From contig JAENZJ010000013.1 in NCBI GenBank assembly GCA_016841325.1, forward strand, positions 1 through 64,000: DNA of 64,000 bases, in the 5' to 3' direction. Of the stretch, positions 1-64,000 are shown piece by piece (the first letter of the stretch is position 1; each line of letters begins with the position of its first letter). Under the pieces are notes generated by a model that was given only the letters and a program-made list of their open reading frames with translations, was not told the origin of the DNA and searched no databases. The position numbers and the translations under genes were made by a program. The stretch comes from Thermincola carboxydiphila (GTDB lineage Bacteria > Bacillota > Thermincolia > Thermincolales > UBA2595).

Positions 1-1
1 C

Positions 2-55
2 AATAATGCCCTTAAAGATGCTATCAACATGGTCGCTTCCCTGAGAGACCTCTAA
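2..55 (+). CDS. C-terminal tail of an unidentified protein (partial)
   Basis: An open frame enters from the left edge and stops at TAA 53-55. It gives 17 residues ending in DAINMVASLRDL. The tail is too short to assign. It is separated from the methylamine genes by an inverted repeat and a sigma-54 promoter, so it belongs to a different transcription unit. Confidence 0.45.
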   Translation, partial: NNALKDAINMVASLRDL

Positions 56-68
56 GAGTATGTTTGTA

Positions 69-99
69 ATCAAGCCGGCCTGAGGGCGGCCGGCTTGAT
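69..99 (+). terminator. 12-bp perfect inverted repeat, probable terminator
   Basis: ATCAAGCCGGCC (69-80) pairs perfectly with GGCCGGCTTGAT (88-99) around a 7-nt loop. It lies 14 nt after the stop of the upstream partial gene. No T-run follows, so it may act as an mRNA 3'-end stabiliser rather than a classic intrinsic terminator. Confidence 0.55.
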
Positions 100-202
100 G
101 CGATACAGAATCAGGCCAGGTCCTTTATGTTTCTTCTGACTAAACCTGATTCCGAAGGTAACTATGATTTTACTGATTCTATTAAGAATCAAGCCGGGAT
201 GC

Positions 203-232
203 TTCCGCGGCGGAATTTGGGGGCTAACCCCC
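203..232 (+). promoter_or_regulatory. paired palindromes upstream of the sigma-54 promoter
   Basis: TTCCGC-G-GCGGAA (203-215) is a perfect 13-nt palindrome. GGGGG-CTAA-CCCCC (219-232) follows at once. Their centres lie roughly 65-85 nt upstream of the expected transcription start, a usual place for enhancer-binding proteins. Two such activators are encoded at 10.6-16.7 kb. The sites and the activators are seen; the pairing between them is inferred. Confidence 0.4.
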
Positions 233-264
233 TGATATCACTGGAAGGAAGCCTTGTCTAAAAG

Positions 265-282
265 TTGGCATCAATCTTGCAT
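265..282 (+). promoter_or_regulatory. sigma-54 (RpoN) promoter of the mttC operon
   Basis: TTGGCATCAATCTTGCAT carries the GG (267-268) and GC (279-280) elements exactly 10 nt apart, matching the -24/-12 consensus TGGCAY-N5-TTGCW. Transcription would start near 291, leaving a leader of about 160 nt before mttC. Two sigma-54-dependent activators encoded downstream make this assignment coherent. Confidence 0.8.
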
Positions 283-395
283 TATATAGTTTTAGTACTA
301 AATCGTATCACTCGGAATACATCCGGCTTACATAATTTTTGCTTAGCATCATTTTAGATAGTTTGTCTTCAGTGTTATCCGCTGGGAGGTGACAA

Positions 396-458
396 ATGAG
401 AAAATAGTTGCCGGGCCGAGCTCACAAAAATATTTCGGAGGTGAATTTACTTAAATGA
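396..458 (+). CDS. leader ORF with in-frame amber codon, overlapping the mttC start
   Basis: A strong ribosome-binding site (GGGAGGTGA, 384-392) precedes ATG 396. The frame reads M-R-K, then TAG (405-407), then stays open for 16 further codons (L-P-G-R-A-H-K to N-L-L-K) and ends at TGA 456-458. That stop overlaps the mttC ATG at 455 as ATGA. If UAG is read as stop the product is a tripeptide; if read as pyrrolysine it is a 20-residue peptide whose termination would deliver ribosomes to mttC. The mttC Shine-Dalgarno (437-441) sits 13 nt from its ATG, rather far, which would suit coupling. An alternative is that this is a relic duplication of the mttC start, since both share GGAGGTGA and ATGAG. 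Confidence 0.4.
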
Positions 459-1096
459 GTAAAGAAGATGTGTTAAAAAAAGCTATGAATGCCGTTATTG
501 ACGGTGACCCTGATGCCGCCTTGGCAGCAGCTAACCAGGCCATCGCTGAGGGAATCAACCCTGTTGAAGTTATCTCAGAGGGTCTTTCGCTCGGGATGAC
601 CAAGGTCGGGGACCTGTTCAATAATGAAGAAATCTCTCTTCCCTTTGTTATTGTTGCTGCCGATGCCATGACCCAGGCTATCGCAGTCCTGGAACCACAT
701 ATACCTGAAGAACACAAGGGTGAGAAGGTAGGAACGGTTGTCATGGGAACAGTAGAAGGTGATATCCATGATATCGGCAAAGGAATTGTTGCCACAATGT
801 TGAGGGTTTACGGATTTGAGGTCTATGACCTGGGACGTGATGTCCCTGTACAGGCATTTATTGACAAGGCCAAAGAGGTAAATGCTGACATAATTGGCTC
901 ATCAACTCTGATGACCACTACCCTGCCGGGCCAGAAGGCGCTTCAGGAAGCTATCAGCGCTGCCGGTCTGAAGGTTAAAACCATGGTTGGCGGCGCAGCT
1001 ACCAATCAGCAGTGGGCCGATAAGATCGGGGCCACCGCATATGGTGAAAACGCTACCGAAGCTGTGCAGAAAGCCAAGGAACTGGTACAGCAATAA
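455..1096 (+). CDS. mttC: trimethylamine corrinoid protein MttC
   Basis: This is a 213-residue cytoplasmic corrinoid carrier that accepts the methyl group from trimethylamine via MttB and passes it to a downstream methyltransferase. Residues 1-85 form the helical cap domain of methyltransferase corrinoid proteins. Residues 90-213 form the cobalamin-binding domain, with the base-off motif EGDIHDIGKG, whose His105 is the lower cobalt ligand. The length matches the family. It is the first full gene after the sigma-54 promoter and is followed 20 nt later by mttB. The ATG overlaps the stop of the amber-containing leader ORF. It is closely similar to MtbC at 2601, so the split between tri- and dimethylamine roles rests on which methyltransferase is adjacent. 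Confidence 0.92.
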   Translation: MSKEDVLKKAMNAVIDGDPDAALAAANQAIAEGINPVEVISEGLSLGMTKVGDLFNNEEISLPFVIVAADAMTQAIAVLEPHIPEEHKGEKVGTVVMGTVEGDIHDIGKGIVATMLRVYGFEVYDLGRDVPVQAFIDKAKEVNADIIGSSTLMTTTLPGQKALQEAISAAGLKVKTMVGGAATNQQWADKIGATAYGENATEAVQKAKELVQQ

Positions 1097-1116
1097 TTTA
1101 TTTGGAGGTGAGGTAA

Positions 1117-2583
1117 TTGAAAAGAGGATTTCATGCCGGTCTAGATGAACGGCGCGGGTTTAGTCTGAATATGTTCAGCAAAGATGAACTCGAAGAAATT
1201 CATTACGCAACCCTGGAAGTGCTTGAACAGGTAGGTATCCTGGTTTTCTGTGATGAGGCCATGGATATTCTTGACGGGGCGGGCGCTGACTGTGACAGAG
1301 CAGCAAATAAAGTTAGGTTTCCCCAGTGGCTGGTTGAAGATGCCATCCGCTCCTGCCCCAGGAAAATACTTCTGGCAGGCAGGGACCCCAAGAATGATAT
1401 GATCTGTGAGGGCAGGCGTGTTGGCTTTACTAACTTCGGCGCCGGGGTAATGATTGAAGACCCTTATACCGGAGAGTTTAAGGAAACAACCAAGAAAGAT
1501 GTTGGAAATACTGCCCTGGTATGTGATGCCCTGGATACAGTGGACATTTACTCCAGTGCGGTAGTGGGACGGGATATGCCGGAAATAAGTGTTGACCTCC
1601 ATGAGGCAGAGGCATTTCTTTCAAACACCACAAAACACTGCCAGCACATTGACCTTACCGGGGGTTCAGGGGCCAGGGGCTTCCTGGAAATGGGAGCTGC
1701 CATAGTGGGCGGTATGGAAGAACTGCGCCGCAGGCCTGTAATCTCGGCTCTGGTCTGTCCGGTAAGTCCGCTGCAGCTGCATACAAATACCTGTGAGATT
1801 ATTATTGAATTTGCCAAAGCAGGGGTACCGGTAAATATCCTTTCAATGGCCATGTCAGGGGCATCATCACCAATAACCCTGGCTGGAACACTGGTTACCC
1901 ATAATGCCGAGGTGTTGGCCGGAATTGTCCTGGCCCAGGCAACACGCAAGGGCTCTCCCATTATGTACGGCAGTTCCACTACCACCTTTGACCTGACATA
2001 TGTAACTGCACCGGTAGGCGCTCCCGAGCTGGGGATGATAAATGCCGGGGTAGCCGAACTCTCCAATTTCTACCGGCTGCCAAGTTACGTTGCAGGCACC
2101 TAGGGTGACTCCAAGCTTTCAGATGCCCAGGCCGGACATGAAAAGACAATTACGGCTTTACTGCCGGCTCTCGCCGGAGCCAATATGATCTACGGCATGG
2201 GTATGCTTGAGCTTGGAGTGACGTTCAGCTTTGCTCAACTCCTGATTGATGATGAGATTGCCTCCATGGTTAAACGGACAGTGCAGGGCATTGCCGTTAA
2301 CGATGAGACATTGGCTGTTGATATTATCAAGCATGTCGGGGCCGGGAAAGATTTCCTGGGACAACGGCATACCAGAGATTTCATGGCCAAAGAGCAGTCT
2401 AAGCCCAAGATCATCGACAGAAGGATGAGAGGCGCCTGGACCAGCAGGGGAGCCAAGTCCATGGCTGAACGTGCCAATGAAAAGGCAATCGAGATCCTGG
2501 AGAATCACAAGCCCACACCTCTACCTGAAGATGTCCAGAAGAAGTTCAAAGAAATTATAGCTCGCGCTGAAGCAGACCTTTAA
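1117..2583 (+). CDS. mttB: trimethylamine:corrinoid methyltransferase MttB, pyrrolysine-containing
   Basis: The enzyme transfers a methyl group from trimethylamine to the Co(I) corrinoid of MttC. It starts at TTG 1117 after GGAGGTGAGG. The frame meets TAG at 2101-2103 and continues without break to TAA at 2581-2583. This gives 488 residues with pyrrolysine at 329, close to the archaeal enzyme (about 495 residues, Pyl near 334). The sequence around it, LPSYVAGT-Pyl-GDSKLSDAQAG, is the MttB active-site signature, and the post-amber part (NMIYGMGMLELGVTF) is typical of the family. A gene finder will split it into two ORFs (1117-2103 and 2185-2583). It requires tRNA-Pyl and the pyl genes, which lie outside this window. 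Confidence 0.93.
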
Positions 2584-2600
2584 ACAGGGTGGTGACAAAT

Positions 2601-3245
2601 ATGAGTAAACAGGAATTGCTGGAACAAGCTGCCCAGTCTGTGGTGGATGCCAATAGGGACATGGCTGTGGAAGTGGCCAGAAAGGCTGTGGCTGAGGGTA
2701 TTGATCCCGTTGAGATGATTAATGATGGTTATTCGGAGGGAATGTCCAGGGTTGGTGAACTCTTTGACCGGGGCGAAATGTTTCTTCCGGAATTAATCGT
2801 CGCCTCTGATGCAATGGTTGCCGCAATAAATGTACTGGAAGAGGCCATGCCTGTGGAAAACCAGAGCAAGAAACTGGGCACAGTGGTCCTGGGCACCATC
2901 GAGGGTGATGTTCATGATATCGGAAAGGGTATTGTGGCAACAATGTTAAGGGTCTATGGTTTTGAGGTTTTTGACCTGGGAAGGGATGTACCCATAAAGA
3001 ATTTTGTGGAAAAAGCCAAAGAGGTAAATGCCAGTATTGTGGGGTCATCTGCCCTGATGACGACTACCCAGGTAGGCCAGAAAACCCTTGAAGAAGAACT
3101 GAAGAAAGCAGGACTCAGGGACCGGGTAAGGACCATGGTCGGTGGTGCGGTTGTTACCCAAAGATGGGCCGATAAGATAGGTTCTGACCTTTACGCTGAA
3201 AATGCGTCGGAAGCAGTCATGAAACTCAAGGAAATGTTCAGCTGA
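2601..3245 (+). CDS. mtbC: dimethylamine corrinoid protein MtbC
   Basis: This is a 214-residue corrinoid protein, paralogous to MttC over its full length, with the same [10 protein letters not shown] motif and His105 as predicted cobalt ligand. A GTG at 2589 is in frame, but it lies inside the Shine-Dalgarno region GGGTGGTGA, so ATG 2601 is the better start. It sits between mttB (18 nt gap) and mtbB (28 nt gap), the order expected for a polycistronic tri/dimethylamine operon. The partner is inferred from the adjacent MtbB. Confidence 0.9.
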
Positions 3246-3273
3246 TAAAAAAAACCGAAAGGAGGTGTGGAAT

Positions 3274-4674
3274 TTGAAGAAATATCTGACCCGTATGGGT
3301 GATGGAGAGCGCATCGAGATGACCGTGGATGAAATGAAGCGTGATTTGGAGCTCGGGACTCAGGATGCAGCCAACAGGGGCAAGATAGCTCCCCTGACCC
3401 AGGATGAATTGGATTATCTCCTTGACATTTTTACCAACCCCAACAAAATTGTCAGTGTGGAACCCGGGAACGAGGTACCGTTGACCCATGATATCGGTAC
3501 ATTGAGGTTAATGGGAGACCAGGGAAACAGCGGGGTCGGGATACCTCTCAGCAGGGTTCAGGGAATTCAGGTTCATGAACGGGCTTTTGCTGCAGATACA
3601 ATGGAACTGGGGCATATTGACTATAGTTTTAAGCCTGTCAAACCCGTTATTGCCATGGAACAGCAGGAAATGGAAAATGCCCTGTTGAGTACCATTGTCC
3701 CCTTATTCTATGGGGCGATGCCAAACCTTGGCCTGTACTACGCTCCTGACGGGCCGTTTGGCAATCCCTCCGACCTGCTGCCTATGGGAAAGATCCAGGA
3801 AGCCCGCGAGGCCCAGGAAGGCGCTGTGGAACACGCCACCAGGGACATGATTTACATTTGTGAAAAGCTGTATGCTGTTGGCTGTGACGGTATCAATTTT
3901 GACACCACCGGGGCTGCAGGGGATACGGATATGAAAGCAACCCTGCACGCGGTGGAATATCTGAAGGCGAATACTGACCTTGCCATTGAAGTGGGGATGG
4001 CCGGAGAGTTTGTCCTCGGTATGCACGGGGGTCTGGAATATGACGGGGTAAGGCTTGCAGGACTGTATCCCCACCAGCAGGTTAAGCTTGTTGAAAAGGC
4101 CGGAGCCGATATCTTTGGCCCGGTGGTAAATACCAATACCAGCAAATCAATGCCCTGGAACCTGGCACGGGCAGTAACCTTTATTAAGGCCTGTGTCGAG
4201 GCAGCCAATATCCCGATTCATGTCAACATGGGAATGGGAGTCGGTGGATCACCGGTATTTGAAACACCTCCCATTGACAGTGTGACCAGAGCCTCCAAGG
4301 CAATGGTGGAAGTTGCCAAGGTTGACGGCTTGTAGGTAGGCGTTGGAGACCCCCTGGGGATGCCGATAGCTCACGGGATGGCAGCAGGAATGGGTGGAAT
4401 AAGGACCGCCGGAGATCTGGTGGCCCGGATGCAGATGACCCGCAAGATGCGGCTCAAGGATGCTAAAGCCTATGTTGCCGAAAAGCTGAAGGTTTCCCCG
4501 GCTGACCTGTCAAATGAGCATGTAATGAGGGAAGTCCGCGAGGAGCTGGACATCGGAATCATTACATCAGTGCCGGGTTGTGCCAAGGGGATAGAAGCCA
4601 AGGCCAGGATTGCCGAATTGCTTGACATAGAAATAAACAGCGTGAAACGGTTAAAAAACAAAGTTCGATTCTAA
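3274..4674 (+). CDS. mtbB: dimethylamine:corrinoid methyltransferase MtbB, pyrrolysine-containing
   Basis: It transfers a methyl group from dimethylamine to MtbC. The start is TTG 3274, six bases after GGAGGTG; an in-frame GTG at 3265 is part of that ribosome-binding site. TAG at 4333-4335 interrupts the frame at residue 354, and translation continues to TAA 4672-4674 for 466 residues. The archaeal enzyme has about 467 residues with Pyl at 356. The sequence around the amber, VAKVDGL[19 protein letters not shown], and the downstream [16 protein letters not shown] are characteristic. The post-amber part (4360-4674) would be missed or called a separate ORF by standard annotation. MtbB is rarer in bacteria than MttB. 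Confidence 0.92.
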
Positions 4675-4738
4675 TATTAAACAAATCAACCTGCAAATCA
4701 ATTGATGATACATTAACTACCCCTCTTATCTTTGTAAT

Positions 4739-4762
4739 GGCTCCGGTTAATCAACCGGAGCC
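4739..4762 (+). terminator. 10-bp perfect hairpin between mtbB and the DUF2284 gene
   Basis: GGCTCCGGTT (4739-4748) pairs with AACCGGAGCC (4753-4762) around a 4-nt loop. It lies 64 nt after the mtbB stop. No T-run follows, so it could be a partial terminator, an mRNA processing site or a stabiliser. Its position argues against translation starting at the upstream ATG 4737. Confidence 0.5.
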
Positions 4763-4802
4763 TGCCCCTAAATTAAGTTGTATCTGCAGGGTGGTGGACA
4801 GA

Positions 4803-5360
4803 TTGTCAGACATCGATGCGGGTGTCCTGGACCAAAAATTAAATACATTAGCCCTGGAGCTTGGGGTAGAATTGTATGAGCTGGATATCAGGAGTATTCA
4901 TCCCAGGCAAAGCGTACTCTTAAAATGTTTGGTCCCTGTGTGTGAGTATTACAATGTCTGTAAAGTATGTCCCCCTAACATTCCGGGAGTTGCAGAGTTC
5001 AGGGAGGCTTTACAGGATTATAAGAAGGCATTTTTGGTAGTATTGCGGGAGCCAATTGATGAAATTGAGAATTATCGTGTTGAATTTCATGCGGAACTGA
5101 AGCTGGCAGAAATCGTTTCCAGACTGGAACTGGCCGCCTTCAAACTTGGCTGCTACCAGGCGCTGGGATTGACGGTGGGTGGCTGCAAATTATGCCCTGA
5201 GTGTACTCCTCCGGGTGAACCTTGCAGGCATCCGTTCAGAGCACGCCCCAGTCCTGAGGGGTTTGGGATTGATATTACCCAACTTGCCCGGGAAGCAGGG
5301 GTACCTGTTGAGTGGCCGCCGGTTAAATATGTAAGTTTTATGGGCATTGTGTTTATTTAA
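4803..5360 (+). CDS. DUF2284 cysteine-rich metal-binding protein
   Basis: The protein has about 185 residues with the DUF2284 cysteine pattern. It shows C-x5-C-x4-C-x2-CPPN-P in the first half, then ALGLTVGGCKLCPECTPPGEPCRHP and RPSPEGFGIDI near the C-terminus. The frame is open back to ATG 4737, but that start coincides with a strong hairpin and has no Shine-Dalgarno. TTG 4803 follows GGGTGGTGG and gives an N-terminus of normal length. The family is predicted to bind an iron-sulfur cluster or other metal, but its function is not established. Its place directly after mtbB suggests a role in methylamine metabolism, for example redox maintenance of the corrinoid proteins (inference). Confidence 0.75.
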   Translation: MSDIDAGVLDQKLNTLALELGVELYELDIRSIHPRQSVLLKCLVPVCEYYNVCKVCPPNIPGVAEFREALQDYKKAFLVVLREPIDEIENYRVEFHAELKLAEIVSRLELAAFKLGCYQALGLTVGGCKLCPECTPPGEPCRHPFRARPSPEGFGIDITQLAREAGVPVEWPPVKYVSFMGIVFI

Positions 5361-5404
5361 GCGGGGAACAAGATTGCATTTTTAATGAATTTGAGGTGAA
5401 TTAA

Positions 5405-6490
5405 ATGGCTGATCAAACTCAGGCGAAAATAAAATACAGAGCCGCCACGATTCGATGGGGGTTTATATGGGCTTTATGGACTGCTGTTTTGTGGGGGGCC
5501 TGGTATGTTCCCGGAAGCGCCATATGGTATGAAGTACCATATGTGAACATGGCTTTTGACACCAATGCCGAATTCCTGGTGGCAGCAGCGGTAATTACCG
5601 CGTTTAACGCCGTCTTTGTACTGCTGTTCCTGTTCATCTGGCTGGCAGTACTGGGCAAGATAGGAGATTTTTTCCGCACCCTGAAACAGTTCAGTAACAT
5701 TTCCAAATGGTTTTTTGGAGGCGCAATTTTCGGAGGCCCGATGGCAATCTTTGGTTCCTTTATGGCCATGGGTTATGTAGGGCCGGTATTCGCCGCGGTT
5801 TCCGCCCTGATGTACCCGGTGGTAGGGTCTATAATGGCATATTTCTGGTATAATGAAAAAATCACCAAAAGAGCAGTTCTTGGCATGCTGCTTATCTTAG
5901 CCGGAGGCGTCATTGTATATGGGGTTGGAATTTTTGAGGAGTTAAAGGCCGGTGTAACAGGTCAGGCATGGCTGGGTTATCTCGGAGGGCTGATGGCCGC
6001 AGTCGGATGGGGTGTAGAAGGCGCCATCGCAGGCCGGGCCCTTGATGTCACCGACCCGGATGTGGGGATTACCATCCGTTTCGGTGCTGAAACCTTCTAC
6101 TGGTTAGTTATCATTCTGCCCCTGGCTGCTTTATTCTCCTCTGTGGAAGTGGCCCCAATGGTGGTCCAGACCTTTAATCCGTGGGCATTAATCTTCCTGC
6201 TGCTGGCAGGGATTACATTCGCATACTGTTATGTATCCTGGTATAAGTCATTCCCGCTCATCGGAGTGGGTAGGGGCCAGGCCATCGGAGACCTTTACGG
6301 AATCTTTGCTATCATTTTTGTGGCCATCTTTACACTTGATTTCCCGGAATGGAACTTCATCATTGGCGCTATATTTACCATCGTGGGCGGCTTTGTAATG
6401 TACACTGAAAAAAGTGAGGTCCTTGAAGTTATCAGGTCTATTCCGCAGTCAGGTGAAACTGCCCAATGTGATGTTGATGGAGGGATGTAA
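5405..6490 (+). CDS. multi-spanning permease, candidate methylamine transporter (MttP/EamA-like)
   Basis: This 361-residue protein has about ten hydrophobic segments, spread from residue 16 to about 340. The layout and internal repeat resemble EamA/DMT-type permeases. GAIFGGPMAIFGSFMAMGYVGPVFAAVSALMYPVVGS resembles the end of one EamA repeat in style. Methanogen methylamine operons carry dedicated permeases (MttP, MtbP) of similar size, so uptake of tri- or dimethylamine is the likely role. This is inferred from context and topology, and the substrate is unproven. The start ATG 5405 follows GAGGTGA. It is followed 2 nt later by a small protein gene. Confidence 0.7.
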   Translation: MADQTQAKIKYRAATIRWGFIWALWTAVLWGAWYVPGSAIWYEVPYVNMAFDTNAEFLVAAAVITAFNAVFVLLFLFIWLAVLGKIGDFFRTLKQFSNISKWFFGGAIFGGPMAIFGSFMAMGYVGPVFAAVSALMYPVVGSIMAYFWYNEKITKRAVLGMLLILAGGVIVYGVGIFEELKAGVTGQAWLGYLGGLMAAVGWGVEGAIAGRALDVTDPDVGITIRFGAETFYWLVIILPLAALFSSVEVAPMVVQTFNPWALIFLLLAGITFAYCYVSWYKSFPLIGVGRGQAIGDLYGIFAIIFVAIFTLDFPEWNFIIGAIFTIVGGFVMYTEKSEVLEVIRSIPQSGETAQCDVDGGM

Positions 6491-6492
6491 TT

Positions 6493-6780
6493 ATGGCTAT
6501 CCATGTCAAGGGAAGGATCCTGCAGTACCTTTTGGGAAATGAACCCTTATGGGATTACCAGATAACTGAAAAGATCCTGAGGGAATACAATCTGTCGGGT
6601 GAATATTGGAAAGGCACTGTGAGGGTTTCACTGGCAGACTTGTTTTCCTGCGGCCTGATAGAAAGTGTGGCCGAAGAAATTGATGACGGGACCCATTTTG
6701 GATGTGACAAGGTACTCTTCCGTTACCGGCTCACCGATTTTGGCAGGTCAAGGATGCAGGATACCGGTCTGGTTATTTAA
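6493..6780 (+). CDS. small winged-helix-like protein, unknown function
   Basis: The protein has 95 residues and starts 2 nt after the permease stop, behind GGAGGG. The pattern of helices (GRILQYLLGNEPLWDYQITEKIL, then VSLADLFSCGLIE) followed by a beta-hairpin-like stretch (VLFRYRLTDFGRSRMQ) resembles a winged-helix domain of the PadR/MarR size class. No sensor domain is visible. The tight coupling to the permease suggests a local regulator or accessory protein. I do not recognise a specific family. Confidence 0.6.
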   Translation: MAIHVKGRILQYLLGNEPLWDYQITEKILREYNLSGEYWKGTVRVSLADLFSCGLIESVAEEIDDGTHFGCDKVLFRYRLTDFGRSRMQDTGLVI

Positions 6781-6819
6781 ATGCAAAGCGGTTAAATGTA
6801 ATACAGGGAGGCTGATGTG

Positions 6820-6930
6820 ATGTCTGATTTTTGGGGTTATCCAGGAGCACATATTTTTGCCATAATCCTGCTTCCGGCAATGAGTCTGATAGCTCTTTAT
6901 CATGCCAGGACTTTTGTGAAAAAACTGTAA
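6820..6930 (+). CDS. 36-residue single-span membrane protein
   Basis: ATG 6820 follows GGGAGG (6806-6811) at good spacing. The frame encodes MSDFWGYPGAH, a hydrophobic stretch IFAIILLPAMSLIAL, then YHARTFVKKL and TAA. This is a clear one-helix membrane protein with a positively charged C-terminus. It is the last gene before a strong hairpin (6951-6980). Such miniproteins often are subunits or regulators of a neighbouring transporter, here the permease at 5405 (inference). It is shorter than usual gene-calling cutoffs. Confidence 0.6.
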   Translation: MSDFWGYPGAHIFAIILLPAMSLIALYHARTFVKKL

Positions 6931-6950
6931 AGATTTATCTTTTCCGCAAT

Positions 6951-6980
6951 TTTTAAGCCGTGTTTTTACATGGCTTAAAA
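6951..6980 (+). terminator. terminator hairpin closing the methylamine operon
   Basis: TTTTAAGCC (6951-6959) pairs with GGCTTAAAA (6972-6980). The stem extends through GTGT/ACAT with one G-T pair, leaving a small T-rich loop. It sits 20 nt after the 36-residue protein gene, separating the methyltransferase operon from moxR. Confidence 0.6.
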
Positions 6981-7063
6981 TTGCTTGGTGCACTAACCTG
7001 AGTTTGACTGAATGATATACCTGAAGGACGGCAGATTACATTCCTGAACAGGAGCTGAATAAC

Positions 7064-8014
7064 ATGCTTGAAATATTTGCCAGGGCTGCCGGAAAAGTAG
7101 TCGGCAGAGAAACTGAGCTCAAGGCAATACTTGCTGCCATGGATGCAGGCAAACATATCCTGCTGGAAGGGCCGCCCGGTACCTCCAAATCCACACTGCT
7201 GAGAAACATAGCCCGGGAAGCCAATATTCCATTTTTTATAGTGGAAGGCAATATCGACCTGACTCCTGCCAAACTGGTCGGTTACTTTAACCCGGCCAAG
7301 GTTATGGCTGATAATTACCAGCCTGAGTACTTTGAAAAAGGCCCCCTGACAAAAGCTATGGAAAGCGGAGGAATACTCTACATTGAAGAATTCAACCGGA
7401 TGCCTGCAGATGTGTCCAATGTACTGATAAGTCCAATGGAAGAAGGAGAAATGCATATTCCCAGGTATGGTACCGTCAGGGCAGTCCGCCCATTTACTAT
7501 AATTTCTGCCCAGAACCCTTATGACGATGTGGGGACGGTAAGGGTCAGCCGGGCATTTATGGACCGCATCTGCCTGATTAAGATGGATTACCAGTCAGAA
7601 GAGGAAGAGCAGGGCATTGTCAGGCAAAAGACCGGGTGTTCTGATCATGATACCGTATTCCGTGCAGTCAGGATGGTGCGCAAAACAAGGGAACATCCTG
7701 ACATCAAGCTGGGGGCTTCAGTCAGAGCAGCCATCGACCTGGTGGATATTTACACCAGCCTGCAGAAACTGGACAGCCGCAGTGAGGAAGATTTCCTGAT
7801 GGCGGCACGGATGGCCCTGACCAATAAAATCTGGCTTAATGAGATTACCACAAGGACACCTGATGAGATAATTGAGGATATTTGGGACAGCCTGCGGGTT
7901 CAGTTTAAGGGAAACAGGAAGAATGGTTCATCGGCCGGTTCAGACGACCCTGCTGAGGACAACCGGGATGTCTCTGAGCAGGAGGACCTAAAAAAAAAGA
8001 AGAGCGTTATGTAG
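7064..8014 (+). CDS. MoxR-type AAA+ ATPase
   Basis: The 316-residue MoxR/CbbQ-like AAA+ ATPase has Walker A GPPGTSKSTLL near residue 39, Walker B ILYIEEFNRM near 104, sensor 1 ISAQNP near 149, and an arginine-finger region VSRAFMDRICL. The last 35 residues are charged and low in complexity. ATG 7064 follows AGGAG. MoxR ATPases work with VWA-domain partners to activate or insert cofactors into target enzymes, and the next gene encodes such a VWA protein. Position beside pyrrolysine methyltransferases suggests these or their corrinoid proteins as targets (inference). The gene ends in TAG; reading through would add only seven residues. Confidence 0.88.
   Translation: MLEIFARAAGKVVGRETELKAILAAMDAGKHILLEGPPGTSKSTLLRNIAREANIPFFIVEGNIDLTPAKLVGYFNPAKVMADNYQPEYFEKGPLTKAMESGGILYIEEFNRMPADVSNVLISPMEEGEMHIPRYGTVRAVRPFTIISAQNPYDDVGTVRVSRAFMDRICLIKMDYQSEEEEQGIVRQKTGCSDHDTVFRAVRMVRKTREHPDIKLGASVRAAIDLVDIYTSLQKLDSRSEEDFLMAARMALTNKIWLNEITTRTPDEIIEDIWDSLRVQFKGNRKNGSSAGSDDPAEDNRDVSEQEDLKKKKSVM
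7980..7999 (+). other. candidate -1 ribosomal frameshift site at the moxR-VWA junction
   Basis: In the moxR frame the codons CTA AAA AAA AAG (7988-7999) contain the heptamer A AAA AAG (7993-7999), the same slippery sequence used by dnaX. AGGAGG (7980-7985) lies 7 nt upstream and serves no start codon at a usable distance. A -1 slip enters the VWA frame, which is open from 7978 through ATG 8038, and would give a MoxR-VWA fusion. The VWA ATG has only GAGG two bases upstream, a poor arrangement. A homopolymer length error (nine A) is the main alternative. Confidence 0.4.
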
Positions 8015-8037
8015 GCAACCGGTTTCTGGATGAGGTA

Positions 8038-8868
8038 ATGATAAATGCTTCTTATTATTTCCGGGTAGCATCTTACCTGAATGCCAACCCCGATGAACTG
8101 CCCCTGTTTTTTGAGAAGGCCGATTCCCTTGAGGTGTTTGCAAATATTTTTGGAATGCTAAAAAGCGGGGTCAAGGCCAGGGCGGTAAAAATTGCCAGCA
8201 GGTTAATTATAAAGATAGCCCGGCAGATAGCCGATACCGGCTATCGGTCGGGGCGACTGGTCCTGGTAAGGGGGTTCGTGGACGGGACAGAAATTGAACT
8301 TGACAGGAGCCTTGAGAATTATACTGAAGAGCCTGAAAGGGGGATTCTGGAAAATATCGTTTCATATACCAGGCATAAGGAAAGAAAGGCATTTGTAATT
8401 ATGCTGGACCACAGTTACTCCATGAAAGGGATAAAGGTCATTCTGGCGGCGATAACCGCAGCCGCCATTGCCCAGCATTTCAAAAGGGATTATGCAATTC
8501 TGGCCTTTAGCAACAGGGTTACCGTACTTAAGGGCATAAATGACAATACCGGCCCGGAAACTGTACTTGAGCGGCTCTTTGCCTTGGAGTTAAAAGGTGA
8601 CACTGATATGCGCCTCGCTCTGGCTGAAGGGCTGAAACAGGTCGGGGAATTTGAACGGAAGATAGGCCTTATCCTTACTGACGGTGCATGGAATCAGGGG
8701 GGTGACCCCCTTGAGGTGGCGGTGAGTTATGATAAGCTCAGTGTTATCGGTTTTCCCCCGGCAAAGCCTGACAGAATTCGCCTCCTGGCTGTAAAGGGAA
8801 AGGGTGATTTTTGTTTTGTTGAAGACGAGACCGGGATAGCTGAAGCCATCATTCGGTGTCTTAGCTGA
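8038..8868 (+). CDS. VWA-domain protein, MoxR partner
   Basis: The 276-residue protein has a C-terminal von Willebrand A domain from about residue 118. The MIDAS motif is MLDHSYSMKG (D-x-S-x-S), with the following threonine in GDTDMRLALAEG and the aspartate in ILTDGAWNQGG. The N-terminal 110 residues are helical, as in CoxE/CbbO-like partners of MoxR ATPases. ATG 8038 is 23 nt after the moxR stop in the -1 frame. The frame is open 60 nt upstream of the ATG without another usual start codon, consistent with frameshift entry from moxR. It probably acts with the MoxR ATPase as an activation chaperone (family knowledge; target inferred). Confidence 0.8.
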   Translation: MINASYYFRVASYLNANPDELPLFFEKADSLEVFANIFGMLKSGVKARAVKIASRLIIKIARQIADTGYRSGRLVLVRGFVDGTEIELDRSLENYTEEPERGILENIVSYTRHKERKAFVIMLDHSYSMKGIKVILAAITAAAIAQHFKRDYAILAFSNRVTVLKGINDNTGPETVLERLFALELKGDTDMRLALAEGLKQVGEFERKIGLILTDGAWNQGGDPLEVAVSYDKLSVIGFPPAKPDRIRLLAVKGKGDFCFVEDETGIAEAIIRCLS

Positions 8869-8954
8869 AACGGACGAGCCAGATACGATTTTCTGCAGCT
8901 TAAGCTCACTTTATGGCAATTCACCTAAAAAGAGTTGTGGAATATAATAATAAT

Positions 8955-9058
8955 TTGTACTATTAAGTGAACATTAAACTGTATTCCCCCGTTAAAGCGA
9001 GGGGCTTTAAGGAATTTTTGGTAATAATGTGATATAATATTAGCATTAAATAGTACAA
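8955..9058 (+). promoter_or_regulatory. extended -10 promoter flanked by an inverted repeat, upstream of the second mttB
   Basis: TGATATAAT (9030-9038) is an extended -10 element for the vegetative sigma factor; no good -35 is visible. TTGTACTATT (8955-8964) is repeated in inverted orientation as AATAGTACAA (9049-9058). The second copy would lie just downstream of the start site, an operator-like position. No sigma-54 GG-N10-GC element is visible here, so this mttB seems controlled differently from the first operon. Confidence 0.45.
8992..9010 (+). terminator. short hairpin after the VWA gene
   Basis: TTAAAGC (8992-8998) and GCTTTAA (9004-9010) form a perfect 7-bp stem with a 5-nt loop, followed by GGAATTTTT. 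It is a weak intrinsic terminator candidate, about 125 nt after the VWA stop. Confidence 0.4.
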
Positions 9059-9107
9059 CCTCCGACATAGAAATCCTATTTTATTCTGAATGGAGTGGGG
9101 TGAATTA

Positions 9108-10589
9108 ATGAGCAGGGGGATGAAAACAGGCTGTACGGGCTGGCAGGGGCTGGGAATGCAATCTCTTACTCCCGCAGAGGTTGACAATATTCATGGGGCC
9201 ACCCTGGAGGTGTTGCATTATTCGGGAATAAATGTCTATTGTCAGGAGGCTCTCGAAATACTGGCCGACGGAGGAGCGGACGTAGACTTTGCCACCGGCA
9301 GGGTGTGTATTCCACCCTACCTGGTGGAGGAGACTGTCAGCTCTGCACCGCCAATAGTCATTTTAGCAGGGCGTAATCCCATAAATGATGTTATCATTGG
9401 CGGCCGGAGAGTGCATTTCACCACTTTTGGCGCCGGTTCCCGGGTGGTTGACCATGAAACGGGCCGGATTCATGATGCCACTAAGTCTGACCTCGGTCTG
9501 ACAGCTTTGGTCTGTGATGCCCTTGATAATGTGGATATATTTACCAGTACAATGGTGGCTACAGATATGCCCCATGATATGGCCGGACTCCATGAAGCAG
9601 AAGCTTTCCTGCTTAACACCAGCAAACACTGCCAGCATGATCACCTAAATGATGGGCTGGAGGCCAAGAGCTTTTTTGAAATGGCTGCCGCTATATCAGG
9701 GGGCTGGGATAATTTGAGGAAAAGGCCGATTGTTTCCGCAATGGTCTGCCCCTCAAGCCCGCTGCAGCTTCCCAGGGGAGTGGCAGAGATCATCATTGAG
9801 TCTGCCCGGGCCGAAATACCGGTAAACATTCTTCCTATGGTGATGTCAGGCGCCACCGGTCCGGTTACCCTGGCCGGAAGTCTTGTAGTCAATAATGCAG
9901 AAGTGCTTGGCGGGATTGTTTTACATCAGTTGACCAGGAGAGGCGCTCCGGTAATTTACGGCAGTTCATCGACCATTTTTGACATGAAATATATGACTGC
10001 CCCTGTCGGCGCCCCCGAACTGGGGATGTTAAGTGCGGGGGCTGCGGAGATGGCGCGGTTTTACCTGCTGCCCAGTTATGTCGGTGGGACATAGGGTGAT
10101 TCCAAGCTTACCGATATTCAGCTTGGTCATGAGAAGACCCTGACAACAATGATACCCGCTCTTGCGGGAGCCAATGTGATATTTGGCATGGGTATGATTG
10201 AACTGGGAGTAACCTTCAGTTTTACTCAATTAATTATAGATGACATGATTATAAACAGAACCAAGAACTTAATACAGTCTGATTTCGGAATGGATCAGAT
10301 CTCTGACCTGGGTTGGGTGACGGGTCTGGCGCGAAAAGGCTTTCCGTCAGACGTCTGGTCGCCCCAAAGGGTCCGGAACCGGAAGACTCCCGAAGAATTA
10401 ACAGGTTCTTTTCCTGAGACCAAAAACATCGAAGGTGAAGCCAGGCAAAAGGTCCAGAGTATTATAAACAACCATAAACCCGAACCGCTGCCCCCCACAG
10501 TTGTGAAAAGAATCAGAGAGATAATTTTGGAGGCTGAGGAAGGGAGGGAGCTTCCAATTGCTAAAAGTAAAAGACATCATGCTATATAA
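9108..10589 (+). CDS. mttB: second MttB-family methyltransferase, pyrrolysine-containing
   Basis: This 493-residue enzyme is a paralogue of the first MttB. ATG 9108 follows GGAGTGGGGTG; an in-frame ATG at 9090 overlaps that ribosome-binding site and is less likely. TAG at 10092-10094 falls at residue 329, the same position as in the first MttB, within LPSYVGGT-Pyl-GDSKLTDIQLG. The frame then stays open to TAA 10587-10589. No corrinoid gene is adjacent, so it would have to use MttC/MtbC or a distant partner. The divergent C-terminal third suggests a different quaternary or tertiary amine (inference). Its last 32 nt overlap the start of a sigma-54 activator gene, coupling enzyme and regulator. 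Confidence 0.9.
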
Positions 10590-12654
10590 TCCCCCTTTTT
10601 TATATGTTAACAATAAGGTCAGTCATGCCAGGGTTATTTTTACCCACAGCAAATTAAAAAGTATTCCTATTCTTAATAGGAATGGCTCTTATGCAGGTGT
10701 GCTGGAAAACAGGGTCATTCGCCAGGAGCACCTGCCTGTGGAATCTAAAGTTGAAAAATATATGGATGTATCTATTAAGCCATTATTCCAGGATGAATCT
10801 CTTTCAGTGCTGGGTAAGCTGCGGACTGAGGAAATGGATTTTATCCAGCCGGTAGTTTCCAGAGACGGCGTCCTGGTTGGCCTTATTCCGGAACCTCAGT
10901 TCATTGCGGATATCCTTGGAGACATAACCAGGTACTCAGAATCTGTCTTTGCTATAGACAACAAGGACCTGGCAACTTATGGGATTATTTTGATCAATGA
11001 TGACGGGGAAATTGTATGTTTTAACAGAAATGCTGAAAAAGTGCTTGGTTTACAGGGTAAAAGCATCTATGGCATCCACATAAATAAAGTTCTCCATGAC
11101 TCAAAACTGTGTGAGGTAGTGAAAAAAGGACAGACTCATATTAAGGCAAAAATGCAGGCTAATCAGGCAGTTCTGTGTACTAACCGGTTCCCCCTGTTTA
11201 AAGGGGGCGAAATAGCCGGAGCAATGGGAATATTTGAAGACTTTTCAGAAATTGAGCGCCTGAATGAGAACCTGAAAAATCTGCGCAATCTCAATCTGGA
11301 GATGGTAGGTGTCCTGGAATCAATTAATGACGGGATATTGCTTCTTGACAATAATGGCATTGTTATCAGGACAAACTCCGCCTTTGAAGCCATCTCTGAC
11401 CTTTCGGCAAACGAAATCCTGGGAGTGAATTATGATTATCTTATAGATAAGGGATGCTTGCCGTCAACTGTTTTCTGGCAGGTAATGGAGAAGAAGAAGA
11501 CTTTCCACATTATTGAAAATATTAAGGGACGTGAGTTCCTGATAATTGCCCAGCCGATTTTTGACGCTGATGGAAAACTGATGAGAGTGGTAGTGATTCT
11601 TAAGGATATCTACCACCTGAATGAGCTTATTTTGAATATCCAGACGACTCAGGAACTGGCCACACGTTACTGTAATGATTTAAATTCCAGCCAGTCGCCG
11701 GAACAGAAGGAGGACATGGTGGCCAGCAGTATGGCCATGAGGCGGGTTGTATCACTGGCAAATAAAGTTGCCAAAGTTGATTCCAATGTACTGATAACCG
11801 GAGAGACAGGGGTTGGGAAAGAGGTTGTGGCCAGGTCAATACATCGCTGCAGCCGCCGCATGGACGGACCATTCATTAAGCTTAACTGTGGGGCTATTCC
11901 CGAGAACCTTTTGGAATCGGAATTGTTTGGGTATGAGGCCGGAGCCTTTACCGGGGCCAAGAGGGAAGGGAAATCCGGTTTAATTGAATTATCCGACGGA
12001 GGCACCCTCTTTCTTGATGAAGTAGCCGATTTACCAATCAATCTGCAGGTCAAGTTGTTAAGGGTTTTACAGGAAAGAGAGGTAATGAGGGTAGGGGGTA
12101 CCAAAACCAAAAAAGTTGATTTCCGGCTGACCGCTGCAACCAACAAAGACCTGGAACAGTTAGTCAAACAAAACCAATTCCGTGAAGACCTCTTCTACCG
12201 GCTTAATGTTGTCCCGGTAAATATCCCGCCTCTAAGAGAAAGAAAAGAAGATATAATTCCCCTGATCATAACTTTCCTCAACAGGTTTAACAAGAAATAT
12301 GGTTTGGTTAAAAAGATCTCACCTGAAGTGATCCAGAGTCTTTTAAAATATGACTGGCCCGGCAATATCAGGGAACTGGAAAATACCATTGAAAGACTTG
12401 TGGTAACAAGTGACAGCAACCTGATTATGCCTGAGGACATGAAAGGAAATACCCGTATTGACGTGGTGCCCTTGGATCAGGATCAACCCAAAGCCCTTGT
12501 CGATGTTCTGGAAGAAACAGAGAAGCGGCTGATTATTCAGGCTTTTCAGCACTGCCGGACTACCCGCGAGATGGCCGAGGCGCTTGGTATCAGTCAATCC
12601 GCAGTTGTGAAGAAAATGAAAAAACATGGCATTAAAGGTGTCTCCACCGGATAG
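10558..12654 (+). CDS. sigma-54-dependent activator (CBS-CBS-PAS-PAS-AAA-Fis)
   Basis: The 698-residue enhancer-binding protein begins at TTG 10558, nine bases after GGGAGGGAG. Residues 1-130 look like a CBS pair, and residues 140-245 and 255-365 like PAS domains. The AAA+ domain has Walker A GETGVGKE near 415, the sigma-54 contact loop GAFTGA at 462-467 and Walker [10 protein letters not shown]. The C-terminal Fis-type helix-turn-helix is [20 protein letters not shown]. The gene overlaps the second mttB by 32 nt, and its likely target is the sigma-54 promoter at 265. The PAS domains may sense the substrate or redox state (inference). It ends in TAG. Confidence 0.92.
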   Translation: MLKVKDIMLYNPPFLYVNNKVSHARVIFTHSKLKSIPILNRNGSYAGVLENRVIRQEHLPVESKVEKYMDVSIKPLFQDESLSVLGKLRTEEMDFIQPVVSRDGVLVGLIPEPQFIADILGDITRYSESVFAIDNKDLATYGIILINDDGEIVCFNRNAEKVLGLQGKSIYGIHINKVLHDSKLCEVVKKGQTHIKAKMQANQAVLCTNRFPLFKGGEIAGAMGIFEDFSEIERLNENLKNLRNLNLEMVGVLESINDGILLLDNNGIVIRTNSAFEAISDLSANEILGVNYDYLIDKGCLPSTVFWQVMEKKKTFHIIENIKGREFLIIAQPIFDADGKLMRVVVILKDIYHLNELILNIQTTQELATRYCNDLNSSQSPEQKEDMVASSMAMRRVVSLANKVAKVDSNVLITGETGVGKEVVARSIHRCSRRMDGPFIKLNCGAIPENLLESELFGYEAGAFTGAKREGKSGLIELSDGGTLFLDEVADLPINLQVKLLRVLQEREVMRVGGTKTKKVDFRLTAATNKDLEQLVKQNQFREDLFYRLNVVPVNIPPLRERKEDIIPLIITFLNRFNKKYGLVKKISPEVIQSLLKYDWPGNIRELENTIERLVVTSDSNLIMPEDMKGNTRIDVVPLDQDQPKALVDVLEETEKRLIIQAFQHCRTTREMAEALGISQSAVVKKMKKHGIKGVSTG

Positions 12655-12698
12655 CTAAAGGAGGGAAGGGGTCTTAAAGCTTTTGTGCCCCGCAAAAT

Positions 12699-15092
12699 AT
12701 GTCAATATTTAGGACAGGAATTGGAAGTAAGATTGTAATAACCGTCCTGGTAGTTTTTATAGGAGCCTTCTCCATTACCGGGTACCTGGTTTACAACAGT
12801 GTTAAGGAAGAAATAGTTGCCTCAACAATCAGAGAAAACCAAAAATTGTCTCAGGATTTGGCGGCAGAGGTTAAGGGGTCTCTGAATGAAGCGTTGACAA
12901 TCGCCCGGTCGCTTGCCCGCACCATGGAGGGACATGTATCCGGGCAACAGAAACCTGAAAGGGAAGATATTGTAAATATTCTCCGACATTTACTTGATTC
13001 TAATCAAAATCTTCTTGGCATCTATGTTGGCTTTGAACCAAATGCTTTTGACGGACTTGATTCAGTGCACAAAAATACTCCGGGCCATGACGAAACGGGA
13101 AGGTTTATTCCCTATATCAATAAACTCACCGGTGAAGTCACCCTTGACCCGCTGATTGACTATGAGACAGAAGGGGTTGGAGACTACTATCTTATACCCC
13201 GGAAAACAGGCAGGGAAGCCTTTCTCGAGCCATTCCTCTATGAGGGGGTCCTGATGACTTCAATTGTCGTACCCATAAAAGATTCTGACGGTAATTTTCT
13301 GGGCATAGCCGGAGTTGATATCAGTCTAAAAAGCCTTGATGAAATGATTTCCAAAATAAAGGTCCTTGAAACCGGAAACGCTTATCTTGTCAGTAATGGG
13401 GGGACTTATGTCTCGTATCCGAATAAGATAATGATTGGCAGCTCAACAGTAGAAAGCATTAATGCAGCCGGTATACGCCAGGCATTTGAAGCGGGATCGG
13501 GGCTGTATATAAATGATGCCGCTGAAGAAAGTATTGCCCAGATAGAGCAGATGGAATCACAGGTGACTCCTGAGATGAAGGAGACCTTTAAAAAGCTGGC
13601 AGCCGACATCAAAACAGGAAAATCCGGTATGATTGATTCCAATACGATACTTACCGGACAGCGTCAATGGACTTTTTATGAGCCGGTATCAATTGGAGAA
13701 ACTGATAATCCCTGGAGCCTGCTGGTAAATGTGTCTCCTGATGAGGCCTTAATGCCCCTGAACAAGATTCTGCGGAAACTTGCTGTGGTAGCTTTGGGAA
13801 GTCTTTTAATAATTACAGTGGCTGTGGTTATTCTTTCCCGCCGGATCGTCAGGCCGATCAGCCTGACTGTAGAAAGATTGAGGGAGATTGCCCAGGGAGA
13901 AGGGGACCTTACAGCAAGACTTCAGATATCATCTGGTGATGAAGCCGGCGAACTTGCCAGGTGGTTTAACAGCTTTATTGATAAACTCCGGGATATTATG
14001 AGCCAGGTTGTGGACACTGCTACTAAAGTTGAAGAGAGCAGCGCCCAGCTGGCATCGGCAATACAACAGCAGGCTGTGGCCACAGGCCAGGTTGCGGCTA
14101 CTATTTCTCAGGTTGCAGACGGATCCGCGGAACAAAGCAAGGGCATCGGCACAGTGCACGAGTCTGTAGCACAACTTTCAACTGCTATAAATCAGATTTC
14201 CAGGGGTGCTCAGGAACAGGCCGGAGGTGTTGAAAGCACAACGGAACTTTCTGATGAAATGGTTGACAACATAGCCCAGGCGGTAACCCTGGTACGAAAA
14301 ATAGAAGATGACATGAAAATTAACGCAAGTCAGGCAGCCCGGGGGACTGAAGCTGCCGGAGCTGTTATTGGAAGCATGGAGAAAATCGGCAGCAAGACCG
14401 AAGAGGCAGTTGAAAGCGTTGCCAGACTGGATCAGGGCTCCAGGCAAATAGGAGATATTATTGAGGTAATTAATCAAATTGCGGACCAGACAAACCTCCT
14501 GGCATTGAATGCTGCCATTGAAGCTGCCAGGGCAGGGGAACATGGCAAGGGATTTGCTGTTGTTGCTGATGAAGTAAGGAAACTTGCGGAACAGGCAAAG
14601 TCGTCTACCAATGAAATCTCGGAAATAATAAAAATGCTTTCTTCGGCAATTGAAAGTACGATTGATGCGGTACAGGACAGCGGAGAACAGGTTAATGACG
14701 GTATTAACCTGGCAAGGGAAGCCGGGGAGGTTCTTCGGGAAATCGAAACCACTACGTCGCAAACAGTAAATGCTGTCGGCAGCCTGCTGGCGCTGACTGA
14801 CAAACTGGAAGACGGGAGCAGGGCTGTAGCTCAGGCTATGACAGGTATTGCCTCCATCGCCGTGGAAAACAGCGCTTCTGCAGAACAAATGACTGCAAGC
14901 AGCGACCAGGTTGTCGGGGCTATGGAAAACATTGCTTCTATCAGCCAGCAAACTGCGGAAGGCGCCCAAAATGTGGCTGCACTGGCTGAGGAGCAAAATG
15001 CCACCCTGGAGGAAATGGCTGCTTCTGCAGGTATTCTTGCTGATTCCGCAGCCGCCCTTCAGAAACTGGTCAGCCAATTTAGGGTCAGTTAA
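12699..15092 (+). CDS. methyl-accepting chemotaxis protein with double-Cache sensor
   Basis: The 797-residue chemoreceptor has a TM segment at about 10-30 and an extracytoplasmic dCache-type domain (about 35-345) with the characteristic [21 protein letters not shown] second TM (about 355-380) is followed by HAMP (380-435) and a long coiled signalling domain. The highly conserved hairpin tip is [24 protein letters not shown]. The nearest Shine-Dalgarno (AAGGAGGG) is about 35 nt from ATG 12699, so the start is uncertain. It lies between two sigma-54 activators of the methylamine region, suggesting taxis towards methylated amines (inference). Confidence 0.9.
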
Positions 15093-15101
15093 GGATTATT
15101 G

Positions 15102-15133
15102 AACCCGCACTTCAAAAGAGGTGCGGGTTTTGT
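15102..15133 (+). terminator. intrinsic terminator after the chemoreceptor
   Basis: AACCCGCAC (15102-15110) pairs perfectly with GTGCGGGTT (15121-15129), followed by a short T tract. It separates the mttB-activator-MCP unit from the second activator. Confidence 0.8.
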
Positions 15134-15176
15134 GTGTCGAAACATATCAAAAAAAATAACGTCCCGGGAACCTCTT

Positions 15177-15205
15177 TTCGACATAGTACTTAGGGGTCTT
15201 ATAAT
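15177..15205 (+). promoter_or_regulatory. sigma-A promoter of the second activator gene
   Basis: TTCGAC (15177-15182) and TATAAT (15200-15205) are spaced by 17 nt, close to the vegetative consensus, about 50 nt upstream of the translation start. The activator therefore appears to be made constitutively. Confidence 0.6.
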
Positions 15206-15256
15206 ATAATAAAAACTGATATGAATATAGTTTGTAACTTGGGGGGAGGCAATCAG

Positions 15257-16714
15257 GTGATTGAATTCAAAGAATTCCGGTTCGATTTGCTCGAAAAAGC
15301 TTGTGAAGACTCCTTCAGTTTTGCCGTTGAACCTGAAAGAATAAAGAAACATATTACAGAAATGCGAAATGTCTGGTGGGACCTGGCTAAGATACTGGAA
15401 ACGATTAATAATGGCTTGATTGTCCTTAGTACGAATGGCAGAATCCTGATGGTAAACACTGTTTTTGAGGAAATAACCGGGTGCCGTGCCGTCGAATGTT
15501 TAGGTATTGATGTCAGGGACTTCAGTGGTCTGCCGAAGGTGTTTGTAAAGGAGGTTTTAGCGAAAAAAGGCTCTGCAGTGTTTATTACAGAATTAAAAGG
15601 CAGGGCATATCTGGTTAAATGCAATCCTGTCGTAAATGAAGACAATGAGCCTGTCAGTTATGTCTGCACTTTTGAGGATATTGAAAAAGTTGGTCAATTG
15701 ATGAACAGCCTTACTCCGGCAAAACCTCAAATTCCGAAACCGGACAGGATTGACAGGCAGCCGGTTGGGGAAGACATAATAATCAACAGCAGGGTAATGA
15801 GGAACGTGGTGGAAGTTGGGTTAAGAGTTGCCCGGGTTGATACAACAGTTCTGATTTCCGGAGAGACGGGGGTCGGAAAGGAAGTTATGGCCCGGATTAT
15901 CCATCAGAACAGCCCCAGAAAGGATAAGCCTTTTATCAGGATTAACTGTGGCGCCATTCCCGCTGAACTCCTGGAAAGCGAACTGTTCGGCTATGAGCAG
16001 GGGGCATTTACAGGGGCCGGGAAAAACGGGAAACAAGGCCTGATTGAAATGGCTGACGGCGGGACCCTGTTTCTGGACGAAGTCGGAGAGCTTCCATTGA
16101 ATCTGCAGGTGAAATTGCTAAGGGTGCTCCAGGAACATGAAATTCAGAAAATCGGCAGCACCGGGACCAAAAGAGTTGACTTTCGCCTGATTGCCGCAAC
16201 TAAACGGTACCTGAAGACTATGGTCATCCAGCAAAAATTCCGGGAAGATCTGTATTATAGGCTCAGTGTTGTTCCCATAGTAATTCCTCCTCTCCGGCAT
16301 CGTAAGGAGGATGTTATTCCCCTTACAGAATTTTTTCTCAACAGGTTTAATATGAAATACGGGTTTAGCAAGAGGATTTCACCAGGTGTACAGGACACAT
16401 TTTTATGGTATGACTGGCCGGGAAACGTCAGGGAGCTCAGAAATATTATTGAGCGGCTTATGGTCACCAGTGAATCAGACATTATCTCTGCTGAAGATGT
16501 GGTGGCAAATACTGAAATCAAAGATGTCTCTCCTGAGGAGGATGAGGTTTTAAGCCTGGCCAATGTGTTGCAGAAAACCGAAAAAAAACTCATATGCGAA
16601 GCCTTCAAAACCTGTAAAAATACCCGGGAGATGGCCGAGGTACTTGGTATCAGCCAGTCGGCTGTGGTTAAGAAGATGAAAAAATACGGTATCAGTAAGG
16701 TGTCAAACGGGTAG
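15257..16714 (+). CDS. sigma-54-dependent activator (PAS-AAA-Fis)
   Basis: The protein has about 485 residues. An upstream ATG 15221 is in frame, but GTG 15257 lies seven bases after GGGGGGAGG and is preferred. One PAS domain (residues about 45-155) precedes the AAA+ domain, which has Walker [15 protein letters not shown] at 249-254 and GGTLFLDEV. The C-terminal helix-turn-helix [20 protein letters not shown] differs from that of the first activator by very few residues. Both proteins probably recognise the same DNA site while sensing different signals. It has its own sigma-A promoter and is closed by a terminator. It ends in TAG. Confidence 0.9.
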
Positions 16715-16734
16715 CATCGGTACAGGAATAATGT

Positions 16735-16776
16735 AACCCCCTGCATTGGTTGTCTCTGCCAGCCAGGGGGTTTTTT
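16735..16776 (+). terminator. intrinsic terminator after the second activator
   Basis: AACCCCCTG (16735-16743) pairs with CAGGGGGTT (16764-16772), followed by a run of T up to 16776. This is a strong rho-independent terminator. Confidence 0.85.
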
Positions 16777-16785
16777 GCGTTCAGC

Positions 16786-16825
16786 CAAATGTTAATGGGG
16801 CGCGTCAAATGTTAAAGGGGCGCAA
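16786..16825 (+). repeat. two 20-bp direct repeats in a gene-free region
   Basis: CAAATGTTAA-T/A-GGGGCGC occurs at 16786 and 16806 with period 20, and a looser copy (CAAATAATAAAGGGG) lies near 16865. A further doublet, AAAGTACATAT, occurs near 16900. The interval 16777-17010 holds no convincing gene: an ORF of 79 codons starting inside the terminator has no ribosome-binding site. Confidence 0.5.
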
Positions 16826-17010
16826 ACATGCGAAATTTGCCGATATTTGGCAGGCGAAGGGCTCAAATAATAAAGGGGAATCACAGGCCTTTGCAGAAAG
16901 TACATATAAAGTACATATGAAGAATGGGAACTTTCGGACCCCTTTCTGCGTCAATATTCTTAGGGGAAGAGAAGACACAAAATAAGCCTTAGGGGAGGAA
17001 GAAAGAGCAT

Positions 17011-19455
17011 ATGCCTGATGTATCCATACTTTTTAAGCGGGCAGGACATGCCGGCATCCGAAAACTTATGCCGGCTGTTATTGCGATTACGATTTTTTTA
17101 TTAGGTGCGGGCTTAGCGGCTGCAGCCCCGGCCGGAGAAACAGAAAAAGCTGCCGAAAAGAAAAAGGAAATTAATATTGATGCCAGGAGCGCTTTTGGAT
17201 ATCACTCCAAACAGGGAGCCTGGCTGCCGCTGCAGATTGAGGTTGCCAACAGCGGCCCTGATATTGAGGGGCAGCTGAAAGTCGTCTTCAGCAACCAGGA
17301 GCGTTTTCCTGTGGACTATCTCACAAAAGCGGTTATTCCGTCAGGAAGTACGAAGAAATTTGACCTGAATGTCCCTGTCAATGAATATACAGGGAGCCTT
17401 AAGGTGCAGTTGACAGCAGGAAAAAAGGTGCTGGCTGAGGATAAGATAAACCTTACTTTTCATCCCTCTGATCAGGCGGTCATCGGAATTCTGGACCGTG
17501 AGCCTTCCGAGTTCAGGTCTCTTTACGGGCTCAGTTCCATCAATGGAAGTTCACCTGTGGTTTTAAGCCTGAAGCAGGAGTCATTCCCGGAACAGGCCGA
17601 ATTGCTTTCTTTTTTTGATATCCTGGTGATAGATGATATTAACCTGGACCTTAACATCAAACAGCAGGAGGCCCTGAAGCGGTGGGTTAACCAGGGGGGT
17701 ATCCTGGCAGCCGCAGGCGGGCCGGGGTGGCAGAAGGTCTTGCCAAACCTGCCTCCCGAACTGGTTATTGCCGGGATATCGGGAGTCGAAACCAGGAACC
17801 TGGGTTCTCTGCACCGCATGCTGGCCAGTGAAGGGTTAACCGCCCCGGTGGAACCGGTACAGACTGTTGTATTTAAAGATATCAGCGGCAGGGGGTTATA
17901 TGGGGAGAACGGGAGGTACCTGGCCGTTGAAAAGGTAATTGGCAGCGGAAAGGTGATTTACCTGGCTTATGACCCGGCCCTGGAACCAATGGCCGGATGG
18001 AAGGGAACCGGAGCCATATGGCAGGAGCTATTCTTCGGGGGACAGACCCTTAATACTGCAGATAAATCAGTGGCTTACCTGAAAATGGGGGGAAACCCGT
18101 GGGCCCTGACGGAGGCCCTGAACACAATCCCCCAGCTGCAGCTTCCATCCCTTAACGGGATGGCGCTGGTCCTGGGGTTATATGTACTGCTGGTGGGCCC
18201 CCTGAGCTACCTGGTACTTAAAAAGCTGGACAAACGCGAATGGACCTGGGTCACAGCTCCCGCATTGGCAGTGGTATTTGTGGCAGTTATTTATATGGCC
18301 TCATTCCAGGAAAGGCGCAGTGAGACCCTGACCCACCAGATAGGTGTTGTTGATGTCAGCCTGGGAACAACTTATGCAAGGGCAGAGACCACCACGGGAA
18401 TTTTTGCCCCCAAATTCGACACCTACAGGGTAGAACTGGAAGGGCAGCATTTTGTCAATGCATTACCTAGCTTTGAATACAGGGCATATGGCCCCGGCCA
18501 GGTCCCTGAATCCCAGATGGTGGTGGAACAGTCGCCCAGGAGTACAGTGATAGAGCTAAAGGATATGGATGCCTGGGTAATGCGGGGATTTAGTCATGAG
18601 ACAGATGTTTCTCTTGACGGGACTATTTCAGGAGAACTGCAGTTTGACGGTTCCGAATGGGTTAGCGTGATTTCCAACAATACGGAATATGACTTTACTG
18701 ACGGTGTTCTGGTCACGGCTTATGGTTTTAAAAAGACCGGTCCCATTAAAGCCGGAGAAACACTGAAAGTGGAAATGCCCAAGGGCGGTCTGGCAAGTCA
18801 GGGCCCGCCGTTCTATTACCAGATTTACAATCCCGGTATTCAGTGGCAGGGTCCGGGTGCACCGCCGCGGCAAACCCAGCAGGATATGCTGCGGCAGCAA
18901 CTGCTGGAAGCCATGTTTAACGGCGCTGGCTGGAATTCCGGCGGGCAGACGATGTTCCTGGCATGGTCGGACCAGAAAGTAAAGGGTACCCTGGAAATCC
19001 CCGGCCGGGATATCGAACATTATTATACGACTTTATTTAAAGTTCCCGTGCAGATGAAAACAGACCCCGAAAACCTCAACATACCCCCGGGATTTATCAT
19101 GGGTACGGTGCTTGAAAGTAGCAATATCGGATTCGGACCACCCGGGATAATCCATATGCAGCCGGGAGGGAAGGCGGTTTACCAGTTTGAACTGCCTGAG
19201 GGCAAATTTGAAGCTATGGAGCTGTATTTCTCGGGAGCCGGCGGACCGGTTACCATGGCGGGCTTCCTGTATAACTGGCCGGAGCAGAAATGGGATACCT
19301 TTAATGTCCGCCCAGGCAGCAATAATGTCAAGGAGTCCCAAAAATACGTAAATAAAGACCGGATGGTCAGGTTTAGGATTGAGAGTGACAGGGATGGGTA
19401 TGAAGTTACCGGGGTAAGCATATCCCTGAGCAGTAAAGGTGGTGGTGAAAAATGA
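17011..19455 (+). CDS. large membrane-anchored envelope protein with gatase-like domain
   Basis: The 814-residue protein has an N-terminal signal or anchor (residues about 20-45). An immunoglobulin-like region follows, then a glutamine-amidotransferase-like fold (FDILVIDDINLDLNIKQQ, then WVNQGGILAAAGGPG) and two TM helices at about 375-430. A large extracytoplasmic C-terminal part completes it. ATG 17011 follows GGGGAGG. The gene overlaps the ABC ATPase gene by 4 nt (ATGA), so they form one operon. Similar proteins occur beside ABC-2 exporters and MoxR/DUF58 genes, but the function is not established. Confidence 0.7.
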   Translation: MPDVSILFKRAGHAGIRKLMPAVIAITIFLLGAGLAAAAPAGETEKAAEKKKEINIDARSAFGYHSKQGAWLPLQIEVANSGPDIEGQLKVVFSNQERFPVDYLTKAVIPSGSTKKFDLNVPVNEYTGSLKVQLTAGKKVLAEDKINLTFHPSDQAVIGILDREPSEFRSLYGLSSINGSSPVVLSLKQESFPEQAELLSFFDILVIDDINLDLNIKQQEALKRWVNQGGILAAAGGPGWQKVLPNLPPELVIAGISGVETRNLGSLHRMLASEGLTAPVEPVQTVVFKDISGRGLYGENGRYLAVEKVIGSGKVIYLAYDPALEPMAGWKGTGAIWQELFFGGQTLNTADKSVAYLKMGGNPWALTEALNTIPQLQLPSLNGMALVLGLYVLLVGPLSYLVLKKLDKREWTWVTAPALAVVFVAVIYMASFQERRSETLTHQIGVVDVSLGTTYARAETTTGIFAPKFDTYRVELEGQHFVNALPSFEYRAYGPGQVPESQMVVEQSPRSTVIELKDMDAWVMRGFSHETDVSLDGTISGELQFDGSEWVSVISNNTEYDFTDGVLVTAYGFKKTGPIKAGETLKVEMPKGGLASQGPPFYYQIYNPGIQWQGPGAPPRQTQQDMLRQQLLEAMFNGAGWNSGGQTMFLAWSDQKVKGTLEIPGRDIEHYYTTLFKVPVQMKTDPENLNIPPGFIMGTVLESSNIGFGPPGIIHMQPGGKAVYQFELPEGKFEAMELYFSGAGGPVTMAGFLYNWPEQKWDTFNVRPGSNNVKESQKYVNKDRMVRFRIESDRDGYEVTGVSISLSSKGGGEK

Positions 19456-20381
19456 TCAGGGTTGATGGACTGGCAAAACATTATGGGAAATTTGAGGCTC
19501 TTAAGGGGGTCACCTTTACCATTGAGGAAGGCAGTATTTTTGGTTTTGTCGGCCCCAACGGAGCCGGTAAGACGACAACAATGAAAATTATCGCTACCCT
19601 GATGACACCTACGGCGGGCCAGGCGTTTGTTGATGATATTGATGTTATCAGGCATCCCCGGAAGGTGCGCCAGGTAATCGGATATATGCCGGATTTCTTC
19701 GGGGTCTATGACAGGCTGAAGGTTACTGAATACCTTGACTTTTATGCCTCATGTTACCGCATCCCGGCCGACAGACGCCGGAATATAATTGCAGACCTGC
19801 TGGAACTGGTGGACCTGAGCCATAAGGCTGATGCTTATGTGGATGGACTGTCAAGAGGGATGAAGCAGCGGCTCTGCCTGGCCAGGTGCCTGGTACATGA
19901 CCCTAAGGTCCTGATCCTCGATGAGCCGGCTTCAGGCCTGGACCCGAGGGCCAGGGTGGAAATGCGGGAACTGCTCCGGGAGCTGAAAAAAATGGGTAAA
20001 ACCATTATTATTTCATCACATATCCTGTCAGAACTGGCAGAACTCTGTACCCATGTGGGCATCATTGAAGCCGGGGAACTGGCGGCAGAGGGCACTGTTG
20101 AGCGGATTACGGCACAACTGAGCTCTGACAGGCTGATCCAGGTCAGGGTGAGTTCGGGACAGGAAACGGCAGCCGGACTTATCAGGGAACAGCCGGGAGT
20201 AGTCGCTGTTACCGAAACTGCTGACGGAATCCTCCAGGTGAGTTTTTCCGGAGACAGCAGGGGTCAGGTTGAACTGCTCCGCAAATTAGTAACTGAGGGA
20301 ATCCCGGTACTATCTTTTGCTGAAACCAGCAACAGTCTGGAAGACCTGTTTATGCGCATTACCAAGGGGGTGGTCCAGTGA
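19452..20381 (+). CDS. ABC transporter ATP-binding protein
   Basis: The 309-residue ATPase is of the ABC-2 exporter (CcmA/NatA-like) type. It has Walker A GPNGAGKTTTMK near residue 37, signature LSRGMKQRL near 135, Walker B VLILDEPASGLD near 156 and the switch histidine in IIISSHILSE. The C-terminal 90 residues form the accessory domain common in this subfamily. It overlaps the preceding and following genes by 4 nt each and pairs with the permease at 20378. The exported substrate is unknown. Confidence 0.93.
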   Translation: MIRVDGLAKHYGKFEALKGVTFTIEEGSIFGFVGPNGAGKTTTMKIIATLMTPTAGQAFVDDIDVIRHPRKVRQVIGYMPDFFGVYDRLKVTEYLDFYASCYRIPADRRRNIIADLLELVDLSHKADAYVDGLSRGMKQRLCLARCLVHDPKVLILDEPASGLDPRARVEMRELLRELKKMGKTIIISSHILSELAELCTHVGIIEAGELAAEGTVERITAQLSSDRLIQVRVSSGQETAAGLIREQPGVVAVTETADGILQVSFSGDSRGQVELLRKLVTEGIPVLSFAETSNSLEDLFMRITKGVVQ

Positions 20382-21232
20382 TCAGCAATCCTGTTTTAAA
20401 CAAAGAACTGCGTGACCGGGTGCGGACCTGGCGGTCTCCCCTGGTGATAACCCTGTACCTGGGTTTGATTGCGTTTGTGGGCGGATTCTTTATATTTGAA
20501 CAGACCAGGGGCGGCATGGGCGGACCGCGGGTTTACCGGATGGGGATCGAGATTTTTAATATAATGGCTATCCTTCAGATCGGCCTGATAGCTTTCCTGA
20601 CCCCGGGCCTGACGGCAGGTGTTATCAGCGGGGAACGGGAAAGGCAGACCCTGCCCCTCCTGATGATAACCCGGATGTCTCCATTGGCGGTGGCTGCAGG
20701 GAAACTGGTTTCAGCCATCAGTTACATCCTCCTGCTGACAGTGATTTCCCTTCCATTGTATAGTATAGTCTTCTTTTTCGGCGGGGTTTCCCTCAGCCAG
20801 TTTTTCCAGGTATCGGGTATTCTCCTGGTGACAACTGTCCTTCTGGGGAGTATCGGGATGTTTTTTTCCTCACTCTTTAAACGTACTACAGTTGCCATTA
20901 TTGTCACTTATGCGGCAACCTTTATGCTCTTTATCGGGACCATTTTCCTGACTGCGTTTATCATGCAGATTACCCAGTACTATATTGGCGGTCCGGTGAC
21001 CGGGCCGCCGACCGTACCCTTTATTATTTATTTCAACCCCCTGGTGGCACTGGGTTCAGTACTTCCCATGGGTGGTAATATTCTTCCGTTTAGCAGCAGC
21101 AATCTGGCTGTCCAGTCACTGACCCCCTGGCAGGTAAACCTCCTGCTGGATGCGGCCATGATCCTGCTGGCTATGGGGCTTGCCGTATGGCTACTCCGCC
21201 CCACCAGGGCAGGGACAAAAAGGAGAGGTTAA
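20378..21232 (+). CDS. ABC-2 type permease
   Basis: The 284-residue membrane protein starts at GTG 20378, overlapping the ATPase stop. It has about six hydrophobic segments. The conserved ABC-2 features include an N-terminal NPVLNKELRDRVRTWRSPL amphipathic region and the stretch GVISGERERQTLPLLMITRMSP. It forms the membrane half of the exporter with the ATPase encoded at 19452. Confidence 0.88.
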   Translation: MISNPVLNKELRDRVRTWRSPLVITLYLGLIAFVGGFFIFEQTRGGMGGPRVYRMGIEIFNIMAILQIGLIAFLTPGLTAGVISGERERQTLPLLMITRMSPLAVAAGKLVSAISYILLLTVISLPLYSIVFFFGGVSLSQFFQVSGILLVTTVLLGSIGMFFSSLFKRTTVAIIVTYAATFMLFIGTIFLTAFIMQITQYYIGGPVTGPPTVPFIIYFNPLVALGSVLPMGGNILPFSSSNLAVQSLTPWQVNLLLDAAMILLAMGLAVWLLRPTRAGTKRRG

Positions 21233-21234
21233 AT

Positions 21235-23103
21235 ATGGCCGGAAGACAACAGCTTCAGGAGGCATTACGTCCCGTGCTGCACCGCATTGCCGTAAGGCAC
21301 TATACTGAATGGGCCCTCAGGGGCCTGGTATTTGGCCTGGTTACTGTAGCAGCAGTACTGGCACTGGCGAGGTTTTTCCCTGTTACCGACAGCCTGTCCC
21401 GGTCAGGGGTGCTGGGGCTGTCGGTGTTTCTCCTTTTTTTGCTCAGGTCCTGGCAGAAGCGGCCTGGGTTCCGGGAAGCTGCACTGGCGGCCGACCGGGC
21501 CGGGCTCAGGGAAAGGGCGGCGACAGCCTGGGAGTTCCGGGATTTCAGTGACCCGCTTATGGCGAAACAGCGGGCCGATGCCCTGGCTTTTCTGGAGAAA
21601 ATGGACCACCGGATTATCCCACTACGGCTGAAATCCTTTCGGGAACCGGGGATAGCTTTGGCGCTGCTGCTGGCAGTTATGGTCCTGGCCTTTTGGCCGA
21701 ATCCCATGGATAAAGTAGCTGAGGCCCGCAAACAGGAGCGCCTGGCCCTTGCTGAAGCTAAGGAAGATATCAGGGAACTGCGGCGGCAGGTGGAAAAGGA
21801 TGAACAAATCTCTGATGAGCTGAAAAAGCAGCTTGACGCTGAATTGAAGAAACTGGAACAGGAACTGGCAGAGGCCGGTTCTTTGGATAAAGGGGCCGCG
21901 GCTCTGGCAAAAAAAGAAGAGGAAGTTGTCAGGAGGCTCTCACAGGAGGAGATGAAAGCAAAACTGGCAGCAGTGGCCGGGATGTTAAAGCAAAACCTAC
22001 ATACTGCTGCTGCCGGGAAGGCACTGGAACAGGGTAATCTCCGGGAGTTTAAACAACAAATGGAGGCCCTGGCCAATTCGGTGAAGGAACTTGATGCCGG
22101 CCAGCGGAAAAACCTCGCCGGCCTGATGGAGGACCTGGCCCGGATGATGCAGGACAAGGGTGACACCAAAACGGCTGATTCCCTGGAAAAATCGGCCCGG
22201 GAGATAGAGTCTGGAGGCGCCGGAGGACAGGGCAGTATAGATGAACTTCGGGAGCAGATTGCCGGGCAGTTGGCTGATACCCAGGCTGCCGACCGGCTGG
22301 CGGGCGATTTGCAGGCTGCCCTGGGGCGTGCCAAAGAGGGTATGCTGGCCAGGGCAGGTTCCAATGGTGAGCCACGGACAGCTATGAACGGCGCTGCCGG
22401 TTCCGGCTCCAATGGAGGTGCCGGAAGTAATTCCGGCGGTACCGGAAGCGGCGCTGCCGGGACAGGCGCCGGAGGAACGGGAGGACAGGGTTCGGGTGGC
22501 ACCGGTTCCGGAAGTGGCTCTGCCTCCGGTCCGGGCGCTGACGGTGGCTCAGGGGCCGGGAATGGTTCCGGCTCCGGCAGCGGTTCGGGCTCTGAGGGTG
22601 GTTCAGGTTCCGGAACAGGCTCTGGCAGTGGATCAGGGTCCGGGAGCAGCTCGGGTTCCGGTTCAGGGTCGGGTTCCGGTTCAGGCTCCGGTTCAGGCTC
22701 CGGTTCAGGCTCCGGTTCAGGCAGCGGCAGCGGCAGTGGAGCAGGGACCGGTTCAACCAATACCGATGGAGGTTCCCACTCAGGAGGGGGCGGTGGTGCC
22801 GGTTCGGGCCGGTACCAGGGCACAGCTCCTGATAATGAGGGACAATATGAGGTAATTTACGTACCCACCAGGCTGGGCAGTGACGGCCAGCCTGACTATG
22901 TCAGGGGAACTCCGGGTGATTCGGGAACATCTGTTTCGGTGGAAATGGAAAACGGCCCGGTAACCGGGGGGCAGCTGCTGCCTTATTCTGAGGTCCTGTC
23001 CCGGTATGAGTCTGAAGCGATGCAGGGCCTGGAAAAACAGTATGTCCCTGAGAATATGAAGGATATGGTCAGGGAATATTTTATGGGCCTTGCGGGAGAG
23101 TAG
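21235..23103 (+). CDS. coiled-coil membrane protein with long Gly-Ser tract
   Basis: The 622-residue protein starts at ATG 21235 after AGGAGAGG; the frame is open to 21187 but overlaps the permease. Two TM helices (about 28-65 and 137-155) precede a charged coiled coil (160-300). A Gly/Ser/Ala low-complexity tract follows at about 385-525. The conserved-looking C-terminal domain (about 535-622) contains [12 protein letters not shown] and [11 protein letters not shown]. The ending resembles proteins encoded beside MoxR/DUF58 genes in Clostridia. Its role is unknown; the linker suggests a long extended spacer. Confidence 0.7.
22380..22770 (+). repeat. GGTTCCGGC-type minisatellite encoding (Ser-Gly)n
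   Basis: About 390 nt of short imperfect repeats on the theme GGTTCAGGCTCCGG, nearly uninterrupted at 22640-22740. It codes for Ser-Gly dipeptides in the frame of the 21235 gene. The opposite strand reads as a proline/glutamate-rich ORF, which is a shadow. Such tracts expand and contract easily. Confidence 0.85.
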
Positions 23104-23117
23104 ACAAATTTGGAGGG

Positions 23118-24218
23118 ATGATGGTGAACCGGGATACTATTGGGAATCAGGTTAATGTGAAGAATCAGGAAGATATGAATAATCATGATGATGTACGGAA
23201 TCAGGATGAAAAAAAGAGCCCGGATAAGACAGACGAGGCCGGTGTTCAGGAGGTAGTTAACAGGGTCCGCCAGATAGAGGATGAGGTTTCCAGGATAATG
23301 GTCGGGCAGAGGGATGTTATCAGGCAGGTCCTGCTCACCCTGATGGCCGGTGGGCACGCCCTGCTGGAAGGAGTCCCCGGACTGGGAAAAACTCTCCTGG
23401 TGCGGACCCTTGGCCGGGCGCTGGGTTTGAAATTTGCCCGGATCCAATTCACTCCTGACCTGATGCCTGCTGATATAATCGGTACCAATATTATGACTGA
23501 AACCGAACAGGGCAGGGGTTTTAAGTTCCAGCCGGGAGCGGTTTTCGCCAACCTGGTCCTGGCAGATGAAATCAACAGGGCGACTCCCAAAACCCAGAGC
23601 GCCCTTTTGGAGGCAATGCAGGAACGGACCGTGTCGGTGGCCGGGGTTACCAGGCCCCTGCCGGAACCCTTCTTTGTCCTGGCAACCCAGAACCCCCTGG
23701 AAATGGAGGGGACTTACCCGCTTCCCGAGGCTCAGATGGACCGTTTCCTGTTTAAGGTCCAGGTTGATTTTCCCGGCGAAGGGGAGCTGCGGGAGATTTT
23801 GCTGAAAACCACAGGATATGGCGAAACTGAGATTAACCAGGTAGCTGATGCCGCAGACCTGGCAGGGCTGATTAAAACAGCAGCTGCCGTCCCTGTAGCC
23901 GAACACGTGGCAGACTACATCATCAGGCTGATCCTGGCAACCCACCCTGAACGCCCGGAGGCTTCCGATAGGGTCAGGAAATATGTCCGTTACGGTGCCA
24001 GCCCCAGGGGCGGCCAGGCGATTCTGGTCACGGCCAGAATCAGAGCCCTCCTTGAGGGCCGCTTTAATGTAGCCTTTGAAGATGTGGATGCTGTTGCCCT
24101 GCCTGCTCTGAGACACCGTTTTTTCCTCAATTTCGAGGGGGAGGCTGAAGGGGTTACCGGTGATGTGCTGATAAAAGAACTTTTGGAAACAGTTCCCAAG
24201 ACCAGGGGAGTGAAATAA
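23118..24218 (+). CDS. MoxR-type AAA+ ATPase (second)
   Basis: The 366-residue ATPase has Walker A EGVPGLGKTLL near residue 80, Walker B LVLADEINRATPKTQSALLEAM near 145, sensor LATQNPLEMEGTYPLPEAQMDRF near 191 and the C-terminal lid domain. This is the classical MoxR subfamily found with DUF58 proteins, unlike the shorter ATPase at 7064. The extra N-terminal 45 residues are polar. ATG 23121 or GTG 23124 are better spaced from GGAGGG than ATG 23118. It is followed 1 nt later by the DUF58 gene. Confidence 0.93.
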   Translation: MMVNRDTIGNQVNVKNQEDMNNHDDVRNQDEKKSPDKTDEAGVQEVVNRVRQIEDEVSRIMVGQRDVIRQVLLTLMAGGHALLEGVPGLGKTLLVRTLGRALGLKFARIQFTPDLMPADIIGTNIMTETEQGRGFKFQPGAVFANLVLADEINRATPKTQSALLEAMQERTVSVAGVTRPLPEPFFVLATQNPLEMEGTYPLPEAQMDRFLFKVQVDFPGEGELREILLKTTGYGETEINQVADAADLAGLIKTAAAVPVAEHVADYIIRLILATHPERPEASDRVRKYVRYGASPRGGQAILVTARIRALLEGRFNVAFEDVDAVALPALRHRFFLNFEGEAEGVTGDVLIKELLETVPKTRGVK

Positions 24219-24219
24219 A

Positions 24220-25101
24220 GTGGAGAGCCTTTTCTTTGACCGGGAATTTCTGAATAGGCTCGAGAGCATGGGGTTTCTCCTCAAGAAGGCCCTGACCGGG
24301 AGATACAGCGGCCAACACCGGTCCCCCAGGAAGGGGCAGTCGGTGGAGTTTGCCGATTACCGTCCTTATACTTCGGGCGATGATTGGCGGCAGGTTGACT
24401 GGAATGCATATGCCAGGCTGGAACGCCTGTTCATCAAGCTTTTCATGGAGGAACAGGACCTTTGTGTCCACCTCCTGGTGGATACCAGTGGTTCCATGGA
24501 ATGGGGAGGGGGAACCAAGCTGAAGATGGCCAGAAATCTGGCCGGGGCGCTGGGTTACCTGGCTCTTGTTAATATGGAACAGGTCGGGGCTGCCGCACTC
24601 AGCAACGGAATGTCCGGTTTCCTGCCCCTGCAGAGAGGGAAGGCAGGTATTACCAGGCTCTGGGATTACCTGGGAAGAATGAACTCTGGCGGGACCACTG
24701 ATTTGAACCTGGCCCTGCGCCGGGCGGGGAGATTTATCCGGAGGCCGGGGATTTCGATTCTGATGTCTGACCTCCTGAGCCCTGCGGGTTATCAGGAGGG
24801 TTTGAAGTACCTGCAGCACCTGGGCCAGCAGGTGGTGGTGCTGCACATAATGGCGGCAGCGGAGAAGGATCCTGAACTCCTGGGGAATTACCGTCTAGTT
24901 GACTGTGAGAACCAGGAATTCAGGGAAGTGAGCATTACCCCGATGCTGTTGGAGGCATACCGTAAGCAGGTACAGAGTTTTGAAGAAGGTATAAAGGGGT
25001 TTTGCGGCAGCAGGGAAATAACTTACCTGAGTGTCGCGGCAGAGGATAACCTGGAAGACATCCTGCTGCATTCACTCAGGAGTATTGGAGTATTGGTGTA
25101 G
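24220..25101 (+). CDS. DUF58 protein (VWA-like)
   Basis: The 293-residue protein starts at GTG 24220. The DUF58 signature FADYRPYTSGDDWRQVDWNAYARL lies near residues 45-67. A VWA-like part follows, with VDTSGSMEWGGG near 87. DUF58 proteins accompany classical MoxR ATPases and often VWA/BatA proteins, as here. The cell-envelope role commonly suggested for the set is inference. The gene ends in TAG, just before a MITE-like element that separates it from the VWA genes. Confidence 0.9.
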   Translation: MESLFFDREFLNRLESMGFLLKKALTGRYSGQHRSPRKGQSVEFADYRPYTSGDDWRQVDWNAYARLERLFIKLFMEEQDLCVHLLVDTSGSMEWGGGTKLKMARNLAGALGYLALVNMEQVGAAALSNGMSGFLPLQRGKAGITRLWDYLGRMNSGGTTDLNLALRRAGRFIRRPGISILMSDLLSPAGYQEGLKYLQHLGQQVVVLHIMAAAEKDPELLGNYRLVDCENQEFREVSITPMLLEAYRKQVQSFEEGIKGFCGSREITYLSVAAEDNLEDILLHSLRSIGVLV

Positions 25102-25105
25102 TTGG

Positions 25106-25405
25106 TTTCGGAAATGACCGGGAATGGAGTATGGTGATGTGTTGTAGCGATTTTCCACACTACCGCCTGTGAGTCTAAGCTGCTATCCCCCGGCTGCAAG
25201 GCAGCGTCCCCGAACTCGATGGCTCATTGGGCTTGTCTCATGAGATGGCCGCCTCTCGTTTTGGCAGGCCAAAACTTCCCGGCGGCCTTCGCCATCTTCG
25301 GACATGCGGGGACCCCCTGCCTTGCTGCCGGTGCTTCACAACGGTGGCAGTGCAAGGAAAAATCTTGTACAACACATCACCAATATACCCCGGTTATTTC
25401 CGAAG
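25106..25405 (+). mobile_element. MITE-like element with about 55-bp imperfect terminal inverted repeats
   Basis: The left end (25106 to about 25163, TTTCGGAAATGACCGGG then TGGTGATGTGTTGTA) recurs in inverted orientation at about 25344-25404. Read on the minus strand, the right end begins TTCGGAAATAACCGGGG and continues TTGGTGATGTGTTGTAC. The 300-nt interior has further self-complementarity and no credible gene; the short ORFs across it lack start signals. A related single end lies at 45115-45165. The element sits between DUF58 and the VWA gene. The rest of 25406-25526 shows only the promoter-proximal region and ribosome-binding site of the next gene. Confidence 0.6.
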
Positions 25406-25526
25406 GCCAGCATAAAGAAAACTAAGATTGTGGTGTAAAGCCCAGAAGACAAAGACACTTAATCTTAAGGGCTACTTACAGTTGATTTTAAACACTATTC
25501 GGATATAGAGGGAGGGTGGATAAAAT

Positions 25527-27350
25527 ATGCAGTTTCTGGCTCCGGCGGCATGGGGTTTTTTTCTGATTATCCCTGTGATTTTATTGTTTTACCTATTAAA
25601 GCAGAAGAAAACTGCATATGAAATCAGCAGTACCCTGTTGTGGCAGCGGGTTTTGGCTGATACACTATCCCAGACACCCTGGCAGAGGCTGAGGCGAAAT
25701 CTCCTGATGTTTCTGCAGCTGCTGCTGGCTTTTCTGCTGGTACTGGCCCTGATGCGCCCGTACCTGGTAAGGATTCAGCAAAACACAGAAGAACTGATGA
25801 TCCTGCTGGATACCTCAGCCAGCATGGCAGCCATGGAAAACGGCAGGACACGGGCCGAGCTGGCCAAAGAGGAGATTACAGCACTGGTGAAAAGCGCGAA
25901 ACCGGGCACCCGGATTTCCCTGATAGCGGTTGGCAGGACACCACAGGCCCTGGTCACCCGTACCGAAGAACCCGGAGAGGTTCTCGCTGCATTGAAAAAA
26001 GCCGCCCCCGGTTATTATGAGGCCGAACTGGAGACAACACTGTCCCTGGTGACTGCCCTTCTGGAAAAGGGCGCCAGGGCACAGACGGTTTTTTTCAGTG
26101 ATGGCGGGATAACTGTTCCGGAGGATGTTCCGGGGATACCGGGTTTTGAATACCGGAAAATCGGCAGGAGTGAAGACAACCTTGCCATAGGGGCATTTTC
26201 CACCGGAGAGGGGAATAATGGCCTCCTGGCCATGACCCGGATTGACAATTACGGACCGGAGGAAGCGGAGACTACAGTTACTCTCAGGTCGGAAAATACC
26301 GTCCTTGACATTAAGGCAGTCAAGGTGGCACCGGGCCAGGCAGCTCATGTCTATTGGGAAATCCCACAGGGGCTGCCGTATCTTGAGGCCAGGATTGATG
26401 CCAAAGATGCCCTGGAGGCGGATAATGTATCCTGGATTGTGCCCGGGAAGAGCAGACAGGTAAAGACGTTGCTGGTAACTGAAGGCAATATCTTTCTGGA
26501 ACAGGCCCTGAAGTTAAACCCCGGGGTGGAACTCCATAAGGCTGCTCCCGCTGATTACCCGGAAATTGGGAAAGATGCTTATGCCCTTACCATTTTTGAC
26601 GGTTTTTGGCCCGAAGGCGGTCCTGCAGGGTATTTTGTTGTCTTTAATCCCCCTGCAGGCAGCGGCCTGACAGAGTCAGCAGAGATGCCGGCTGCCGGTG
26701 AGGCGGATATGGAAGCAGATCATCCGGTGTTGCGTTATGTATCCTGGAATGATGTCCATATCGAAAAGAGTAAGGGCCTGAAAACATCCGGGGCTTGGGA
26801 GCCGGTATTGCAGCTCGGGGACAGGGCCCTGGTTACAGTGAAAAATTCCCCTGGCTCAAGGGCGGTTGCCTTTGGTTTTGACCTGCACAGGTCAGACCTG
26901 CCGCTGCGGCCCGCATTTCCCATACTGATACAGAATATCCTGGACTGGACCATTCCCCGGGGAGCGGTCCGGGAACTGCAGGTCAATGCCGAAACCCCGG
27001 TACAGCTCAATATCGACCCCCGGTCTGAGAAGGTTTTTCTGGTTGATCCTGATGGCAACAGAAAAACACTGCAGCCCCCTTATATGCTAAATTCCGGGGA
27101 TACCCGCAAACCGGGGCTTTATAAGGTTGAACAGCTTGCCGGTGAGGAAAAACAGGCTGACTACATGGCAGTCAGTTTTGTATCTCCCAGGGAATCGGAC
27201 ATTGCGGCCGCTGATACTCTGAAGCTGGGTAACCTTGATGTAAAGACAAATGAAGGCACCAGGGTCAACCTGGAACTATGGCCGTTTATTATCCTGATGG
27301 TCCTGGTATTTCTTTGTCTCGAATGGTGGGTGTATTTACGTGGGCATTAG
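25527..27350 (+). CDS. BatA/VWA-domain membrane protein
   Basis: The 607-residue protein has an N-terminal BatA segment (LAPAAWGFFLIIPVILLFYLLKQKK) with two TM helices (about 8-24 and 58-78). A VWA domain follows with MIDAS MILLDTSASMAAM near residue 92 and FFSDGG near 189. The extracytoplasmic remainder ends in a C-terminal TM (about 585-603). ATG 25527 follows GGAGGG. It overlaps the next VWA gene by 11 nt. The pair completes a MoxR-DUF58-VWA set. Confidence 0.85.
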   Translation: MQFLAPAAWGFFLIIPVILLFYLLKQKKTAYEISSTLLWQRVLADTLSQTPWQRLRRNLLMFLQLLLAFLLVLALMRPYLVRIQQNTEELMILLDTSASMAAMENGRTRAELAKEEITALVKSAKPGTRISLIAVGRTPQALVTRTEEPGEVLAALKKAAPGYYEAELETTLSLVTALLEKGARAQTVFFSDGGITVPEDVPGIPGFEYRKIGRSEDNLAIGAFSTGEGNNGLLAMTRIDNYGPEEAETTVTLRSENTVLDIKAVKVAPGQAAHVYWEIPQGLPYLEARIDAKDALEADNVSWIVPGKSRQVKTLLVTEGNIFLEQALKLNPGVELHKAAPADYPEIGKDAYALTIFDGFWPEGGPAGYFVVFNPPAGSGLTESAEMPAAGEADMEADHPVLRYVSWNDVHIEKSKGLKTSGAWEPVLQLGDRALVTVKNSPGSRAVAFGFDLHRSDLPLRPAFPILIQNILDWTIPRGAVRELQVNAETPVQLNIDPRSEKVFLVDPDGNRKTLQPPYMLNSGDTRKPGLYKVEQLAGEEKQADYMAVSFVSPRESDIAAADTLKLGNLDVKTNEGTRVNLELWPFIILMVLVFLCLEWWVYLRGH

Positions 27351-30243
27351 TTTTTCACAGCCATATTATCTGATACTGCTGTTGCTGCTGCCTTATTTTG
27401 TCTATCTCTGGGCACACAGCCCCAGGGCCTTTGCTTCCTGGCAGCAAAAAGCCTTCCTTGGCCTGCGCCTTATGGTGGCGGTTCTGCTGGTACTTGCCCT
27501 GTCAGGGCTGGAATTTACTTTCAGGCATCAGGAGAGATCGGTGGTTTATGTTGCCGATACTTCTGTCTCGATGGCCGGAGTTGCCGGGGAAGCTGCTGAC
27601 TGGATTGCCGGGTCGCTGGCTGAGCTTCCGGCAGATGTTGCTGCCGGAGTGGTCAGTGTTGGTCAAAAGGCAATGGTGGAAAATCCGGTGGGCAGCCGCC
27701 CTGATTTTCAGGGGTTTCAGTCAGTGACCAATCCCGACTATACCAACCTTGCCGCAGGACTGGGGCTGGCCCGGGCTATGCTGCCCGAAAACCGGGGCAA
27801 GCAAATTGTCCTGATCAGTGATGGCAGGGAAAACAGGGGAGATGCGGTGGAACAGGCCAGGCTGCTGAGTCAGCAGGGAATAAGGCTTGATGTCCTGCCG
27901 CTGCTCCCGGAAACAGGGCCTGAAGCCCTGGTGAAAACAGTTTCCCTCCCATCACATTTACGCAAGGGAGAATACTTTGACATCCAGGCCGTGATTGAGG
28001 CCACCTCGCCAACCCGGGGCACAGTCCGGATTATGGCTGATAACCGGGTACTGAAAGAGGAAAAAATCAGCCTGTCAAAGGGTGACAACAGGCGGCTGTG
28101 GTCTGCCCGGGCCGAAAATCCCGGGATGTATACGGAGCGGGTAGAACTGACTGCTGAAAGGGAGACCTGGCAGGAAAACAATGTGGGAATAGGCATCACA
28201 CAGGTCGCCGGGACACCGCGGGTGCTTCTGGTTGAAGGCACAGCAGGGGAAAGCAGGGCCCTGGCTGATGCCCTGGAGATGGCGCAAATAGACACTGAAG
28301 TTACCGACCCCGGGTTTATCCCGCAAACCCTGGCAGAAATGGCCGGGTACTCTTCCATTGTCCTGGTCAATGTTCCGGCAACCGATATTCCGGACCAGAC
28401 CATGGCTTCCCTGGAAACTTACGTCCGGGACCTGGGCCGGGGCCTTGTCATGGTCGGCGGTGAAAACAGCTTTGGGCTGGGGGGCTATTTCAAAACCCCG
28501 GTGGAAAAGGCGCTTCCGGTAAACATGGATATCAGGGGTAAGGGTGAGATTCCCAGTGTCGGCCTTGTCCTGGTAATTGACAAGTCAGGCAGTATGGGAG
28601 GCACCGACTACGGCATCCCCAAGATTGAACTTGCCAAAGAGGCGGCACTAAGGGCAACCGAGATCCTGGATGCCAGGGACAGCCTTGGAGTGGTTGCCTT
28701 TGACAGCAGCTACAAGTGGGTTGTGGAGACAGCGCCGTTAAAGGATAAGGGGAAGGTTGAGGACAGTATCGGGTCAATCAGGGCAGGAGGCGGGACCAAT
28801 ATATTTCCCGGCCTGCAGGAAGCATATAAATCCCTGGTGGAGGCCCCGGTAAAGGTGAAACACATTATCCTCCTTACTGACGGCCAGTCGGCCTATGGAG
28901 GAGAGTATGAAGGCCTTCTGGAAAAGATGAAGAAAGACAGTGTCACCCTTTCCACTATTGCAGTGGGGAGTGACTCTGATGCCAGGCTGCTCTCATACCT
29001 GGCTGAGGCCGGCCAGGGCCGGTACTATTACACTGACGACTTTGAGAGCATTCCCAAGATTTTTACCAGGGAAACAATTATGGCCACCAGGAGCTACCTG
29101 GTCCAGGAACCCTTTACACCCGTCCGGAGGGGGAGCAGCAGCATTCTTCCTCAGGGAGGACTGCCGGCTCTGTTTGGATATGTGGCCACTGCTCCCAAGA
29201 GTACGGCGGAAACCATCCTGTTAAGCCATAAGGGTGACCCGGTGCTGGCAAGGTGGCAATATGGGCTTGGGCGGACAGTGGCCTGGACCAGTGACGTTAA
29301 AGGCAGATGGGCCGGGGAATGGATAAAATGGCAGAGTTTTCCGGAGTTTTGGGCCAAGGTTGTCAGCTGGACCCTGCCCCAGGAATCCACGGGTGAGATG
29401 CTGGTTTCCACAGGACGTGAGGACGGCCGCGGCTGGGTAAGTGTGGAGATACCGGGAGAACCGGGGCAGGTGCATGATATTTCTGCAAGAGTTATCTCCC
29501 CCGACGGCACGGGTCAGGAGATCCCTCTCCGCGCGGTGGGTCCGGGCCGGTACCGGGAAAGTTTTGATACAGAACAAACAGGAGCCTACATTGTTCAGGT
29601 TATCCAGCGGACAGGGGGCGGCGCTGACAGGCAGCAGACTGCCGGCCTGGTGGTACCGTACTCACCTGAGTTTCTGTTCCGGCCTGTCAGTGATGATTAC
29701 TTTGCCACCCTCGCCGCGGCAGGTGGCGGGCGGGTACTTGACCCCGAAAAGGACCGTGGGGGAATAGGCAGACTTCCAATACCTGCAGTTTGGGGAAAGA
29801 TTCCCCTGTGGCCGGGACTCCTTGTTATGGCTACTCTGTTGTTCCCGGTGGATATTGCTGCCCGCAGGTTTAACTGGAATCTCAGGTGGGCCGGGCTGTT
29901 GTGGCAGCGTTTCCGGAGCAGGCTTAAGGCTAAGGGTGAGGGTCCGGGTGAACGGGAGGCTGTTTTTGCTACGATAAAGAGGCAGAAAGAAGACCGGGAA
30001 GAGTTTTACCGCACCAGAACCGAATCCCCTGTTTTTCGGGAGGCACAGGGCGGAGCAGGGGCCGGAAAGCAGCGGCAGGGTCCGGGTGGCGCTGAGAGAG
30101 CCTTCGGAGAATCTGTTCCCGATTTCAGCAAAAAAGGGAAAGTTTCTCCGGATGAGAAGGAAAAACAACCGGTTCCCGGCGAAAAGAACAGTGAAGATTC
30201 CTTTACCTCCAAACTGCTTGCCGCCAAGAGGCGCAAGAAGTAG
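27340..30243 (+). CDS. large VWA protein with gatase-like domain
   Basis: The 967-residue membrane protein starts at GTG 27340. TM helices at about 8-22 and 38-55 precede a first VWA-like domain (VVYVADTSVSMAG near 68). A glutamine-amidotransferase-like region follows (LGRGLVMVGGENSFGLGGY near 370), then a canonical VWA domain (LVIDKSGSMGG near 412, ILLTDGQS near 508). A TM segment lies at about 822-840, followed by a charged cytoplasmic tail (850-967). The gene ends in TAG. The frame stays open through that TAG into the next gene, which starts in the same frame at 30310. Confidence 0.85.
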   Translation: MGISFSQPYYLILLLLLPYFVYLWAHSPRAFASWQQKAFLGLRLMVAVLLVLALSGLEFTFRHQERSVVYVADTSVSMAGVAGEAADWIAGSLAELPADVAAGVVSVGQKAMVENPVGSRPDFQGFQSVTNPDYTNLAAGLGLARAMLPENRGKQIVLISDGRENRGDAVEQARLLSQQGIRLDVLPLLPETGPEALVKTVSLPSHLRKGEYFDIQAVIEATSPTRGTVRIMADNRVLKEEKISLSKGDNRRLWSARAENPGMYTERVELTAERETWQENNVGIGITQVAGTPRVLLVEGTAGESRALADALEMAQIDTEVTDPGFIPQTLAEMAGYSSIVLVNVPATDIPDQTMASLETYVRDLGRGLVMVGGENSFGLGGYFKTPVEKALPVNMDIRGKGEIPSVGLVLVIDKSGSMGGTDYGIPKIELAKEAALRATEILDARDSLGVVAFDSSYKWVVETAPLKDKGKVEDSIGSIRAGGGTNIFPGLQEAYKSLVEAPVKVKHIILLTDGQSAYGGEYEGLLEKMKKDSVTLSTIAVGSDSDARLLSYLAEAGQGRYYYTDDFESIPKIFTRETIMATRSYLVQEPFTPVRRGSSSILPQGGLPALFGYVATAPKSTAETILLSHKGDPVLARWQYGLGRTVAWTSDVKGRWAGEWIKWQSFPEFWAKVVSWTLPQESTGEMLVSTGREDGRGWVSVEIPGEPGQVHDISARVISPDGTGQEIPLRAVGPGRYRESFDTEQTGAYIVQVIQRTGGGADRQQTAGLVVPYSPEFLFRPVSDDYFATLAAAGGGRVLDPEKDRGGIGRLPIPAVWGKIPLWPGLLVMATLLFPVDIAARRFNWNLRWAGLLWQRFRSRLKAKGEGPGEREAVFATIKRQKEDREEFYRTRTESPVFREAQGGAGAGKQRQGPGGAERAFGESVPDFSKKGKVSPDEKEKQPVPGEKNSEDSFTSKLLAAKRRKK

Positions 30244-30309
30244 AGTTTTGGAGTATACCGGACAGTAGCCCGGAATGCTTTGGAAAGGTTAGGCTGCAGG
30301 AGGGTTGTA

Positions 30310-30741
30310 ATGTTAAGCAGAATGACAATAAAAAACGGACTCATCAAGGGACTGGCAACTACCTGGGAACTGGCTCAGGTTATGGTCCCGGTATACCTGA
30401 TTGTGACCCTGCTTGGGGAGACCCCGGTGATGGGCTGGATATCACGGGCTGCCCAGCCGTTGATGGGCCTGATGGGCCTGCCCGGAGAGGCAGCCGGGGT
30501 TATGGTAATCGGAAATCTGATTAACCAATATGCAGCCCTCGGAGCTATGGCTGCTATTCCCATGAATACGCGTCAGATTACAGTGTTATCCCTGGTACTG
30601 CTCATCTGTCATAACATTCTGGTGGAGACAGCGGTCAGCAAGAAGACCGGTATCAGGGTCAGGTCACTGGTACTGGTGAGGGTGCTTGGCGGGCTGGCTG
30701 CCGGCATTATTCTCAATCTGATGTGGCCGGGGTGGTTATAA
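30310..30741 (+). CDS. nucleoside-recognition (Gate) domain membrane protein, SpmA-like
   Basis: The 143-residue protein starts at ATG 30310 after AGGAGGG; an upstream in-frame start at 30280 has no ribosome-binding site. It has about four hydrophobic segments and the Gate-domain pattern LMGLPGEAAGVMVIGNLINQYAALGAMAA. Together with the next gene it resembles the SpmA/SpmB pair (spore maturation) split into two half-size Gate proteins. The substrate is unknown. Confidence 0.75.
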   Translation: MLSRMTIKNGLIKGLATTWELAQVMVPVYLIVTLLGETPVMGWISRAAQPLMGLMGLPGEAAGVMVIGNLINQYAALGAMAAIPMNTRQITVLSLVLLICHNILVETAVSKKTGIRVRSLVLVRVLGGLAAGIILNLMWPGWL

Positions 30742-30743
30742 TA

Positions 30744-31202
30744 ATGGGGACAGCACAGTTTTGGCAGCAGACCGGACTGGGCTTGGTGGAACTTGTCGGT
30801 CAGGTCGCGGTCATTGTTATCCCACTGATGGTATTTATGGAAATTTTGAAAGATCTGAATATCCTGGACAAGTTATCAGACAAGCTTTCCTGGACGGTGA
30901 AACCTTTTGGGATGAAGCCGGCGGCCGTATTTCCCCTGTTGGTGGGTCTTGTTTTCGGCATAGCTTATGGAGCGGGTTTGATAATCCAGGCAGCGCGTGA
31001 GGGCGCCCTCTGCAAGCGGGACCTCTACCTGATCAGTCTTTTTCTTGTGATAAACCACTCGGTATTTGAGGACAACCTGCTTTTTGCCGCCGTTGGAGCC
31101 AATGGATGGGTGTTACTGGTATTCCGCTTCGCCGCCTCTATAGCAGTAACATGGGCTGTAAGCAGGTTCCTGATGCCTGCCGGCAAGGAAGATACTGTAT
31201 GA
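30744..31202 (+). CDS. nucleoside-recognition (Gate) domain membrane protein, SpmB-like
   Basis: The 152-residue membrane protein begins 2 nt after its partner. ATG 30744 is eight bases from GGGGTGG; an in-frame upstream start at 30723 is inside the previous gene. Motifs include FPLLVGLVFGIAYGAGLIIQ and FLVINHSVFEDNLLFAAVG, typical of Gate-domain proteins. It probably forms a complex with the 30310 product. Confidence 0.75.
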   Translation: MGTAQFWQQTGLGLVELVGQVAVIVIPLMVFMEILKDLNILDKLSDKLSWTVKPFGMKPAAVFPLLVGLVFGIAYGAGLIIQAAREGALCKRDLYLISLFLVINHSVFEDNLLFAAVGANGWVLLVFRFAASIAVTWAVSRFLMPAGKEDTV

Positions 31203-31239
31203 GGCGGGGTAAAATGATTTAGCCTAAGGGGGAGAAAGT

Positions 31240-31416
31240 ATGAATGTTGATGCTGCCAGCTTTGATTTTGCCAGGTCTTTATGGCAGATTGTAAACCTGT
31301 TGGTTTTAGTACCTGTAATATTGCTGAGTATTAGTTTCCCGATATATCTGCTGGTGAAAATAAATTCCATTGACAAAACACTGAAACAAATCTTAAAGAA
31401 AATGGAAGACAAATAA
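31240..31416 (+). CDS. 58-residue single-span membrane protein
   Basis: ATG 31240 follows GGGGGAG. The 58 codons encode an N-terminal soluble stretch, a hydrophobic helix (IVNLLVLVPVILLSISFPIYLL) and a lysine-rich tail (KTLKQILKKMEDK). The charge pattern suggests a cytoplasmic C-terminus. No family is recognised. It follows the Gate pair by 38 nt. Confidence 0.6.
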   Translation: MNVDAASFDFARSLWQIVNLLVLVPVILLSISFPIYLLVKINSIDKTLKQILKKMEDK

Positions 31417-31530
31417 GTACAGATATTGATGATGTTAGCCTGAAAGTACGGTTGGCGGGTTAATGGAGTATTTCCTATTCAGGTCAGGGATACATATGAG
31501 CGAATATTTGATGAAAAGGGTGGGGTGAAA

Positions 31531-32145
31531 ATGGAAAACAGGGTCAGCAGGGAACACCTCGGTTTGCTGCTTATCTTCCTGGCGGTTTTTATCTGGTCCG
31601 GAATCAGGCCAAAGGATTATTACACCTGGATTCTTGAAGTTCTGCCCGCTATTATAGGACTAATCGCAGTTCTTATTACATATAACCGGTTCAGGATGAC
31701 AAACCTGATCTATCTGCTTATTTGTATTCACACAATAATCCTGGTTGTGGGGGGACACTATACTTATGCCGAAATGCCGGTTTTTAACTGGATCAGGGAT
31801 GAGTTTGGTCTGGCCAGAAACTACTATGACCGGCTGGGACATTTTGCCCAGGGTTTCATTCCGGCCCTTATAGCCAGGGAAATCCTGCTCAGGAAAACAC
31901 CCCTGCGGCGCGGGAAAATGTTGTTTTTCCTGGTTGTCAGTGTATGCCTGGCGATAAGCGCCTTCTATGAATTCATTGAGTGGTGGGTGGCTGTTGCCAG
32001 TGGTGAGGCGGCTGAGGATTTTTTGGGGACCCAGGGGGATGTGTGGGATACCCAGTGGGATATGTTTCTGGCTTTTTGTGGAGCGATTATTTCACAACTG
32101 GTATTGGGCAAAATGCATGATAAGCAGCTGGTTAGGGTGAGATGA
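31531..32145 (+). CDS. DUF2238 (YjdF-like) membrane protein
   Basis: The 204-residue membrane protein has about six TM helices. The DUF2238 signature lies around residues 85-120: YYDRLGHFAQGFIPALIAREILLR, followed by FYEFIEWWVAVASGEAAEDFLGTQGDVWDTQWDM. ATG 31531 is better spaced from GGGTGGGG than the in-frame GTG 31525. The biochemical role of this family is unknown. Confidence 0.85.
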   Translation: MENRVSREHLGLLLIFLAVFIWSGIRPKDYYTWILEVLPAIIGLIAVLITYNRFRMTNLIYLLICIHTIILVVGGHYTYAEMPVFNWIRDEFGLARNYYDRLGHFAQGFIPALIAREILLRKTPLRRGKMLFFLVVSVCLAISAFYEFIEWWVAVASGEAAEDFLGTQGDVWDTQWDMFLAFCGAIISQLVLGKMHDKQLVRVR

Positions 32146-32152
32146 GTGGCCA

Positions 32153-33025
32153 ATGAGCAGAAAAAAATGGGATGACCCTGTGAACCCGGAAGATATCAGG
32201 GAGCTGGATGTTGAATTAATACATGAACTCAACCTTAAGGAAGCGGAACTCGAAGCTGCGGGAAATGAAGCAGTGGAAAATCAGGCAGCAGCGCATCCTG
32301 CCGGAATGCGCCGTAAAAGTATTTTATTCAGGGTGATTGGCTTTTTTGTCGTCATTGCTTTTCTGGCTGCTGTGTGGAGCAACTGGTTTCGCATAATCAA
32401 TGCACTTCCCCTGGATTTCCTGGCACAATCACTGGAACTTTCCCGGGACCCGGAGATTCAGAAGCTGCAGCAGGCGGTTGCCAGGATTGAGGTTTCCGGC
32501 AGCCGGGGATCTGGCTTTAACATCGATCCGGAAGGACTGATTATCACTAATGAACATGTGGTCAATGATGCGCAAAATGCAGGGGTGACTTTTCAGGACG
32601 GAAGCTATTACACCGGAAAGGTGCTTGCTGCTTATCCGGATATTGATCTTGCAGTAATTAAAATTGCGGGGCGGAACCTGCCGAGTCTGGAAGTGAAACC
32701 GGATTCAGCTCTGGAAAAAGGTTTGGAAGTGCTTATCATCGGCAACCCCCTTGGATTTACTGATGTGGTCACAAGAGGAGAGATCAGCGGCAGTGTCAGG
32801 GTCCGGGGATGGGATGTGCCTGTTATCCTGATTTCAGGTGAAATCAGGAGCGGGAGCAGCGGCAGTCCGGTCCTGAACAGTGAGGGACAGGTTGTTGCAG
32901 TGGTCTTCGGATCGGTACCTTCAGATACAGAGGCTTCAGATGCAGGTAAAGGAGAGGGACAGCGCCAGGGTTTGGCTGTGCCGGTCAGGTATCTGGACAG
33001 GTTCTTTGAAGAACAGGGATATTGA
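32153..33025 (+). CDS. membrane-anchored trypsin-like serine protease (HtrA-like, no PDZ)
   Basis: The 290-residue protein has a cytoplasmic N-terminus (1-58), one TM (about 59-78) and an extracytoplasmic S1C-type protease domain. The triad is visible: His135 (ITNEHVVN), Asp165 (DIDLAVIK) and Ser238 (GSSGSPV). No PDZ domain follows, and the protein ends soon after the protease fold. It begins 7 nt after the DUF2238 stop. Its role is probably envelope protein quality control or regulated proteolysis. Confidence 0.88.
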   Translation: MSRKKWDDPVNPEDIRELDVELIHELNLKEAELEAAGNEAVENQAAAHPAGMRRKSILFRVIGFFVVIAFLAAVWSNWFRIINALPLDFLAQSLELSRDPEIQKLQQAVARIEVSGSRGSGFNIDPEGLIITNEHVVNDAQNAGVTFQDGSYYTGKVLAAYPDIDLAVIKIAGRNLPSLEVKPDSALEKGLEVLIIGNPLGFTDVVTRGEISGSVRVRGWDVPVILISGEIRSGSSGSPVLNSEGQVVAVVFGSVPSDTEASDAGKGEGQRQGLAVPVRYLDRFFEEQGY

Positions 33026-33050
33026 AATAATATTTAAAGGGGAAAACTTA

Positions 33051-33539
33051 ATGCCTGAAAAACCAAAAAACTGCTGAACTACGGATAAATCCGCCCGTGC
33101 TGCGGATGAGAGCTTATGCCCTGTCTGCGGTAAACCCGGTATGACGGTCCAGAATGTTACCGTAAGACACTTAATCTTAGATGAATTAGTGGAAACCGCG
33201 GGTTCAGATGACTACTGTTTATGTATGACTGCAGAATGTAATGTTGTATATTTTAAGCCTGGCAAAACCTTTTACAGAACCGATGTAATCATTCCGGTAT
33301 GGTTTAAAACAAACGCCAATCCAAAATACATTTGTTACTGTAACAGGGTCACCCGGGAGCAAATAGAAAATGCTGTCATTAACCATAATGCCAAAGAAAT
33401 GAAGGATGTTGTAAGACTGACAGGGGCGATGAAGAATGGTCAATGCCTGCAGAACAACACAACAGGAAAATGCTGCGGCTCGGTTATACAACAAATAATC
33501 GACAGGGCTTTGGTCAGCGATAATTCCGGTGACCGTTGA
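33051..33539 (+). CDS. CopZ-like [2Fe-2S] metallochaperone, candidate selenoprotein (UGA = Sec9)
   Basis: ATG 33051 follows AAAGGGG. The frame reads MPEKPKNC, then TGA (33075-33077), then stays open to 33539, giving 162 residues. The part after the UGA contains a zinc-type motif CPVCGKPG (Cys23, Cys26) and a C-terminal BFD-like cluster domain (YICYCNRVTREQIENAV, then GQCLQN-x4-GKCCG). This is the layout of archaeal-type CopZ. Homologues as I recall them carry a Cys-Cys pair near the N-terminus, here Cys8-Sec9. A hairpin 11 nt after the UGA fits a bacterial SECIS. Standard gene calling would start at ATG 33141 and lose the zinc motif. Confidence 0.75.
33089..33107 (+). promoter_or_regulatory. 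putative bSECIS element
   Basis: ATCCGC (33089-33094) and GCGGAT (33102-33107) form a perfect stem with the 7-nt loop CCGTGCT. The stem starts 11 nt after the UGA and the apical loop 17 nt after it, within the known range for bacterial SECIS elements. A G is present in the apical loop. Confidence 0.6.
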
Positions 33540-33560
33540 GTACAGTCCATATAAACAAAA

Positions 33561-33580
33561 AAAGAACCTCCCGGTTCTTT
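33561..33580 (-). terminator. terminator of tRNA-fMet (minus strand)
   Basis: AAAGAACC (33561-33568) pairs with GGTTCTTT (33573-33580). On the minus strand the stem is followed by a T-run, complementary to the A-run at 33557-33560 and beyond, as expected for the tRNA transcript. Confidence 0.8.
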
Positions 33581-33592
33581 GTATGGTAAAAT

Positions 33593-33668
<76 letters not shown>

Positions 33669-33749
33669 TCAGTCAACTTGTATAGTATAACACATCTGGC
33701 CGGGGAAAGCAAATGGGACTTTTATAGTAAAATTTGGGAGGATAGTCTT

Positions 33750-33944
33750 ATGGAAAAGGATTACAGGTGCCCTGAGTGTGGCTCCAGAAAAATCGGAAAA
33801 GGAAAAATGGACGGCTATGCAGTACTGCGTCCGGCAGATAAGTTATTCAGTACGGGGTCACCGATAATTGCGGATATATGTTCCAATTGCGGCCTGATTA
33901 TTCAGATGAGGGTCAGAAAACCGGAGAAATTCAGGGGACAGTAA
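33750..33944 (+). CDS. small zinc-ribbon protein
   Basis: The 64-residue protein starts at ATG 33750 after GGGAGGA. The frame is open further upstream, but into the tRNA gene. It has two Cys pairs, CPECG near residue 7 and CSNCG near 46, typical of a zinc ribbon. The region between contains GYAVLRPADKLF. Function unknown. Confidence 0.7.
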   Translation: MEKDYRCPECGSRKIGKGKMDGYAVLRPADKLFSTGSPIIADICSNCGLIIQMRVRKPEKFRGQ

Positions 33945-34004
33945 TTTGGCTTAGCGAAGGACAGTAATTTAACTTAACAAAGGACAGTGTTTTGACTTAA
34001 CATG
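33936..34004 (+). repeat. three 23-bp tandem repeats before the ABC-F gene
   Basis: Units start at 33936, 33959 and 33982, each beginning GGACAGT and containing TTT-N-ACTTAAC or a near variant. They span the end of the zinc-ribbon gene to the ribosome-binding region of the ABC-F gene. They could be a protein-binding array or replication slippage. Confidence 0.7.
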
Positions 34005-34009
34005 AGGAT

Positions 34010-35863
34010 GTGAAAACAGTGAATCTGCTGTCAGCTGAAAATCTGACCAAAAGCTATGGACTGAAAACACTTTTCAGTAATTTATCTTTCGGGATTGCAG
34101 AAGGGGAAAAAATTGGACTGATTGGGATAAACGGTACAGGGAAGTCGACTTTGTTAAAGGTACTTGCGGGAGTGGAACACCCTGATCAAGGTGAGGTCAT
34201 CATTGGCAATGCTGTACGGGTTGCTTACCTGCCGCAGAACCCTGATTTTGATGATGAGGCCACTGTACTGGAGCAGATTTTTAAAAATAATGAACCCTCC
34301 GGTACAAACACCTGGCAGGCTGAAAGTGAAGCCAAAACCATCCTCACCAGGCTGGGGATTTATGATTTTGATGCCATAATTGGTACCCTGTCAGGAGGCC
34401 AGAGGAAAAGGGTTGCCCTGGCTGGGGCTTTGCTTGATCCGGCTGACCTGCTTATCCTTGACGAACCGACAAACCATATTGACAATGAAACCGTTGCCTG
34501 GCTGGAGCAGTATTTGAACCGGCGCCGGGGGGCCCTGGTGATGATTACTCATGACAGGTATTTCCTGGACAGGGTGGTTAACCGGATTATTGAGCTGGAA
34601 AATGGCAGGCTGTACAGCTATCCCGGCAATTACAGCAAATACCTGGAACTAAAACTGGAGCGGCATCAACAGGAGAGGTCGGCAGAATTAAAGAGGCTTA
34701 ACATTTTGCGTAATGAACTGAAATGGATCAAGAGAGGGGCCAGGGCCCGTACCACCAAACAAAAGGCCAGGATTGACAGGTTTGAACGGCTCCGGGATGA
34801 GGCGCCTGTGATTAAATCTGACAAGATGGAGGTATCTGTAGGGGCAGCCCGCCTGGGCAAAAAAGTTGTTGCCCTTGAAGGTATCAGTAAGAGCTTTTCC
34901 GGGGTTAAATTCATCGATAATTTCAGCTATACCTTTTTAAGAGATGCCCGGGTTGGTGTAATCGGCCCTAATGGGATCGGGAAATCAACACTGCTCAAAA
35001 TCATTGCCGGTAGTCTGGAGCCCGATTCCGGGTTGGTGGACAGGGGGCCGACCGTCAGGGTCGGTGTTTTTTCCCAGGAAACCAGGGAAATGGACCAAAG
35101 CCTGAGGGTTATCCAATATATCAGGGAACAGGCTGAGTACATTACTACCGCTGACGGTAAGTTGATCAGTGCCGCTCAAATGCTGGAGCGATTTCTGTTC
35201 CCACCGGAACTGCAGTGGACTCCTGTAGAGAAACTGTCTGGCGGGGAAAAGAGAAGACTTTACCTGCTTCGGGTTCTGATGGGTTCTCCCAATGTACTGC
35301 TTCTGGACGAGCCTACCAATGACCTGGATATTGAGACCCTTACCATCCTTGAAGACTATCTTGATGATTTCCCCGGAGTGGTGGTTGTGGTCTCCCATGA
35401 CAGATATTTTCTGGACCGGGTTGCCAATGAAATACTTGATTTTACTGCCGGCGGCAGGATAATGCATTACCTGGGCAATTATTCGGACTACCTGGTCTTG
35501 GCCAAAACCCGACTCACTGAAGATGATCCGGCCAGGGATAAGGTTCCGGAGAAAAAAACACCCGGCCGTACCGGGGGGGACATTTCAGGTAAACCGTCAG
35601 AAAATGCCGCGAAATGGAAAAGCCGTCCCCTGAAGTTCAGTTTCAAAGAAGAACGGGAATTTGAGCAGATTGATGACATTATCAGCGGTGTGGAGGAGGA
35701 ACTCCGGGTGGTTAAGGATAAAATTAATCATGCCGGGAGTGATTATGTACTCCTGCAGGAACTGGCCGGGCAACAGCAGCGCCTGGAAGAGCGTTTGGAT
35801 GACCTTTTGGAGCGCTGGGCATACCTGAACGAACTGGCTGAAGAAATACAGCGACATAAATAA
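34010..35863 (+). CDS. ABC-F family ATPase
   Basis: The 617-residue protein has two ABC domains and no TM segment. Walker A motifs are GINGTGKSTLLK (near 44) and GPNGIGKSTLLK (near 322). Signatures are LSGGQRKRVALAG and LSGGEKRRLYLLR, and Walker B motifs are LLILDEPTNHID and VLLLDEPTNDLD. The linker (about 215-265) and C-terminal coiled coil (about 545-617) fit the Uup/EttA-like class of ribosome-associated ATPases. GTG 34010 or GTG 34019 may be the start; the second has more normal spacing from GAGG. Confidence 0.92.
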   Translation: MKTVNLLSAENLTKSYGLKTLFSNLSFGIAEGEKIGLIGINGTGKSTLLKVLAGVEHPDQGEVIIGNAVRVAYLPQNPDFDDEATVLEQIFKNNEPSGTNTWQAESEAKTILTRLGIYDFDAIIGTLSGGQRKRVALAGALLDPADLLILDEPTNHIDNETVAWLEQYLNRRRGALVMITHDRYFLDRVVNRIIELENGRLYSYPGNYSKYLELKLERHQQERSAELKRLNILRNELKWIKRGARARTTKQKARIDRFERLRDEAPVIKSDKMEVSVGAARLGKKVVALEGISKSFSGVKFIDNFSYTFLRDARVGVIGPNGIGKSTLLKIIAGSLEPDSGLVDRGPTVRVGVFSQETREMDQSLRVIQYIREQAEYITTADGKLISAAQMLERFLFPPELQWTPVEKLSGGEKRRLYLLRVLMGSPNVLLLDEPTNDLDIETLTILEDYLDDFPGVVVVVSHDRYFLDRVANEILDFTAGGRIMHYLGNYSDYLVLAKTRLTEDDPARDKVPEKKTPGRTGGDISGKPSENAAKWKSRPLKFSFKEEREFEQIDDIISGVEEELRVVKDKINHAGSDYVLLQELAGQQQRLEERLDDLLERWAYLNELAEEIQRHK

Positions 35864-35937
35864 AGGGTGAAATTACTAGAGGGCGGAATAAATAGAGGAG
35901 CGAAACAATCCAAACCAAAGCGGAGGTCCCCATTTCA

Positions 35938-38082
35938 ATGGAATACCTGTCAGGAATTGTGGAGCGAATTACATATGTAAATGAAGATAATGGGTTCACT
36001 GTTGCCAAGATAAAATCAAAGGGATTTTCCGAACTGGTCACAGTGGTGGGCAACATGGCTGCAGCCAATGTGGGCGCCGCTGTCAAATTAAAGGGTGAAT
36101 GGAAGGTTGACAGCAGGTATGGGCGCCAGTTTTCTGTTATCGACTACACAGAGACAATTCCGGCCACAGTAGCCGGCATCGAAAAATACCTGGGGAGCGG
36201 ATTAATCAAGGGGATCGGTCCTGTCAATGCCAAAAGGATTGTCAGGACTTTTGGCATTGATACCATCAGGGTAATCGAGGAAGAACCCGAGAGACTGGCC
36301 GAGGCCGAAGGCATCGGGAAGAAACGGATAGAAATGATCAGGGAGGCCTGGCAGGAGCAGAAGGAAATCAAGAATGTGATGCTATTCCTGCAGTCACATG
36401 GTGTTTCCACATCTTTTGCCGTTAAAATCTATAAAACATATGGTGATAAAAGCATTGAAACAGTCCGCACCAATCCTTACCGCCTGGCTGATGACATCTG
36501 GGGTATCGGTTTCCGGACTGCCGATATAATTGCCGGGAAACTCGGTTTTGACAAAAATTCTTACGAGCGATGCCGTTCGGGAGTTTTATATATACTCAAT
36601 GAATTATCAAAGGAAGGTCATTGTTTTGCTGCCAAAGAAGAATTAACAGACCAGACAGAGAAGATGCTGGAACTGGAAAGGGATAATATTATCGGGACCA
36701 TAGAAAAACTGGTCGCCGAAAAGCTGCTCATCCCTGAAGGGGAGGATATGGTTTACCTGCCGCCTTTTTATTTCAGTGAAGTCGGGTCTGCCAGGAGGAT
36801 ACAGGAAATTACCTCCCGGGAAAGCCGGTTCCATGCCGGTGATGTTGAGGAATTGATCCAACAGGTCCAGGCGGAATGCGGCATTATCTATGATGAGGTC
36901 CAGAAGGATGCTGTGCGGACTGCAGTGAATTCGAAATTTATGGTCCTTACAGGGGGGCCCGGTACCGGTAAGACAACGACAACCCTGGCCGTCATCCGCG
37001 CTTTTCAGAAAATGGGTGCTGCCATACTGCTGGCTGCCCCCACCGGCAGGGCTGCCAAAAGAATGACCGAAACCACCGGCATGGAAGCTAAGACAATTCA
37101 CCGCCTGCTGGAGTTTAAGCCTCCTGAAGGATGCCAGAGAAATGAAGAAAACCCGCTGGACTGTGACCTTCTGATTATAGATGAGACTTCCATGGTGGAT
37201 ATAATCCTTTTCTACAACCTCCTTAAAGCCGTCCGGGATGATACTGTGGTTATCCTGGTAGGTGATGCTGACCAGCTTCCCTCGGTGAATGCCGGAAATG
37301 TCCTTAATGACATTATTGATTCCGGCGCCGTCAGTGTCGTGCGGCTGCAGCAGATATTCAGGCAGGCACAGGGCAGTATGATTGTGACCAATGCCCACAG
37401 GATTAATGCCGGGGAGTTCCCAATAATAAGGGGGGGAAAGAAAAATGACTTTTTCTTTATTGAAGAAGATGACCCGGCAAAAGCTGTGGAACTTATCAAG
37501 GACCTGTGTTCCCGGAGGCTGCCCGGTTATTACGATGCCGACCCCATTGATGACATTCAGGTACTCTGCCCGATGCAGCGCGGGGAGACAGGTGCGGTTA
37601 ACCTGAACCGGACCCTTCAGGATGTGCTGAACCCTGGTTCAGAGTATATTGTCCGCGGGGGAGTCCAGTACCGGGTTAAAGATAAGGTGATGCAGGTCAG
37701 AAATAATTATGACAAGAACGTCTTTAATGGTGACATCGGCAGGATTACGGCCATTAACCGTGAAGATGGGACAATTGACATCAGGTTTGATGAATCTGTT
37801 GTCCAGTATGACGTATCAGAGCTGGATGAAGTTATCCATGCCTATGCCACCACCATACACAAGAGCCAGGGCAGTGAATACCGGATTGTGGTAGCTCCCT
37901 TTTCCACCCAGCACTATATGATGCTGCAGAGAAACCTCCTCTACACGGCAATTACCAGGGCCAGGGAAGTGATGGTCATCGTCGGCTCAAAGAAAGCCCT
38001 GGCCATGGCTGTGAACAACAGAAAAATCGCCCAGAGAAATACCCTGCTGGCCCAGAGGCTCAGGGAGTACAGAATCATGTAA
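35938..38082 (+). CDS. recD2: RecD2-type ATP-dependent DNA helicase
   Basis: The 714-residue SF1 helicase has the RecD2 layout. An N-terminal OB-like part (YLSGIVERITYVNEDNGFTVAKI) and tandem helix-hairpin-helix motifs near 80-190 come first. Walker A LTGGPGTGKTTTTLA lies near 338, Walker B LLIIDETSMVD near 409, and the C-terminal motif ATTIHKSQGSEY near 637. It acts as a 5'-3' helicase in DNA repair without RecBC. ATG 35938 is preceded by a fairly distant GGAGG. Confidence 0.92.
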   Translation: MEYLSGIVERITYVNEDNGFTVAKIKSKGFSELVTVVGNMAAANVGAAVKLKGEWKVDSRYGRQFSVIDYTETIPATVAGIEKYLGSGLIKGIGPVNAKRIVRTFGIDTIRVIEEEPERLAEAEGIGKKRIEMIREAWQEQKEIKNVMLFLQSHGVSTSFAVKIYKTYGDKSIETVRTNPYRLADDIWGIGFRTADIIAGKLGFDKNSYERCRSGVLYILNELSKEGHCFAAKEELTDQTEKMLELERDNIIGTIEKLVAEKLLIPEGEDMVYLPPFYFSEVGSARRIQEITSRESRFHAGDVEELIQQVQAECGIIYDEVQKDAVRTAVNSKFMVLTGGPGTGKTTTTLAVIRAFQKMGAAILLAAPTGRAAKRMTETTGMEAKTIHRLLEFKPPEGCQRNEENPLDCDLLIIDETSMVDIILFYNLLKAVRDDTVVILVGDADQLPSVNAGNVLNDIIDSGAVSVVRLQQIFRQAQGSMIVTNAHRINAGEFPIIRGGKKNDFFFIEEDDPAKAVELIKDLCSRRLPGYYDADPIDDIQVLCPMQRGETGAVNLNRTLQDVLNPGSEYIVRGGVQYRVKDKVMQVRNNYDKNVFNGDIGRITAINREDGTIDIRFDESVVQYDVSELDEVIHAYATTIHKSQGSEYRIVVAPFSTQHYMMLQRNLLYTAITRAREVMVIVGSKKALAMAVNNRKIAQRNTLLAQRLREYRIM

Positions 38083-38121
38083 CACAGTTTGACATAACCC
38101 GCCTGCCGTATCCTTTTGTCT

Positions 38122-38158
38122 CCTCCAAACATAGAATAGAAAAACAGTGTTTTGGAGG
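38122..38158 (+). promoter_or_regulatory. hairpin covering the ribosome-binding site of the BsuPI-like gene
   Basis: CCTCCAAACA (38122-38131) pairs with TGTTTTGGAGG (38148-38158), with one bulged T. The right arm contains the GGAGG of the next gene, whose ATG is at 38166. If formed, the hairpin would hide the ribosome-binding site. Confidence 0.45.
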
Positions 38159-38165
38159 GGATTTT

Positions 38166-38612
38166 ATGGGCAGGTCGGTTGTCCGATATGGCGGGCTGGT
38201 AACAGTTTTGTCAACCAACAAGGATTTTTACTATCCCGGTGAACCGGTACAGCTTTTTTTAAACACCGTTAATGTCTCACCCTGACCTATCAGGCTTACT
38301 TTTCCCACGGCACAGCGGTATGATTTTATTGCTGCCGGACCCTTTGGCGAAGTCTGGCGGTGGTCGGCAGGCAGGTTTTTTGCCCAGGATGATTACCGGG
38401 TGCCTTCATATTTGCCTCAGGTTGTGGAGACTGTCACCCTGAGACCGGGTGAAAACCTCTTTTACAGGGAGGTCTGGAATCAGGAAGATAACAGCGGACG
38501 GCGGGTTCCTCCGGGGGTTTATGTCATATCGGGGTGGAACACCTTTAACGGGTCTGAGTACCTGCCAAGGCCGTATGTGTATATTACTCTCGGGCAGCCT
38601 TGGTATTATTGA
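38166..38612 (+). pseudogene. BsuPI-like (intracellular proteinase inhibitor) protein with internal UGA
   Basis: From ATG 38166 (after TTTTGGAGGGG) the frame encodes a BsuPI-domain protein of about 148 codons, broken by TGA at 38283-38285 (codon 40). The family signature continues across the break: LNTVNVSP, stop, then PIRLTFPTAQRYDFIAAG, EVWRWSAGRFFAQ and VPPGVYVISGW. I see no convincing SECIS hairpin after this UGA, and the position is not a cysteine in the family. A CGA-to-TGA transition or sequencing error is therefore more likely than selenocysteine. Annotation tools will report only a fragment (38400-38612). Confidence 0.65.
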
Positions 38613-38642
38613 CACTATTGCCACTCTACGCAAACTTTTCAA

Positions 38643-38691
38643 AACAATCCCAACAGGCATGAATGGCATTTATGTTTGGGGTTGTTTTTTT
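38643..38691 (+). terminator. intrinsic terminator after the BsuPI-like gene
   Basis: AACAATCCCAACA (from 38643) pairs with TGTTTGGGGTTGTT, allowing one bulge and a G-T pair. A T7-8 tract ends near 38691. Confidence 0.75.
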
Positions 38692-38731
38692 ATTATGGGG
38701 CCTCCGGACAGGCCAATGTTGATAAAATTTA

Positions 38732-38854
38732 CCCTTACTATTTGTAAGGGAATAATATATCCTTAATACGGAAGGGGTAAATGATGTGTAAGGGAAAATT
38801 TAAGAAAATCTTAAGTTTTCTCCTGACAGGATTTTAAGAATTGAGCTTTATAAT
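38732..38854 (+). promoter_or_regulatory. promoter region of the two-component operon
   Basis: This gene-free interval holds an inverted repeat CCCTTAC-TATTT-GTAAGGG (38732-38750) and a palindromic A/T-rich stretch AGAAAA to TTTTCT (38803-38821, centre CTTAAG). TATAAT lies at 38849-38854. The -35 is poor (CTGACA at 20-nt spacing). Repeated TTTAAG/CTTAAG motifs above the -10 could be binding sites for the response regulator encoded next (inference). Confidence 0.4.
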
Positions 38855-38928
38855 ATAGACAGGCCTGGGAAATGTGCGCATTTTTAGAAATTTGCAGCTG
38901 CTTTTTCTGAGAGGAGAGTGACCAAAGA

Positions 38929-39621
38929 ATGGATAGCTACAATGTTTTGGTGGTGGATGATGAAGAGGAAATCCGGGATGCCATTGAAATATACCTGAAA
39001 AATGAGGGTATCACGGTCATCAAAGCCGGAGACGGTATAGAAGCAATAGAAAAACTCAATGAAAATGTTATTCACCTGATTGTCCTGGACATTATGATGC
39101 CCAGGCTGGACGGTATCTCGACAACCTTCAGGGTCCGGGAGAAAGAAAATATACCTATCATTATTCTCAGCGCCAAAAGTGAGGATACTGATAAAATTCT
39201 GGGGCTCCAGGTGGGAGCAGATGATTATGTGACTAAACCCTTTAATCCTATGGAGCTTGTGGCCCGGGTCAAATCACAGCTGAGGCGGTATGTTACCCTG
39301 GGCACTTTTGAAGGGACCAATAAAAGCATTAATCTTAATGGCCTGACCCTGGACCAGGAAGCAAAAGAGGTTACCGTTAACGGGGAAGCAGTTAAACTGA
39401 CCCCAATTGAATACAGAATAGTTGAATTACTGATGACCAATGCCGGGCGGGTATTCTCCATCAGTGAAATTTACGAACGGGTCTGGAATGAGCCCGGCTA
39501 TAATGCGGAAAATACAGTAGCTGTACACATCCGCAAAATCAGGGAAAAAATCGAGATAGATCCAAAAAATCCGAGGTACTTAAAGGTGGTGTGGGGGATT
39601 GGATATAAAATGGAAAAATAA
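38929..39621 (+). CDS. OmpR-family response regulator
   Basis: The 230-residue regulator has a receiver domain (acidic DDEEE at 10-14, phospho-acceptor Asp54 in LIVLDIMMPRLDG, Lys in YVTKPFNP). A winged-helix DNA-binding domain ends in AVHIRKIREKIE and YLKVVWGIGYKMEK. It is VanR/PhoP-like. ATG 38929 follows GAGAGGAG. It overlaps the histidine kinase gene by 23 nt. Confidence 0.95.
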   Translation: MDSYNVLVVDDEEEIRDAIEIYLKNEGITVIKAGDGIEAIEKLNENVIHLIVLDIMMPRLDGISTTFRVREKENIPIIILSAKSEDTDKILGLQVGADDYVTKPFNPMELVARVKSQLRRYVTLGTFEGTNKSINLNGLTLDQEAKEVTVNGEAVKLTPIEYRIVELLMTNAGRVFSISEIYERVWNEPGYNAENTVAVHIRKIREKIEIDPKNPRYLKVVWGIGYKMEK

Positions 39622-41794
39622 AGCTGTTCTGGCTGCCTGGGTGCTGTTGTTTTCCTTTGGATTAAGCGGTTTGCTGCTGGGATTGCTTCAGGGAAGCATC
39701 TTTGCCCAAAGGGACTATTTTGAAACAGGACAGTTTGAACATCAAATGCACCAGTTTGTGACTTATCTGAATATGTTTGAATTAAGCTATATGACCAAAG
39801 AAGAGGCTAAGCAGGGCATAATTGTCACGGAAGAGGATATTAACGAACACCGCTACAGGTATGGGGACCTTCCCCAGCAGATTGAAAACATAAAGGGCCA
39901 GTATCAGCAGAGAATTTCCGATGCCCTGGCAAGTCAGAATAAAGAAGCTGCCGACTTTTTTATTGCCGATAGAGATAAGAAAATAGATGATATCACAAAC
40001 AATTTTAAGAGTGATGAATACGTTCGGGCTAAGGTCGTTAAGGAAAAAGAACTGAAGATTGATAAATATTTTGAGGAATTAGAGAGCTATCGGGCTGATT
40101 ACGAAAGATACCGTGCCGTATTTAAGTATAATCTTAAAAACACTGTCACCGGGGCGGTATATTCCAATCTAAACACAGATGATAAAAACGGAATAAATAA
40201 AAAAGACATGATGTTTATACGCACTTACCCGGGTGAAAAAAACGGTTACCTGTCCACAGGAGAAGGGTTTAGTCTAAATATTCCCCAGGGTGTCACCGTT
40301 ATGAGAACGTCAGGGACTTTTAGCGGGCAGGTCGCCATACCCAGGTCAGCTTATGTCCTAAACTCAGTCCTGGCAGACTATTATGATTATCAGCAGAGGC
40401 AGAAGGTTTTCTATATATACACTGCCTGTGGCTTAATCGCGTTACTGCTCAGCTTCTATCTGTACAGGACCAAACCGGTAACTGCAGCCGTGGATTTCGG
40501 GGGACTGCAGCAATATTATGGTAAACTGCCCATTGACCTGAGGCTGGCTGCGTTTCTTGCGGGGGGAATAATTGCTTTTGGTTTGTTGGCTAACAGCGCA
40601 CCTCTCTATTTATATAACAATTGGTACAACTTCTTTACTGAGCTGATATCCATTTTACTGGCTGCAGCTGTTTTTGCCGGGCTGACTCTAATCCAGGGAA
40701 AGCTTTTGCTACAAACAGCCAGGGACAGGTCTGGTTTGAACCGGGAATGGCAGAATAGCCTGATATACAAAACATACCTTGCTTCTAAAGAAGCCTTCCT
40801 GGTAAGGAGTGTCGGTGTGCAGATTCTCATCCTGTTAACAGTTGTCTTTGCCTTTGGGGCAGGTGCGGTCATAATGCTGGTAGAGAGCGAATTTGCAGTA
40901 ATATATCTTCCCTTGTTACTGGTCATTGGCATTCCGACATTAGTCCTGATTATGAAACGCACTGGCTACTTTAACCGGATTGTCCACAGTGTCAATGAAC
41001 TGGCAGTGGGAAGATTTGAGCCGGATTTACCTGTGACGGGAAATTCCGTACTGGCAAAACTGGCTGAAAATATGAACACCTTAAAAAACAGTGTCAAAAC
41101 TTCCCAGAGGCAGCAGATGAAAAGCGAGCGGCTGAAAACAGAACTGATTACCAATGTCAGCCATGACCTGCGGACACCGCTTACATCTGTAATTACCTAT
41201 GCGGAACTCCTTAAGGCCCCTGATTTGCCTGCAGAAGACAGGGACGCATATATTGAGATTATTGACCGGAAATCCAAACGGTTAAAAGTGCTCATTGATG
41301 ATTTATTTGAGGCATCCAAGATGGCCAGCGGCAATATTGAGCTGGAAAAAGAAAAGGTAGACCTGGTCCAGCTGCTGCAGCAGGCTCTTGCAGAATATAA
41401 TGAAACCATCAGTGAATCAAACCTGCAGTTCAGGGTAACCACCCCCGATCAGCCTGTCTATGCTGTCGTTGATGGCCAGAAGATGTGGCGGGTGTTTGAT
41501 AACCTGATTGGAAACATCCTAAAATATGCTTTGGATAATACCAGGGTCTATATCTCTGTAAACAACAGCCAGAACGGGGCAGTAATTATGTTTAAAAACG
41601 TGACCAAATATGAGCTTGGTGGCAATGTTGATGAATTATTCGAGCGGTTCAAACGTGGAGACACGTCACGGAATACAGAAGGCTCCGGCCTTGGACTGGC
41701 AATTGCCAAATCCATTATAGACCTGCACGGGGGTTCGATGGATATTGAGGTAGATGGTGACCTGTTCAAAATAACCATTAAATTAGAACTGTAA
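39599..41794 (+). CDS. membrane histidine kinase
   Basis: The 731-residue kinase begins at TTG 39599 inside the regulator gene. One N-terminal TM (about 10-32) is followed by a charged extracytoplasmic region of about 230 residues. Several TM helices follow (about 272-290, 318-345, 350-375 and two in 400-455). The HisKA domain has His522 (NVSHDLRTPLTSV). The HATPase domain ends with GDTSRNTEGSGLGLAIAKSIIDLHGG. The multi-helix architecture resembles VanS-like kinases of Clostridia. The signal is unknown. Confidence 0.92.
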   Translation: MDIKWKNKAVLAAWVLLFSFGLSGLLLGLLQGSIFAQRDYFETGQFEHQMHQFVTYLNMFELSYMTKEEAKQGIIVTEEDINEHRYRYGDLPQQIENIKGQYQQRISDALASQNKEAADFFIADRDKKIDDITNNFKSDEYVRAKVVKEKELKIDKYFEELESYRADYERYRAVFKYNLKNTVTGAVYSNLNTDDKNGINKKDMMFIRTYPGEKNGYLSTGEGFSLNIPQGVTVMRTSGTFSGQVAIPRSAYVLNSVLADYYDYQQRQKVFYIYTACGLIALLLSFYLYRTKPVTAAVDFGGLQQYYGKLPIDLRLAAFLAGGIIAFGLLANSAPLYLYNNWYNFFTELISILLAAAVFAGLTLIQGKLLLQTARDRSGLNREWQNSLIYKTYLASKEAFLVRSVGVQILILLTVVFAFGAGAVIMLVESEFAVIYLPLLLVIGIPTLVLIMKRTGYFNRIVHSVNELAVGRFEPDLPVTGNSVLAKLAENMNTLKNSVKTSQRQQMKSERLKTELITNVSHDLRTPLTSVITYAELLKAPDLPAEDRDAYIEIIDRKSKRLKVLIDDLFEASKMASGNIELEKEKVDLVQLLQQALAEYNETISESNLQFRVTTPDQPVYAVVDGQKMWRVFDNLIGNILKYALDNTRVYISVNNSQNGAVIMFKNVTKYELGGNVDELFERFKRGDTSRNTEGSGLGLAIAKSIIDLHGGSMDIEVDGDLFKITIKLEL

Positions 41795-41805
41795 TAATTT
41801 TAAGG

Positions 41806-41835
41806 TTGACACCACCTGTCGATATTTAATAAAAT
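41806..41835 (+). promoter_or_regulatory. sigma-A promoter upstream of the cobalamin riboswitch
   Basis: TTGACA (41806-41811) and TAAAAT (41830-41835) are spaced by 18 nt, placing the transcript start about 15-20 nt before the riboswitch. Confidence 0.65.
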
Positions 41836-41859
41836 ATAGAAAAGACAGTTAAATATCCA

Positions 41860-42037
41860 AGTGTTCCAGGTGCCCGCAAGGGAGAATAGGGAACCGGGTG
41901 GAAATCCCGGACGGACCCGCCACTGTGTAGGTTAGCCGCTGCCATACCACCCTTCAAAATGGGAAAACATCTTTTTAGAGGGGGAAGGGGCAGGAGAGGT
42001 GATGACCCTGAGTCAGGAGACCTGCCCGGAACATGCT
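41860..42037 (+). promoter_or_regulatory. cobalamin riboswitch
   Basis: Diagnostic elements appear in order: GGTGCCCGCAAGGGAGAATAG, then GGGAACCGGGTGGAAATCCCGG, then ACGGACCCGCCACTGT. The B12 box AGTCAGGAGACCTGCC is at 42011-42026. The outer stem P1 is formed by GTGTTCC (about 41861) and GGAACAT (about 42029). It controls the ECF importer genes starting at 42244, switching off in adenosyl- or other cobalamin. Confidence 0.95.
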
Positions 42038-42089
42038 AAGCCGTGTCTCGAGAGTAAGGCCGGCCTGGGTTGGGGGATGATGGAAAAAT

Positions 42090-42116
42090 CCGCGCCGCTG
42101 TTGTTGGCGCGGTTTT
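42090..42116 (+). terminator. riboswitch expression-platform terminator
   Basis: CCGCGCC (42090-42096) pairs perfectly with GGCGCGG (42106-42112), followed by TTTTCTGTTT. It lies 53 nt after the riboswitch core and before the transporter genes, as expected for transcription attenuation. Confidence 0.8.
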
Positions 42117-42182
42117 CTGTTTATCAGCAGCATTTTTCCCTCCAGGTCCTGCCGGAGGCGGCTCAGGCCTGGATGACGGTAA

Positions 42183-42221
42183 AGTCCACGCTCTTTTAAT
42201 GGCGTGGGCTTTTTCTGTTTT
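42183..42221 (+). terminator. second terminator before the ECF genes
   Basis: AGTCCACGC (42183-42191) pairs with GCGTGGGCT (42202-42210, one G-T pair), followed by TTTTCTGTTTT. It is a second intrinsic terminator in the leader, just ahead of the ribosome-binding site. Confidence 0.75.
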
Positions 42222-42243
42222 AAGCAGACAGGGGAGGTGTATT

Positions 42244-43785
42244 GTGTCAGAAAAACTGGTTGATGCTTTCATTAAAAGCCTGATTTTTGCCGGACAGAGC
42301 ATGCCGGCCCTCTCCGGGATAGAGCTGGTGATTGAGACCGGGGAGTTTGTAGTGATTTCCGGTCCGGTGGCTTCGGGAAAAACAGCGCTTTGCCACTGCC
42401 TGACCGGCGCTGTACCTCATTTCTTTCCGGCGGCACTGCAGGGCAGGGTTGAAATTGACGGAATTGACCTTGCTGAAGCTGCCCTGACCCAAATTGCCGG
42501 AACAGTTGGCTATATGGTCCAGGACCCGCAGAACCAGCTGTTTAGCGCTACTGTTTCCGAAGACATTGCCTTTGGCCCCGGAAATATGTGTTTGGAGAGG
42601 AAAGAGGTCAGAAACCGGGTTGATGAGGCGCTGGATTTTGTAGGATTAAGAGGTTTTGAGGACCGTACCCCGGAGACCCTTTCCGGAGGAGAAGCACAGC
42701 GGGCTGTACTTGCCGGGGTAATAGCAATGAAGCCAAGACTGCTGGTCCTTGACCAACCGGCAGCCGAGATGGATCCGCCGGGAAGGAGGGATATTTATAA
42801 AAGAATGGCTATGCTGAGCCGCACGGGTAACTGCAGCATAGTCCTGGTCACAGACCACCCCGAAGAGCTCAGGGACTATGGGACCCGGTTCATCTTCATG
42901 CAGGATGGGAGTATAGTTTCAGACAGTACTTTCCCCCCTGAACTGCCAGTTGCGGCTGCAGACAGGGAGCTTTTGGGAATCAGGAGGTGTTCCGTATCCG
43001 GAGAAGTGGCAGCTTCTCTTGAGAAATGCAGCTTCTTCTATAACGGTACACAGGAGGGCTGCCGTGAAGTCAGTCTTGAGCTCAGGATGGGGGAAATGGC
43101 TGCCCTGGTAGGGCTTAACGGTTCCGGGAAGACCACCCTGGCAAAACACTTTAATGGCCTGGTTGCCCCGCAGCAGGGTGTGGTCAGGGTCCTGGGCCGG
43201 GAACTGAACAAGACCAGTGTATGGGATATTCGCCGGGAAGTCGGGTTCCTGTTTCAAAATCCTGATTACCAGATATTTGCCAACTCAGTTGAGGAAGAAG
43301 CAGCCTTTGCCCTTAAAATCCGGAAAATTCCCCCTGACCGGATCATGGAACGGGTACACCATGTCCTCAGGGTAACGGGACTCTCTGAGTACCGCACCTG
43401 GCATCCGCAAAGGCTGAGCCGCGGCCAGAGACAGCTCCTGGCCCTGGCCTCGGTCCTGGCACCTGAACCCGGGATCATTATTGCTGATGAACCCACATCA
43501 GGTCTTAACCGCGGCTCTGCTGAACATATTATGCAGCTTTTATCACAGTTGGCCGGTGAAGGGCGGGCTGTCCTCCTGGTGACCCATGACCTGGGCCTGG
43601 CAGCCCGGTATGCCAGCCGGATCGTGGGTATGTTCAGGCATCGCATCTGTATTGACACCCCCGTTGAGCAGCTGGATGCCCACCTGGATGGATTCCGGAG
43701 TATTGGGCTGGATTTTGCCAACAGCCGGGACTGTAAGGACATTGCGGAAGGAGGGGCTGTAATTGGCGCTGTTTGCGGGATATAA
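42244..43785 (+). CDS. fused ECF transporter ATPase (EcfA1-EcfA2)
   Basis: The 513-residue protein has two ABC domains in one chain. Walker A motifs are SGPVASGKTALC (near 42) and VGLNGSGKTTLAKH (near 293). The signatures are TLSGGEAQRAVLAG and LSRGQRQLLALAS. The start is GTG 42244 after GGGGAGGTG; the frame is open far upstream, but into the terminators. The first Walker A is unusual (ASGKT in place of GSGKS). It energises the importer formed with EcfT and the S-component encoded downstream. The riboswitch points to cobalamin or a precursor as substrate. Confidence 0.92.
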   Translation: MSEKLVDAFIKSLIFAGQSMPALSGIELVIETGEFVVISGPVASGKTALCHCLTGAVPHFFPAALQGRVEIDGIDLAEAALTQIAGTVGYMVQDPQNQLFSATVSEDIAFGPGNMCLERKEVRNRVDEALDFVGLRGFEDRTPETLSGGEAQRAVLAGVIAMKPRLLVLDQPAAEMDPPGRRDIYKRMAMLSRTGNCSIVLVTDHPEELRDYGTRFIFMQDGSIVSDSTFPPELPVAAADRELLGIRRCSVSGEVAASLEKCSFFYNGTQEGCREVSLELRMGEMAALVGLNGSGKTTLAKHFNGLVAPQQGVVRVLGRELNKTSVWDIRREVGFLFQNPDYQIFANSVEEEAAFALKIRKIPPDRIMERVHHVLRVTGLSEYRTWHPQRLSRGQRQLLALASVLAPEPGIIIADEPTSGLNRGSAEHIMQLLSQLAGEGRAVLLVTHDLGLAARYASRIVGMFRHRICIDTPVEQLDAHLDGFRSIGLDFANSRDCKDIAEGGAVIGAVCGI

Positions 43786-44524
43786 AAACAGGGGGACCCG
43801 GATTGACAGGCTTGACCCCAGGACCAAGGTGTCCTGGCTGATTCTGATGGTTATCCTGGCATTGGTGAATACCAATTACGGAGTCCTGGTCCTTTTGCCG
43901 GTGGTTGTTTTGCTCAGTTCACGGGCAGCCGGTATCCCCCTGCGCACCTTTACCCACCCTGTCCTGGTTCTGGCCCTGGCAGCGCTACAGTTGTTTATCA
44001 TTCAACTGCTTTTCTGCAGGGAAGGTTACCCGATAGCTGCCCTTGGGCCGCTGGAAATTTACAGTGGTGCTGTCCCCCTGGCGTTAACCGCGGCCCTGCG
44101 CCTCAGTGTAATTGTACTTGCCGGGATGCAGTTTATGCTTTGGACTGCTCCGTCCGACCTGGTCCTGATGCTGGTTAAAGCCCGTATCCCGTACCGTTTT
44201 GCCATGCTTGCAGGACTGGCAATGAGGTTTTTACCCCTGATGGAACGGGAATTGGCCGGAATTCTGGAGAGCCAGTCTTCCCGGGGGGTTACCATGAGGA
44301 CTCCATTCCAGAAGATAACTGCCCTGCTGCCGGTGACAATGCCATTCCTCTACCGTTCCTTCCGGAGGGCCGGGGAGACTGCACTGGCCATGGAGCTGCG
44401 CGGCTTTGGGCGATACCCGGAGAGGACGTTTCTTTATGATTTAAAAATCAGCCCTTGGGAGAAATTTTCCGTTATCCTGATGAGTGGAGGCTGTTTTCTG
44501 GTTATCTGGCTGAATAAATTTTAG
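43763..44524 (+). CDS. ecfT: ECF transporter T-component
   Basis: The 253-residue membrane protein starts at TTG 43763, overlapping the ATPase by 23 nt with GGAGGGGC in front. It has about five TM helices and the EcfT coupling motifs near ESQSSRGVTMR and RGF (AMELRGFG). It ends in TAG. The frame continues without a stop through four codons into the ATG of the next gene, so amber readthrough would fuse T- and S-components. Confidence 0.9.
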   Translation: MALFAGYKNRGTRIDRLDPRTKVSWLILMVILALVNTNYGVLVLLPVVVLLSSRAAGIPLRTFTHPVLVLALAALQLFIIQLLFCREGYPIAALGPLEIYSGAVPLALTAALRLSVIVLAGMQFMLWTAPSDLVLMLVKARIPYRFAMLAGLAMRFLPLMERELAGILESQSSRGVTMRTPFQKITALLPVTMPFLYRSFRRAGETALAMELRGFGRYPERTFLYDLKISPWEKFSVILMSGGCFLVIWLNKF

Positions 44525-44536
44525 GAGGTTTTTATA

Positions 44537-45103
44537 ATGAAAACAAATGCACCGGAAGTAAATGTTTCTTTGCGTGCAAAGTCTTTCTGGAGGACTGATA
44601 CCAGGGCCCTGGTTGGCGCTGTGGTCCTGGGTGTGGCTTTTGTGCTGGTCCAGCAGATTGCCCACCACATTGATGCTGTGGTCTGGCCGCCTCTGGTTAT
44701 CATTGGCGGGATCACCTGGGCCACATTTACCGGACTGATTACACTGATTTTCCGCCAGCCGGCAGGAATCATCATGGGAGAAATACAGGCCTTGATTGCC
44801 GTGGCTTCAGGGCTTTCACCACTGGCTGTGTTTTTTATTCCTGCCAACGGACTGGGTTCCCTGGCCTATTCACTGGCTGCACAGAAGCTGTCCATGGAGA
44901 AATGGAGCCATCACTTTATCGCTCAGTGCCTGGCCAATATTTCCGGAAATATCTGTGTCGGGGCAGGGCTGTATGTGCTCCTGAAGCTTCCCCTGAACGC
45001 AGTTTTGGTTTCATCAGCAGTGACTGCGGCAGTGGGAATTATCGGGGCCACAATTCTGACCAAAATGATCAGTGATTCTCTGAGGAGGGCCGGACTGATA
45101 TAA
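44537..45103 (+). CDS. ECF transporter S-component, probable cobalamin binder
   Basis: The 188-residue membrane protein has about six hydrophobic segments. Layout and position next to EcfT and EcfA make it the substrate-binding subunit, and the upstream cobalamin riboswitch indicates corrinoid transport (inference). The methylamine pathway in this window depends on corrinoids. ATG 44537 follows TAGGAGG. Confidence 0.8.
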   Translation: MKTNAPEVNVSLRAKSFWRTDTRALVGAVVLGVAFVLVQQIAHHIDAVVWPPLVIIGGITWATFTGLITLIFRQPAGIIMGEIQALIAVASGLSPLAVFFIPANGLGSLAYSLAAQKLSMEKWSHHFIAQCLANISGNICVGAGLYVLLKLPLNAVLVSSAVTAAVGIIGATILTKMISDSLRRAGLI

Positions 45104-45114
45104 CCTCAGGCTCT

Positions 45115-45165
45115 GGAAATGACCGTGGGGGTATATGGTGAGCTATTGTACCGATTTTCAACACC
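45115..45165 (+). repeat. solo end related to the 25-kb MITE-like element
   Basis: GGAAATGACCG then TATGGTGA, TTGTA and CGATTTTC match the left terminal repeat at 25110-25158 in order and spacing. No second inverted copy is visible nearby. It occupies the space between the ECF S-component and the ubiD ribosome-binding site. Confidence 0.55.
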
Positions 45166-45185
45166 TGACAATAAGGAGGAAGATT

Positions 45186-46562
45186 ATGAACCAGGACTGG
45201 CGAGACCTGATTGAAAAACTTGAAGCAAAGGGAGAAGTGGTGCGGATTCCGGGCCATGTCTCCCGCGATTACGAGATAAGCGCTCTGATGATGGACCTGG
45301 AAAAAAAGCACCGCTATCCTATGGTAATCTTTGAAAATGTTGCTGACAGCAGTTTTCCTGTGGTAACCAATGCCCTGGCCCCCCGGAGCCGTCTGGCAGC
45401 AGCCATGGGAGTGGCGGAACAGGATCTGGCCGCCGAATATGGCCGCAGGATCCAGCTGCGGCCCGGTGTCAGGAAGATTGACAGGGCCCCTTTTGAGGCC
45501 AACCTGATGCAAGAGGACCAGGTGGACCTGACCCGGTTGCCCATTCTGACCCATTTCCCTATTGATGCCGGACCATATATCACTTCCGGCCTTTGTGTGG
45601 CCCGCGACCCGGAGACAGGGGCTGAGACTCTCGGGTTTCACCGCATGCAGCTTAAGGGGCGCAATAAGCTGGGGATCAGTTTCCATTCCCGGCAGAGGCT
45701 CTGGGAATATTTCCGCCGTTCTGAGGAGAAGGGGCAAAACCTTGAGGCCGCCGTGGTCATAGGTATACATCCCAACATTGCCCTTGGTTCCATGGCCCTG
45801 ATACCTTACCATGAAGGCAAATACAGCGCCATTGGCGGCCTTTTTGAAGCCCCCCTTGAAGTATCCGGATGCCGGACGGTGAACCTGGATGTCCCTGCCT
45901 GGGCGGAAATTGTGCTTGAGGGTGAAATCCTGGCCGGGGTCAGGGAACAGGAAGGCCCGTTTGCCGAGTTTACCAATTACGCCTGTTACCGCAGTACGGA
46001 AAACGTGTTCCGGGTCAAGGCTGTCCAATACCGCGAGGGGGCGCTCTTCCATGATATTACTCCCGGAATGAGCTCTGAACACATCACCATTGTGGCCGTC
46101 CAGAGAGAAGGGGATGTCTTAAATGCCCTGAACCGGACCCTGCCTAATATCAAGGCCGTCCATGCCCCCTTTTCCTCCTGTGGTCTTTTTCACTGCTACA
46201 TATCCATGAAAAAGATTGCCGAGGGGCAGCCACAGCAGGCCATTTTTGCGGCCCTCGGAGTAGACCATAATATTAAAATGGTGGTAGTTGTCGATGAGGA
46301 TGTTGATGTCTTTGACGAACGGGAAGTCCTCTGGGCCATGGCCACCCGCCTGCAGGCTGACAGGGGAGTGACCATTGTTCCCCAGCACCTGGGCATGGGC
46401 TGCACCCTGGATCCGTCAACCGATGAACTGAGCCGGACAGCCAAAATGGGGATTGATGCCACCAAACCCATGAGCGGTTATGTGCCCACTATTGAAATTG
46501 ATGACAGCGTGCGCAGCCGGGTACAGAGATTCTGGCCTGACCTGGGGTTGGCAAATGAATGA
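45186..46562 (+). CDS. UbiD-family decarboxylase
   Basis: The 458-residue enzyme is of the prenyl-FMN-dependent UbiD family. It starts at ATG 45186 after AAGGAGGA. The family pattern includes DWRDLIEKLEAKGEVVRI at the N-terminus, VTNALAPRSRLAAAMG, GREQEGPFAEFTNY-like VREQEGPFAEFTNY (the E(X)nR-E region) and VDEDVDVFDEREVLWA. The substrate is not evident. HyuA/HyuB-type genes follow within 20 nt, suggesting a joint (de)carboxylation and ring-metabolism function. Confidence 0.88.
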   Translation: MNQDWRDLIEKLEAKGEVVRIPGHVSRDYEISALMMDLEKKHRYPMVIFENVADSSFPVVTNALAPRSRLAAAMGVAEQDLAAEYGRRIQLRPGVRKIDRAPFEANLMQEDQVDLTRLPILTHFPIDAGPYITSGLCVARDPETGAETLGFHRMQLKGRNKLGISFHSRQRLWEYFRRSEEKGQNLEAAVVIGIHPNIALGSMALIPYHEGKYSAIGGLFEAPLEVSGCRTVNLDVPAWAEIVLEGEILAGVREQEGPFAEFTNYACYRSTENVFRVKAVQYREGALFHDITPGMSSEHITIVAVQREGDVLNALNRTLPNIKAVHAPFSSCGLFHCYISMKKIAEGQPQQAIFAALGVDHNIKMVVVVDEDVDVFDEREVLWAMATRLQADRGVTIVPQHLGMGCTLDPSTDELSRTAKMGIDATKPMSGYVPTIEIDDSVRSRVQRFWPDLGLANE

Positions 46563-46580
46563 CAGTCTGGGGGATGAAGC

Positions 46581-48686
46581 ATGTACAGGGTAGCTATTGA
46601 TACCGGAGGGACATTTACAGACATTGCAGCCGTGAACAAATCCGGACAAATGATGATGCTTAAGAGTCCGACCGACAGGGAGGACCCGGCCCGGGGTATA
46701 GTTTCGGCCCTGGCCGAAATGGCCGGCTGTTGGGGCCTGGACCTGACATCTTTTCTGGGTCAGACTGAGCAGATTATTCACGGGACCACTCTTGTCCTTA
46801 ATGCTCTTCTGGAAGGACGCGGTTCCCGGACGGCCCTGCTGACCACCGAAGGTTTCCGTGATGCCCTGGAGATACGGCGGTCACGCAGGGAAAACCAGTG
46901 GGATTTGCGGGCACCGGTCCCCAGAGTCCTGGTCCCGCGCCGGCTGCGCCTGGGGGTCAGGGAACGCCTGGATTACCGGGGAGAGGTTGTAATTCCCCTG
47001 GACCGGGAACAACTGAAAAAGACGGTCCTCCGCCTTCAGGCAGAGGGTGTGGAGTCAGTGGCGGTTTGTTTCCTCTTTTCTTTTCAGAACCCGGCCCATG
47101 AGGAAGCTGCTGCTGCAGTACTCCGGGAGTCCCTGCCGGGAGTAGTGGTAACCACATCGGCAGAGGTATCACCCAGGATCAGAGAGTATGAGCGAACTAC
47201 CACAGTTGTCCGAAATGCTTACCTGACTCCTGTCCTGGCTGCATATCTGGACCGGCTTGAAGAAAAGCTGGCCGCTTATAGCGATAACCGGCCCATTTAC
47301 CTGATGCTGAACAGCGGCGGCCTGACTGATGCCAGGACTGTGAAGAATTTTGCCGTCAAGACCCTCCTCTCTGGTCCGGCCGGGGGAGCCCAGGGCGGGC
47401 AGGGAATGGCACAGGCCCTGCAAAGGCCTGACCTGGTGGTCGCCGACATGGGGGGGACCAGTTTTGATGTCACTCTGGTGGTGGACGGCAAATGCAGGCA
47501 GGTACCTGAAGCTGAACTGGCCGGACACCCGGTTACTTTACCCATGACTGATATCCGGTCCATCGGGGCCGGAGGAGGCAGTGTGGCTTCAGTTGATGAA
47601 AGCGGCCGGCTGTTGGTGGGGCCGCGTTCGGCCGGTTCTGTACCGGGGCCGGCCTGTTACGGGCGCGGGGGGACAGAACCTACTGTTACAGATGCCGCCT
47701 TGCTGTTGGGCCTGCTGAATCCGGAGAGTTTCCTTGGTGGCAGGCTCAGGCTGGATTATAACAGGGCTTTTGCTGCTGTGAGGGATAATATTGCTGTCCC
47801 CCTGGGGCTGGATGTGGCTGAAGCTGCCCTTGCAATATATCGCATTGCGGCAGCCAGGATGGCTGATGCCATTAGACTGGTCACCGTCCGGCAGGGGCTT
47901 GACCCGCGGCAGTTTGCCCTGGTGGCTGCCGGTGGGGCTTTTCCGCTTTTTGCCGGCCTGATTGCCGGTGAAATGGAGATGAGGGAGGCAATTGTACCGC
48001 TGCAGGGCCCTGTTTTTTGCGCCTGGGGTATGTTAGGGGCATCCCGGCAGATGGATCTGTCCCGGACATGCCTGATATCATCCGGGGCCTTTGAGTGCGA
48101 TGCCCTTAATGCCCTGGTGGGAGACATGCTGGCAGAGGGCAATGCAGACCTGGACAGATATGGGGTTCCTGTACCGGAACGGGAAACAGAACTTACCCTG
48201 GAAATGAAATATCAGGACCAACACCACGAGATCAGCATTAATCCGGGGGAATTGAGGTTTGGGCCTTCATCTGCTGCCAGCATCAATCATGCCTTCCATA
48301 AGCGCCACAGGGAGTTATTCGGTTATGATGAACCCGGCAAGCCGTGGGAAATCGTCAATGTCAGGCTGGTATGCCGGGAAAGGGCGGGGGGTTATGTGTA
48401 CCCTGCACCCGGTTATTGGACGGGGGATAATACTGAGGGCCCAATAAGTCCCCCGGCAGAATGCCGTGAGGTGATGACCGGCCCTGCAGGGTGGCAGGCG
48501 GTAAAGGTCTATGGGGCTGCAGGGGTGCCGCCGGAGGTTTCCGGCCCGGCTTTGCTGGAGTTCCCTTACACCACTGTTCTGGTCCCCGCAGGATTTACTG
48601 CTTCCACTAAGGCACAGGGCTGTATCTCATTGTGCCGGGAAGTGCAGAATACAAAAAAACGGGAGGAGTGCTGCAATGAATCCTGA
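46581..48686 (+). CDS. hyuA: hydantoinase/oxoprolinase A-type protein (HyuA)
   Basis: The 701-residue protein has an actin-like ATPase fold. IDTGGTFTDIA at residues 6-15 and DMGGTSFDVTLV near 290 are the two phosphate motifs. The family includes N-methylhydantoinase A, 5-oxoprolinase and the acetone carboxylase beta subunit. ATG 46581 follows GGGGGATG. It overlaps the HyuB gene by 11 nt. N-methylhydantoin degradation yields methylated amines, but an acetone/acetophenone carboxylase role is equally possible given the adjacent UbiD. Confidence 0.9.
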   Translation: MYRVAIDTGGTFTDIAAVNKSGQMMMLKSPTDREDPARGIVSALAEMAGCWGLDLTSFLGQTEQIIHGTTLVLNALLEGRGSRTALLTTEGFRDALEIRRSRRENQWDLRAPVPRVLVPRRLRLGVRERLDYRGEVVIPLDREQLKKTVLRLQAEGVESVAVCFLFSFQNPAHEEAAAAVLRESLPGVVVTTSAEVSPRIREYERTTTVVRNAYLTPVLAAYLDRLEEKLAAYSDNRPIYLMLNSGGLTDARTVKNFAVKTLLSGPAGGAQGGQGMAQALQRPDLVVADMGGTSFDVTLVVDGKCRQVPEAELAGHPVTLPMTDIRSIGAGGGSVASVDESGRLLVGPRSAGSVPGPACYGRGGTEPTVTDAALLLGLLNPESFLGGRLRLDYNRAFAAVRDNIAVPLGLDVAEAALAIYRIAAARMADAIRLVTVRQGLDPRQFALVAAGGAFPLFAGLIAGEMEMREAIVPLQGPVFCAWGMLGASRQMDLSRTCLISSGAFECDALNALVGDMLAEGNADLDRYGVPVPERETELTLEMKYQDQHHEISINPGELRFGPSSAASINHAFHKRHRELFGYDEPGKPWEIVNVRLVCRERAGGYVYPAPGYWTGDNTEGPISPPAECREVMTGPAGWQAVKVYGAAGVPPEVSGPALLEFPYTTVLVPAGFTASTKAQGCISLCREVQNTKKREECCNES

Positions 48687-50463
48687 GACCGGCACCCGTA
48701 CTGAACGTGTCATCCTCCAGGCAGTAATTGCCAACCGCCTGGACAGTATAGCCAGGGAGATGGGCCTGGTCCTGGAAAGGTCAGCCCGTTCGCCCATTTT
48801 TGCCGAGGCCTGTGATTTTGCCTGTGGGATATGTAATGACAGGGGTGAACTGGTATCCCAGCTGAGTGGTATCCCTATTTTGGCCACGGCAGGTTCCTTC
48901 AGTGTCCGGGCAGTATTGGAACGTTACGGGGATAAGATAGAGGATGGAGATGTTTTTATCGTCAATGACCCATATTACGGAGGTAATCACCTTCCTGACA
49001 TAGGCATTATCACTCCGGTATTTGACGGGGGAAAACTGCTTTTTTTCTGTGTCAGCCGGGCACACCACGGGGATATCGGGGGTTCGGCGGCAGGGAGCTA
49101 TAACCCCAGGGCCACGGAAATTTTTCAGGAGGGAGTGCGCATTCCGCCTCTCCGTCTGGTCAGCCGGGGTGTTATGGTGGAAGATGTCCTGGACCTGATA
49201 ACTTATAACACCAGGAATCCCGGGATGCTTAAGAGTGACCTGTTAGCCCAGATAGGGGCAAACCGGATCGGGCGCCTGCGTATTCTGGAGATGCTGGAGC
49301 AGTACCGGGCAGAAGCTGTCTGCCGGACGGTTGAGGAGATACTGGACCAGGCTGAAAGACTGGCCAGGGAAAGAATTGCTGCCCTGCCGGAGGGGGTCTT
49401 TACCGGTGTTGAGCTGGTAGATGATGACGGGTTTCAGAAGGAACCGATCCGTATTGAGGCCAGGGTCATCAAAAAGAGTGACAGCCTTACTGTGGATTTT
49501 ACCGGCACTGACCCTCAGGTCAGGGGGTTTGTGAATACATCTATTGTTACAACGACAACAGCTTCCTGTATAGCCGTATTATGGGTCCTGGGACCCGATG
49601 TCCCCAGAAACGGCGGCGCTTTTAGGGCCATCACGGTTAATGCCCCCCAGGGTTCCCTGGTAAATCCGCTCCCACCTGCTCCGGTAACTTTGAGTACCCT
49701 TACCCCCGCTGGAGAGATTATTTCCGCTATTTTCAGAGCACTGGCAGCAGCAGTTCCGGAGCGGATACCGGCCGGTTTTGGCCGTTACTGTGGCCCGTCA
49801 TTTTACGGAGTTGACCCCCGTACGGGCAGGTTTTATGTTGGCTTTGCCTTTTGTGCCCTGGGGTCAGGCGGCGGGATGGACGGCCTGGACGGCAGTCCCT
49901 ACATGGCCCCTATATCCAATTACGGAGGAGTGCGGACACCGAACATTGAGTCCAATGAAGTCCAGTATCCCCATATTACTCTCTGTCACGAACTGGAGCC
50001 TGGTACTGCCGGGGCGGGCCGTTACCGCGGCGGGCCGGGCATCAGGTATGCCATCAGGTTTTATGACCCTGACCCGGGGATTGTCATGTTTGGTGATGGG
50101 ATGAAGATTCCCCCATACGGTCTGAGCGGGGGAGGACCCGGGAGCCTGAATAAAGCGCTCCTCCGCACACGCGGGCAGGAGATTCCGCTGATGAGCAAGG
50201 AGAGCCCGCGGCAGCTACAGCCCGGGGACTCAGTAGTGATGGTATCTTCAGGGGGCGGAGGCTGGGGCAAACCTTTGGAACGGGAACCTGAACTTGTCCT
50301 GCGGGACGTACAGGACGGTATTATTACAATTGAAACAGCCAGGAAAACCTATGGTGTGGTCATTGAGAAAACAGGCGGTAACCCGGCCAAAGAGCAACAG
50401 GCAGTTAATTTTGCCGAGACCAGAATTCTGAGAAGGAAAATGCTGACCGGGAACGCAGGATAA
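48676..50463 (+). CDS. hyuB: hydantoinase B-type protein (HyuB)
   Basis: The 595-residue protein starts at ATG 48676 behind GGGAGGAG; the frame is open earlier but inside hyuA. Family motifs include ACDFACGICNDRGELVSQ, VNDPYYGGNHLPDI, SRAHHGDIGG and the Gly-rich GGGGWGKPLERE near the end. It pairs with HyuA as the partner subunit of an ATP-dependent hydantoinase or carboxylase. Confidence 0.9.
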   Translation: MNPETGTRTERVILQAVIANRLDSIAREMGLVLERSARSPIFAEACDFACGICNDRGELVSQLSGIPILATAGSFSVRAVLERYGDKIEDGDVFIVNDPYYGGNHLPDIGIITPVFDGGKLLFFCVSRAHHGDIGGSAAGSYNPRATEIFQEGVRIPPLRLVSRGVMVEDVLDLITYNTRNPGMLKSDLLAQIGANRIGRLRILEMLEQYRAEAVCRTVEEILDQAERLARERIAALPEGVFTGVELVDDDGFQKEPIRIEARVIKKSDSLTVDFTGTDPQVRGFVNTSIVTTTTASCIAVLWVLGPDVPRNGGAFRAITVNAPQGSLVNPLPPAPVTLSTLTPAGEIISAIFRALAAAVPERIPAGFGRYCGPSFYGVDPRTGRFYVGFAFCALGSGGGMDGLDGSPYMAPISNYGGVRTPNIESNEVQYPHITLCHELEPGTAGAGRYRGGPGIRYAIRFYDPDPGIVMFGDGMKIPPYGLSGGGPGSLNKALLRTRGQEIPLMSKESPRQLQPGDSVVMVSSGGGGWGKPLEREPELVLRDVQDGIITIETARKTYGVVIEKTGGNPAKEQQAVNFAETRILRRKMLTGNAG

Positions 50464-50560
50464 GGAGTCAAAATTCAGGAGACAGGAGTCAGAATAAGAG
50501 AAGGGTTAGCATTCTGAATTCTGACTCCTGAATTCTGACTTCTTTTGCAGCTTTGCTGCG
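50464..50560 (+). repeat. intergenic REP-like inverted repeat
   Basis: Imperfect inverted arms, 50464-50495 (GGAGTCAAAATTCAGGAG then CAGGAGTCAGAAT) and 50511-50542 (ATTCTGAATTCTGACTCC then TGAATTCTGAC), are built from the unit GGAGTCAGAATTC. A small hairpin GCAGC-TTT-GCTGC (50548-50560) follows. The region after hyuB up to 50669 has no gene. It probably also terminates hyuB transcription. Confidence 0.6.
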
Positions 50561-50669
50561 TATGGTATAACATCAGTAAACCGGTAAATACTATACCTGC
50601 ATGGACTATAATCATTACTTACTCAATATTCACCCTTATTTAATCCAGCAGATTCAGTGGAGGTAGGAA

Positions 50670-51377
50670 ATGAGCGGTTTACAGTTACCCCAGTTTAAAC
50701 GGCTGCCCAATCACATTGGTATTATTCCTGACGGCAACCGCAGGTGGGCCGAAGCCCGGGGGATGACCAGGGAATGCGGTTATGAAAACGGCATCGGACC
50801 GGGGCTGCAGCTCTACGAGTTCTGCCGTGAGCTGGGCATCAAAGAACTAACCTTCTATGGTTTTACTCAGGATAATACCAAGAGGCCGCTTTCCCAGAAG
50901 AAGGCTTTTAAACAAGCATGTGTCGATGCTGTCCTAAAACTGTCAAAGTGTGATGCTGCCCTAAGGGTCATCGGCAATGTTGATTCCCCGTCATTTCCGC
51001 GTGAACTGATACCATACACCAACAGGATTTCTTTCGGAAAAGGTTCCATCAAAATAAATTTTCTCGTCAATTACGGCTGGCAGTGGGACCTGAACCACGG
51101 GTTGACCGGTTCGGCCGGGAAAGGCACTAACGGGAAAGGCTCTAATGGGAAAGGTACTAAGAAGGGGTTCTATCAGCACCTGGCATCTTCCGATGTCTCC
51201 AGGGTTGATTTGATTATCCGCTGGGGCGGCCGAAGAAGGCTGAGCGGGTTTTTGCCGGTACAGTCGATATATTCGGATTTTTATATCATTGATGATTACT
51301 GGCCGGACTTCACTCCGGAACACCTCTTTGAAGCCCTCAGGTGGTATGAGGGACAGGATATTACCCTGGGAGGATGA
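50670..51377 (+). CDS. UppS-family cis-prenyltransferase
   Basis: The 235-residue enzyme has the isoprenyl-diphosphate motif HIGIIPDGNRRWAEARG, with catalytic Asp21. The C-terminal RWGGRRRLSGFLPVQSIYSDFY is the region that binds the allylic substrate. It differs from housekeeping UppS in having PDGNRRWA rather than MDGNGRWA, and a repeated Gly-Lys-rich insertion at about 150-165. A specialised polyprenyl synthase is likely (inference). ATG 50670 follows GGAGG. Confidence 0.85.
   Translation: MSGLQLPQFKRLPNHIGIIPDGNRRWAEARGMTRECGYENGIGPGLQLYEFCRELGIKELTFYGFTQDNTKRPLSQKKAFKQACVDAVLKLSKCDAALRVIGNVDSPSFPRELIPYTNRISFGKGSIKINFLVNYGWQWDLNHGLTGSAGKGTNGKGSNGKGTKKGFYQHLASSDVSRVDLIIRWGGRRRLSGFLPVQSIYSDFYIIDDYWPDFTPEHLFEALRWYEGQDITLGG
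51117..51161 (+). repeat. three 15-bp tandem repeats inside the UppS-like gene
   Basis: GGGAAAGGCACTAAC and two close variants run head to tail at 51117, 51132 and 51147, encoding G-K-G-T/S-N three times. The insertion is in frame and lies at a surface-loop-like position between the LVNYGWQWD and HLASSDVSRVD segments. Confidence 0.8.
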
Positions 51378-51401
51378 ACAAACAATAAAGGGGTTTTTGA
51401 C

Positions 51402-51914
51402 ATGGTCCAAATCGGTAACTTTCATGTCGGCGCTGCCGATTCAGTTAAACAGCCGGTGCTTAGCACAGGGGAAGCATATATCCTGTGGGACATGTTAATG
51501 TCAAGATATGATGCCATTATGATGACCCAGACTTACCAGAACCTGGCCCATGACCCGGAATTCCGTCTGATACTTACCCAGGGGCTGGGCCGGACCCTGG
51601 AAAAACAGGTTAATAAACTGGAAATGGAATTGGACAGGTATAAAATACCCCTGCCGCCGCGGCCTCCCAAGAGTGTCAATTATGAGGCCCAGTCAGGGGT
51701 CTTCCGGGATGAGTTTCTCTTCAGGAGAATTTTTACCAGTATTCAGGGTTTTCTTGACCACCATATCTGGGCTATCAGGGTGACTGTGGTCAATGATCCC
51801 CTCCGGCAGATGTTCATTGGTTTTGCCCTTGATGAAGTGGATGTCTTCCATGACCTCTGTAAATACGGCAAACTGAAGGGCTGGCTTACTATACCGCCAA
51901 TGCATAACTGTTAA
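51402..51914 (+). CDS. DUF3231 protein
   Basis: The 170-residue soluble protein starts at ATG 51402. The sequence is mostly helical, with a ferritin-like half (GEAYILWDMLMSRYDAIMMTQTYQNLAHDPEF) and a C-terminal HDLCKYGKLKGWLTIPP ending typical of DUF3231. The family is common in spore formers, sometimes beside coat proteins, and its function is unknown. It is a tandem paralogue of the next gene. Confidence 0.8.
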   Translation: MVQIGNFHVGAADSVKQPVLSTGEAYILWDMLMSRYDAIMMTQTYQNLAHDPEFRLILTQGLGRTLEKQVNKLEMELDRYKIPLPPRPPKSVNYEAQSGVFRDEFLFRRIFTSIQGFLDHHIWAIRVTVVNDPLRQMFIGFALDEVDVFHDLCKYGKLKGWLTIPPMHNC

Positions 51915-51934
51915 AACAGTAAAGGAGTACAGCC

Positions 51935-52453
51935 ATGCAGATAGGTAACTTTCACATTGGACCGGCAGATAAAGTAAAAGAACCAACCATCACAGCAGGG
52001 GAGGTTTATCTCCTGTGGGATAACCTGGTGATCAGATATGACCTTGTTGAGCTAATGCAGATATATCAGAATTTTGCCCATGACCCTGACTTTAAAAATT
52101 TGCTGGAAGGTGATATTCAGGTCTGGGAAAAACAGATTAACAGAATTGAACAGGTGATGAACAAATATAAGCTGCCCATGCCTGACAGGTATCCCAAGAG
52201 TGCCAGTTTTACAGCTGAGTCCGGTATTGTTAAGGACCAGCTTTTGTTCCGGAGGGTATTTACCACAGCCCAGGATATTCTCGAATTATGTATCCGGTCC
52301 TTGCGGGCTTTTGTCGTTAATGATGAACTGAGGAATATGTTTGCAGATTTTTTTGAGAAAAAACTGCATGTATATGATGAGTTGTGCATGTACGGCAAAG
52401 TTAAGGGCTGGCTGGCCATCCCGCCAATGATGAATAACAACCAGCAGAGCTGA
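51935..52453 (+). CDS. DUF3231 protein (tandem paralogue)
   Basis: The 172-residue protein is alignable with the previous one over its whole length (MQIGNFHIGPAD, GEVYLLWDNLVIRYD, NFAHDPDF, YGKVKGWLAIPP). ATG 51935 follows AAAGGAG. It arose by tandem duplication. Its stop is directly adjacent to the stop of the convergent cardiolipin synthase gene. Confidence 0.8.
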   Translation: MQIGNFHIGPADKVKEPTITAGEVYLLWDNLVIRYDLVELMQIYQNFAHDPDFKNLLEGDIQVWEKQINRIEQVMNKYKLPMPDRYPKSASFTAESGIVKDQLLFRRVFTTAQDILELCIRSLRAFVVNDELRNMFADFFEKKLHVYDELCMYGKVKGWLAIPPMMNNNQQS

Positions 52454-53929
52454 TTACAAAAGGGGTGACAGGAGGCGGGCAGCTGACTGGCGGACTTTGC
52501 TCCAAAGGGGGCGGGCGGCAAATTCCACCGGGTTGACCTGTACTGCCTGGGCCAGGTCCCGGGCAAAGTCGGCGTCCAGTTTTGCCACCAAAGTCCTGTC
52601 ATATATCATCGCATTGACTTCGAAATTCAGCTGAAAACTCCTCATGTCCAGGTTGGCCGACCCAAGGGAAGCCACTTCACCGTCAACAGAAATTATTTTG
52701 GCATGGATGAATCCCGGCCGGTAGAGATAGATCTGGATACCGGCCTCCATAAGTTCATCAAAATAGCTCTGTGATGCCCAGAAAACAATTTTGTGGTCAG
52801 GTATGCCGGGCAGAATTATTTTCACATCCACCCCGCTCAATGCCGCTGTTTTCAGGGCAAGGGAAATGCCCTCATCAGGGATCAGGTATGGAGTGGTAAT
52901 TTTTATTGACTTATGTGCTGAGTTAATCAGGGCAAAATACGACTGCCGGATTGATTCCCAGTCAGAGTCAGGCCCGCTGGCAGCGATCTGGACAGGCTGG
53001 CCGGCAAAGCTCTTCATCTCCGGGAAATATGAGGCATCAGTCGCATCAGCCAGTTTCTCATGGCTGACAAACTCCCAGTCCAGCATAAAAATAACCTGCA
53101 GGAAGTGTACTGCCGACCCCTCCAGGCGCAAGTGCGTATCCCGCCATTTCCCCAGCCTGGGGTGATATCCCAGGTATTCATCACCCACATTAAGTCCTCC
53201 CAGGAATCCCACCCTGCCGTCAATGACGATGATTTTCCTGTGGTTCCGGTAATTAAGCTTATTATTGATATATGGCATTATCACAGGCATAAAAGGTCTG
53301 ATGTCAATGCCGTTTTTTTTCATGTCCCCGGTATATTTGCCCGGGAGATACCAGCTTCCCACGGCATCATAAATGACCTTCACAGATACCCCTTCACGGG
53401 CTTTGCGGATCAGGATGTCTTTTAATCTCCGTCCGGTCCTGTCATCACGGATGATATAGTATTCCAGGTGTATATGATTCACTGCTTTTTCCAGGGCGGT
53501 ATAGATATTTTCAAAAGCCTCTGTCCCGTCTGAGAGCACTTCAGCAGAATTGCTCCTGGTAAACGGCGCATTGGCATTGTGCAGCAAGAGGTTGACCAGT
53601 TGTTTCTTGGAGTTCAGTTCCCTGGCAAAATCACAGTCATTTTCTATACAGTCTATCTGGCGGTCCACTATGCTCCTGAGGTATTCCATTTCATTAATAT
53701 ACTTGGTGCGTACAGCCTTTCTCTTCCGGAGGTTCTGGCCCAGCATCAGGTAGACAATGAAACCGAGGATTGGGAAAATATTAAGTACTGCCAGCCAGGC
53801 AATAGTTTTATAGGGGTTTTTCTTCTCCATAAAAATCAGGAACCCTACCACTATTACAAGAATCGTGGTAGATACCGAATAAGCCCAGACAATTTTTTCA
53901 CCATAAAGAGACCAGAAATCTGTTAACAT
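52454..53929 (-). CDS. cls: cardiolipin synthase
   Basis: The 491-residue phospholipase-D-type enzyme has two N-terminal TM helices (about 12-32 and 42-62) and two HKD motifs. The first is HRKIIVIDGRVGFLGG near 230; the second is HAKIISVDGEVASLGSANLD near 410. It joins two phosphatidylglycerols to cardiolipin in the membrane. ATG at 53927-53929 follows GGAGGTAA on the minus strand. It is convergent with the DUF3231 gene with no gap. Confidence 0.95.
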   Translation of the reverse strand: MLTDFWSLYGEKIVWAYSVSTTILVIVVGFLIFMEKKNPYKTIAWLAVLNIFPILGFIVYLMLGQNLRKRKAVRTKYINEMEYLRSIVDRQIDCIENDCDFARELNSKKQLVNLLLHNANAPFTRSNSAEVLSDGTEAFENIYTALEKAVNHIHLEYYIIRDDRTGRRLKDILIRKAREGVSVKVIYDAVGSWYLPGKYTGDMKKNGIDIRPFMPVIMPYINNKLNYRNHRKIIVIDGRVGFLGGLNVGDEYLGYHPRLGKWRDTHLRLEGSAVHFLQVIFMLDWEFVSHEKLADATDASYFPEMKSFAGQPVQIAASGPDSDWESIRQSYFALINSAHKSIKITTPYLIPDEGISLALKTAALSGVDVKIILPGIPDHKIVFWASQSYFDELMEAGIQIYLYRPGFIHAKIISVDGEVASLGSANLDMRSFQLNFEVNAMIYDRTLVAKLDADFARDLAQAVQVNPVEFAARPLWSKVRQSAARLLSPLL

Positions 53930-54092
53930 AACTTACCTCCAGGGCGTTTTAGCTGGCTGTTTTTTTAATGTTACCAGAAAAACCGCAAAATTTCCAGAAT
54001 TCCTGATACCATTTTTTGACTCAGCTTACTTTCAATTCTTAATAGTGTTTCTTGGTAGACAGGAAATTGTAAATTTTTATCCTATCTGCATA

Positions 54093-54152
54093 AAAAAGGC
54101 TGAGCTTCGCCGATGCGCAGCTTAAAGGCGCTTAGCGCAGCTAAGCCTTTTT
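54093..54152 (+). terminator. long terminator-like hairpin
   Basis: AAAAAGGCTGAGCTTCGC (54093-54110) pairs with GCGCAGCTAAGCCTTTTT (54135-54152) with few mismatches, and the loop contains further stems. It lies in the divergent region between cls and the GGDEF-EAL gene, away from any 3' end. It may instead be a repeat element or a small RNA terminator. The rest of 53930-54251 shows only A/T-rich promoter-like sequence. Confidence 0.5.
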
Positions 54153-54171
54153 AATCGAAAAATACCGTATA

Positions 54172-54242
54172 CGCAGGAACAACTCTATAAATGTCGTATT
54201 TATAATAATTATAAAACGTATAAAATTGTAGTAATTCCTGCG
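54172..54242 (+). promoter_or_regulatory. inverted repeat flanking the leader of the GGDEF-EAL gene
   Basis: CGCAGGAA (54172-54179) and TTCCTGCG (54235-54242) are perfectly complementary. The right arm touches the GGAGG ribosome-binding site (54242-54246) of the gene at 54252. The interval between is very A/T-rich and could contain the promoter. Confidence 0.4.
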
Positions 54243-54251
54243 GAGGATAAA

Positions 54252-57200
54252 ATGACCGGATTTAACGGAACCAACAGTAAAAATAGGCCTGTGAGGACAG
54301 CTCTTTTTTTATCAGCTCTTATTGTCCTCAGTATTGCCGGTAATTTTATGAGTCTCCCACTGGCCCTGGGAGTGGAGTTCTTCTTCGGTAGTATTGCCGT
54401 ACTCCTGGCACTCCGTATATACGGCCTTGGCTGGGGCCTTTTTTGTGCTGTCGCTGCCGCAGGCTGTACAATGTACCTTAGGCAGCCTTTATCTTTTCCG
54501 GTTTTTTTGGCTGAAGCCCTGTTTGTCGGGCTGTTCCTCAGACGAAGAGGGGAAACGATTATTATTCCCGGAGTTATTTTCTGGGTTAGTATCGGTTTTC
54601 CGGTCATTTTGCTTTATAATGCCAGGGTACTGGGAGTGGATTTTCAGATTGCTTTGTTAATTTCCCTGAAAGCTTCAGTAAACGGTATCTTTAATGCCCT
54701 TGTCGCCAATGTGCTGTATACAAACCTGCCTTTGCAGAAATGGGCTGCTGTTGATAGTAAAACTAATAAGGACAGCAGGGCTACCCTGAGACAGCTGTTG
54801 TTTAATGTGCTGGTCTCTATAGCCTTGTTTCCGGCACTGTTGTTAATGGCTGTCGATAATCAGCGGGAACAGTCAGCCATGCAGCAGGAGATCGGGACAA
54901 TGATTGAAACTGCATCCATACAGATAATCGGCAACTTAAACATATGGCAGGGGGACCACATAGGGGCTCTGGATCAACTTGCACAAATGGCTGTACGGGA
55001 TGACCTGACGACAGAGTATTTACAGCAGAGCGCAGCCATGTTGAGAGGGGCACACTCAGACATTATCAGGGTCCACATAGATGATGCCAGTGGGACCAGC
55101 AGGGTTTTTTCACCTGCTATGGATGAAAACGGGAAACCGGCAGTGGGGCTGAATTTTTCGGACAGGGACTATTACCGGCAGTTAAAGGAAACCCGGCAGC
55201 CGGTAATTTCCGATGTGTTTATGGGCCGGGTGGGCAATCCTGTCCCCATTGCAACCATGGGGGTGCCAGTAATTGTGCAAAACCGCTTTGAGGGTTATGT
55301 GATAGCTTCACTGGACCTTAGTTACATCAGCAGTCTGTTGCAGGCAAACAGCTTAAGAAATGAACTGGAGGCAACAATCATTGACAGCGGTGGGAAGGTG
55401 GTGGCTACTACCCGCACGGGTATTAACCCCACTCAGGTTTTTGACCGTAAAGAGGGCGGCAGCAAGGCAGCCTTTGGCAGCAATATTTATCATTGGGTTC
55501 CGGATTCTTCACATGGCTTGCCGGGACTGGTACGCTGGCAGGAATCATTTTACCTGACGGAGAAACCCGTTGGCAGTTATGCTCCATGGACCCTGGTAAC
55601 TGAAGTGTCCATGGCCCCTTTCCTCCAGAAGGCTATGGACAGTAATGTGAAAAATATGGCCGGAATACTGGTACTGGCCATTTTGGCACTGATTTTTGCG
55701 GACCTGATCTGCTGCCGGCTGGCCGGGCCCGTGTCCAGTCTGGCCGCGGTTACGACCAATCTGCCGGAAAAGATCCTCCACGGGCAGGATGTTGCCTGGC
55801 CGAAAAGTTCCCTGGCGGAGACGGCATCCCTGGTAGACAATTTTAAATCCATGGCAGCTACACTGAGGGAGAATTTTATCGAACTGCAGGCTGCCAGGAC
55901 AAAAGCCGAAGAGGAAAAAAACACCCTTGAAGCCATTTTAGCTGGCATTGGAGACGGAATCAGCATTCAGGACACCAATTTCCGCATCCTGTTTCAAAAT
56001 AGTGTTGAAAAAGCACTCATAGGGGACCATGTGGGGGAATACTGTTATGCTGCTTACGAAAACAGGGAAGAAATCTGTGAGAACTGTCCTGTACAGATGT
56101 CATTTCATGACGGGGTTATCCATACTGTAGAGAGACACTTTACTGCCCCCAATGGTAAGGGACAAATACATGTGGAAATTACTTCTTCTCCCCTCAGGGA
56201 TGCTGCCGGAGAAATCATTGGGGCCATAGAGGTTGTCAGGGATATCAGTGAACGTACCAGGGCCGAGGAGGCACGCCGGCGCACAGAACGGGTGATATGG
56301 GAACAGAAGGAACGGGCCCTGGTTACCCTCCATTCCATTGGTGATGCCGTTATCAGCACAGACGCCCGGGGGAATATTGAATACCTTAATCCGGTGGCCG
56401 AGGAACTCACGGGCTGGAACAATAAAGAAGCCATTGGGGCGCCCCTGTTGCAGGTTTTCAGGATTAGCAGTGAAACAGGCGAAAAGGTGGAAAACCCTGT
56501 GGAAAAGTGTATGTGTAAAGGGTCTGCCGAAGGCTTTTCCAATTATGCGGTTTTAACTGACCGGGAGGGCAGAAAATACGTCATTGAGTGTGTTGCCTCG
56601 CCCATTAAGGAACGGGAAGGCCGGAGCATCGGAGCTGTCCTGGTCTTCCGTGACATTACTGAGAAGCGCAATATGATGCAGCAACTGGTATATCAGGCCC
56701 ACCATGACTCCCTCACTGATGTGCCCAACAGGATTCTTTTTAATGACAGGCTTACTGTGGAACTGGAACGGTCAAAGCGGCACAACGGGCAGTTGGCTGT
56801 TATGTTCCTGGACCTGGACAGGTTTAAGCGTGTTAATGATATGCTGGGGCATGCCCATGGTGACCAGCTGCTGCAAAATGTTGTGAACCGGCTGAAGATC
56901 TGTGTCCGGGATTGCGACACTATTTCCAGGCTTGGGGGTGACGAGTTTGCTGTTCTGCTCCCCGAAGTTTCCGGGAGGGAGGACGTGGAAGGCATTGCCA
57001 TCAGGGTGCTCACAGCCCTGAGACAGCCGTGGCTGATTGCCGGACAGGAGTTCCATATTACGACAAGTATAGGGATTGCCATTTATCCTTTTGACGGGGA
57101 GGACCCGGATACACTGCTCAGGAATGCGGATATGGCCATGTATCGGGCCAAGGAAAGCGGCAGGAATAATTTATGCTTCTATGCCCCTGCCATGAACCTT

Positions 57201-57983
57201 ATGGTCCATGAACGGCTTTCCCTGGAAAACAGCCTGCACCGGGCCCTTGAACTGGAACAGTTTGTGGTCTGTTACCAGCCGCAGGTAGAAATTAGCTCCG
57301 GCCAGATAACCGGTATGGAAGCCCTGGTCAGATGGATGCATCCCCAACTGGGCCTGATTGACCCCGGTAAATTTATCCCGGTCGCTGAGGATACCGGACT
57401 GATTGTTCCTATTGGAGAATGGGTCCTGCGCAGGGCCTGTGCCCAGAACAGGGAATGGCATGATTCGGGATTCACCCAGGTGCGGGTTGCAGTCAATATC
57501 TCAGGAAGGCAGTTTATGCAGCCGGACCTGGTTGTAAAGATAGCTGAAATCCTTGAGGTAACAGGTATGGAGCCTCGTTTTCTGGAACTTGAGATAACTG
57601 AAAGTGTTGCCATGCATGATGTAGAATTTACAACAGCAATCCTGAGTGAACTTAATGACATGGGAATCAGAATAGCTATCGATGACTTTGGCACCGGATA
57701 TTCCTCACTTAATTATCTGAAACGGTTCCCAATCAGCACCCTTAAAATTGACGGCATGTTCCTGCGCGATATCCCCGACAATAGGGATAATGCCGCTATT
57801 GTTAATACCATAATTGTTTTGGGACATAACATGGGTATGGATATTATAGCTGAAGGCGTGGAATTACAGGAGCAGCTTGATTTTCTTCGCAGGCGGAACT
57901 GCACCAAAATACAGGGCTTTTTGTGCAGCAAACCTGTTCCTGCATCGGAAACGAAGGTATTACTGCAAAAAAAAATGCTATAA
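54252..57983 (+). CDS. membrane sensor c-di-GMP enzyme (Cache-PAS-PAS-GGDEF-EAL)
   Basis: The 1243-residue protein starts at ATG 54252 after GGAGG. An N-terminal cluster of TM helices (about 12-175) precedes a further TM (about 185-205). An extracytoplasmic dCache-like domain follows (about 215-460; FSDRDYYRQLKETRQPVISDVF), then a TM (about 470-490) and HAMP. Two PAS domains lie at about 555-660 and 690-800. The first contains several Cys (YCYAAYENREEICENCPVQM) that could bind a metal. GGDEF is intact (SRLGGDEFAVLLPE near 895), and so is EAL (EALVRW near 1023, DDFGTGYSSL). Both activities are thus possible. Confidence 0.92.
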   Translation: MTGFNGTNSKNRPVRTALFLSALIVLSIAGNFMSLPLALGVEFFFGSIAVLLALRIYGLGWGLFCAVAAAGCTMYLRQPLSFPVFLAEALFVGLFLRRRGETIIIPGVIFWVSIGFPVILLYNARVLGVDFQIALLISLKASVNGIFNALVANVLYTNLPLQKWAAVDSKTNKDSRATLRQLLFNVLVSIALFPALLLMAVDNQREQSAMQQEIGTMIETASIQIIGNLNIWQGDHIGALDQLAQMAVRDDLTTEYLQQSAAMLRGAHSDIIRVHIDDASGTSRVFSPAMDENGKPAVGLNFSDRDYYRQLKETRQPVISDVFMGRVGNPVPIATMGVPVIVQNRFEGYVIASLDLSYISSLLQANSLRNELEATIIDSGGKVVATTRTGINPTQVFDRKEGGSKAAFGSNIYHWVPDSSHGLPGLVRWQESFYLTEKPVGSYAPWTLVTEVSMAPFLQKAMDSNVKNMAGILVLAILALIFADLICCRLAGPVSSLAAVTTNLPEKILHGQDVAWPKSSLAETASLVDNFKSMAATLRENFIELQAARTKAEEEKNTLEAILAGIGDGISIQDTNFRILFQNSVEKALIGDHVGEYCYAAYENREEICENCPVQMSFHDGVIHTVERHFTAPNGKGQIHVEITSSPLRDAAGEIIGAIEVVRDISERTRAEEARRRTERVIWEQKERALVTLHSIGDAVISTDARGNIEYLNPVAEELTGWNNKEAIGAPLLQVFRISSETGEKVENPVEKCMCKGSAEGFSNYAVLTDREGRKYVIECVASPIKEREGRSIGAVLVFRDITEKRNMMQQLVYQAHHDSLTDVPNRILFNDRLTVELERSKRHNGQLAVMFLDLDRFKRVNDMLGHAHGDQLLQNVVNRLKICVRDCDTISRLGGDEFAVLLPEVSGREDVEGIAIRVLTALRQPWLIAGQEFHITTSIGIAIYPFDGEDPDTLLRNADMAMYRAKESGRNNLCFYAPAMNLMVHERLSLENSLHRALELEQFVVCYQPQVEISSGQITGMEALVRWMHPQLGLIDPGKFIPVAEDTGLIVPIGEWVLRRACAQNREWHDSGFTQVRVAVNISGRQFMQPDLVVKIAEILEVTGMEPRFLELEITESVAMHDVEFTTAILSELNDMGIRIAIDDFGTGYSSLNYLKRFPISTLKIDGMFLRDIPDNRDNAAIVNTIIVLGHNMGMDIIAEGVELQEQLDFLRRRNCTKIQGFLCSKPVPASETKVLLQKKML

Positions 57984-58054
57984 AAAATTTTTGGCACACC
58001 GGCCAGGCTTGTGGAGTATCTTTATATTAAGAACTCTAAGGGGGCGTGTCCGGT

Positions 58055-59014
58055 ATGGTGGTTCATACGATAAAATCGGGTGAGACTCTGGAGTCTGTTG
58101 CCGGGCTGTATAATGTCCCGGTGCTGTCTCTGGTATCAGCCAACAAAATATCAACATCTGAAGACGTTGTAGCAGGTATGGACCTGGTTATTCCCATTAT
58201 TATATCCTCACATCCTTTAATCCGTAAAGGACATAAGGGTGCTGCCGTGAAAGAACTGCAGCAGAGACTGGTGAACCTTGGGTATGGCCCGGAGACAGTA
58301 AACGGGATATTCGGGAAAAGTACCGAAAAAGCAGTCAGGCAGTTTCAGAAGAGTAAGGGACTTGCGTCTCACGGGATTGTCGACCGGAGCACCTGGGAGG
58401 CTCTTTTGCAGGAGGAAAGGGATAAGCCAAATAAGGGTGAAACAGAAAAGGCTGCGGAAAAGGCATTAGCTGTCCCAAGCACGCCGGTATTGCCCGATCC
58501 GGTCAACAACTGTTTGCCGCAACAGACCAGGGAAGAGAAGAACGGGACTTTGACAGCTCCTCTCATTGATGGCCGGATTTTTGCCGGGAGCAGTTCAGGT
58601 GTGCTGTACTGTTATGATGCCCTTACCGGACAGCAATTGTGGAGCGCAGCTGTGGAAGGGGCCGTCAGGAAGCGGCCGGCGGCAGACCATGAGCGGGTTT
58701 ATGTAACTGATGAGGCACTTAAGTTATATGCCTTTGAGAAGAAATCAGGAAAACTTATCTGGACAGCTCCTGTGGTCTCCGGTCAGCGCAGGGTTCAGGG
58801 GAAATACGGGGTTGTTGATATACCTCAGCCGGTGGTTGCGGGAAACAGGGTGCTGGTGTTCTCCGGGGGAGGTCCTGCCGGGGACAGGGCCGGGGATAAT
58901 GGAAACACTGTTCTGCTGGTCTTTGCGGCAGAAACCGGAAAACTTCTTGTGGAGACTGCAGTTCCGCCTAAAGAGGAACACTACATCAGAGGTTATCGCC
59001 TGCCTGCATTATGA
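58055..59014 (+). CDS. LysM, peptidoglycan-binding and PQQ-repeat protein
   Basis: The protein has about 319 residues. ATG 58055 is preferred over in-frame GTG 58046 because AAGGGGG lies at 58038-58044. An N-terminal LysM (VVHTIKSGETLESVAGLYNVP) is followed by a PG_binding_1 domain (IRKGHKGAAVKELQQRLVNLGYG) at about 52-115. A linker leads to PQQ-type beta-propeller blades (GVLYCYDALTGQQLWSAAV, KLYAFEKKSGKLIWTAPV). Only about three blades are present, so the propeller is incomplete and the gene may be truncated. No signal peptide is visible. Confidence 0.75.
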   Translation: MVVHTIKSGETLESVAGLYNVPVLSLVSANKISTSEDVVAGMDLVIPIIISSHPLIRKGHKGAAVKELQQRLVNLGYGPETVNGIFGKSTEKAVRQFQKSKGLASHGIVDRSTWEALLQEERDKPNKGETEKAAEKALAVPSTPVLPDPVNNCLPQQTREEKNGTLTAPLIDGRIFAGSSSGVLYCYDALTGQQLWSAAVEGAVRKRPAADHERVYVTDEALKLYAFEKKSGKLIWTAPVVSGQRRVQGKYGVVDIPQPVVAGNRVLVFSGGGPAGDRAGDNGNTVLLVFAAETGKLLVETAVPPKEEHYIRGYRLPAL

Positions 59015-59135
59015 GGCAGATTTTAATACAAATTTACAGTTTGGGGCATTAATTATTGCTCCATATTTGCCGCGGAGTAATGAAAACCGGAAAAAATAGA
59101 AATATTAATAATAACAGAAGGAGGTGTTAGATATA

Positions 59136-59369
59136 ATGGTTCGCAAGGCACCCGCGACAACAAAAAATAAGGGTAGTAACAAGGATGAAACCAGAATTCC
59201 GGGGGTCACCGCAGGCTCGGATTTGATCCAGCAAATGGGGGATACAGCCGGAATAGAACTGGATAATGCTATTGCCAGGGCCGCCAGTGAAAAAAGGGCT
59301 GAGGAGATAATGAATATCCCTGTGGGCGGCCTGAACAGTGAAATCAGTGCTCCTGTAAACAGTGAATAA
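59136..59369 (+). CDS. small hydrophilic protein, unknown
   Basis: The 77-residue protein starts at ATG 59136 behind GGAGGTG. Its N-terminus is basic (VRKAPATTKNKGSNKDETR) and its middle helical (ELDNAIARAASEKRAEEIMNIP). No cysteine or TM is present. Size and composition recall small spore proteins, but no SASP signature is seen. It is followed 16 nt later by a second small gene sharing an NIP motif. Confidence 0.55.
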   Translation: MVRKAPATTKNKGSNKDETRIPGVTAGSDLIQQMGDTAGIELDNAIARAASEKRAEEIMNIPVGGLNSEISAPVNSE

Positions 59370-59385
59370 GAGGAGGTAGTGCCTG

Positions 59386-59559
59386 TTGCCGGATAAAGAA
59401 GAAAAGTACCGTAAGGATAACCGGGAGGACAAGTATATCGGAAAAACCAATATCCCTGATTACGGAGTGCCTGCCGGAGTTCAGCTCACTGAAAACCTGA
59501 ATGAAGAGATCGCAGAGGCCGCCGGGCAGAAGACCCCTGAAAGGCCTCCGGAGAAATAA
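59386..59559 (+). CDS. small hydrophilic protein, unknown (57 residues)
   Basis: TTG 59386 follows AGGAGGT. The frame encodes a charged start (PDKEEKYRKDNREDKYIGK), then TNIPDYGVPAGVQLTENL and an acidic end, stopping at TAA 59557-59559. It is paired with the preceding small gene and closed by a hairpin. No family is recognised. Confidence 0.5.
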   Translation: MPDKEEKYRKDNREDKYIGKTNIPDYGVPAGVQLTENLNEEIAEAAGQKTPERPPEK

Positions 59560-59565
59560 AAGGAT

Positions 59566-59593
59566 GAGGTTGGCTCATAACTGAGCCAGCCTC
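59566..59593 (+). terminator. terminator after the small-protein pair
   Basis: GAGGTTGGCTCA (59566-59577) pairs with TGAGCCAGCCTC (59582-59593, one G-T pair), followed by GTATATATTTT. Confidence 0.75.
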
Positions 59594-59699
59594 GTATATA
59601 TTTTGCCCCCCAGTGTCCCGGTATGCTATAATTAAGTCATTGACCCCCGGAAGGAAATTCTGTTTCCGGGATACTAAAACAGTATACGGAGGATTACTT

Positions 59700-61880
59700 A
59701 TGAAGTCACTGGTACTGACTGAGAAACCCAGCGTGGGGCGCGAAATCGCCCGGGTCCTGGGATGCCATACCAAGGGCAAAGGATACCTGGAAGGCCCCAA
59801 ATATGTGGTTACCTGGGCTCTGGGGCACCTGGTGACCCTGGCTGAACCCGAGGATTATGATAAGAAATATAAGACATGGCGGCTGGAAGACCTGCCGATG
59901 CTGCCGAGGCAGATGAAACTGAAGGCAATCCGGCAGACATCCCAGCAATATAATGCCGTCAGGAACCTGATGAAACGGGGTGACCTCGGGGAACTTATCA
60001 TTGCCACCGATGCCGGTCGGGAAGGGGAGCTTGTAGCCAGGTGGATAATGGAATATGCCGGCTGGAAAAAACCCTTTCGCAGGCTCTGGATCTCATCACA
60101 GACCGACTCCGCCATTAAAGATGGATTTGCCCGGCTGCAGCCCGGGCAGGCCTATGACAACCTTTATGCTTCGGCTGTATGCAGGGCTGAAGCCGACTGG
60201 CTGATAGGACTTAATGTTACCAGGGCCCTGACTACCAAGTTTAATGCACAGCTTACGGCAGGCCGGGTACAGACCCCAACCCTGGCCATGATAGTAAACA
60301 GGGAAGAGGAAATCAAAAAATTTGTCCCTAAGGACTTCTGGACGGTAAGGGCTGATTTTGGGGATTATTTTGGCGACTGGCGGGATGCCTCAGGTCAGGG
60401 GAGAATCTTTGACCATAGCCGGGCCGAAGCCCTACTCGGGAAAATAAAGGGCGCCGCGGGTAAGATTACGGACCTGAAAGTGGAACAAAAAGCCGACCCG
60501 CCGCCCCTGTTATATGACCTGACCGAACTGCAGCGGGACGCCAACAGGAGATACGGCTTTTCAGCACAGCGAACCCTGGCGGTCCTCCAGGCATTGTATG
60601 AACGGCATAAACTGGTCACCTACCCGCGTACCGACTCCCGTTACCTCTCCAAAGATATTGTGCCGACACTGAAGGACAGGCTCAACTCTGTTGCCATCGG
60701 GGAATATGCTGATTATACCCGTCCCCTGCTGGGCAAAAACCTGTCAATTACCAAGAGGATTGTTGATGACAGCAGGGTCAGTGACCACCATGCCATTATT
60801 CCCACTGAAGAACCGGTGCGCCTTAGTGTCCTTGATGCTGATGAACGAAAATTATATGACCTTATAGTTAAGAGATTTATTGCGGCATTTTACCCGCCGT
60901 TCAAATATGAAAGGGTTACTGTGGTCACAACTGCAGCAGGGGAAAACTTTTATTCCCGCGGTAAGGTGGTCAGGGAACAGGGCTGGAAGGCTGTTTACGG
61001 AAAGGCAGCCGACCAGGAAGGCGAGGAGCGGGATGATGCCCTTCCGGAGCAGGTGCTGCATTCCCAGAAAAAGGGCGCTGCTAAACAGGTCAAGGATTGT
61101 AAAGCGAACAAGTCCCAGACGAAGCCCCCCGCCCGGTATACGGAGGCCACCCTGCTGTCGGCCATGGAGAGTCCCGGGAAATTCGTTGAAGATGAGGAAC
61201 TCAGGGAAGCCCTGAAACAGGGCGGCCTGGGGACACCGGCTACCAGGGCGGAAATTATCGAGAAACTTATTAATACAGATTATGTGGAGCGCCGGGGCAA
61301 GGAACTCATCCCGACCTCAAAAGGGATTCAGTTAATCGCCCTGGTCAGTGAAGACCTGCGGTCACCGGAACTTACGGCAAAATGGGAACGGTCCCTTTCC
61401 GAAATGGCGCGGGGCCGGGCTGAGAAGAACCGTTTTATGGCCGGGATTCGCGAATATACCGTGAAGCTGGTTAAGGAAATTGCTGCCAGCGGGGCTCAGT
61501 TTAAGGCAGACAATATATCCCGTGTCAAATGCCCTGACTGTGGCCGGTACCTGATTATGATAAAGGGTAAAAAGGGGAAATTCCTGGTCTGCCCGGACCG
61601 GGAATGCGGACACAGGGAAGCCGCCGAACCTCAGGTTTCCAACTTCCGCTGCCCGGACTGCAAAAAGAAAATGGTTATCCTGGAGAAGCAGGGCGGCAGG
61701 GTGGTGCGCTGCAAAAACTGCGGGTTCACCGAAAGACTGGATAATTTCAGGGAAAACCTGTCAGCTGCCCGCAGTAAAGGTGTGGTCAATAAAAAGCTGA
61801 TAACCCAGTACAGTGACAAGGGAAGCATTGGCACTAACCTGGGTGACCTCCTGAAAGAAGCCCTGGAAGGTAAGGAGTAA
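59700..61880 (+). CDS. topB: DNA topoisomerase III
   Basis: The 726-residue type IA topoisomerase starts at ATG 59700 after CGGAGG; the frame is open back to 59613 but without a ribosome-binding site. The N-terminal Toprim begins VLTEKPSVGREIARVLG. Toprim acidic residues are in ATDAGREGELVARWI. The catalytic Tyr308 is in VTYPRTDSRYLS. Two C-terminal zinc ribbons (CPDCGRYL to CPDRECGH, and CPDCKKKM to CKNCGF) are present. It relaxes and decatenates DNA. Confidence 0.95.
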   Translation: MKSLVLTEKPSVGREIARVLGCHTKGKGYLEGPKYVVTWALGHLVTLAEPEDYDKKYKTWRLEDLPMLPRQMKLKAIRQTSQQYNAVRNLMKRGDLGELIIATDAGREGELVARWIMEYAGWKKPFRRLWISSQTDSAIKDGFARLQPGQAYDNLYASAVCRAEADWLIGLNVTRALTTKFNAQLTAGRVQTPTLAMIVNREEEIKKFVPKDFWTVRADFGDYFGDWRDASGQGRIFDHSRAEALLGKIKGAAGKITDLKVEQKADPPPLLYDLTELQRDANRRYGFSAQRTLAVLQALYERHKLVTYPRTDSRYLSKDIVPTLKDRLNSVAIGEYADYTRPLLGKNLSITKRIVDDSRVSDHHAIIPTEEPVRLSVLDADERKLYDLIVKRFIAAFYPPFKYERVTVVTTAAGENFYSRGKVVREQGWKAVYGKAADQEGEERDDALPEQVLHSQKKGAAKQVKDCKANKSQTKPPARYTEATLLSAMESPGKFVEDEELREALKQGGLGTPATRAEIIEKLINTDYVERRGKELIPTSKGIQLIALVSEDLRSPELTAKWERSLSEMARGRAEKNRFMAGIREYTVKLVKEIAASGAQFKADNISRVKCPDCGRYLIMIKGKKGKFLVCPDRECGHREAAEPQVSNFRCPDCKKKMVILEKQGGRVVRCKNCGFTERLDNFRENLSAARSKGVVNKKLITQYSDKGSIGTNLGDLLKEALEGKE

Positions 61881-61978
61881 TTCACTGGTGACAGGGGGAT
61901 GAAAATTTGTTATCTTAGATATGGGCAGCAACTGAGCCTTACTGATCACAGAAATAAAAGGGAGAGTGAACAGGGAAA

Positions 61979-62683
61979 ATGACCAAACGGATTGCAATGG
62001 CTGCAGTAATTATTTTAGTACTCCTGCTGGCTGTGGCCGGCTGTGGGGGGAACACAGAGCAGCCAGCAGACACTTCAGGACAAGAGAGGCAAACAGGACA
62101 GCAGTACCAAAATGAACAGGAGGGCCAAAATGAACAGGAGGGCCAAAATGAACAGCAGAACGGTACCGGTGGGGAACCGGCTCAGGAGAATGGAGCAGCC
62201 GGCGTTTCTGGGGGAGAAAGCGTTCCTTTTGACGAGTCAGCCCTGAAGGGTAAGAGAGTGGGAATTATCGAGACAAAGTATGGCAGGATATATATTGAGC
62301 TGTTTAAAGATGACGCCCCTAATACAGTGGAAAACTTCAGGAAGCTTGCTGAAAAAGGTTTTTATGACGGTCTGACTTTCCACCGCTATGAACCCGGTTT
62401 CGTAATCCAGGGGGGAGACCCCGAGGGTAACGGGATGGGCGGCCCCGGCTATACTATCAAGGCTGAGATTAACTCCCGCAAGCACCTCAAAGGGGCTGTG
62501 GCCATGGCCCGCCGGGCCAATGACCTGGATTCCGCCGGCAGCCAGTTTTATATTACCCTTGCGGAAACACCGTTCCTTGACGGGCAGTACACGGTTTTTG
62601 GCCAGGTAGTCGGGGGAATGGATGTGGTGATGAAACTCAGGGCCGGTGACACCATGGACAAGGTTACAGTAAAAGATTTTTAG
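61979..62683 (+). CDS. cyclophilin-type peptidyl-prolyl isomerase lipoprotein
   Basis: The 234-residue protein has a lipoprotein signal ([10 protein letters not shown], lipidated Cys22) and a Gln/Glu/Asn-rich linker with NEQEGQ repeats. A cyclophilin domain follows from about residue 88 ([50 protein letters not shown]). It is anchored outside the membrane and probably assists folding of secreted proteins. It ends in TAG. Confidence 0.93.
62100..62160 (+). repeat. 18-bp tandem repeats in the lipoprotein linker
   Basis: AAAATGAACAGGAGGGCC occurs twice in full with further partial copies, encoding the NEQEGQ linker. Variation in copy number would change only linker length. Confidence 0.7.
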
Positions 62684-62728
62684 GAAAATCAATTAAACAG
62701 GCAGCAAAATATGCAGACCTACTCAGTA

Positions 62729-62757
62729 AACCCGCGGCAGATGATACCGCGGGTTAA
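62729..62757 (+). terminator. bidirectional terminator hairpin
   Basis: AACCCGCGG (62729-62737) pairs perfectly with CCGCGGGTT (62747-62755) between two convergent genes. It overlaps the stop codon of the minus-strand thioesterase gene. Confidence 0.7.
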
Positions 62758-63551
62758 CTTCTGGGGAGCCATACTGTCCTTGCCCGGACTAGTTCTGTGC
62801 CCGTACCGGAGTCAAGGATGCGGTGCAGCAGGATCTGCTCTGTCCCGGGGAACCCGGCTGCGGTGTGTTCGACTGCCGCATACTCGGCTGCTGCATATTC
62901 AGCTGCAGCACATTCGGATATTACTGATGAGCCATAACCGGTTTCTTTTTTGTAGGCAATTTCCATTGTTGACAGGCGAAAATCCCGGTGCAGGGAAAGG
63001 GGCGCCGCTTCCAGAATCCATTCCGCATAGCGGGTATTGTTAACATGGTTGTTAGAATCAATGTCACTTAACCTTACCCTGAAGGAAAGACTGTTTTCCG
63101 GTTTGTCCATTCCGGGCAAATCCGGGAACCCGTCCTCAATCATGCGGACAGGGTTTTTTCCATAGGCATTCTGGATAAAGTCCGGTATCCTGACCGGCCG
63201 TTTCCGGTTCAGGTCCAGGAACACCCACAGGGATGTGGCCACCCCCAGCAGGCGTCCCCCGGGTCCGGTAGTCCTGAATTCCCTGGTGGCATAAAACCGG
63301 TGGAAGCTGGAAGGCCATGTTTCGATGGCAACACTCTCATTCCATAACGGATAGTCCGTTATATTTACCGACCAGCGGGTAAGCACCCAGCCTTTACCTT
63401 CATCCAGCAGCCTGTCTATGCCACAGCCGACAGTTTCAGAGTGCCTGATGGCTGTCTCCTCGAGGTAGTTTAAGACTGCCACCGGTGAAGCCTCGCGGTG
63501 GTTGTTCAGTTCAAAGTAATGGACCGGGATAATTGTTTTGAAGGAATTCAT
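62754..63551 (-). CDS. acyl-ACP thioesterase
   Basis: The 265-residue protein has two hot-dog domains of the FatA/FatB type. The first half has YLEETAIRHSETVGCGIDRLLDEGKGWVLTRW; the second has RLSDIDSNNHVNNTRYAEWI, with the conserved Asn and His. It releases fatty acids from acyl carrier protein. A low-complexity Ala/Glu-rich stretch (ECAAAEYAAAEYAAVEHTAA) interrupts the C-terminal strand region. The ATG at 63549-63551 follows CAGGAG on the minus strand. Confidence 0.9.
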   Translation of the reverse strand: MNSFKTIIPVHYFELNNHREASPVAVLNYLEETAIRHSETVGCGIDRLLDEGKGWVLTRWSVNITDYPLWNESVAIETWPSSFHRFYATREFRTTGPGGRLLGVATSLWVFLDLNRKRPVRIPDFIQNAYGKNPVRMIEDGFPDLPGMDKPENSLSFRVRLSDIDSNNHVNNTRYAEWILEAAPLSLHRDFRLSTMEIAYKKETGYGSSVISECAAAEYAAAEYAAVEHTAAGFPGTEQILLHRILDSGTGTELVRARTVWLPRS

Positions 63552-63658
63552 AGGGTCACTCCTGTAATAATTATTTGTGATTAAAATCCACCCAATATAT
63601 TATTATAACTTATTGAGAGGCTCTTTTTAAGGAAAATATTTTGTGTGAGGTGTTTCAC

Positions 63659-64000
63659 TTGTTTGGTTTTCGGAAAATGAATGAAAAGGGATTGGAAATT
63701 TACGAGCTTTACGGTGACAATGGCATCACTGCAAGGTTTGTCCCTGAAAGGGGCGGGCTGCCGGCAGAGTACGTTGTGGGTGATATCCCGCTCTTTTATC
63801 TGGATAGCAGTACTTTGTATGACAGGACCAAAAACGTGCGTGGGGGCAATCCGGTTCTTTTTCCAATCTGCGGCCCGCTGGAAAATGACAGGTATGTTAC
63901 GGGCGACGGCAGGGAGTATGAAATGAAGCAGCATGGCCTGGCCCGGGATTTCCCATGGCAGGCGGAGGAGCCCGAATGTCTCAGAGACCACGCCAGGATT
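63659..64000 (+). CDS. aldose 1-epimerase-like protein (partial)
   Basis: The frame begins at TTG 63659, seven bases after GAGGTG (ATG 63677 is an alternative), and runs off the right edge after 114 codons. The motif GGNPVLFPICGPLENDRY followed by MKQHGLARDFPW is typical of galactose-mutarotase-like enzymes, with His as a substrate-binding residue. The substrate is unknown. Confidence 0.8.
   Translation, partial: MFGFRKMNEKGLEIYELYGDNGITARFVPERGGLPAEYVVGDIPLFYLDSSTLYDRTKNVRGGNPVLFPICGPLENDRYVTGDGREYEMKQHGLARDFPWQAEEPECLRDHARI

Follow-up and report, generated by a model that had tools for sequence, protein, structure and literature searches.

A candidate STAB-SD-like ribosome-binding element, with a three-codon minigene, ahead of mttC in Thermincola carboxydiphila

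Leader peptides of the trp and erm type are encoded by leader ORFs that contain a cognate codon and precede genes with a need for the corresponding amino acid. In Bacillus, strong Shine-Dalgarno sequences (SDs) in 5' leaders stabilise mRNAs through ribosome occupancy, whether or not a start codon follows (PMC3997798); the type case of such a STAB-SD is cry3A of Bacillus thuringiensis (PMC4113751). Minigenes with strong ribosome-binding sites (RBSs) have a comparable action, or work through coupling, in two further systems (PMC8708949). One is a mini-ORF of six codons in the 5' leader of EHEC LEE4, in which binding rather than the peptide matters (Lodato et al. 2012, as described in PMC8708949); the other is minigene mg2 of axe-txe, which lies just upstream of a gene and stimulates the translation of that gene.

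This work concerns the leader of the mttC operon in a 64,000-nucleotide stretch of Thermincola carboxydiphila DNA (referred to here as the window), with which a 108-kb contig begins. As in amino-acid-sensing leaders of the trp and erm type, a cognate codon stands in a leader ORF ahead of genes requiring it; here, however, ORF and codon are not conserved in relatives, and alternative RNA structures are not part of the case. The resemblance to STAB-SDs and to the polypurine 5' stabilisers of Bacillus (PMC4113751, PMC3997798) lies in a strong leader SD far from the true start, with no product needed; the difference is that, in one genome, a start codon and an early stop follow the SD. With the LEE4 mini-ORF, the locus shares a short, strong-RBS ORF in the 5' leader, whereas the LEE4 element (PMC8708949) counteracts RNase E in E. 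coli and belongs to a different organism and operon. Like mg2, the minigene has few codons and precedes a gene, but mg2 has two codons, a UAA stop, and a position very close to its gene (PMC8708949).

Layout of the mttC leader and operon

The features of the leader and operon are as follows, with coordinates in the window.

385..392, + strand: upstream SD GGAGGTGA, an 8-nt match to AAGGAGGTGA; candidate STAB-SD or minigene RBS
396..407, + strand: minigene ATG AGA AAA TAG (M-R-K-UAG), with the TAG at 405-407
408..458, + strand: open frame past the amber codon, with 16 sense codons and a terminal TGA that overlaps the mttC start
437..444, + strand: mttC SD GGAGGTGA, inside the leader frame and 10 nt from the ATG
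446..463, + strand: weak 7-bp hairpin (-3.7 kcal/mol), whose loop takes in part of the mttC ATG
455..1096, + strand: mttC, corrinoid protein (B12-binding and B12-binding_2)
1117..2583, + strand: mttB, trimethylamine methyltransferase (PF06253), with 1 in-frame TAG and PYLIS_3 at 2101-2200
3265..4674, + strand: mtbB, dimethylamine methyltransferase (PF09505), with 1 in-frame TAG and PYLIS_2 at 4333-4432

The upstream SD is separated by 3 nt from ATG 396-398 and ends 62 nt before mttC. Past the amber codon the frame reads TTG CCG GGC CGA GCT CAC AAA AAT ATT TCG GAG GTG AAT TTA CTT AAA, after which TGA 456-458 overlaps the mttC ATG (455-457) as ATGA. An earlier note on this DNA had described an SD, an ATG at 396, a TAG as codon 4, 16 further codons, and the ATGA overlap, a layout that proved exact on re-reading of the sequence. 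Within 128 kb (both strands of the window), the leader at 396 is the sole start that combines an SD match of at least 7 nt with termination within 6 codons, which makes it unlikely that the upstream RBS is noise. An open stretch of 16 codons after the amber, in one of three frames, says little.

The genome carries PylSn and a tRNA-Pyl-like gene with a CUA anticodon, and UAG can therefore be read as pyrrolysine (Pyl) in this host. Amber-containing methyltransferases of the genome comprise two mttB, mtbB, and mtmB; as had been claimed, the operon's large enzymes need pyrrolysine, mttB and mtbB each having one in-frame TAG. In the first 20 kb, Rfam models matched (E ≤ 1) nothing but PYLIS elements, which lie at the amber codons of mttB and mtbB, with none at 405. 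Elsewhere in the genome, contig C11 contains two near-identical mtmC-mtmB copies (locus L171, 5211-7295 and 10733-12817), with an in-frame TAG in each mtmB and a separate -24/-12 element per copy.

Recurrence of the leader SD in relatives and across the gene class

The same-genus relative G001, the nearest pyl+ relative with an orthologous operon, whose MttC is 93% identical and which also has PylSn and the tRNA, is the sole relative with a leader that can be aligned end to end. Its leader, AGGAGGTGACACTTGGAACATAGTTGCTAA, retains the string ATAGTTGC and the upstream SD, the latter at an unchanged distance from mttC and likewise remote from that gene's own RBS. A 1-nt deletion leaves a TTG start and puts the amber into another frame; codon 6 of the TTG frame is a TAA stop. 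A G-rich, SD-like box lies ∼60 nt upstream of the mttC orthologues of G003 and G008, without a start and without an amber, and G002 has neither such a box nor a start or amber ahead of mttC. A second mttC in G003 is preceded by a perfect AAGGAGGTGA ending at -56, also without a start codon. In the T. carboxydiphila genome itself, the mtmC operons and the second mttB have no such leader. The frame, amber codon, and overlap, on which the earlier note had built its proposal of a pyrrolysine-sensing leader, are not conserved in G001, G003, G008, or G002, the outcome that the note itself had named as refuting the proposal.

Two further candidates were rejected. The leader is not a conserved coding sequence, given the 1-nt indels and the in-frame TAA in G001. 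Nor is it a conserved RNA structure: single-sequence folds vary between homologues, and the hairpin at the mttC start is identical in G001 and absent from G003 and G008, being present in the two Thermincola leaders only. As for the gene's own SD, GGAGGT is invariant across six aligned leaders. The mttC RBS does lie inside the leader ORF and, as the earlier note had it, far from its ATG (13 nt if counted from GGAGG, 10 nt from the full 8-nt SD). The long spacing is nevertheless common to G001, G003, and G008; because it is shared by relatives without the leader ORF, it is unconnected to the leader and not a sign of it.

The SD recurs more widely. For orphan SDs of at least 8 nt, we scanned positions -30 to -120 (90 nt) ahead of genes with room for such an element, with other genes of the same loci, taken from simple ORF calling, as controls; this class search covered MAG contigs of 10 genomes, with other phyla represented through the loci of one scan. 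An orphan SD was found ahead of 8/104 methyltransferase or corrinoid genes and 1/153 other genes (Fisher p = 0.004), and the lone control match (G003:C15) is itself a Pyl operon. Several members of the class have an SD of 8 to 10 nt with no start codon, e.g., L047 mtbB, L277, and L281; in L047 mtbB, as in the second mttC of G003, the SD measures 9 to 10 nt. The SD is the part that is conserved or recurrent, also where no start codon follows, which suggests that it is the functionally relevant one.

With somewhat better than even confidence, we regard the feature as a STAB-SD-like ribosome-binding element of the 5' leader, accompanied here by a three-codon minigene. The strong SD at 385-392 would recruit 30S or 70S ribosomes ∼60 nt ahead of mttC, and a leader-bound ribosome may protect the transcript from 5'-3' decay, as at a STAB-SD, or keep ribosomes on the stretch where mttC translation begins. 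That a start codon and an early stop come after the SD in this genome (M-R-K-UAG) would be coincidence; the identity of the UAG is probably incidental, and mttC would start from its own SD. Since the recurring element is the SD, and since leader SDs of Bacillus stabilise mRNAs, we infer the same action here. Should the proposed role of the SD hold, the methylamine operons of Bacillota would offer a clear, recurrent case of distant leader RBSs, testable with one mutation.

Under a variant of this reading, the minigene is translated, and termination and re-initiation tune mttC whatever the stop, as with axe-txe mg2, instead of the SD acting alone. G001 also has an SD, a start, and an early stop at equal distance, with TTG and TAA in place of ATG and TAG, but no start codon follows the box in G003 and G008, and we consider this variant improbable.

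Amber minigenes and the case for pyrrolysine sensing

Layouts like that of mttC occur on two unrelated Pyl operons. On the reverse strand of G003:C15 (L238), a sigma-54 promoter (TGGCACGGATTTTGCA) and a strong SD precede ATG AAT TAT TAG, with the ATG at locus position 5974. The post-amber frame has 13 codons, and 20 nt separate its terminal TAA from a sodium:solute symporter gene, which is followed by an amber-containing mttB; PylSn is nearby. On a Dehalococcoidia contig (L047, 5323-5400), an SD and ATG CTT TAG stand at the mtbB-mtbC junction, and the post-amber frame ends 8 nt inside the corrinoid gene. With that of the window, there are three readthrough frames on Pyl operons, and each terminates in the interval from -20 to +8 relative to the start of the next gene.

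Minigenes were further sought in 25 genomes, most of them with amber methyltransferases, using a pattern in which GGAGGTG is followed, after 2 to 8 nt, by an ATG-initiated frame whose third or fourth codon is a stop. The matches comprised 19 with an in-frame TAG (frames sorted by hand) and 71 with TAA or TGA. After automatic sorting, 6/19 TAG sites and 17/60 sorted TAA/TGA sites lay ahead of a gene; by inspection, 5 TAG and 10 TAA/TGA sites were convincing leader minigenes. The five TAG leaders are those of mttC in the window, the symporter-mttB operon, and CstA-like, NhaC-like, and Hsp20-like genes (the last three named from their N-termini by eye). Compared with a TAG share of ∼25% among stops, 5/15 is no excess (P = 0.31), and amber is not preferred over TAA and TGA among minigenes. 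A loose, genome-wide GGAGG-ATG-TAG search was uninformative, with 141 matches against 159 in the reversed control. In these genomes, the minigene is a general leader feature, and the identity of its stop is usually arbitrary. Strong-SD TAA minigenes of two or three codons were also observed 60 to 115 nt upstream of transporter genes in L379, L382, L408, and L431; we know of no description of strong-SD minigenes ahead of transporter genes for these bacteria.

On Pyl operons, the count is different: all three ATG minigenes found there (window, L238, and L047) are amber, compared to 3/13 elsewhere. Expressed as the share lying on Pyl operons, this is 3/6 amber versus 0/10 TAA/TGA minigenes (Fisher p = 0.036; p = 0.095 if the window, the starting point of the search, is excluded). 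Post-amber frames were open for at least 12 codons in 6/6 cases, compared to 5/10 after TAA or TGA. Both comparisons involve small numbers, and the second was made post hoc.

These observations bear on the proposal that the leader senses pyrrolysine. Charged tRNA-Pyl would read the UAG, and ribosomes that reach the ATGA, or come close to the following RBS, would melt the hairpin at the start and initiate again; otherwise, they would stop after MRK. Part of the earlier proposal stood up, namely, a real RBS and a minimal ORF before a Pyl operon in a UAG-decoding host, and a layout that recurs in two other Pyl operons. The uniformly amber ATG minigenes of Pyl operons, the readthrough frames that end so near the next start, the mttC ATG within a weak hairpin, and the presence of PylSn and the tRNA-Pyl-like gene are all consistent with such sensing. 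Against it, frame, amber, and ATG are gone in G001 despite its pylS and tRNA, and the leader is absent from the first mttC of G003, from G008 and G002, and from the genome's own mtmC operons and second mttB. In addition, mttC has a strong SD of its own, and amber is not enriched among minigenes. On balance, we judge a pyrrolysine sensor unlikely. An amber-reading ribosome might open the hairpin and so give a modest, Pyl-dependent boost, but G001, which lacks a readable frame, shares this hairpin. It is likewise doubtful that the UAG minigenes of the window, the G003 symporter-mttB operon, and the Dehalococcoidia mtbB-mtbC junction form a family with fast turnover between species, in which Pyl-dependent readthrough couples the next gene to the Pyl supply.

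Searches of the open literature for pyrrolysine with leader peptides or attenuation found no described Pyl leader, in agreement with the earlier note, which knew of none of this type. To our knowledge, no other leader senses the 22nd amino acid, and the mttC leader would be the first if the amber matters; how bacteria avoid truncated Pyl enzymes would then become directly testable.

Quite unlikely, in our estimate, is a relic or chance origin, i.e., a copied mttC start region or a functionless SD that happens to precede ATG and TAG: AATGAG-AAA does resemble the mttC start AATGAGTAAA after GGAGGTGA, and the ∼140 loose GGAGG-ATG-TAG patterns in the genome do not exceed the reversed control, but the relic duplication raised in the earlier note is disfavoured by G001, whose leader is less like the mttC start though the SD is kept, which argues against a recent copy, while chance is disfavoured by an 8-nt SD that is unique among early-stop starts in the window and by the enrichment of orphan SDs in the gene class.

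Putative promoter, operator, and activator

In addition to the STAB-SD-like element, three features of the window relate to transcription.

174..191, no strand assigned: palindrome TGATTCTATTAAGAATCA, a perfect TGATTC-N6-GAATCA; candidate operator (UAS) for a sigma-54 activator
265..281, + strand: sigma-54-type -24/-12 promoter TTGGCATCAATCTTGCA of the mttC operon, a consensus match only
10558..12654, + strand: sigma-54 activator with PAS and CBS domains and a Fis-type HTH (Sigma54_activat, PAS, HTH_50); candidate operon regulator

The promoter sequence would place the transcription start of the mttC operon near 291, ∼95 nt upstream of the SD. With 1 mismatch allowed, the palindrome is expected by chance 0.2 times per window. 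The mttC genes of G003, G008, and G002 are likewise preceded by both promoter element and palindrome. Further occurrences of the palindrome lie in the genome's own mtmC cluster and in the PylSn region of G003.

A sigma-54 promoter, an operator, and a PAS/HTH activator provide an ordinary account of methylamine control, without translational sensing. Such control may be mainly transcriptional, with the window-encoded activator acting through the palindromic operator on the mttC promoter. Judged from motif occurrence, the palindrome and sigma-54 promoter, which the family's mttC, mtmC, and pyl clusters have in common, likely mark a methylamine regulon, and the pair would give Pyl genes there a concrete regulon at the level of transcription. 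A search of the open literature found nothing that joins pyrrolysine, trimethylamine, and sigma-54.

Two minor observations concern these promoters. In G001 (L042/L296), a stretch of ∼230 nt that includes both operator and sigma-54 promoter has been lost ahead of an otherwise intact mttC-mttB-mtbC-mtbB operon. In L238 of G003, at reverse-complement position ∼7818, a sigma-54-type promoter lies directly 5' of the tRNA-Pyl-like gene and PylSn, an arrangement that suggests sigma-54 control of genetic-code expansion itself.
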